Positions 1 to 32,385 of a DNA stretch of 32,385 nt are shown piece by piece (the stretch's first letter is position 1; each line of letters begins with the position of its first letter). The notes beneath the pieces were generated by a model. That model was given only the letters and a program-made list of their open reading frames with translations. It was not told where the DNA came from and did not search any database. This DNA is from Gemmatimonadota bacterium (GTDB lineage Bacteria > Latescibacterota > UBA2968), in assembly GCA_028874765.1 (NCBI GenBank), contig JAPPIE010000083.1, positions 1-32,385 of the forward strand. Reading direction: 5' to 3'. The translations under genes and the position numbers were made by a program.

Positions 1-1981
1 CTGACGCCACATCTGTAAATCCAGTCCCATCGTTGCGATATAACCGATTCGGTTCTCTGCTACGCACGAGGTAGAGATCGAGATCATTGTCGTTGTCATA
101 ATCTGCCCACGCCGCGCCAAATCCCGCACCCGTATCGCCCAAACCCGCATTGGGGGCCTCATCGACAAACCCGCCGGGTTGGGCACTTTCCCCAATGCCC
201 TGTAATTGGAGTGTGGCCGCGGGGTTGGCAGGTGCGTTGCTAAAAATGGTGAGCGTGGCTTCTTGCTGGCCCTCGGCTTGCGGGCGAAATGCGATGGAAA
301 GCTGCTGGCTTTGCCCCGCGTCAATCCGCAAGATATCGGTTTGTTCCACCACAAATTGCGAGTCGGTTGTCGTGGCGTTGGGAACGATCAGCACACCGGC
401 GCCGAGGTTGTCAATGCGAACCGACAATACTTGAGATCGCCCCATAAACGTGGGATCAAAAATTAAGACATCCGCAGGAAAAAGTCCGATACTGGGTTCA
501 GCCCCCAGACCTCGCACCGTTACAGCGACAGTAGGGGTGCGCGAATCATCGGTGGTGAGAGTGATAACCCCTTCTATAGAGCCAGCTTGTACAGGATCAA
601 ACACAATTTCAATATCAGCGGTTTGGGCAATGCCGATTTCGAAGGGCAATGCCGACAAAACGCGAAATGCGGAGTTATCGGAAATCGCTGTTTCAACGCG
701 AACGGGCACATTGCCCCGATTTTCAACGCTCAAACGGCTCACGGTGGGATCGCCAACGCTAACCTCGCCAAAATCGATATTCTCGGAGAGAACATTGAAC
801 AAGGGCATGCGGAATGTGGAATCGCGCAATTTGCGGATGCGATTGTTGGCGGCATCAATAAAAATGAGATCCCCATCGCCATCAATCAGCAAGTGCGTGG
901 GCTGCCCCAGATCAGACAGAAGACCGAGTGTACCTTCAGGCCCCGCACCCGCAATACCCGTTCCCGCGATAGTCAATACAGTGTCCGTTTCCGCTTCGAC
1001 CACGCGAATGCGATTATTGCCCGTATCGCCGATATAGATATTGCCAGCTTCATCGACAGCAACGCCCGAAGGAGAAAAAAATAAAGCACCTGTCGCTGGC
1101 CCACCATCGCCCTTGTAGAGATCTTCTGATAGATTTTCCGCAGAGGTCGCTCCCCGCCCGGCCACAGTATTGATCTCGGCAACAACCGTCGTATCTCGCG
1201 TTGCCCTGCTAATGCGGCGAATGCGTCCATTATTAAAATCCGCAATCAAGAGATCGCCATTACCCGTCACAGCCAATTGTCCAGGAGTCAAACCCGCCCG
1301 AGTTGCCAGCCCGCGATCCTGAATACTCGACGCCTGGGCACTGCCGTTGCCCGCGATTGTACCTATGGTATTATTCGCAAAGTTAAATTGCCGCACGCGA
1401 TTGTTGCCCTGTCCATCCTCATCGAGACTATCGGAGATTAAAAGAGCTATATCGCCCAACATCGTCAGTGCGACAATTTCGTGGAACGTAGCTTGTAGTG
1501 CAGGGACCAGATCGTTGAAACCACCTGCGCCCGTACCCGCGACCGTAGTGATGATACCAAAAGCATCGATGCGCCGAATGCGTCGATTGTGAACATCACT
1601 TTCACTCGCGCCACCGCTGCTGACATAAATATTGCCCGCGCTATCGATCGCAATAGCATTGGGGGTATTGAGCAACGCACTTGTCGCCGGTCCACCATCG
1701 CCCGAGAATCCCGGTTCCCCAGTACCCGCGACCGTAGTGATGATACCCGTTATCGCATCCACCCGTCGAATGCGGTGATTATCCGTATCCGCGATATAGA
1801 GATTGCCCTGTATATCGAGCGCAATTCCGAGCGGACGATTGAGCGCAACATCCGTTGCCAGCACATTATCGCCATCTTCCAGGCCACCACCGGCAATCGT
1901 GACAATCGTACCGCGTGCCTGAGCGAAAACACCTGCGTCCAAGATCAGAAAACTAAAAAAAAATATATAAATATATCGCAT
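1..1981 (-). CDS. Exported NHL-repeat / ASH-like / VCBS protein, 3' end cut by window edge
   Basis: An open frame of at least 660 codons runs from an ATG at 1981 leftwards off the window. It begins with a signal peptide (MRYIYIFFFSFLILDAGVFAQA). About six NHL-type repeats follow over residues ~25-340, with recurring G-x-A-x-D-x-x-GN-(I/L)-YI-x-D-T-x-NxRIR motifs and AGTG-x-x-G-x-x-GDGGPAT linkers, so a six-bladed beta-propeller is likely. Two ASH/choice-of-anchor-like beta-sandwich units come next (the first begins near DFGEVSVGDP). A VCBS/FG-GAP unit with an acidic ADYDNDNDLDLY calcium-type motif follows near the cut end. The protein is probably secreted or surface-attached, and its ligand is unknown. 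It lies 25 nt after the MetE-like gene on the same strand. There is no Shine-Dalgarno before the ATG, but a perfect TATAAT sits six bases upstream. All plus-strand frames here are shadows. Confidence 0.88.
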   Translation of the reverse strand, partial: MRYIYIFFFSFLILDAGVFAQARGTIVTIAGGGLEDGDNVLATDVALNRPLGIALDIQGNLYIADTDNHRIRRVDAITGIITTVAGTGEPGFSGDGGPATSALLNTPNAIAIDSAGNIYVSSGGASESDVHNRRIRRIDAFGIITTVAGTGAGGFNDLVPALQATFHEIVALTMLGDIALLISDSLDEDGQGNNRVRQFNFANNTIGTIAGNGSAQASSIQDRGLATRAGLTPGQLAVTGNGDLLIADFNNGRIRRISRATRDTTVVAEINTVAGRGATSAENLSEDLYKGDGGPATGALFFSPSGVAVDEAGNIYIGDTGNNRIRVVEAETDTVLTIAGTGIAGAGPEGTLGLLSDLGQPTHLLIDGDGDLIFIDAANNRIRKLRDSTFRMPLFNVLSENIDFGEVSVGDPTVSRLSVENRGNVPVRVETAISDNSAFRVLSALPFEIGIAQTADIEIVFDPVQAGSIEGVITLTTDDSRTPTVAVTVRGLGAEPSIGLFPADVLIFDPTFMGRSQVLSVRIDNLGAGVLIVPNATTTDSQFVVEQTDILRIDAGQSQQLSIAFRPQAEGQQEATLTIFSNAPANPAATLQLQGIGESAQPGGFVDEAPNAGLGDTGAGFGAAWADYDNDNDLDLYLVRSREPNRLYRNDGTGFTDVAS

Positions 1982-1987
1982 GGTAAA

Positions 1988-1993
1988 ATTATA
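1988..1993 (-). promoter_or_regulatory. Candidate -10 box for leaderless NHL/VCBS gene
   Basis: On the minus strand TATAAT spans 1993-1988 and is followed by TTTACC and then the ATG at 1981. A -10 box normally ends six bases before the transcription start, which puts +1 on the A of the ATG. No purine-rich ribosome-binding site precedes this ATG, unlike most genes here. No good -35 box is visible at 16-18 bp, so this is a candidate only. Confidence 0.35.
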
Positions 1994-2006
1994 GGACGGA
2001 ATACTA

Positions 2007-3041
2007 CTACCGATCTTCACACTTCACACTTCCCAAATAGAGATCTCTACCCTGTACGAGAGCTGCGACCTTGAGATCAGCTACCGAGCGTTTGAGCATC
2101 CAGAACCCGCAATCGGGATGAATAAATGCGATGCGCCCCGGGCCGAGTTCTTTTTCGGCGTGATCGAGGCGTCGGGCAATCTGTTCAGCAGTTTCAACGT
2201 GATTGATTTTGATGTCAACCACGCCAATGCCGAGTTTGATGCGCGGATCAATTTCTTTCAGAGCAACCAGATCATCATCCGGGCGATGGGCGAGTTCGAG
2301 AACGAGGTGATCGGTGTGCAGATCGTTGAGGAAATCGATAAGCGCGCGCCATGTGCCGCGTTGAATGGTTTGCCCACCGTAATTTCCAAAACAAAAATGA
2401 ACGGCTTTTTCAGTATCGGAATCAATCGCATCGAGTACCGTGTTAATCGCCTTCGCTGCGATGGGCGCGTCTTCAGGATTACCCGGAATATTGGCTTCAT
2501 CGATCTGTACACAGGCACATGGCAGGCCGCGTACCTGATCGGCCAACACATCGGCCACCCCCATGAGCAGGGCTTCAAAATCGCCGTAGTAATTGTCGAG
2601 CAAGGTGCGGGCAAGCATATAGGGGCTGGTAAGCGTAAATTTGAAGGGACCACCTGCGACGGTTGCTGCACGCAAACAGTCGGATAACAGGTCGAGCGAC
2701 CCCTCTGAGAGCACGTCATCGACAACAGCAGCGGGTTTGGCGCGAAAGTCCATGGATTGTCGTTGGCGAAATGTCTCGACCTCAGTACGCCCAAAATCGG
2801 CGCGCGTACCGCCCATAGGGCGCACAAAATATTCGATCATACCATTGGTCTCGGGATGGTTGATGTCAAATCGGTAGAGTTCGCCATCGGTAGGCAGATC
2901 AATTCCAGCCTGACGCTGCGTATCGAAGATAACGCGCGTGGCATCCACAACAGCGGTTTCACTCGGCGCTGCCACGAGCCAGTCGGGCAGTGGATAAGAC
3001 CCCACTGTAGTGGTGAGAATTGTATCCAGGTTTTCAGACAT
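2007..3041 (-). CDS. Short MetE-like (cobalamin-independent methionine synthase C-terminal domain) methyltransferase
   Basis: This 344-residue protein matches the C-terminal catalytic (UROD/MetE-like barrel) half of methionine synthase MetE and lacks the N-terminal half. It keeps the N-terminal TTVGSYP motif. The four expected zinc ligands are all visible: H215 and C217 (VHFCF), E249 (VLEL) and C311 (HPDCGF). A metal-dependent thiol methyl transfer is therefore likely. The methyl donor is not evident; stand-alone 'core MetE' proteins and other short MetE-like enzymes use donors other than methyltetrahydrofolate polyglutamate. The ATG at 3041 is preferred because GAGG lies 7 nt before it. A GTG at 3062 overlaps the wzz-like stop (GTGA), also has a purine tract, and would add seven residues. 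The gene sits at the distal end of the lepA-led series. Confidence 0.82.
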   Translation of the reverse strand: MSENLDTILTTTVGSYPLPDWLVAAPSETAVVDATRVIFDTQRQAGIDLPTDGELYRFDINHPETNGMIEYFVRPMGGTRADFGRTEVETFRQRQSMDFRAKPAAVVDDVLSEGSLDLLSDCLRAATVAGGPFKFTLTSPYMLARTLLDNYYGDFEALLMGVADVLADQVRGLPCACVQIDEANIPGNPEDAPIAAKAINTVLDAIDSDTEKAVHFCFGNYGGQTIQRGTWRALIDFLNDLHTDHLVLELAHRPDDDLVALKEIDPRIKLGIGVVDIKINHVETAEQIARRLDHAEKELGPGRIAFIHPDCGFWMLKRSVADLKVAALVQGRDLYLGSVKCEDR

Positions 3042-3058
3042 GGAAATACCTCGCTTAC

Positions 3059-4240
3059 TCACAATTCCTCTGATATGGCATCGATTTTGACACGATTCTC
3101 CGGAGTCAGATTCCTCAAAGCTTCAAATACAAAGGCAAACAAGCAACTCAATACCAGGCTGAGGCCTCCCGCAACAGCGACCATGAGGCTGCGGCGCGGA
3201 TAGCTACGCGTGTCAGGCGGTCGCGCATAATCCAGGACCGTGACAGTGTGTGTGCCTTTTTCATCTTCAAATCGCGTTTTTTCATATTCCTGTTTGATAA
3301 ACTGATAGATGGCATTTTGTATTTCAACATCGCGGATGAGTCCCAACGCGCCCAGGCCCAATTCGGGCAATTGTCGGAAGGGTTTGAAAATCTCTGGCAA
3401 TCGTTTGCTCGAATCGCCCTTGTGCAAGCTATCGGGAAATTGGCCCATAAGTAAATTGTCGAGAACTTCGCGCGTGGTCTGGATCTCCATATCGAGTTTT
3501 TTCAGTTCGGGATTGTCTGCGGTCATCAGTTTGGCCTGAACATCGCGCTTGATAATCAGTTCTGCCAGCAAGCCGAAAAGATTGGAAGTCGTTTCCAACT
3601 GCGTTTTGACCTGAGTTTCAACATCCAATACCATGTGCTCGTTCTGAAAATCCCGATAGCGCCGCTCGGCTTCGAGCATGTCCTGTTCGGCTTCTTTGAG
3701 CCTCTCTGTGAGATAGGCCAGATAGACACGCGTTTTGTCTTGATTGCGTCGCTCAAGCGCATTTTTGAGCTCTTCAACAAAAGCATTGGTCAATTCTGCC
3801 GCCAGTTCTGGGGTATCGGCTTCGTAGGAAATCGTGAGAAATTGCTCGCGAGAGAGATCGACTTGCAGGCGATTGGATATCATATCGAGCAATTCACTTT
3901 GATGGTTGGCACCATACCGCGTGGCGAGATCAAACCGCCTGGCAACGGAAAGGCGCACGCTTTCGCTTTCAACGACCGGAACAAATTCTGTGGCAGATAT
4001 GGCCTCACTACCCAGTCCCATCAAGTTAAGAGGTAGCTCTTGCAAAAGATTAGACAGTCCCCCGAGACTGCCGTTGGTATCTTGCGGTGGATAAACTCTG
4101 GCATACGCGCGGTAGGCTTTGGGCAAAATTAGAGAAATGCCCACGGTCGCCAGCGTGACGGCAAAGAAGCACGTGAGAATCATGCGCCGCCAGCGCACGA
4201 GAACATAAATGTGATCGAGGATATTGCGTTCAGATTCCAT
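3059..4240 (-). CDS. Wzz/chain-length-determinant family polysaccharide co-polymerase
   Basis: A 393-residue inner-membrane protein with the Wzz/PCP layout. The N-terminal segment precedes a membrane helix at about residues 19-40. A large periplasmic part follows, with a charged heptad-like coiled coil around residues 175-220. A second membrane helix lies near the C-terminus (~348-370), preceded by the usual proline-containing PxxP-like stretch (ARPPDTRSYPRRS). No BY-kinase or Walker motif follows the last helix, so any phosphorylation control would need a separate protein. The family sets polymer length or couples polymerisation to export. It lies 2 nt after the Wza-like gene, and the two probably act as a pair. 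No glycosyltransferase, flippase or polymerase gene is adjacent. Confidence 0.85.
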   Translation of the reverse strand: MESERNILDHIYVLVRWRRMILTCFFAVTLATVGISLILPKAYRAYARVYPPQDTNGSLGGLSNLLQELPLNLMGLGSEAISATEFVPVVESESVRLSVARRFDLATRYGANHQSELLDMISNRLQVDLSREQFLTISYEADTPELAAELTNAFVEELKNALERRNQDKTRVYLAYLTERLKEAEQDMLEAERRYRDFQNEHMVLDVETQVKTQLETTSNLFGLLAELIIKRDVQAKLMTADNPELKKLDMEIQTTREVLDNLLMGQFPDSLHKGDSSKRLPEIFKPFRQLPELGLGALGLIRDVEIQNAIYQFIKQEYEKTRFEDEKGTHTVTVLDYARPPDTRSYPRRSLMVAVAGGLSLVLSCLFAFVFEALRNLTPENRVKIDAISEEL

Positions 4241-4242
4241 AT

Positions 4243-5910
4243 TCAGTTAGTCACTTCCCTGGCAATGACAAATATAGTCAGAACAACCGATGCCGCAGAA
4301 CCGATCATCGCAATAGCTTCTCTCAAAATCCGATAGCCCTGCCCGGGCTCTTGTGGGGGGACAAAAATCGCATCGCCGGGACGCACGAGCGATTCTGCGG
4401 TGGCGTCTATGGCATTGCCCGTATTGCCCTCAACAATGATGATGTCCTTCCGCTTTGCACGCGTGTTAAAACCGCCGGCGAGGTCGATATAATCACCCAC
4501 CGTAAGCACCGCGTCATAAGGAATATTTGCCGGCGCGATGACAGCACCTGTCACGCGAACAGAAGGCACAAATCGGGGAATGCGAACCACATCGCCATCT
4601 TGCAGGATGATATTGTGCCGCTCGTCGCCAGCCATGAGGGCTACAAAGTCAACGGGCAAACGCCCTGAAAGCTGCTGGGTTTTGAGGGCAATAAGGGCTT
4701 CTTTGGCATCGGTGCGCTGTGAGCGAGGGATACCGAGCAACCTGAGCGCGGGATCACCTTCGATGGCCTGTTCTCCAAAATTGACTTTGCGAATAAGAGA
4801 CGCCTGAACCACGGATGCTTCGGGTGTGAGTTCGGCCTGTTTTAATAATTCTTTGAGACGAAGCCCCTCTTTTAAAAGAAAAGGACCGGGAAATTTTACC
4901 TCGCCTTCGACATAAACCCACTTTGTTTCGCCGATAACATAGAGTTTGTCACCCACTTGCAAAGGGAGGTTCGCCTCGGGATCACCTGCAAGAACGCCGG
5001 AAAGATCGATGTGTATGGATCTCCACTCACCATCATCCGACAGGCGCAAAAGATCGGCGCGCTTTGGAGGAGAATGGCCGCGCAAACCATTCCCAAGAAC
5101 AATGAGGTCGGACACGCGATCACCGGGCGCAAATTCATAACTGCCCGGGTATTGTACTGCGCCCGTGACATAGACGGAATCGCTTTGGGCAACGGGCACA
5201 AAAATTTGTTCCCCGTCGAGTATGAAGGGATTGTACTGTGCTTTGCCTGTGCGATTCCATAGCTCGAGATCGACCCTGCGTCCCGTATTGTGCCACTGTC
5301 CATTTTCATCGAGACACATGATCTGGATATTGCGTCTCGATCCTCTGCGATTGAGGTTGTCAATAAGGCCCCCGGCTTTGGTGATGAGTTGCGATGCATG
5401 TTCGACACCCTCAACCTCAACAGCCCCTGGCAGATTCACTTCGCCAACCACGTTGATGGGAAATATTCGCAGGCGCGTAAGACCGATGGAAATATCGAGT
5501 TGATGAAAGCGTTTTTTTATCGTCGATTGGATGGCCTGATTGGCTTCTGCAAGCGATAAAAACGCCACTGAAACCGAGCCGATAGACGGAAGGAGCAAAC
5601 TGCCGCTCACGCCCACGGGAACTTCAAAGGCTTCGATATCTTCCCCGCTACTTACCACAACGGCAAAGATATCGCCCGGCCCAACAATATAGTGCCCCGA
5701 GGCGATAACCGCGTCGTAGGCCGCTTTGCCAATGCTTTTGATTTCAATCGGTTGCGTATTTTCTTTTGCTGATTCCCGAGACGTATTATCACGGCGAGAT
5801 TGCGCGTGTGCAGCAAAAGGGTAAAACGCAAAGTCAAAAATGAGCAAGCCCACAAGCGCGATATAAAAAAGACGCATATAGCGCCCTGGATATGCCATAA
5901 AAATAATCAT
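4243..5910 (-). CDS. Wza-like polysaccharide export protein with SLBB domains
   Basis: A 555-residue exported protein. The N-terminus carries a signal peptide ending near FAAHAQ. A Poly_export domain begins around residue 70 with the typical YIVGPGD motif. Several SLBB (beta-grasp) units follow, each recognisable by V-x-G-x-V-x-x-PG patterns (VVGEVNLPG, VTGAVQYPG, VEGEVKFPG, VTGAVIAP). A hydrophobic helix near the C-terminus (~530-550) could span the outer membrane, as in Wza. There is no lipobox cysteine, unlike many Wza proteins. The role is export of a capsule or exopolysaccharide across the outer membrane. The ATG at 5910 overlaps the thrB stop (ATGA). An ATG at 5877, preceded by AGGG six bases upstream, gives a cleaner signal peptide and is a plausible alternative. 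Confidence 0.87.
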   Translation of the reverse strand: MIIFMAYPGRYMRLFYIALVGLLIFDFAFYPFAAHAQSRRDNTSRESAKENTQPIEIKSIGKAAYDAVIASGHYIVGPGDIFAVVVSSGEDIEAFEVPVGVSGSLLLPSIGSVSVAFLSLAEANQAIQSTIKKRFHQLDISIGLTRLRIFPINVVGEVNLPGAVEVEGVEHASQLITKAGGLIDNLNRRGSRRNIQIMCLDENGQWHNTGRRVDLELWNRTGKAQYNPFILDGEQIFVPVAQSDSVYVTGAVQYPGSYEFAPGDRVSDLIVLGNGLRGHSPPKRADLLRLSDDGEWRSIHIDLSGVLAGDPEANLPLQVGDKLYVIGETKWVYVEGEVKFPGPFLLKEGLRLKELLKQAELTPEASVVQASLIRKVNFGEQAIEGDPALRLLGIPRSQRTDAKEALIALKTQQLSGRLPVDFVALMAGDERHNIILQDGDVVRIPRFVPSVRVTGAVIAPANIPYDAVLTVGDYIDLAGGFNTRAKRKDIIIVEGNTGNAIDATAESLVRPGDAIFVPPQEPGQGYRILREAIAMIGSAASVVLTIFVIAREVTN

Positions 5911-6806
5911 GTGACGGTGGCCCCCGACGGATCAACTTTGAGGATGCGATAACGCGCTTGTATATTTTTCTCTGCCCAAATAGCGATCATAGCCCGCCCA
6001 ATAGCGTCGGCATTTTGGGTTGTAAGCGCGATGAGAGTCGGTCCCGCGCCCGAAAGCGCGGCACCCCAGGCACCTGCTTTGATCGCTTCTGCGAGTATCT
6101 GATCAAAGCCCGGAATGAGTTTTGCCCGATAGGGGTGATGCAATCGGTCCTGCATGCCAACGGCGAGATGCTCAAAATCTCCCGTAATCAGCGCTGCGGT
6201 AACAATGCATGCTCGGCTTGTACTGAAAACGGCGTCACGGTGCGAAATCGCGTCGGGCAAGACATTGCGAGCATCTTCGGTTTTGAGTTCAAATTCGGGA
6301 ATGGCGACCACAGCGCGCAATTCTGGCGGCGGCAGGGCGCGCACGCATGCAACGCGGTTGCCATCCATAGTAGAAGCAGTGAGGCCGCCGAGCAAGCAGG
6401 GCGAGACATTGTCCGGATGCCCTTCAATAGCCGTGGCAATATCGAGCATCTCCTCTGGAGAAAAGGGTTCGCACAAGAGACGATTCGCTGCAACAACACC
6501 GCCGACAATAGCCGTTGAACTGCTACCCAATCCCCTGGTAAGGGGCACGCTATTGTGCATGTGAATATCGATCCCGGGCAGTGTTTTGCCTGCGCGTTGG
6601 GCGGCAAATTGTGCGGATTGATAGAAGAGATTCTCCTCATTAGCAGGCAAGATATCCTTGCCTTCACCCTCAATGCTAAACGACACGCCCGGTCGGGAAC
6701 GGATTCTTATCCCGATATAATTGTAAATAGACAGTGCCATACCCAGTGCATCATAACCGGGACCGAGATTGGCGGTGGAACCGGGCAGGCGGATGCGAAA
6801 TTCCAT
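5907..6806 (-). CDS. thrB: Homoserine kinase (GHMP kinase family)
   Basis: A 299-residue GHMP kinase that phosphorylates L-homoserine to O-phosphohomoserine in cytosolic threonine synthesis. The N-terminus has the homoserine kinase signature (LPGSTANLGPGYDALGMAL, residues 7-25). The GHMP phosphate-binding loop lies at about 88-99 (PLTRGLGSSSTA). The C-terminal GHMP motif appears as GAALSGAGPTLIAL. The length is typical. No other threonine gene (thrA, thrC) is nearby, so the gene has moved away from its pathway partners. It abuts hemW (stop at 6807, start at 6806) and overlaps the Wza-like gene by 4 nt, which suggests translational coupling in the lepA-led transcript. Confidence 0.93.
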   Translation of the reverse strand: MEFRIRLPGSTANLGPGYDALGMALSIYNYIGIRIRSRPGVSFSIEGEGKDILPANEENLFYQSAQFAAQRAGKTLPGIDIHMHNSVPLTRGLGSSSTAIVGGVVAANRLLCEPFSPEEMLDIATAIEGHPDNVSPCLLGGLTASTMDGNRVACVRALPPPELRAVVAIPEFELKTEDARNVLPDAISHRDAVFSTSRACIVTAALITGDFEHLAVGMQDRLHHPYRAKLIPGFDQILAEAIKAGAWGAALSGAGPTLIALTTQNADAIGRAMIAIWAEKNIQARYRILKVDPSGATVT

Positions 6807-7916
6807 CTATAGTTCTCGAACGAGTTCGGTGCATACCAGATCGGCGAGCAGGAGACCCCGTCGCGTCAGGCGGATGCGGTTATCAATTTGTTCCAGCAAA
6901 TGCTGATTTACCATCGCGATATACTGTTTGTGGATTTTCGGATGACGCAAAAAATCTGCGCGAAGCCCTCGGCGTTGGCGCAAACCCAGCATAATGCGCT
7001 CCAGCAGATGTTGCGTCGGTGTAAGCTGTTCTTCTCTTTCCACCGCAAATCCGGTGTCTTCAATATGCTGCATATAAGTTGTGAGATCGCGCACATTCCA
7101 GAATCGCCGATTATCGAGATATGAATGTGCGGATAAACCAACGCCCAGATAGGGGCGATCATGCCAGTAGTTGAGATTGTGACGCGACGCAAATCTCGGT
7201 TGGGCAAAATTGGAAATTTCGTAATGTATGTACCCGGCAGCCTCGAGGTGGTCAATAGCATACATATACATCTCGGCCTGGTCGGTTTCAGGCGGCACAT
7301 CCAATTTCCCCTTCTGAAAGCGGCGCGCAAAATTAGTCTGAGGCTCAATCGTGAGTCCATACACCGAGATATGTTCAGGCCCCAGATCTATGGCTCTCTG
7401 AATACTCGTTGCCCATTCTTCAAGCGTCTGTTCCGGCGCGCCGTACATGAGGTCAATACTTATGTTCTTAAACCCCACATCACGGGCGGTTTGAAACGCC
7501 TCGATCGCATCTGACGCCGTGTGAAATCTCCCCAGTGCTTTGAGTGCGCGATCTGTAAATGCCTGCACGCCCAGACTCAAGCGGTTTACACCATATTCAT
7601 ATAATTTTTCAAAGTGTTCGCAGTCATTTGGATTGGCCTCCGCCGCAATCTCTGCATCGGGAGCGACCGCGTTTTTCACACTTGTCAGAATCCGATCCAA
7701 TTGTCCAGGTGGTATTGCCGAAGGCGTGCCTCCCCCAAAGTACAGCGTATCGAACACCGGGACCGTTTCAAAAGACTGCATGCGGGTTTGCATTTCAACA
7801 ATCACCGCATCCGTATAGCGTTTCGCCATATGATTTTTTCCCACGACAAATGCAAAATCGCAATACGGACAGCGCGAGTGACAAAATGGGATATGGATGT
7901 AAAGGCCGAGGTGCAT
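6807..7916 (-). CDS. hemW: HemW-type radical SAM protein (heme chaperone family)
   Basis: A 369-residue radical SAM protein. The [4Fe-4S] cluster motif CxxxCxxC is at C12, C16 and C19, and it is followed by DF as in HemW. YFGGGTPS, the SAM-contacting GGGTPS motif, lies at about residue 58. The C-terminal HemN_C-like part is present. HemW was long annotated as oxygen-independent coproporphyrinogen oxidase but is now regarded as a heme-binding chaperone. The CPYCDF motif and the missing N-terminal extension favour HemW over HemN. The ATG at 7916 places the protein at IHIPFC as in the family and has GGAG upstream; the longer frame from 7943 would overlap lepB by 20 nt. No other heme gene is in the window. 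Confidence 0.9.
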   Translation of the reverse strand: MHLGLYIHIPFCHSRCPYCDFAFVVGKNHMAKRYTDAVIVEMQTRMQSFETVPVFDTLYFGGGTPSAIPPGQLDRILTSVKNAVAPDAEIAAEANPNDCEHFEKLYEYGVNRLSLGVQAFTDRALKALGRFHTASDAIEAFQTARDVGFKNISIDLMYGAPEQTLEEWATSIQRAIDLGPEHISVYGLTIEPQTNFARRFQKGKLDVPPETDQAEMYMYAIDHLEAAGYIHYEISNFAQPRFASRHNLNYWHDRPYLGVGLSAHSYLDNRRFWNVRDLTTYMQHIEDTGFAVEREEQLTPTQHLLERIMLGLRQRRGLRADFLRHPKIHKQYIAMVNQHLLEQIDNRIRLTRRGLLLADLVCTELVREL

Positions 7917-7923
7917 GAAATCT

Positions 7924-8622
7924 TCACTCCACGAGCATACCAATGCGCCGCCAGCGCACGCGCTCGGGAAAGTGGAACAGATTATAAAGCGCGATACCGA
8001 ATAGAGACGTCACGTTGCTATATGCGGGGACGCGATCATCAGGTGCCCAGGACCAGTAGAGAACAAATGCTTTTCCCCGAATGAGATCGCGCTTGAGAAA
8101 ACCCCAGTATCGACTGTCTTCACTGCTGTCGCGGTTGTCGCCCATCACGAAATAACAGTCTTCGGGCACGATCTTAGGCCCGTAGTTATCCCGCGTATTG
8201 GCCACCGACCTCCGTTTGAGAATAACAGAATCGATATATTTGGCTCTGGATGGATCAATCGCGCGCTTGTCGTCAACATAAAGGATTTTATCTTTTATTT
8301 CAACTTTCTGTCCGGGTCCTGCTACAATGCGTTTGATAAAGTCGCGGGATAGATCTCTGGGATACTGAAAAATAACAATATCTCCGGGATCTGGCGAACG
8401 CCACGCGGGCAGGCGAATGTCGGTAAAGGGTATGCGAGCACCGTAAATAAATTTATTCGCCAGCAGAAAATCTCCGATCAGCAAAGTGTTTTCCATCGAC
8501 CCTGAAGGAATGCGAAATGCCTGCACGACAAATATGCGAATAAAAAGCGCGAGTACAAACGCGAGTAAGATGGCCTTGATATATTCAATAGTCACGGATC
8601 TTTTTGGGGGCATTTTCCTCAC
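7924..8622 (-). CDS. lepB: Signal peptidase I
   Basis: A 232-residue membrane serine protease that removes signal peptides from exported proteins. An N-terminal membrane helix (~15-33) precedes the catalytic Ser42 in PSGSMENTL. The general base is Lys97 in [11 protein letters not shown]. The C-terminal box [14 protein letters not shown] is intact. Only one N-terminal membrane helix is evident, as in many non-enteric bacteria. The start is GTG at 8622, overlapping the lepA stop (GTGA); an in-frame ATG at 8613 is a weaker alternative. The lepA-lepB order is common in bacteria and supports co-transcription. Confidence 0.95.
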
Positions 8623-10418
8623 ACTTCCATCTGCAAAACAGCGAGAAACGCCTCTTGAGGGATTTCTACTGCACCGACTTGTTTCATGCGCTTTTTACCC
8701 TCTTTTTGGCGCTCGAGGAGTTTGCGCTTGCGGGTAATATCGCCGCCATAACATTTGGCAGTGACGTTTTTGCGGAAGGGCCGCACGGTTTCGCGCGAAA
8801 TCACTTTGGCACCGATTGCCGCTTGAATAACGACTTCAAAGAGCTGGCGCGGGATCAGTGCTTTGAGTTTTTGACTCAATGCGCGCCCCCATTCATAGGC
8901 TTTATCGCGGTGAACAATTGCAGAGAGTGCGTCTAAGGGTTCGCCGTTGATGAGCAGATCGAGTTTGACCAGATCTGCTGCCTGGTGTTTTTTGTATTCG
9001 TAGTCAAACGATGCATAACCGCGCGAGACCGATTTGAGGCGGTCGTAGAAATCGAGCACAATTTCGGATAACGGCAGATCATAGCGCAAGAGAGCACGGG
9101 TGGGATCAATGTATTCGGTCGTCCGATAATGGCCCCGACGATCTTGTGCAATACGCATAATATTGCCCACATATTCAGAGGGCACCAGAATTTGGGCATC
9201 GAGTATCGGCTCGGCAATATCTTCTATATTTCCCGCTGGGGGCATCTCAGCGGGATTTTGCACATTGACCTGCTCTCCACTGGTCAGGCGCACGCGATAT
9301 TCGACATTCGGCACAGTAGTGATGATGTCTATGTCAAATTCGCGGTCCAGTCGCTCCTGGACAATTTCCATGTGGAGCAGGCCGAGAAAGCCACATCGAA
9401 ACCCGAAACCGAGTGCTGTCGAAGTTTCGGGTTCGTAGGACAATGACGCATCGTTGAGGTGCAGTTTTTCGAGTGCAGAGCGAAGGTTTTCAAAGTCATC
9501 TGATGATATGGGATAAAGCCCGGCAAAGACCATGGGTTTGACTTCCTGATAGCCGGGCAAGGGGTCAGGAGCGGGATTCGCAGAGCCGGTGACAGTGTCG
9601 CCGACCCGAGCGTCTTCAAGGTCCTTTATCCCCGCGATAAGATACCCGACTTCGCCTGCGCTGAGGCTTTGCTGTTTGATACGCTTGAGTTTGAGGGTAC
9701 CGATTTCTTCGGCGTCGTAATTTTGGTGGGTCGAAAAGAGACGGATGGGCATATTTTTTTTTAACACGCCATCAAAAACGCGCACATAAGCCACGACACC
9801 GCGATATTGGTCGAAAATAGAATCGAAGATGAGAGCCTTAAGCGGAGCATCCGGATTCCCTTCCGGAGGTGGTATCTCATCGATAATAGCGGCCAGGAGT
9901 TTATCGATCCCAATGCCCTCTTTAGCACTGATTTTGACAATTTCCTCTTCTTCTACACCGAGCAAGTCATGGAGTTGCATGACCACGCGATCTACTTCGG
10001 CACCGGGCAGGTCAATCTTGTTGATCACGGGAATGATGAACAAGTCGTGCTCCATAGCAAGGAGAACATTGCTAACGGTTTGGGCTTCCACTCCCTGTGC
10101 CGCGTCAACGAGGAGCAGCGCACCTTCACACGCGGTGAGACTGCGCGAGACCTCATAAGAGAAATCGACATGACCCGGCGTATCGATGAGATTGAGTTCA
10201 TAAATCTGACCATCTGGCGCTGTATAATCCATGCGAATGGCGTGCGATTTGATGGTAATACCCCGCTCGCGTTCGAGATCCATGCTATCGAGCACCTGAT
10301 CTTGCATTTGATATTTGCTCAGAGTTTGCGTCTCTTCGAGCAACCGGTCAGCCAGGGTCGATTTTCCGTGATCAATATGCGCAATGATGGAAAAATTTCG
10401 AATATTATGAAGATTCAT
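8619..10418 (-). CDS. lepA: Elongation factor 4 (LepA) GTPase
   Basis: A 599-residue translational GTPase of the usual LepA length, thought to act on stalled or mispositioned ribosomes. The G1 loop AHIDHGKS is at residues 13-20. G2 is [10 protein letters not shown]3 is DTPGHVDF and G4 is NKIDLP. EF-G-like domains II, III and V follow, and then the LepA-specific C-terminal domain ([40 protein letters not shown]). It is the first gene of the long minus-strand series. No clear Shine-Dalgarno precedes its ATG. A promoter with a 17-bp spacer lies about 150 bp upstream. Confidence 0.97.
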
Positions 10419-10570
10419 ATTTTTGCGTTGCTACAAGTTTGAGAAGTTGTATATGAAGACGAGTAATGAACTGCTGATAAAGCGTCGCAGTTGTACATCG
10501 CTTCGAGCACGACTGCACACGCGCAGCACAACTTCAGTATAACAGTTCAATAAACGCCATAAAGCATGAG

Positions 10571-10599
10571 AATATACCTTCTTACCACGTTGAGGTCAA
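10571..10599 (-). promoter_or_regulatory. Promoter for the lepA-led operon
   Basis: On the minus strand a -35 box TTGACC (10599-10594) and a -10 box TATATT (10576-10571) are separated by exactly 17 bp. The predicted start is near 10564, which gives lepA a leader of about 146 nt. The -35 lies inside a 10-mer, TTTGATTGAC, repeated at the yicC promoter. Confidence 0.65.
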
Positions 10600-10697
10600 T
10601 CAAAGTGTAGAAACGCAACACCAAACCACCCCATTGCGAGCTGCGAAGAAATGCGATTGATAACCACAAATCTGTAGTTCTATCCGGTTTGATTGAC
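10595..10697. repeat. 10-bp inverted repeat covering both divergent -35 regions
   Basis: GTCAATCAAA at 10595-10604 is the exact reverse complement of TTTGATTGAC at 10688-10697. Each promoter therefore reads TTTGATTGAC followed by A (yicC) or C (lepA), with the -35 hexamer at the 3' end. It may be an operator half-site pair or an extended -35 shared by two housekeeping operons. No binding protein can be named. Confidence 0.6.
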
Positions 10698-10721
10698 AAT
10701 AATATGTAAATTGACTATCTT
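10693..10721 (+). promoter_or_regulatory. Promoter for the yicC-gmk-rpoZ-coaBC operon
   Basis: A consensus -35 box TTGACA (10693-10698) is followed after 17 bp by TATCTT (10716-10721). The predicted start is near 10728, about 49 nt before the yicC ATG. Confidence 0.65.
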
Positions 10722-10776
10722 TTTTAGCTATTATTTCAGACATTTTTATTGCATTTGCCAGCAGGTGGGAGTGGGT

Positions 10777-11649
10777 ATGATCGCCAGCATGACCGGTTTT
10801 GGAAAGGGTATTGCAGAAGGGGATGTGGGCCGCGTTATTGTTGAAATGCGGTCGGTCAATGGGCGCTATGGCGATGTGATAGTACGCATGCCCCGTTCTT
10901 TGTCTGAGCTTGAATCTCGCATCAAAGAACGGGTTTTATCGGTCTTTACAAGAGGGCGACTCGATGTGAGTATAACTTTACAGGGTACTGCATCGGAGCA
11001 GGGTCTTCCTGTACTCAAACCCGAAATTCTATCCGCGTATCTCAAAGGGATCGAAGAAATTCGCGCGGACATATCGGGCGATATCGATCTGATGCAAATT
11101 GCCCAGTTACCTCAAATATTCGCATTTGAAATTCCCGAACTCGATTCTGAAGCCCTCTGGAAGGTGGTATCTGTAGCACTCAGTCAGGCTATTGACGCCT
11201 GTCGGGCCATGTGTCTGGCAGAAGGTGAAAAACTCGCCCGTGATCTCCATACGCGCATTTTAGTGCTCAATAAATTTCTCCAGCGCGTCGAAGAACTCGC
11301 ACCCGAGCGAGTAGAAACTGTTCGGACGCGATTAGAGGAAAAATTGGCGCAATTATTAACGCCCGAACAAATTGATGAGAGCAGGCTGTTGATGGAAATT
11401 GCTCTCCTGGCCGACCGCAGCGACATAACAGAAGAATGCGTGCGTTTTCACAGTCATAACGCACAGTTTCTCGATATGCTCGACCGCAAAGAAGCAGTTG
11501 GCCGGCGTCTCAATTTTTTGTTACAAGAAATGCTCAGAGAAGCCAATACCATGGGATCCAAAGCAGGTGACGCGACGATAGCCCATGTGGTCGTAGATAT
11601 CAAAGAAGAAATTGAAAAACTCAAAGAACAGATTCAAAACATCGAGTAA
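10777..11649 (+). CDS. YicC family endoribonuclease
   Basis: A 290-residue protein beginning MIASMTGFGKG, the hallmark start of the YicC family, with the N-terminal domain motif VEMRSVNGRYGD. The C-terminal DUF1732 region contains RLNFLLQEMLREANTMGSKAGD and ends with the usual VVDIKEEIEKLKEQIQNIE. YicC members are soluble, and E. coli YicC has been described as an endoribonuclease acting on small RNA. The ATG at 10777 is chosen because of GGTGGGAG upstream and the family start; the longer frame from 10693 begins inside the promoter. It is first in the common yicC-gmk-rpoZ-coaBC order. Confidence 0.93.
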   Translation: MIASMTGFGKGIAEGDVGRVIVEMRSVNGRYGDVIVRMPRSLSELESRIKERVLSVFTRGRLDVSITLQGTASEQGLPVLKPEILSAYLKGIEEIRADISGDIDLMQIAQLPQIFAFEIPELDSEALWKVVSVALSQAIDACRAMCLAEGEKLARDLHTRILVLNKFLQRVEELAPERVETVRTRLEEKLAQLLTPEQIDESRLLMEIALLADRSDITEECVRFHSHNAQFLDMLDRKEAVGRRLNFLLQEMLREANTMGSKAGDATIAHVVVDIKEEIEKLKEQIQNIE

Positions 11650-11658
11650 AAGTCGCGG

Positions 11659-12312
11659 ATGATTAAATCAGAAAAAACGGATGTTAAAAGAATTCGGCAA
11701 AAGTTGAGCGATAGTCCCGACGCATTTGCCGTGGTCGTCGCCGGGCCATCGGGAGTGGGAAAAACGACGATATGCCAGGGAGTTTTGCGTGCAGATTCCC
11801 GCGTGCGGCGGTGCGTGACGACAACGACGCGACCACCACGCGATGACGAAGTAGAAGGTGTTGCCCGTCATTTTGTGACAGTTGCACAATTTGAAGCCAT
11901 GCAAAAACGAGGTGATTTTGTCGAGTCTGCCGAAGTACACGGACATCTTTACGGTGCAACATTCGACGCGGTTGTAAAAGCCATGAGCGGCGGACAGGTG
12001 ATGTTAATGGACGTGGATGTGCAAGGCGTAGCCGCGTGGAAAAAGGTCTTGGGAGATCGCTGTGTGACCGTATTTGTCGTGCCGCCATCCCTCGATGTGC
12101 TTGCAGAGCGACTCAATGCGCGACAGTCTGAAAGCACATCGGCCTTTCGCTTGCGTATGGAAAATGCAGTTTCTGAACTTGTCCAGGCCAAAAACAGCGA
12201 TTACGTTGTTGTAAATGACAAATTGGAACAAGCCATCGCCGATTTACTCGCAATTATTCACGCAGAGAGACGGCGCACACATCGGATGTGTTTGCGTGAA
12301 TTGAATCACTAA
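11659..12312 (+). CDS. gmk: Guanylate kinase
   Basis: A 217-residue cytosolic kinase that phosphorylates GMP/dGMP to GDP/dGDP. The P-loop GPSGVGKTT is at residues 29-37, after an N-terminal extension of about 20 residues compared with typical Gmk. The GMP-binding segment appears as TTTTRPPRDDEVEG with RHF where many members have YHF. The AEVHGHLYGA motif and the DVDVQG acid/glycine motif are present. It starts 9 nt after yicC with no strong ribosome-binding site. The lid region is slightly divergent but no key element looks lost. Confidence 0.92.
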   Translation: MIKSEKTDVKRIRQKLSDSPDAFAVVVAGPSGVGKTTICQGVLRADSRVRRCVTTTTRPPRDDEVEGVARHFVTVAQFEAMQKRGDFVESAEVHGHLYGATFDAVVKAMSGGQVMLMDVDVQGVAAWKKVLGDRCVTVFVVPPSLDVLAERLNARQSESTSAFRLRMENAVSELVQAKNSDYVVVNDKLEQAIADLLAIIHAERRRTHRMCLRELNH

Positions 12313-12389
12313 AAATCTAGCCAGGCTCCCTACCTATTCCCGTCCCGTTATTGAGGTACGAGAATCCCATTTCTAATAAGGAGTGCATT

Positions 12390-12617
12390 ATGTCAAACGT
12401 ATTTTTCACTGAGGAATTAACAGTTGAAGAAGATATGAATTCCTATCAAGCTGTATTGCTGGCATCAAAAGAAGCGCGAAGGTTGAATAAAGCCCGGCTG
12501 GTTGCGGGTGTGCCCGAAGGTGAAGAAAAAATAACAACCATTGCACTGGACCGAATTGTAGAAAAGAAAATTCAGGTGACCTATGCTGACGGGAAAGAGG
12601 ATTCTTCTGGGCGTTAG
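12390..12617 (+). CDS. rpoZ: RNA polymerase omega subunit
   Basis: A 75-residue protein with the omega core pattern (YQAVLLASKEARRLNKARLV, residues ~19-38), followed by the TTIALDRIVEKKI helix. Omega helps assemble and stabilise RNA polymerase and can bind ppGpp with beta'. The ATG at 12390 has AAGGAG seven bases upstream; the frame open from 12351 is not needed. The position between gmk and coaBC is standard and strengthens the call. Its last 35 nt overlap the coaBC start in another frame. Confidence 0.88.
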   Translation: MSNVFFTEELTVEEDMNSYQAVLLASKEARRLNKARLVAGVPEGEEKITTIALDRIVEKKIQVTYADGKEDSSGR

Positions 12618-13788
12618 CGGTGGCATTGCCGCCTATAAAAGTGTATTCTTATTGCGCCTTCTTCAGAATGCAGGCGCAGAGGTTCGGGTGGTCATGACGC
12701 CCGCTGCACAAAAATTTGTGCAGCCCCTCACTTTTGAAGCACTCTCACACCATCGCGTCTATACGGATTTGTTTCCGTCGGATGGCGACCCCGATGTTAT
12801 CCATGTGCATTTGGGCAAGTGGGCCGATCTAATCATTGTCGCGCCAGCAACTGCAAATTGCATGGGCAAATTGGCCCAGGGGTTGGCCGACGACCTGTTG
12901 ACCTGTGCGTTGTTGGCGGCAGAAGCACCTGTTTTACTCGCCCCGGCAATGGAAACCCAAATGTGGGAACGCGGTGCTGTAAGACAAAATATCGAGTTCT
13001 TAAAAAAAGACGGCTATCGGATGGTTGGGCCGGGGACGGGATTGCTCGCCTCCGGTGCCGAGGGAATGGGACGCATGGCCGAACCCCATGAGATTGTGGA
13101 TGAAGCCAGTAGTATGATAGGCGCGACACAATCACTTGCCGGGAAACGCATTGTAGTGACAGCGGGCAGGACAGAGCAACCCATTGATCCCGTGCGTTTT
13201 ATTACCAATCGCTCAACGGGTAAAATGGGCTATGCTATTGCCGAAAAAGCGCACCGCCGAGGGGCTGATGTCGCGTTGATCAGTGGACCGACGGAACTCA
13301 CCGCCCCCGCCGGTGTACAGGTCGAATCTATCCGCACAGTTGCCGATTTGAAAGCAGCGACCGTCCGCGCATATCAGCATGCCGACGCACTAATTATGAC
13401 CGCAGCCGTACTCGATTTTCGCCCCGAACATGTGTCCGAATCAAAAATAAAAAAACGCGATGGTGGTCTTTCGCTTCACCTTCTGCCCAACGAAGATTTT
13501 TTAATTCCCCTGGGACAAAACAAGGGTGAGCGAGTCGTAATCGGTTTTGCGATGGAAACCGATCACGCGCTGGAGAATGCCCACAAAAAACTCCACGAGA
13601 AAAACCTTGACCTGATTGTGTTAAACGAATTGAATGTGGAAGGTGCGGGATTTGGCGTCGATACCAATGTCGTGACTTTTATAGAACCCCATCGAGAACC
13701 TGTCGCATTGCCCTTGATGTCCAAACGCGATGTGGCAGATCGCATTTTGGATTGGCTGGTGTCGCGTTGGGAGAACGCGCATGAATGA
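12583..13788 (+). CDS. coaBC: Bifunctional CoaBC (PPC decarboxylase / PPC synthetase)
   Basis: A 401-residue fusion for coenzyme A synthesis. The N-terminal CoaC flavoprotein (~1-180) decarboxylates phosphopantothenoylcysteine. The C-terminal CoaB domain (~185-400) ligates cysteine to phosphopantothenate. CoaC shows [10 protein letters not shown], the catalytic His74 and the FMN motif APATAN. Its PxMNxxMW motif reads PAMETQMW, with Glu124 for Asn. The substrate-clamp ACG reads ASG, with Ser157 for Cys. CoaB keeps [21 protein letters not shown] and KIKK. The ATG at 12583 overlaps rpoZ by 35 nt and has AGGTG upstream. Confidence 0.94.
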
Positions 13789-14452
13789 TTCCCCCGACCT
13801 GTTGGAAACCCTCGCGCTTGCACGCGATTTTCTATCGCGAGAAATCGCTTATGCCCCCGTCTCGGTGGCGCGGATGGATGACCGGAAATCAGACGCTGAT
13901 TCCCTGACTATTTTGGGTCAAGAGGTTTCCAACTGTCAAAAATGTGGACTGGCGCAAACGCGCACCTCAGTCGTGTTTGGAAGCGGAAAAACTAATGCAG
14001 ACCTCATGTTTGTCGGTGAAGCACCCGGTGCGGAAGAAGACCGGCGGGGGTTGCCTTTTGTAGGGGCTGCTGGAGAACTGTTGACGCGCATGATCGAAGC
14101 CATGGGTTTGACGCGCGAAGACGTCTATATCGCCAACATTATCAAATGCAGACCCCCCAATAACCGGGATCCCAAACCCGATGAAATTGCCGAATGTCAG
14201 CCTTATCTACTACAACAAATTGATTTGATTGCGCCGGTTGTAATCTGTACTTTGGGACGTTTTGCCGCGCAAACCCTGTTGCAAACCACCGAGTCGATGG
14301 GGCGTTTGAGGGGAAAAATTTTTGAATACCAGGGCGCGAAATTAGTCCCCACATATCACCCTGCTGCCCTGTTGCGAAATGCACACTGGAAGCGCCCTGC
14401 CTGGGAAGACTTGAAACTCGTTCGCAAACTTTACGATGGAACTAAAATCTGA
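13781..14452 (+). CDS. Family 4 (type a) uracil-DNA glycosylase, Fe-S
   Basis: A 223-residue protein that removes uracil from DNA after cytosine deamination. The four cluster cysteines of family 4 enzymes are visible as C52 and C55 (CQKC), C123 and C139, the last two in the CRPPNNRDP...EC segment with the usual spacing. The catalytic motif [17 protein letters not shown] is at residues 79-95, and the second motif HPAALLRN follows at 193-200. The ATG at 13781 has GGGAG upstream and overlaps coaBC by 8 nt. The first ~45 residues are less conserved than the core, as in many members. It overlaps dnaB by 1 nt (TGATG). Confidence 0.92.
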
Positions 14453-15825
14453 TGGCCTCCCAAAATTCGACATTGAACACGGCTGAACGCGCGCTACCCC
14501 AGGCACTCGAAGTCGAACGCGCTGTATTGGGCGCCATGTTGATTGACAATATGGCAATCAATCGCGTGGTAGAAGTACTGGGGGATGAAACGGCTTTTTA
14601 TCATACACCGCATCGAAAAATCTATGCGGCAATTCAAAAATTATCTGAGCGCGGCGAGCCCGTCGATCAGGTCACACTCACTGCAGAACTCTTGCGGCGA
14701 GGACAACTCGAAGATATCGGCGGTGCGGTTTTAATTGCCGAACTGGCCAGTGAAATGGCGACGGCGGCCAATGCCGAATACCACGCGCAGATCGTTCTGG
14801 AGAAGGCGCAGAGGCGGCGGTTGATATCCGCAGCGACCCAAACGCTTACCGAAAGCTATGAAGAAACCGAGGATGTGCGCGAACTCATCGACCGTGCCGA
14901 ACAACGGGTCTTTCAAATTGCCGAAGGTGAATTGGGCAAAGGCGTCATGTCCCTTGCATCCGCAATTGAAGAGGCTTATGTAGCGATTGAGCGCGCGCAC
15001 GAACAGCCCGGCGCGCTGACTGGCGTGACCACGGGATATACGGACCTGGATGAAATCACAGCAGGCTTGCAGTCTTCGGACATGATCATCCTCGCATCGC
15101 GTCCATCGATGGGCAAAACAGCACTCACATTGTGCATGGCGCGCAATGCCGCCGTGAAGGGCAGTACACCCGTGCTGTATTTTTCTCTGGAAATGTCAAC
15201 AGAGCAACTCGCACAGCGACTTTTGTGTGCAGAAGCGCGCGTGAGTTCGCACCGTTTGCGAACGGGCAGGCTATCAGAAGAGGAATGGCAACGATTATCC
15301 GAGTGGACGGGAAAGCTCATTGAAGCCCCCATATACATCGATGACACACCTGCTATTTCCGTCATGGAACTGCGTGCCAAAGCGCGACGCGCAAAATCCG
15401 AATACAATATTGAGTTAATCATTGTCGATTATCTACAACTGATGACCGCATCTGAAAATTTTGGCAGCCGCGAACAAGAAATCGCCTATATTTCGCGGTC
15501 TTTGAAAGCTCTCGCCAAAGAACTCGATATTCCGATCGTTGCCTGCGCGCAATTATCGCGGGCTGTGGAAAGTCGCACGGATAAACGACCACAATTGGCT
15601 GATTTGCGTGAGAGTGGTTCGCTGGAACAGGACGCGGATGTGGTGATGTTTCTCTTTCGCCCCGAAGTATATGGCATTGTAGATGAAGAGGGCAATACGC
15701 AAGAAGGTAGAGCCGAGATCATTTTGGGCAAGCAGCGCAGCGGGCCGATTGGCAGCGTTTTTTTAGTCTTTCAGGCAGAGTTCCTCCGCTTTGAAGAGCC
15801 CGAAATCTATCGCGATTTTCCCTGA
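14452..15825 (+). CDS. dnaB: Replicative DNA helicase DnaB
   Basis: A 457-residue hexameric helicase that unwinds the replication fork. The N-terminal DnaB domain starts with PQALEVERAVLGAML (residues 16-30). The linker precedes a RecA-like ATPase with P-loop ASRPSMGKT at 215-223. Walker B is IELIIVDYLQLM, and the arginine-finger region contains ADLRESGSLEQDADVV. The length is normal and there is no intein. The gene follows the glycosylase with a 1-nt overlap and lies 12 nt before radA, giving a replication and repair group. Confidence 0.97.
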   Translation: MASQNSTLNTAERALPQALEVERAVLGAMLIDNMAINRVVEVLGDETAFYHTPHRKIYAAIQKLSERGEPVDQVTLTAELLRRGQLEDIGGAVLIAELASEMATAANAEYHAQIVLEKAQRRRLISAATQTLTESYEETEDVRELIDRAEQRVFQIAEGELGKGVMSLASAIEEAYVAIERAHEQPGALTGVTTGYTDLDEITAGLQSSDMIILASRPSMGKTALTLCMARNAAVKGSTPVLYFSLEMSTEQLAQRLLCAEARVSSHRLRTGRLSEEEWQRLSEWTGKLIEAPIYIDDTPAISVMELRAKARRAKSEYNIELIIVDYLQLMTASENFGSREQEIAYISRSLKALAKELDIPIVACAQLSRAVESRTDKRPQLADLRESGSLEQDADVVMFLFRPEVYGIVDEEGNTQEGRAEIILGKQRSGPIGSVFLVFQAEFLRFEEPEIYRDFP

Positions 15826-15837
15826 GGAATATAGCCC

Positions 15838-17205
15838 ATGGGCAAAGTGCGCGTGCGGTATGTATGTCAGCAATGCGGTGCTGATTCGGGACGGTGGTTT
15901 GGTCGGTGCGTATCCTGTGGCGAATGGAACACCTGTGTCGAAGAACAGGCATCGCCCGAGGAAAAACAAAACAGACGCGCGGACGAATGGGTCAAAGCAA
16001 ATCCGCCGCAACCGATTACGGAAGTGGTGGGGGGCAGAGAAGACCGCATTGAAACGGCCATCGGCGAATTTGACCGCACATTGGGTGGCGGCATAGTGCC
16101 CGGCATGGCTGCGCTTGTTGGCGGCGATCCCGGCATTGGCAAATCCACATTGCTGTTGCAAGGGGTCGCACAACTCGCATTTTCGGGTATGAAGGCACTG
16201 TACGTATCCGCAGAAGAATCCCCTCGCCAAACGCGGATGCGCGCCCAAAGAATCGGCGCGTTATCCGATGAATTGTACTTGATTTCTGAATCCAATCTCG
16301 ATCTGATTTGCGGCTACATCGAAGAAATGCAGCCCATCGCAGTTGTCGTCGATTCGGTGCAGACCATTTTTAGCCCAGATCTACAAAGCGCGCCGGGAAG
16401 TGTGGCACAGGTCAGAGAATCTTCTGCAAGACTGGTCGCACTGGGCAAACGCACGGGCACATCGATTTTTTTAATCGGACATGTCACCAAAGAAGGCACC
16501 GTTGCAGGGCCGCGCGTGCTCGAGCACATCGTCGATACCGTACTTTATCTGGAGGGCGAACAACACGGTGCGTTTCGCATTTTGCGGGCGGCCAAGAACC
16601 GGTTTGGATCGACAAATGAAATTGGCATTTTTGAAATGTGTGATCGGGGAATGGTCGAAGTGGATAATCCCTCACAGGTATTCTTGCCCGAGCGCGAGGC
16701 CGAGCGCGAAGGCACAGCCATTGTTTGCACAATTGAAGGTACACGTCCCATTTTGGTCGAAGTGCAAGCACTGGTCAGCCGCAGCAATTTCGGATACCCG
16801 CAGCGCGTGGCCACGGGATTTGATGCCCGGCGAATGGCGATTTTAATTGCCGTGCTCGAAAAACGGTCGGGCCTGCAATTGGGAACTGAAGATATTTTCT
16901 TAAATGTCGCAGGGGGCTTGCGTATCGACGAACCCGCTGTCGATCTGGGTGTAGCTATGGCTATGGCGTCGAGCTTTCGCAGCAGACAGATGTACCGCGA
17001 TACGGTTGTAATTGGCGAAGTTGGGTTGGGTGGAGAAGTGCGTGCGGTTGGTCAAATTGAACGCAGAATGACCGAAGCGCGCAAACTGGGCTTCACGCGG
17101 TGTATTGCCGCCAAAGCAAATTTGAGTGGCGCGCGCATTCCCGATGGCCTGTCGTTGATTGGCGTTCAGGATGTGGATGCCGCGCAAGATGTGGTGTTTT
17201 CATAG
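15838..17205 (+). CDS. radA: DNA repair protein RadA
   Basis: A 455-residue RecA-related ATPase that processes branched recombination intermediates. An N-terminal zinc finger uses C10, C13, C24 and C27 (VCQQCG and CVSCGEWN). The P-loop is GGDPGIGKST (95-104). The RadA-specific KNRFG motif is present (AAKNRFGSTNEIG). The C-terminal Lon-like domain keeps VAGGLRIDEPAVDLGVA and GEVGLGGEVR. GAGG precedes the start. In Firmicutes radA sits beside disA and RadA modulates DisA; here kptA and a different class of diadenylate cyclase follow. Confidence 0.97.
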   Translation: MGKVRVRYVCQQCGADSGRWFGRCVSCGEWNTCVEEQASPEEKQNRRADEWVKANPPQPITEVVGGREDRIETAIGEFDRTLGGGIVPGMAALVGGDPGIGKSTLLLQGVAQLAFSGMKALYVSAEESPRQTRMRAQRIGALSDELYLISESNLDLICGYIEEMQPIAVVVDSVQTIFSPDLQSAPGSVAQVRESSARLVALGKRTGTSIFLIGHVTKEGTVAGPRVLEHIVDTVLYLEGEQHGAFRILRAAKNRFGSTNEIGIFEMCDRGMVEVDNPSQVFLPEREAEREGTAIVCTIEGTRPILVEVQALVSRSNFGYPQRVATGFDARRMAILIAVLEKRSGLQLGTEDIFLNVAGGLRIDEPAVDLGVAMAMASSFRSRQMYRDTVVIGEVGLGGEVRAVGQIERRMTEARKLGFTRCIAAKANLSGARIPDGLSLIGVQDVDAAQDVVFS

Positions 17206-17229
17206 AGATTATTATTACGGAGAAAGCGC

Positions 17230-17853
17230 ATGGCACCGAGAATTGTACACATTTCCAAATTGTTGTCATTGATGTTGCGACACAGGCCCGATGAGTTTGG
17301 ACTACAAGTCGATCGCTATGGTTTTGCCGACCTCGATGCGGTTTTAAGTGCATTTCAAGACCGAAATTCGACATTTACTCTTGAAGATATTGAAAAAGTG
17401 GTTTATGATGGAGAAAAGCAACGTTTCGAGATTGTGGAAAACCGCATTCGAGCGCGTTATGGACACAGTTTTTCCATTGATCTGGGTCTCGACCCGTCAG
17501 AACCCCCCGAATTTCTGTATAAAGGAGTAGATTCTGCCGATGCTGAGCGATTATTATCCGAAGGCTTGGCACCAGATGATCGCGATTATGTACATTTGTC
17601 GTTTGATGCCGATGTCGCCGCGAGGTTAAGCGCCAGACCCGGACGCCGAGGGGCTGTCATACGCATTGCTGCGACACGCGCCCATCAGAGTGGCGTGCAT
17701 TTATACGATTGTGGCCCAACCGTATTGACCAAACATATTCCTGGGGAATTTTTGGATTTAGAACGGGGAGGGGGCATAACATCACATAACATATCCCAGG
17801 AACGAGAGAATGTAACTTATGGGCGGCGGCGACGCTTCTCATCCCGGCGGTAG
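17230..17853 (+). CDS. kptA: KptA/Tpt1-like RNA 2'-phosphotransferase
   Basis: A 207-residue protein matching KptA/Tpt1, which moves an RNA internal 2'-phosphate to NAD+. The first catalytic pair is R17-H18 in LSLMLRHRP. R74 lies in RIRARYGHS, matching the family RIRAxQGHS motif with Tyr for Gln. The NAD-binding region is altered: FLYKGVDS replaces LYHGT, and SARPG replaces the usual G-x-RHG. VHLS is kept, as is a later ALTK-type segment (TVLTKHIPGEF). A tail of about 30 residues ends in a basic GRRRRFSSRR patch. The native bacterial role is unsettled, since bacteria lack the tRNA-splicing route used in yeast. GGAG precedes the ATG. The family call is firm but activity is less sure. Confidence 0.85.
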   Translation: MAPRIVHISKLLSLMLRHRPDEFGLQVDRYGFADLDAVLSAFQDRNSTFTLEDIEKVVYDGEKQRFEIVENRIRARYGHSFSIDLGLDPSEPPEFLYKGVDSADAERLLSEGLAPDDRDYVHLSFDADVAARLSARPGRRGAVIRIAATRAHQSGVHLYDCGPTVLTKHIPGEFLDLERGGGITSHNISQERENVTYGRRRRFSSRR

Positions 17854-17888
17854 TAAATAGTTGTTTTGGACATGTTCACAAGGCCAGA

Positions 17889-18821
17889 ATGACCTTCTCA
17901 CAAAAGCGTTTTATGGCTAACTCCCACAAAAACCACACGCAGTCCTTGCTGAGTACCGCCAAAAATTTGGCTCGGGAAACCTGCGCCGATATGATCCTGC
18001 TCGTGGCCGATTCCGACGTGAGCCACACTGATGTACTCAAGTTAAACACCACCTGCCAGGTCCTGATTGTTACGCGGGAAAAACACTTTTTGAAAGGTGT
18101 TGAAGAGAAGGGTGTACAGCGTTTGACTTATGATTATCGCCTGGGCAATGACACGCACTTCGAACAGTTGCGACAATGCGTTATCAGAGGCATGGAGAAT
18201 GGGTATATTCGCCGAGATACGCGACTGGTATGCCTGAGTCATATGCTGGCTTCTCGGGGTGTGGATGCGATAACGATGATGGATACCAGTATTGGGTTTG
18301 ATATATACGATTCGGCAAAAATCTCAGCCATAGCAGGCGATCTACCACTCAAAGTTGTCAAAACCACGCTCGATCTTTCCATCGATATTGGTAAGGAAGG
18401 TCGCGAAGGCGAACCGGTTGGCACCTTATTTGTCATAGGCGATTCCAAGCGGGTTTTGCACCATTCGCGGTCCATGACATTTGATCCTTTTCGTGGATAT
18501 TCCGATAAAGAAAAAAATATCTGCAATCCCGATGTTCACGAAGGTGTCAAAGAAGTATCGCTAATGGATGGTGCATTTATCATTCGGGAAGATGGGGTTA
18601 TCCTATCTGGAGGGCGCTATATTTCAGCGAGTGCACGCGGTCTCACCTTGCCCAAGGGGTTGGGCGCACGGCATGTGGCGGCGGCGGCGATTACCAAAAC
18701 CACCCGGGCCATCGCCCTGGCTATTTCTGAGTCAACCGGAACGGTTCGAGTATTTAAACAGGGCAAAATCGTTTTGCAAATCAACACACACCGGTGGCAC
18801 ATTGGACAAGACCAGCGGTAA
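17889..18821 (+). CDS. Diadenylate cyclase, DacZ-like (PK_C-like N-terminus plus DAC domain)
   Basis: A 310-residue protein whose C-terminal half is a DisA_N/DAC domain that would make cyclic di-AMP from two ATP. The DGA motif is at 227-229 (LMDGAFII). The RHR motif appears as RHV at 261-263 (GARHVAAAAIT), followed by AISESTG. The N-terminal ~150 residues resemble the pyruvate-kinase C-terminal-like domain of archaeal DacZ rather than the DisA helical and HhH DNA-binding parts or the CdaA membrane helices. It is therefore predicted to be cytosolic. The start at 17889 has AAGG upstream; the ATG at 17913 has none. It lies 35 nt after kptA and downstream of radA. Confidence 0.8.
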   Translation: MTFSQKRFMANSHKNHTQSLLSTAKNLARETCADMILLVADSDVSHTDVLKLNTTCQVLIVTREKHFLKGVEEKGVQRLTYDYRLGNDTHFEQLRQCVIRGMENGYIRRDTRLVCLSHMLASRGVDAITMMDTSIGFDIYDSAKISAIAGDLPLKVVKTTLDLSIDIGKEGREGEPVGTLFVIGDSKRVLHHSRSMTFDPFRGYSDKEKNICNPDVHEGVKEVSLMDGAFIIREDGVILSGGRYISASARGLTLPKGLGARHVAAAAITKTTRAIALAISESTGTVRVFKQGKIVLQINTHRWHIGQDQR

Positions 18822-18898
18822 CGAATAGACGGATCAACGGACCCCGCCCATCCTCCCAAAATCAGTATGTATTTCCATTCGTCCATTCGTCTATTCGT
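18821..18898 (+). repeat. Inverted repeat (14-nt arms) between cyclase and glycosyltransferase genes
   Basis: ACGAATAGACGGAT (18821-18834) can pair with ATTCGTCTATTCGT (18885-18898) over 14 positions with one G:U wobble in RNA, around a ~50-nt loop. The right arm is part of the octamer array at 18876-18907. No T-run follows, so it does not look like an intrinsic terminator. Confidence 0.5.
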
Positions 18899-18907
18899 CT
18901 ATTCGTC
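18876..18907 (+). repeat. Octanucleotide tandem repeat, four copies
   Basis: Four head-to-tail copies of (C/T)ATTCGTC occupy 18876-18907: two CATTCGTC and then two TATTCGTC. They end 11 nt before the glycosyltransferase start codon. Such an array can gain or lose units by slippage. Confidence 0.85.
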
Positions 18908-18918
18908 GAGAGATACTT

Positions 18919-20208
18919 ATGCAGCGGTGGATCGTGCCCCTTTTGATGGGGTTGGTCATGACGAGCAGTTTTGCTGCGATGCCGGCATTGGGCCTGCCGG
19001 TTTTTTTTGTACTTTTTGGCATTGCATCTGTGGCCTATCTCATTGCAGTCTGGCATTGTGAATATATGCCATTGACGGCTATTGTGATCGCTGCCGCTGT
19101 GTTCCGGCTTAGCCTTTTGTTTTCCTTCCCAGCGCTGTCCGATGATATTTATCGCTATGTATGGGATGGACGCGTACAGTGGGCGGGTATCAACCCCTAC
19201 CGGTTTGCACCTGCAGCACAAGAACTGGCGCATGTACGAGACGCGCTCATTTTTCCTAAAATTAACCACCCCGAATTGCCGACCATTTATCCGCCCATCG
19301 CTCAAATAGCATTCTGGGTGGGATATGGCATTTCGGGTGGCATACTGGGTATCAAGGTGCTACTCGCAGGTGCCGACCTGATTGCGGGATGGCTTATAGT
19401 CTGTTTGCTCAGGCATTTTGGGCAGCGGACACAATGGGTTTTGATTTACTTCTGGCATCCGCTGGTCGTAGTGGAAATTGCTGGCAATGGACATCTCGAA
19501 TCGCTGGGCATTGTCGCTTTATTGGCTGCATTGTATCTATTCTTAAAAGGGCGAGACCGCATCGCGCTAAGTGCGCTGGGTGGGGCTGTTCTGGTGAAAT
19601 TCTTCCCCCTTGTTTTTTTTCCGAATCTCGTGCGTTGGAAAGGGTGGCTGCCAACCAATTGGCCCGCTCTGCTCATGGTACCCTGTGTCATACTTCTGGG
19701 ATATTTGCCCTATGCGTGGACCGGCGTGCCTGTTTTGGGTAGCCTGGGTACTTATGCACAACACTGGTCATTTAACAGCGCGGTATTTGATATACTCATT
19801 CAGCTTTGCGGCAATGGACAGATAGCGCGTGGCATTATTGGCCTGGTCTTTTTAAGTGTTGTTCTGTTTCTGGTCTGGAAGCGGATTCCCCTGTTGCGCT
19901 GCGCATATTTGACTGCGGCGGCCTTTGTTCTACTCACCCCCACGCTCCATCCGTGGTATGTCTTGTGGTTAATTCCATTTCTCGTTTTCTTTCGGCATCC
20001 GCCCTGGATCGCTTTCTCACTCTTGGTGGTCTTATCCTATCACATATTGATCCAATACCAGGCCCGTGGTATATGGGAAGAAGCCGCATGGGTCCAATGG
20101 GTAGAATATGGTGGATTAATACTGGTAGGTATCCTGTCTTTGCTTCTCAAGCGCACAGAAATCTTGACGAAAATAGGACGTTTTTTTAATATACACCGTC
20201 CAATCTGA
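18919..20208 (+). CDS. GT-C fold membrane glycosyltransferase (GT87/DUF2029 or PIG-M/MptA-like)
   Basis: A 429-residue multi-spanning membrane protein with about ten hydrophobic helices. After the first helices comes an acidic loop motif, LSDDIYRYVWDGRVQWAG, typical of GT-C enzymes that take sugars from polyprenyl-phosphate carriers. The next loop holds NPYRFAP. Further motifs are HPLVVVEIAGNGHLE in the middle and a late HPWYVLWL segment, all common in bacterial GT87 or mannosyltransferase-like families. It probably transfers a hexose from a lipid-linked donor on the outer face of the inner membrane. Acceptor and sugar cannot be told. The ATG at 18919 follows GAGAG and the octamer array. Confidence 0.75.
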   Translation: MQRWIVPLLMGLVMTSSFAAMPALGLPVFFVLFGIASVAYLIAVWHCEYMPLTAIVIAAAVFRLSLLFSFPALSDDIYRYVWDGRVQWAGINPYRFAPAAQELAHVRDALIFPKINHPELPTIYPPIAQIAFWVGYGISGGILGIKVLLAGADLIAGWLIVCLLRHFGQRTQWVLIYFWHPLVVVEIAGNGHLESLGIVALLAALYLFLKGRDRIALSALGGAVLVKFFPLVFFPNLVRWKGWLPTNWPALLMVPCVILLGYLPYAWTGVPVLGSLGTYAQHWSFNSAVFDILIQLCGNGQIARGIIGLVFLSVVLFLVWKRIPLLRCAYLTAAAFVLLTPTLHPWYVLWLIPFLVFFRHPPWIAFSLLVVLSYHILIQYQARGIWEEAAWVQWVEYGGLILVGILSLLLKRTEILTKIGRFFNIHRPI

Positions 20209-20242
20209 TCGCACTGTCTAAAAAGAAAAAACGGAACTCGAA

Positions 20243-20272
20243 TTGGGCAAAAACGTTTTGAAAAAGTATAAA
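20243..20272 (+). promoter_or_regulatory. Candidate promoter for the TPR lipoprotein gene
   Basis: TTGGGC (20243-20248) and TATAAA (20267-20272) are separated by 18 bp in an A-rich spacer. The predicted start would leave a leader of only about 16 nt, just containing the ribosome-binding site. The -35 is weak. Confidence 0.3.
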
Positions 20273-20294
20273 TAAGCAAAGGAGGTCGGCAAAG

Positions 20295-20783
20295 ATGCAC
20301 AGATTTCGATTCTTATTCTTTTTGCCACTATTTGTCGCCTGTGGGGCACAAGAACAATCTGCGGATTTACTCTTTCGAGAGGGCGAACAGGCCACACACG
20401 ATATGGCGTCGTATCCCGTGGCTGAAGTCAAATTGGCGGAATTTTTGACGCTTTTTCCCGACGACCCTCGTGCAGAGGTGGCACTACAGGCCCTGGCAAG
20501 GGTATTGATGAATCAACAAAAGCACAAAGAAGCCATTGCGCGATACGAAACCCTGATCGCGCGATTTCCACAGAGCCGATATTGTGTACAGGCACAGTTT
20601 ATGATTGGCTATATCCACGATCAACTCGGCGATTACGAACAAGCGCGGGTAGCCTATCAACAGGTGATTGATACCTATCCAAACTCTGAGTTAGTGGATG
20701 ATGCCAAATTTTCAATCGAAAATTTGGGCAAAGTGCCCGATCAGTGGTTGCGTACCAAACCAATAAATGCCATTGAGGAGTGA
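20295..20783 (+). CDS. TPR-containing lipoprotein (BamD/YbgF-like fold)
   Basis: A 162-residue protein with a lipoprotein-type signal (MHRFRFLFFLPLFVAC); the lipobox FVAC would place Cys16 as the lipidated residue. About three TPR-like helical pairs follow, with motifs such as AEFLTLFPDDPRAEVAL, AIARYETLIARFPQSRYCVQA and ARVAYQQVIDTYPNSELVDDA. This resembles BamD or the TPR half of CpoB/YbgF but is shorter than BamD. It is probably an envelope adaptor anchored to the inner or outer membrane. A very strong AAAGGAGGT ribosome-binding site sits 8 nt before the ATG. The partner is unknown. Confidence 0.72.
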   Translation: MHRFRFLFFLPLFVACGAQEQSADLLFREGEQATHDMASYPVAEVKLAEFLTLFPDDPRAEVALQALARVLMNQQKHKEAIARYETLIARFPQSRYCVQAQFMIGYIHDQLGDYEQARVAYQQVIDTYPNSELVDDAKFSIENLGKVPDQWLRTKPINAIEE

Positions 20784-20824
20784 GGGCGGGACACGCACAA
20801 GCAGGAGGCAAACAGGTACATCGC

Positions 20825-20862
20825 TTCCTAATTTTTAATTTTTAATTCCTAATTCCTAATTC
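20825..20862 (+). repeat. Heptanucleotide tandem repeat, about 5.4 copies
   Basis: Consecutive 7-mers TTCCTAA, TTTTTAA, TTTTTAA, TTCCTAA, TTCCTAA and a partial TTC fill 20825-20862, between the lipoprotein gene and moxR. The array resembles the short tandemly repeated repetitive sequences known from cyanobacterial intergenic DNA. It ends about 20 nt before the moxR ATG. Confidence 0.85.
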
Positions 20863-20881
20863 AATAGTAGAGAGTGATGCA

Positions 20882-21877
20882 ATGACAGTTGGACAAGATA
20901 TTCAATTAATCAATGAACGGGTTGGGCGCGAAAGCGCGTTTGTCGATCGATTATTGTCCGAGATCGGCAAGGTCATTGTCGGACAGCAGGACATGATTGA
21001 GCGATTGCTAATCGGCTTATTGTGCAACGGCCATGTCCTGCTCGAAGGCGTGCCCGGTCTTGCTAAAACTTTAGCCGTCAATTCATTGGCTCAGGCGATT
21101 CAGGCATCTTTTAAACGCATTCAGTTTACGCCCGATTTATTGCCCGCAGACCTGATTGGCACAATGGTCTATCACCGGGAGACGGGCGAATTTATGGCTC
21201 AAAAAGGGCCTATTTTTGCCCAACTCGTACTCGCCGATGAAGTCAATCGCGCACCGTCAAAAGTGCAAAGTGCCATGCTCGAAGCTATGCAAGAGCGTCA
21301 AGTTACCATTGGAAACGAAACATTTGCCATGCCCGATCCCTTTTTGGTGCTGGCCACGCAAAATCCCATCGAACAAGAAGGGACCTATCCACTACCCGAG
21401 GCCCAGGTCGATCGCTTTATGCTAAAAGTACGGGTAACATATCCCAATAAACAGGAAGAACGCGCCATTGTCGATCGCATGAGCCGCGATGCACCCCCTC
21501 AAATTGAGACCGTCATAACAACTGACGATCTCATTCGCGCGCGAAGCGTAGCCGACGAGATTTACGTGGATGATAAAATCAAAGATTATATCGTCGATCT
21601 CGTGTTGGCAACCCGCGATCCAGAAGCTTACGGTTTGGGTGATTTGCGCGCTCTGATCGAATTTGGTGGATCGCCACGCGCGTCTATCGCCCTGACCCGT
21701 GCTGCCAAAGCGCATGCGTTTTTGCGCCACCGCGGCTATGTTACTCCCGAAGATGTGAAAGCCATTGGCCTGGACGTATTGCGCCACCGCGTATTGGTAA
21801 CTTACGAGGCAGAAGCCGAGGAAATTAACTCCGAAGAAATCGCACGCCAAATATTCGATCACGTTGAAGTGCCGTGA
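20882..21877 (+). CDS. MoxR family AAA+ ATPase
   Basis: A 331-residue AAA+ protein. Walker A is GVPGLAKT (56-63), Walker B is LVLADEVNRA, and the family motifs QFTPDLLPADLIG and NPIEQEGTYPLPEAQVDRF are intact. MoxR ATPases act as chaperones in assembly or maturation of partner proteins, often together with a DUF58/vWA protein encoded next door. That is the case here: the following DUF58 gene begins within or just after the moxR stop. The ATG at 20882 gives the typical N-terminus; only a weak AGAG precedes it. Confidence 0.95.
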   Translation: MTVGQDIQLINERVGRESAFVDRLLSEIGKVIVGQQDMIERLLIGLLCNGHVLLEGVPGLAKTLAVNSLAQAIQASFKRIQFTPDLLPADLIGTMVYHRETGEFMAQKGPIFAQLVLADEVNRAPSKVQSAMLEAMQERQVTIGNETFAMPDPFLVLATQNPIEQEGTYPLPEAQVDRFMLKVRVTYPNKQEERAIVDRMSRDAPPQIETVITTDDLIRARSVADEIYVDDKIKDYIVDLVLATRDPEAYGLGDLRALIEFGGSPRASIALTRAAKAHAFLRHRGYVTPEDVKAIGLDVLRHRVLVTYEAEAEEINSEEIARQIFDHVEVP

Positions 21878-21888
21878 TAATTTTTCCC

Positions 21889-22770
21889 ATGATTCCAACT
21901 GAAATTTTAAAAAAAGTGAAACGCATTGAGTTGCGCACGCGCAATCTGGTAAATACAATATTTGCCGGCGAATACCATTCGGTATTTAAAGGCAAGGGCA
22001 TGGCGTTTGCGGAAGTGCGAGAATATCAGCCCGGTGATGATGTTCGCACAATTGACTGGAATGTGACAGCGCGTATGGGAGATCCCTTTGTCAAAGTGTT
22101 CGATGAGGAGCGAGAACTCACCGTAATATTGATGGTGGATGCGAGTGCCTCGGGTGACTTTGGAACGGTGGCGCAAATGAAAGGCGAGATAGGTGCTGAG
22201 ATTTGTGCTTTGCTCGCCTTTTCCGCAATTCAGAATAATGATCGTGTGGGACTGATCATTTTTACCGACGAAGTCGAATTATTTATTCCCCCCAAAAAGG
22301 GCAAAAAGCATGTGCTGCGCGTAATTCGAGAGTTGTTGTATTTCCAGCCCTCAGGACGCAGTACAAATATCGATACGGCATTGGAATATTTAAATCGCGT
22401 GACCTATCGGCGCAGTGTCGTGTTTCTGGTATCGGATTTTTTCGCTTCTGACTATGAGAAAGCATTGCGCGTTGCCAATCGGCGTCATGATCTGGTAGCG
22501 ATAGCACTGGAAGATCCGCGGGAGTACGATCTGCCTGCAATTGGCATTGTGGAGTTGGAAGATGCTGAGACGGGCGAAGGTATAATGGTCGATTTTGGCG
22601 ATGCAGCAGTGCGCGAGGCATTCCAAAAGCTGACAAAAAAAGAGCGCGATGACCGTGAAGCGTTATTTCGACGCATGGGCTTAGACGCCGTGAATATTTC
22701 GACTCAGGGAGCGTATCACGAACCGTTGATGCAATTTTTCAGAATGCGGGCAAAAAAAATTAAAGGATAA
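21889..22770 (+). CDS. DUF58 domain protein (vWA-like MoxR partner)
   Basis: A 293-residue protein. The N-terminal signature is RIELRTRNLVNTIFAGEYHS, followed by the DUF58 core REYQPGDDVRTIDWNVTARMGDP. A vWA-like domain has a MIDAS-type DASAS motif. No membrane helix is visible, so it should be cytosolic, unlike longer DUF58 proteins with N-terminal helices. The ATG at 21889 matches the usual MIPTEILKKVKRIE start; a GTG at 21874 overlapping the moxR stop would add five residues. MoxR-DUF58 pairs probably act together on envelope proteins. Confidence 0.9.
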   Translation: MIPTEILKKVKRIELRTRNLVNTIFAGEYHSVFKGKGMAFAEVREYQPGDDVRTIDWNVTARMGDPFVKVFDEERELTVILMVDASASGDFGTVAQMKGEIGAEICALLAFSAIQNNDRVGLIIFTDEVELFIPPKKGKKHVLRVIRELLYFQPSGRSTNIDTALEYLNRVTYRRSVVFLVSDFFASDYEKALRVANRRHDLVAIALEDPREYDLPAIGIVELEDAETGEGIMVDFGDAAVREAFQKLTKKERDDREALFRRMGLDAVNISTQGAYHEPLMQFFRMRAKKIKG

Positions 22771-22780
22771 GGAGCAAGAC

Positions 22781-23707
22781 GTGATAGAAGTTGAACGCCT
22801 GACAAAGCGATACGGCGCATTTACGGCTGTTGACGACATTTCGTTTCAGGTAGGTAAAGGCGAAATTGTCGGTTTTTTGGGGCCAAATGGCGCGGGCAAA
22901 ACCACGGCCATGCGCGTACTCACCTGTTTTTTACCCGCCACAGAAGGCACAGCGCGCATTGCCGGCTACGACATTTTTGACAATCCATTGGAAGTCAAAA
23001 AACGCATTGGGTATTTGCCCGAATTGCCTCCCCTATACCGCGATATGCGCGTGCGTACATATCTGGAGTTTATCGCTAAAATCAAGGGCGTTGCGACAAA
23101 AGAATCCAGACGGCGAATTGATGAAGTCATTGCCCAATGCGGGCTTGTGGATCGCACCGAGCAACTCATCGGTCATTTATCCAAAGGATATCGACAGCGG
23201 GTAGGGCTTGCACAGGCGATATTGCACGACCCTGAAGTAATCATCATGGACGAGCCGACTTCGGGCCTCGATCCCAATCAGATCATCGAGGTGCGACAAT
23301 TGATCCGCGAACTTGCCCAGAAGCGTACGGTAATTTTGAGCACGCATATTTTGCCCGAAGTTGAAATGACCTGCAATCGCGTAATCATTATTCACGAAGG
23401 GAAAATTGTCGCTGTTGATACCCCTGAAAATCTCACGGCTCATACGCGCGATACAACGCGATTTTTTGTTCGGATATCGGGCGATGTGGATATTGCAGCC
23501 AAAGCCATTGCCACTATTGAAGGGGTTAGCGACGTGACGCACGTGAACAATGGGCTGCATGTCCATTGGCCAGCTAAAGCGGATTTGAGTGCCGCAGTAT
23601 CGGCTCGCATTGTCGAATTGGGCATGGGACTGGTGGAAATGAAGCGTGAGGCCATGTCTTTGGAAGAAATTTTTCACGCGCTGACCATACACGAGGAGGA
23701 GGTGTAA
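22781..23707 (+). CDS. ABC transporter ATP-binding protein, GldA-like
   Basis: A 308-residue ABC ATPase. Walker A is GPNGAGKTT, the signature is LSKGYRQRVGLAQ, and Walker B is VIIMDEPTSGLD followed by the H-loop STHILPEVE. A C-terminal regulatory extension of about 90 residues follows. The overall form resembles GldA and related ABC-2 ATPases. The start codon is GTG at 22781 with AAGGAG upstream. The gene overlaps the permease gene by 1 nt (TAATG), so the two proteins should form one exporter. The substrate is unknown. Confidence 0.92.
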   Translation: MIEVERLTKRYGAFTAVDDISFQVGKGEIVGFLGPNGAGKTTAMRVLTCFLPATEGTARIAGYDIFDNPLEVKKRIGYLPELPPLYRDMRVRTYLEFIAKIKGVATKESRRRIDEVIAQCGLVDRTEQLIGHLSKGYRQRVGLAQAILHDPEVIIMDEPTSGLDPNQIIEVRQLIRELAQKRTVILSTHILPEVEMTCNRVIIIHEGKIVAVDTPENLTAHTRDTTRFFVRISGDVDIAAKAIATIEGVSDVTHVNNGLHVHWPAKADLSAAVSARIVELGMGLVEMKREAMSLEEIFHALTIHEEEV

Positions 23708-24480
23708 TGGGCAATATAATGGCGATTTTTGACAAAGAGATGCGGTCGTATTTTGGCTCGCCAATTGCATACGTGATGGCTGGCGTGTTTTTGCTATTTA
23801 GCGGCTTTGTTTTTCGCAACCAGTTGCTCGAATTTCACGATATGGCCGTATATCTGAAATTGGCAGAACGCGAGGAAAAAATTCTGCTAAACGTCAATAC
23901 AGAAGTCGTCACGCCATTTTTTGAATTTCAGACTTTTATCTGGATGATCGTGATTCCAATGCTCACGATGCGTCTCTACGCCGAGGAAAAACGCGGGGGC
24001 ACGTATGAGTTATTGATGACCTCGCCGATTACTTCAGCACAAATTTTGATAGGAAAATTTCTCGCTTGTTATGTATTGTATTTGCTAATTGAAGCAATGG
24101 CCTTCGGCTATATTGGCGTGTTGTCTATGCACGCGCAATTGGACTGGGGGCCCATTTTTTCCGGTGCGCTGGCTGTGGTGCTGATTGGTGCCACATTTAT
24201 CAGCGTGGGCATTTTGGCGTCGTCTTTGACCGAGAATCAGATTATCGCAGCTGTGTTGTCTTTTTTCTTTTTAATTCTATTGTGGATTATCGACTGGGCA
24301 GCGCGTTTTGCCAGCGACATATTCTTTGTTATTTTGAGATTTCTCTCCCTTATAGAACACACCCGAGATATGATTCACGGTGTTGTCGATACGCACGATG
24401 TGGTATTTTTTCTTAGTGCTGCGGCTTTTTTTCTCTTTTTAACACATACGGTGCTCGAATCACGCAGGTGGCGAGCGTAG
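23707..24480 (+). CDS. ABC-2 type permease, GldF-like
   Basis: A 257-residue inner-membrane protein with about six hydrophobic helices. The N-terminus, FDKEMRSYFGSPIAYV, is the typical opening of GldF-type ABC-2 permeases. The motif EEKRGGTYELLMTSPIT matches the conserved cytoplasmic loop before the third helix. GAGGAGG precedes the ATG. The usual third gene (a GldG/DUF4350-type periplasmic and membrane component) is absent: the next gene, after 10 nt, is an oxidoreductase. Confidence 0.9.
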   Translation: MGNIMAIFDKEMRSYFGSPIAYVMAGVFLLFSGFVFRNQLLEFHDMAVYLKLAEREEKILLNVNTEVVTPFFEFQTFIWMIVIPMLTMRLYAEEKRGGTYELLMTSPITSAQILIGKFLACYVLYLLIEAMAFGYIGVLSMHAQLDWGPIFSGALAVVLIGATFISVGILASSLTENQIIAAVLSFFFLILLWIIDWAARFASDIFFVILRFLSLIEHTRDMIHGVVDTHDVVFFLSAAAFFLFLTHTVLESRRWRA

Positions 24481-24490
24481 GAAGGACACT

Positions 24491-25489
24491 ATGATGAAAA
24501 TCGGTATTATGGGCATGCACTACGGACATATAAGCGGTATGTTTCACTCGGCGGTCAACGCGCCAAATGGTGAAATCGTCGGCATTGTAGAATCCGATGA
24601 CGCACTTTGCAAGAAATATACCGCAGACCACAACATCACCCGCTTTGCCACACTTGAGCAGATGCTTGAAAAAGCAAAACCCGACCTGGTAATTGAGGGT
24701 CTCGAACATCACGAAAAAACGCCTGCCATCGAAACGTGTGCGGCAGCTGGCGTCCATATGCTACTCGACAAACCGCTCTGCCGAACGCAGGAAGAATTAC
24801 AACGCATCAAAACTGCTGTTGCAAAAAACAACATCAAACTTTCCACCTTTTTCACCTCTCGCAGTTATGGAGCCTTTATCGCATTGAGACAGGCGATTCA
24901 AAACGGCGATTTGGGTGACCTCGTAAGCCTCATCACCACACATCCGCACAAACTCGGCGTCAATCCCCCCGCACTCTACTTCGATGCTGACAAATATGTG
25001 GGTACATTCCACGATTTGGCAGGCCACGGCGTGGATCAAATTCGCTGGCTCACTGGCGCAGAATACACGGGTGTTCACGCGCTCGGCACACTCAAAAAAC
25101 ACATCGACACGGGCCTCACATTCGATCACGTCCAGGCTTCGTTTCAACTCGACAATGGCGCACTTGCCACCGCCACTGCCGATTGGCTCACCCCTAAAGA
25201 TGCGCGATCTTTTGGCGACACGCGATTCATTATTATGGGCACCGAAGGCTCGGCACACTTGCGCGCCTATGCCGACGATCACGTGCTCATTGTCTCCAAC
25301 AAATCGGGCACTTACGAACCCAAACTCCCGCCCTCAACCAATCACGCATTTGTTGAAAATATGATCGATGCACTCTCGCGTGGCGAAGAAAACTCGATCT
25401 CAACAGACGACACCCTCGCCGTTGCCAATGCCTGTATTACAGCCGAAGAATCGGCGAGAAAAGGTGGAAAATTTCTACCGATCAGATAG
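24491..25489 (+). CDS. Gfo/Idh/MocA family oxidoreductase
   Basis: A 332-residue NAD(P)-dependent oxidoreductase. The Rossmann start reads IGIMGMHYGHI instead of the common GxGxxGxxH. The catalytic lysine is K94 in LLDKPL (family EKP). The second catalytic region is HDLAGHGVDQIRWLTG, supplying a histidine. The C-terminal alpha/beta domain is present. Members oxidise or isomerise sugars, inositols or related polyols; the substrate here cannot be told. Two adjacent ATGs (24491, 24494) are possible, and AAGGA precedes both. It is 10 nt after the permease gene but has no evident functional tie to it. No plus-strand terminator is visible after it. Confidence 0.88.
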   Translation: MMKIGIMGMHYGHISGMFHSAVNAPNGEIVGIVESDDALCKKYTADHNITRFATLEQMLEKAKPDLVIEGLEHHEKTPAIETCAAAGVHMLLDKPLCRTQEELQRIKTAVAKNNIKLSTFFTSRSYGAFIALRQAIQNGDLGDLVSLITTHPHKLGVNPPALYFDADKYVGTFHDLAGHGVDQIRWLTGAEYTGVHALGTLKKHIDTGLTFDHVQASFQLDNGALATATADWLTPKDARSFGDTRFIIMGTEGSAHLRAYADDHVLIVSNKSGTYEPKLPPSTNHAFVENMIDALSRGEENSISTDDTLAVANACITAEESARKGGKFLPIR

Positions 25490-25499
25490 GGATGCATAC

Positions 25500-25532
25500 A
25501 AAAAAACAGTAGCAGGACGTTGCCTGCTACTG
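25500..25532 (-). terminator. Rho-independent terminator of the Rieske fusion gene
   Basis: A perfect 10-bp stem (CAGTAGCAGG 25507-25516 with CCTGCTACTG 25523-25532) encloses a 6-nt loop. Seven As lie at 25500-25506. Read on the minus strand this is a hairpin followed by seven Ts, about 36 nt after the stop at 25568. On the plus strand there is no T-run, so it should not terminate the oxidoreductase transcript efficiently. Confidence 0.85.
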
Positions 25533-25567
25533 CATGTTCAGCCCACTGCCTTCACCTGGCTCCTGTC

Positions 25568-27415
25568 CTAATTATCATCATCCCGCTCGCTTAGCAGTTC
25601 CCCGCGCTGCAGTCGCTCCGCGTTCTCCGTGGACCACAGAATCCCCTTCATCACCTTCTGGGCGGTAATATACCGGGTCGCCGCGAGCAGGTGCATACGC
25701 TTCTCCTCCGGATCGTCCGACAGATCGTAGTGTCGGAACGCCACTTCCAGCACCTGGAACATGTGCAGCTCTGCATCTTCGCGCAGCATAATATGGGCCA
25801 AAGTATGCCTGAGCTTCGTGATATCGTATCCTTCCTCCAGGTACTGGCTTACCAGCACCTCAGCCTCGAAGACCTTCTGGAAATCCGCAAATTCCTGTAG
25901 CCGGTCCAACATCTCGTCCTCAGACGCGAACGGCTCGTCCAGCCGCTGTCCTTCCCTGGGCAGACGGGCCGCTGGCATGTTGAGCCAGCGCAAATAGGTC
26001 ATAAACACAGCGCCGTGAAAAATGCCGCGCAAAAGCTCTTTGCTCGGCGCCAGGTGGAAAGCGCGATAGAGGGCATGGGCGTAAGAGTAAATATTCGCCA
26101 CATCGTGCCAGTCTCCCTCGTTCTTGAGATGGAATCGCGCCGTGCGGATGGCCCCGGCATAGGTCATCGCCCGGCAGATATCGGTGGGCTTCACACCCTC
26201 GCGCAGTTTATCTTCAATCTCGGCGACAATCGGCTCGAACTCCTCCTCCAGCAGCGTCTGCGTAAAAGCAGAAATATCCAGCGGTGCCTCATTCTCCTGG
26301 TTCGCTTCCCACATCTCGTCCAGACGGGTGAAAATATCTTCCAAGACCGGCACGCTGTCTTCCCACCGGGCGGTCTCCTCGTGTCGTTCTCTGCCCACTA
26401 AATCTACCACAATCGGTCTCAAAATTTCATTTGCCCCTTCCCAATCTACATAATCTAAGGCCTCGAACATCTTATTCGCGAAATCGAGCGCGTGACCGTC
26501 CCCGGTAAAATAAAAGTCCGTCGCCGTGGTAAAAACGATATCTGCAATCTCTTCAGATGAATATCCACGGTCGTACATGGTCATCAGAATACGCTGTGCA
26601 GCGCTGCTGCTGCGCTGATCTACCAGCCGCCGAAACCAGCGTTTGAGGGTCGCCAGGTCCGGTTCGTCCGATGTTTTGGGCAAAGGGAAACCCTGCCGCC
26701 GCGAACCTCCTGATGTGCGTCTGGAAATCTGCGTCAGCCCGTGAACCAAGAAAAGATTGTGGTCCTTCTCATCTACATCTTCCCACATATTTGCAGCCAA
26801 TGTTAAAATGGCCACCCCCGATGACCAACCCTCATTCGACTTATATGCTCCGTAAAAAAGTCCCTGCTGGATCATCTCCTGCGGCGTGGCACCCGCAGCC
26901 CTTAGCGCGGTAATCGCCTTGGCAATCAGGAGCGAGCTCCGATCTTTCAGACCTTGCTCAAGAATATATTTCCCCCGGTCAATCCGCCGACGTCTGGCCG
27001 CCTCTTTTTCGCCCGGCGCAAGTCCCACGTACAGACACCCGTCGTCTCGCACCTCCACGGGAAAGCTCTTCAGATCGTTTCCAGCACCGGAGGTTATGAA
27101 ACAGCCGCCCGTCTTAAGGTCGAACTCCCAGTGGTGCCAGTGACAGATCAGGACCCCGTCCCGAACACTGCCCTCGGACATCGGATATCCCATGTGCGGA
27201 CAGCGGTTATCTACCGCATTGAACTCCCCCTCGTAGCGGAAAACGGCGATGTGGGTGCCCTCCACCGTAAACGGCTTCCCTTCGCCTTCTTCAAAATCAT
27301 CAGCAGAGCACAATTTGTAATACACCAGATTGCTCGGATCCACCTCTGGAGAAACATCCAGGGTCATATCCCCGTCCTTGAGTCGTTCCTGGAAACTTTG
27401 AGTAGCAATAGCCAT
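25568..27415 (-). CDS. Rieske [2Fe-2S] domain fused to a large helical domain of unknown function
   Basis: A 615-residue cytosolic protein. Residues ~30-135 form a Rieske ferredoxin domain with cluster ligands C72 and H74 (CPHMG) and C91 and H94 (CHWHHWEF). A charged linker (EKEAARRRRIDRGK) leads into ~470 residues that are predicted helical and rich in His, Glu and Asp (for example LDFANKMFEALDY, ANIYSYAHALYRAFHL, LRGIFHGAVFMTYLRWL). I do not recognise this part with certainty; a resemblance to questin-oxidase-like (DUF4243) proteins is possible. Rieske domains pass electrons, so an oxygenase or redox role is plausible but unproven. The ATG at 27415 is chosen because GAGGAGG lies 7 nt before it; the ATG at 27421 touches that site. 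The gene stands alone with its own promoter and terminator. Confidence 0.82.
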   Translation of the reverse strand: MAIATQSFQERLKDGDMTLDVSPEVDPSNLVYYKLCSADDFEEGEGKPFTVEGTHIAVFRYEGEFNAVDNRCPHMGYPMSEGSVRDGVLICHWHHWEFDLKTGGCFITSGAGNDLKSFPVEVRDDGCLYVGLAPGEKEAARRRRIDRGKYILEQGLKDRSSLLIAKAITALRAAGATPQEMIQQGLFYGAYKSNEGWSSGVAILTLAANMWEDVDEKDHNLFLVHGLTQISRRTSGGSRRQGFPLPKTSDEPDLATLKRWFRRLVDQRSSSAAQRILMTMYDRGYSSEEIADIVFTTATDFYFTGDGHALDFANKMFEALDYVDWEGANEILRPIVVDLVGRERHEETARWEDSVPVLEDIFTRLDEMWEANQENEAPLDISAFTQTLLEEEFEPIVAEIEDKLREGVKPTDICRAMTYAGAIRTARFHLKNEGDWHDVANIYSYAHALYRAFHLAPSKELLRGIFHGAVFMTYLRWLNMPAARLPREGQRLDEPFASEDEMLDRLQEFADFQKVFEAEVLVSQYLEEGYDITKLRHTLAHIMLREDAELHMFQVLEVAFRHYDLSDDPEEKRMHLLAATRYITAQKVMKGILWSTENAERLQRGELLSERDDDN

Positions 27416-27462
27416 AACCATACCTCCTCAAAATAATGGCCCAATTTTACGATTTAATAGAA

Positions 27463-27491
27463 AATATACTGCAATTGTAATACGTGGTCAA
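27463..27491 (-). promoter_or_regulatory. Promoter of the Rieske fusion gene
   Basis: On the minus strand TTGACC (27491-27486) and TATATT (27468-27463) are separated by exactly 17 bp. The predicted start near 27456 leaves a leader of about 41 nt. Both hexamers are identical to those of the lepA promoter. Confidence 0.7.
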
Positions 27492-27536
27492 TTGCATCTA
27501 CCTGCGGACACCTCGCTCCTTTCACCCAAAAAACAA

Positions 27537-27565
27537 TTGACAGGTGCTCTCCATCGGCTTATTAT
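27537..27565 (+). promoter_or_regulatory. Promoter of the ATP-grasp/alpha-E operon
   Basis: A consensus TTGACA (27537-27542) and a near-consensus TATTAT (27560-27565) are separated by 17 bp. The predicted start is near 27572, about 43 nt before the ATG. About 45 bp separate this -35 from that of the divergent Rieske gene. It is the strongest-looking promoter in the window. Confidence 0.72.
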
Positions 27566-27614
27566 TTTTTTTCGCCACGTCACATAAGTCATTCTTTCGC
27601 TGGATGGTGAACAC

Positions 27615-29096
27615 ATGGACTTCTCATCTTATGAACTCAGCGGATTTTACGACGAACTCTTTGAATCTCCGAACAGTCCCCATCCCGGCGCGCGAGTACT
27701 CCTCGAAAAACTCGGCGAACTCTCCAAAGACGAACTCCAAAAACGCCATCAAGCCGCCGAACTGGCCTTGATGAACATGGGCATCACGTTCAACGTGTAT
27801 GGCAGCGAAGCCGGCGTTGAAAAAATTTTTCCCTTTGACATCATTCCGCGTATCATTTCTCATACCGATTGGACATACATTGAAAAGGGCCTCGTGCAGC
27901 GCATCCAGGCCCTCAATCTGTTTCTCTGCGACATCTACGCCGATCAAAAAATCCTCAAAGACGGCATCATTCCCCGCTACGTCATTGATACAGCTAAAGA
28001 ATTCCTGAAACCCTGCATTGGCCTTTCGCCGCCCAAAGATGTGTGGTGTCACATTTCCGGCATTGACCTCGTGCGCGATAAAGACGGTCAGTTTTACGTC
28101 CTCGAAGACAACCTGCGCTGTCCTTCGGGCGTGTCTTATGTGCTTGAAAATCGCGAGGTTCTCAAACGCATATTCCCGGAAGTATTTGAAGCTTCTCATG
28201 TGCGACACGTCGATGACTATCCCGCTCAATTGCTCAACACATTGCGTTCTCTATCTCCTTCCCATGTCACATCGCCAACGGTCGTTTTACTCACACCCGG
28301 CATCTACAACTCGGCCTATTTTGAGCATGCCTTTCTCGCCCAACAAATGGGTGTCGAATTGGTCGAAGGACGAGACCTCGTCGTTGCCGATGGCTCTGTG
28401 GCGATGCGAACGACCCGCGGATTTCAACGCATCGACGTTATTTATCGGCGCATTGATGCCGAATTTCTCGATCCAGCAGTCTTTCGCCCCGATTCTATGT
28501 TGGGCGTACCCGGACTCATGGAGGTCTATAAAAATGGTCAGGTCGCCATTGCGAATGCGCCCGGCACAGGTGTTGCCGACGACAAGGTCGTATATGCTTA
28601 TGTGCCGCAGATCATCAAATATTATCTCAACGAAGACATCCTGCTGCCCAATGTGCCCACTTATGTTTGTTGGGAAGACGACCAGCGCCAGCATGTACTC
28701 GAAAACCTGGACACCCTTGTGGTCAAAGCCGCCAATGAGTCGGGTGGATACGGCATGCTCATTGGCGTAAATTCCACACGATCCGAACGCGAAGACTTTG
28801 CCAACCGCATAACCCAAAACCCACGCAATTATATTGCACAGCCCACCATTGCACTCTCGCGAAGCCCTATTCTGGTAGATGACCACTTTGAAGGCAGGCA
28901 TGTCGATTTGCGGCCCTATGTCCTCTACAATGGCGAAGATATTTATGTCTTGCCCGGAGGACTCACGCGCGTGGCATTAAAAAAAGGATCTCTGGTCGTC
29001 AACTCTTCGCAAGGCGGGGGTAGCAAAGACACCTGGGTATTATACGATAGTGACGATCCATTTGTCCCGTCCAGGTACCTTTCACAAACGCACTAA
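27615..29096 (+). CDS. Circularly permuted ATP-grasp protein 1 (DUF404/DUF407), residues intact
   Basis: A 493-residue member of the permuted ATP-grasp family predicted to form peptide or amide bonds through an acyl-phosphate. Typical features are [20 protein letters not shown] (E164 and N166), [17 protein letters not shown] (K371 and the glycine loop), [10 protein letters not shown] (D431, R433), [11 protein letters not shown], and the closing [13 protein letters not shown] (464-476). All the residues expected for nucleotide and magnesium binding in this family appear present. It is first in the operon. The family is usually found with alpha-E and transglutaminase genes, as here. The product is unknown; a short amino-acid tag or peptide is the general prediction. 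Confidence 0.92.
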
Positions 29097-29111
29097 CGCA
29101 CGAGTCATATT

Positions 29112-30071
29112 ATGTTAAGCCGCGCAGCAGAATCCATTTACTGGATGAGCCGTTATCTTGAACGCGCCGAAAATGTCGCCCGCTTTATCGAGGTCAATTG
29201 CCACTTGATGCTCGACTTACCCGTTGAAGCCAAAGGACAGTGGGAACCGCTTGTGCTCACCACAGGTGATCAGCACCTGTTCTACGAAAACTACGCAACG
29301 GACAATCAAGCCAACGTCATCGACTTCCTGACATTTAGTCCCGTAAATCCCAACTCCATTCTCTCCTGCTTGCAAAACGCCCGCGAAAATGCGCGTTCTA
29401 TCCGAGAAATTATTTCAACGGAAATGTGGGAACAGATTAACAAATTCTACTTGCAGGTGCAAAACATCGACAAACCCCAGGCACAGGATGCTCCTCATGC
29501 CTACTTTACAGATATCATCATGGCCAGTCACCTGTTCACAGGCATTCAGCGCAACACCATGTCTCACAATGAAGCATGGCAATTTGCTCGACTGGGTCGG
29601 GACTTAGAACGCGCCGATAAAACCTCGCGCATCCTCGATGTCAAATACTTTTTTTTATTACCCGAAGTTGATGATGTGGGCACGCCCTTTGACGATATCC
29701 AGTGGGCGGCATTGCTCAAATCTGCCAGTGCCCTCGAAATGTATCGCAAACAATTCGGACCTATCGAACCCCACAATGTGGTCGATTTCTTGATCTTAAA
29801 TCGCGAATTTCCCCGCGCCATTCGATACTGTCTTTTCGGGGCCAATCAATCGTTGCGCACCATATCAGGTACACCCGAAGGCTCTTTCCAAAACACATCC
29901 GAACAAGTACTGGGGCGCCTGCTCGCCGAACTGGATTACACCAGTATCGATGAAATCATTTCGCAGGGCCTGCACGAATACCTCGACGCATTTCAAACGC
30001 GACTCAACCAGCTTGACAACGCAATTTTCGAAACCTTCTTCGCAACTTCGCCCTCCTCCACGACCGTCTGA
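29112..30071 (+). CDS. Alpha-E domain protein (DUF403)
   Basis: A 319-residue all-helical protein starting MLSRAAESIYWMSRYLERAEN, the hallmark of alpha-E proteins. It keeps a second charged helix, FARLGRDLERADKTSRILD, and a late motif, NREFPRAIRYCL. Alpha-E domains have no proven activity. They are found almost only with permuted ATP-grasp proteins, sometimes fused to them, and may bind the substrate or carry it. The gene begins 15 nt after ATP-grasp 1 and lies before ATP-grasp 2. Confidence 0.92.
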   Translation: MLSRAAESIYWMSRYLERAENVARFIEVNCHLMLDLPVEAKGQWEPLVLTTGDQHLFYENYATDNQANVIDFLTFSPVNPNSILSCLQNARENARSIREIISTEMWEQINKFYLQVQNIDKPQAQDAPHAYFTDIIMASHLFTGIQRNTMSHNEAWQFARLGRDLERADKTSRILDVKYFFLLPEVDDVGTPFDDIQWAALLKSASALEMYRKQFGPIEPHNVVDFLILNREFPRAIRYCLFGANQSLRTISGTPEGSFQNTSEQVLGRLLAELDYTSIDEIISQGLHEYLDAFQTRLNQLDNAIFETFFATSPSSTTV

Positions 30072-30107
30072 AATCTTCCTCTTTTTTTGTTGTACGGGGA
30101 ATCAGCC

Positions 30108-31601
30108 TTGTCCAAAACCCCATCTAAAATTGCCGATATTATGCCCGAAGGGTACGCCCCTGCCCCCGGTTCTTACGACGAAATGTGGGATCAAAAAGAC
30201 GGGGTGCGCGCCCATTGGCATCCCTTTTTTTCAGCAATAGAACGCATGGGCAGCAAAGAACTGGCACGCCGCGACCAGGAAGCGCGACTATTGCTGCGCG
30301 AAAACGGCGTTACGTATAACGTACCCGACAATCCCGATGGCTTGCATCGCCCTCGGGAACTCGATCCCATCCCCCTCCTGCTTCAGGCAAATGACTGGAC
30401 CCATATAGCGCGAGGAGTATCCCAACGCGCCGAATTACTCAACCTCGTGCTCAAAGACATCTACGGTCCCCAAACACTCATCCGAGAGGGCCTTTTACCC
30501 TTTGAACCCATCTACAATCACGCGGGTTTTTTGAGATCCTGCAAAGATGTCTTTTTGCCTGCTGAACATCAATTGCGCATCTATGCCGCCAATCTCGCGC
30601 GAGGACCCGATGGACAAATGTGGGTTTTGTACGACCACACACAGGCACCTTCGGGCCTGGGATACGCGCTCGAAAACAGAACCGCGATGTCGCGCATTAT
30701 GCCCACCTTGTTCAACGACTGCAATGTGCGGCGTCTGGCCGATTTTTTTCGCACCTTTCAATCTGGCCTGTCTGAAATTGCGCCTCACAACAAAGAAAAC
30801 CCCCGGATCGTCGTACTGACCCCGGGACCTTTTAACACCACCTATTTTGAGCATGCATATCTCTCAGCTTATCTGGGTTATACCCTTGTGCAAGGCGATA
30901 ACCTCATCGTGCGCGACGGGCGCGTGTGGCTCAAATCCATCGATGGCTTGCATCCCGTTGATATCATTTTGCGCCGCATCAATGACGATTTTTGCGACCC
31001 ATTGGAACTCTACGAAGAATCGCTACTCGGCGTTGCCGGGCTACTCGATGCCGTGCGAAATGGGCACGTTGCCATTGCCAATCCTCTGGGCAGTAGCGTA
31101 CTCGAAAATCCGGGCTTGATGCCTTTTTTGCCCGGCATTGCGCGACACTTGCTGGACGAAGACCTCATCCTGCCCTCGGTAGCCACCTGGTGGTGCGGAC
31201 AAGCGCGAGAAATGAACTACGTACTCGACCATCTCGACAGTCTGGTTCTCTGTCCAATTGATCAGCAATCAGCTATTCCCCGCGTCTTCGGCGCCTTGCT
31301 CAGCCGCGCCGAGCGCGAAGTCTGGCGCGATCGCATCAGGGCAAATCCCACCCGTTACGCAGGCCAAGAACAAGTCAGCTTTGCAACAGCGCCTTCCCTG
31401 ATCAACGGGCATCTCGAATCTCGCTATACCACCCTCACAGCCTTTGCAGTCTCCCACCAAAATACATACTCGGTAATGCCTGGAGGCCTCACGCGCAGCG
31501 CACCCGAACGCGACAATTTTGTCGTTCCTACGCATACGTTTGTACACAGCAAAGACACCTGGGTGATTGACGGTCTCCCACACCGGAACTTTGGCACATG
31601 A
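30108..31601 (+). CDS. Circularly permuted ATP-grasp protein 2, nucleotide site degenerate
   Basis: A 497-residue paralogue of the gene at 27615, aligning end to end by eye. It carries VLYDHTQAPSGLGYALENR, the form I associate with the ATP-grasp half of larger ATP-grasp/alpha-E fusion proteins. Compared with paralogue 1, E164 and N166 correspond to Tyr175 and His177. The lysine and glycine loop ([13 protein letters not shown]) becomes LVLCPIDQQSAIPRVFG. DLRP becomes a Thr-Leu-Thr stretch, and the SSQGGG motif is lost, although PGGLTR and SKDTWV remain. It may be a non-catalytic partner of paralogue 1. The start is set at TTG 30108 (GGGGA upstream); another TTG at 30087 and an ATG at 30141 are alternatives. 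Confidence 0.85.
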   Translation: MSKTPSKIADIMPEGYAPAPGSYDEMWDQKDGVRAHWHPFFSAIERMGSKELARRDQEARLLLRENGVTYNVPDNPDGLHRPRELDPIPLLLQANDWTHIARGVSQRAELLNLVLKDIYGPQTLIREGLLPFEPIYNHAGFLRSCKDVFLPAEHQLRIYAANLARGPDGQMWVLYDHTQAPSGLGYALENRTAMSRIMPTLFNDCNVRRLADFFRTFQSGLSEIAPHNKENPRIVVLTPGPFNTTYFEHAYLSAYLGYTLVQGDNLIVRDGRVWLKSIDGLHPVDIILRRINDDFCDPLELYEESLLGVAGLLDAVRNGHVAIANPLGSSVLENPGLMPFLPGIARHLLDEDLILPSVATWWCGQAREMNYVLDHLDSLVLCPIDQQSAIPRVFGALLSRAEREVWRDRIRANPTRYAGQEQVSFATAPSLINGHLESRYTTLTAFAVSHQNTYSVMPGGLTRSAPERDNFVVPTHTFVHSKDTWVIDGLPHRNFGT

Positions 31602-32385
31602 ATTATCGCATCACACATCAGAGCCACTACGAATATGCAGAGACCGTGAGCCTGTCTCACAATCAAGCCCGATTGAGCCCGCGCAGTTTTTTCAATCAGA
31701 CATGCATGAATAGCCACATCACCATCAATCCACAGCCAGCATCTTTTCGCGAGCGAAAAGATTTTTTTGGCAATCGCACCGCCTATTTTTCCATCGAACA
31801 ACCCCACAATATCCTTTCAGTCACAGCAGAAAGCGATGTGCATATCGTATCGCAAACCCAATTGACCAGCGATATGCCCTGGGAAACTGTGTATCACATC
31901 CTCAAAACCACAACCGATCCCAACCTTCTTTCAGTGCGCCAATTTGTACTCGACTCCCCCAAAGTATCTACCGCCCCCGAGTTGACAAGATATGCAGAAC
32001 CGTCATTTTCTAAAGACCGTCCCTTTATAGAAGCGGTTAGCGACCTCACCCAACGCATCTACAACGACTTTGAATACGTACCTGGATTCACCACCATATC
32101 CACACCATTATCCGATGTATTCAAACACCGCAAAGGCGTGTGCCAGGACTTTGCCCACCTGGCCATCGGTTGCCTCCGCGCTATGGGTCTGGCCGCACGC
32201 TATATCAGCGGCTATCTCGAGACCCTGCCCTCCCCTGGAACAGATTACCTGATTGGCGCAGATGCCTCCCATGCCTGGTTCTCTGTTTACCTGCCCAATC
32301 ACGGCTGGATCGACTTTGATCCGACCAACAATCTCATGCCCGATGACCGGCACGTCACCGTATCCTGGGGCCGTGACTTTGCCGA
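31598..32385 (+). CDS. Transglutaminase-like protease with bacterial N-terminal domain, 3' end cut by window edge
   Basis: An open frame of at least 262 codons starts at ATG 31598, overlapping the ATP-grasp 2 stop (ATGA), and runs off the right edge. Residues ~1-80 form the bacterial transglutaminase-like N-terminal region (MNYRITHQSHYEYAETVSLSHN). The transglutaminase core shows the triad Cys182 (KGVCQDFAH), His225 (SHAWFSVYLP) and Asp241 (DFDPTNN). There is no signal peptide, so it should be cytosolic. In this gene context the enzyme is predicted to act as a peptidase that trims or releases the peptide made by the ATP-grasp partner. Little appears to be missing after the core. Confidence 0.92.
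   Translation, partial: MNYRITHQSHYEYAETVSLSHNQARLSPRSFFNQTCMNSHITINPQPASFRERKDFFGNRTAYFSIEQPHNILSVTAESDVHIVSQTQLTSDMPWETVYHILKTTTDPNLLSVRQFVLDSPKVSTAPELTRYAEPSFSKDRPFIEAVSDLTQRIYNDFEYVPGFTTISTPLSDVFKHRKGVCQDFAHLAIGCLRAMGLAARYISGYLETLPSPGTDYLIGADASHAWFSVYLPNHGWIDFDPTNNLMPDDRHVTVSWGRDFA

Follow-up and report, generated by a model that had tools for sequence, protein, structure and literature searches.

The window analysed here, a 32,385-nucleotide stretch of a Latescibacterota genome, encodes a bacterial diadenylate cyclase (DAC) of the DacZ/CdaZ type, whose catalysis is predicted from conserved motifs; we consider it probable that this enzyme serves general c-di-AMP functions, that its locus stems from one ancestral insertion, and that RadA, encoded two genes upstream, is a neighbour by position and not a partner. 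An open reading frame (ORF) check found radA, kptA and the DAC gene as consecutive genes on the forward strand, placed as in an earlier sequence-only reading of this DNA (Table 1). Measured between the longest ORFs, the gaps are 24 nt (radA/kptA) and 35 nt (kptA/dacZ); the second becomes 59 nt if dacZ begins at the ATG at 17913, which, judged from the sequence, is more likely than a start at 17889 because stop codons fall between or before the first two ATGs in orthologues. These short gaps fit an operon. The nearest named relatives are Candidatus Latescibacterota MAGs (DacZ identity 86-97%).

Table 1. Features of the radA-kptA-dacZ locus, in window coordinates.
Feature	Position	Strand	Evidence or remark
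dnaB, replicative helicase, upstream anchor of cluster	14452..15825	+	PF03796, 360 bits
radA (sms), 455 aa	15838..17205	+	TIGR00416, 599 bits
kptA/tpt1, NAD-dependent RNA 2'-phosphotransferase, 207 aa, basic C-terminal tail	17230..17853	+	PF01885, 100 bits
dacZ, diadenylate cyclase (predicted), 302 aa from likely start	17913..18821	+	ORF 17889-18821, 310 aa
DacZ N-terminal PK_C-fold (DacZ_P) domain, residues 1 to about 124	17913..18284	+	AlphaFold model and Foldseek; sequence profile search
DAC catalytic domain of DacZ, DGA/ARH/SES motifs	18396..18770	+	PF02457 match; motif comparison

The DAC domain of the window protein (PF02457) scores 75 bits against a cut-off of 27, over residues 170-294. 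The N-terminus is matched by PF21755 (DacZ_P; 24.5 bits, just below the cut-off of 27.4) and by PK_C (16.8 bits), both below their curated cut-offs in this protein; all three domains were matched in each of 12 aligned orthologues, some of which have higher N-terminal scores than the window DacZ. The N-terminal sequence profile aligns with the C-terminal domain of pyruvate kinase (residues near 378-480). Modelled in full with AlphaFold (mean pLDDT 82), the protein matches DAC structures and, lower down, pyruvate kinase; when the N-terminal domain was modelled alone (pLDDT 79, pTM 0.77) and compared with the PDB using Foldseek, the top 50 matches were all pyruvate kinases (best E = 7e-7, TM about 0.6), which bears out the DacZ-like architecture with a PK_C N-terminus proposed in the sequence-only reading. 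That reading had also held that the DNA-binding part of DisA is missing, and had named DisA linker helices as the alternative for the N-terminus. Neither the linker nor the DNA-binding domain gave a match in Pfam or NCBIfam, and on these searches and the fold search we reject the N-terminus as DisA or its linker. DisA has an N-terminal DAC domain, a linker and a C-terminal DNA-binding domain, whereas the DAC domain of the window protein is C-terminal and is preceded by a PK_C fold. DacZ likewise has no match to PF19293 (CdaA_N, transmembrane), the domain found in a CdaA-type DAC of the same order (genome G020).

The DacZ/CdaZ class itself is already known, and is known to include some bacteria (Myxococcales, Planctomycetales and Gemmatimonadales; PMC6741144). 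As in DacZ of Haloferax volcanii, CdaZ of Methanocaldococcus jannaschii and their bacterial homologues (PMC6741144), a PK_C-fold N-terminus is combined with a C-terminal DAC domain and the same motif set, and the protein is, as often in this family, the single DAC of its genome (the whole window genome was searched, and no second, hidden DAC was found). The window gene differs in being bacterial and in lying beside kptA, whereas the haloarchaeal gene lies beside an mscS gene. The protein is too divergent for the cut-off of the NCBIfam DacZ equivalog (NF041371, short name Diadnylcyc_Halo; E = 2e-48, yet 165 bits where the cut-off is 430), so we place it in the broader PK_C-DAC family and not in the haloarchaeal equivalog. 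A pyruvate-kinase-type effector loop was considered as a conserved phosphate site and rejected: most members of the order match it, and the window protein and those from outside the phylum do not.

Among 64 genomes sampled from the phylum, the DacZ type is confined to one order (21 genomes, in families f1 and f2), and kptA and dacZ are adjacent in all 21. The three-gene order, whose conservation in related genomes the sequence-only reading had made a test of its proposal, is found in 15 of the 21, with radA upstream of kptA-dacZ; it is therefore neither chance nor an assembly artefact. The remaining six (G020-G023 of f2; G027 and G028 of f1) have no RadA match above the cut-off anywhere in the genome, and there dnaB is followed directly by kptA-dacZ within one contig (the fetched loci span all six, with shorter stretches for G022, locus L046, and G021, locus L063). 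It appears that radA was lost naturally in both families, with the cyclase gene left undisturbed. In the sister family f3, genome G018 carries yicC-gmk-coaBC-udg-dnaB-radA-kptA followed by S58 peptidases, with no dacZ at this position and a CdaA-type DAC encoded elsewhere. Taken with the radA-less loci, this cluster indicates that radA-kptA can exist without dacZ and that dacZ needs no radA.

We then compare this with the situation outside the phylum, where a bacteria-wide sample of 386 genomes yielded 21 DacZ-type proteins. The neighbourhood survey suggested in the sequence-only reading gave no example of linkage: neither radA nor kptA lies near any of the 21 genes in the fetched neighbourhoods (mostly 6-7 kb per side, less for the short contigs of L109, L115 and L116). 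A scan of 90 neighbour proteins revealed no recurrent neighbour of dacZ, with no family in more than four (the simple gene caller misassigned a few loci), and neither RadA nor KptA is among the 25 commonest neighbour families. PF01885 was matched in 21 further genomes of the sample, and in the 20 kptA neighbourhoods examined neither radA nor a DAC gene was found (0 of 20); the tblastn search used was sensitive enough for KptA, because it recovers the outside KptA proteins themselves at E <= 1e-22. As far as sampled, the radA-kptA-dacZ order is a trait of one Latescibacterota order.

The two neighbours of the cyclase were examined as proteins in their own right. RadA matches TIGR00416 at full length (model positions 1-452; cut-off 403 bits). 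The gene between radA and the cyclase encodes the NAD-dependent RNA phosphotransferase that the sequence-only reading had recognized there: its PF01885 score is well above the cut-off of 26, the closest solved chain is 9ld4 (E = 5e-28), and the catalytic Arg-His-Arg-Arg tetrad described for KptA/Tpt1 (PMC6333775) is intact (R17, H18, R65 and R118). The window KptA thus resembles other KptA/Tpt1 RNA 2'-phosphotransferases in its full domain and tetrad, and differs from them by a basic tail after a linker and by having a DAC gene as neighbour. Such a linker and tail, of the type FGR(K/R)xR..RR, form the KptA C-terminus in this phylum (window; L045, L051, L061, L066, L067, L070 and L072), KptA from some other phyla has comparable basic tails (L176-L179), and the tail perhaps serves RNA binding.

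Whether kptA and dacZ are linked in function is a separate matter from the role of RadA. Such a link would rest on one ancestral event, and we regard it as unlikely, although the two genes stand side by side in every one of the 21 order genomes, also after radA loss, with a gap of as little as 5 nt in genus g7. KptA identity between genera of the order is about 51-67%, and several genera have insertions that break the gene order just 3' of dacZ, our local yardstick for gene-order conservation; that kptA-dacZ is kept while the order downstream breaks could mean selection on the pair. A biochemical connection can also be drawn: in pyruvate kinase the effector bound by the PK_C fold is a phosphorylated sugar (PMC6741144), and KptA releases phosphorylated ADP-ribose (PMC6333775); but the pyruvate kinase S-G-x-S/T loop is missing from part of the orthologues and reads S-D-V-S in the window DacZ. 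Three genomes outside the phylum have both DacZ and KptA, and all keep the genes apart (on different contigs in G091 and G198, or 1.4 Mb apart in G336), and in one order member (G025; L038 6944-6967) a strong, terminator-like hairpin with a 10-pair stem stands between kptA and dacZ. A literature search for KptA together with c-di-AMP or RadA found no paper joining them. That the two genes are dedicated to each other in this bacterial order seems to us very unlikely. If the pair were functional, it would give KptA a role in bacteria, where its function has been puzzling (PMC6333775), and would provide the PK_C domain of DacZ with an effector.

The sequence-only reading had gone further and suggested that this locus may be a second, independent link between RadA-type repair and c-di-AMP. 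One explanation of that kind is a second checkpoint: acting at damaged forks, RadA would hold back the neighbouring cyclase, as it restrains DisA in Bacillus subtilis. Precedents exist: in vitro, RadA/Sms lowers DisA activity about 20-fold (PMC8645862), radA-disA is an operon in Corynebacterium (PMC9960051), and the window locus resembles radA-disA of Firmicutes and Actinobacteria in that a DAC gene lies shortly after radA, two genes away in the 15 genomes noted above. The window cyclase, however, belongs to another class and is without the Holliday-junction-binding part of DisA, a further gene intervenes, and radA is dispensable at the locus, being absent from both locus and genome in six of 21 order members in which kptA-dacZ is intact. 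The sister family has dnaB-radA-kptA without dacZ. In a radA-linked c-di-AMP module, radA and the DAC gene would stay linked wherever the DAC gene occurs, but the linkage is seen in 15 of 21 genomes in the order and for none of the 21 genes outside the phylum. Control of DacZ by RadA is accordingly highly improbable in our judgement, and the suggested connection with repair probably comes down to gene position alone. Since radA can vanish from the locus while the DAC gene stays as it was, proximity of radA to a DAC gene is no evidence of a RadA checkpoint.

The reading that we prefer, a cyclase with general functions, draws on the remainder of the c-di-AMP system. All 21 genomes of the order encode a PgpH-type 7TM-HD protein, PgpH being a known c-di-AMP phosphodiesterase family, and in the window genome its gene lies away from dacZ. 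With DacZ as its only DAC and a PgpH-type phosphodiesterase present, this Latescibacterota genome is likely to have a DacZ/PgpH c-di-AMP system. TrkA_C proteins, which are possible c-di-AMP receptors, are also present. No c-di-AMP (ydaO-type) riboswitch was found in the order; the only one in the 64 phylum genomes is in G018 (L159). That DacZ is degenerate, or makes a product other than c-di-AMP, seems very unlikely, given that, despite a score far under the archaeal equivalog cut-off and RHV where CdaA has RHR, its DGA, G-(A/S)-RH and SE(S/T) motifs recur, with a few departures, in most of the 21 DacZ proteins of bacteria outside the phylum, and that it is the lone DAC in genomes all of which retain PgpH.

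CdaA-CdaR (YbbR) is the usual bacterial DAC system, and DACs of the CdaA type occur in the other families of the phylum. These share with DacZ the DAC domain and c-di-AMP synthesis (predicted for DacZ), but have their own membrane N-terminus and a YbbR part. The DACs of G018 (L126) and of G020, G023 and G024 (L131, L132 and L133) look like single CdaA_N-DAC-YbbR chains, with CdaA and CdaR fused (Pfam-tested for G020, with YbbR matches from a separate search). CdaA-YbbR is present in genera g7 and g8 of family f2 and gone from family f1 and genus g6, where the one DAC match per genome is DacZ. The f2 fusions read RHA in place of RHR, and are possibly weakened cyclases beside DacZ. The simplest account of these sequences is that DacZ was gained beside kptA in the ancestor of the order and that CdaA-YbbR was later lost in part of the order. 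The standard CdaA-YbbR enzyme would thereby have been replaced by an archaeal-style PK_C-DAC protein as the only c-di-AMP synthase, with both kept in g7 and g8.

We propose that dacZ was inserted once, ancestrally, at the end of the housekeeping cluster yicC-gmk-coaBC-udg-dnaB-radA-kptA, and would since have been inherited vertically, while the older CdaA-YbbR cyclase disappeared from part of the order. In the protein, a pair of facing DAC domains would join two ATP molecules into c-di-AMP, as the conserved motifs suggest, and the PK_C-fold domain is probably an effector-binding or oligomerisation module. c-di-AMP has a known role in potassium and osmotic homeostasis, and DacZ, as the only DAC of this Latescibacterota family, probably acts with the PgpH phosphodiesterase in general roles of this kind.

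Two minor features lie downstream of dacZ. Window positions 18919-20208 encode a 429-aa protein, apparently multi-spanning in the membrane, with no Pfam or NCBIfam match. Between dacZ and this next gene, at 18874-18907, there is a tandem array with 4.2 copies of the octamer TCCATTCG, and the gap in which it sits is shorter in several genomes of the same genus.
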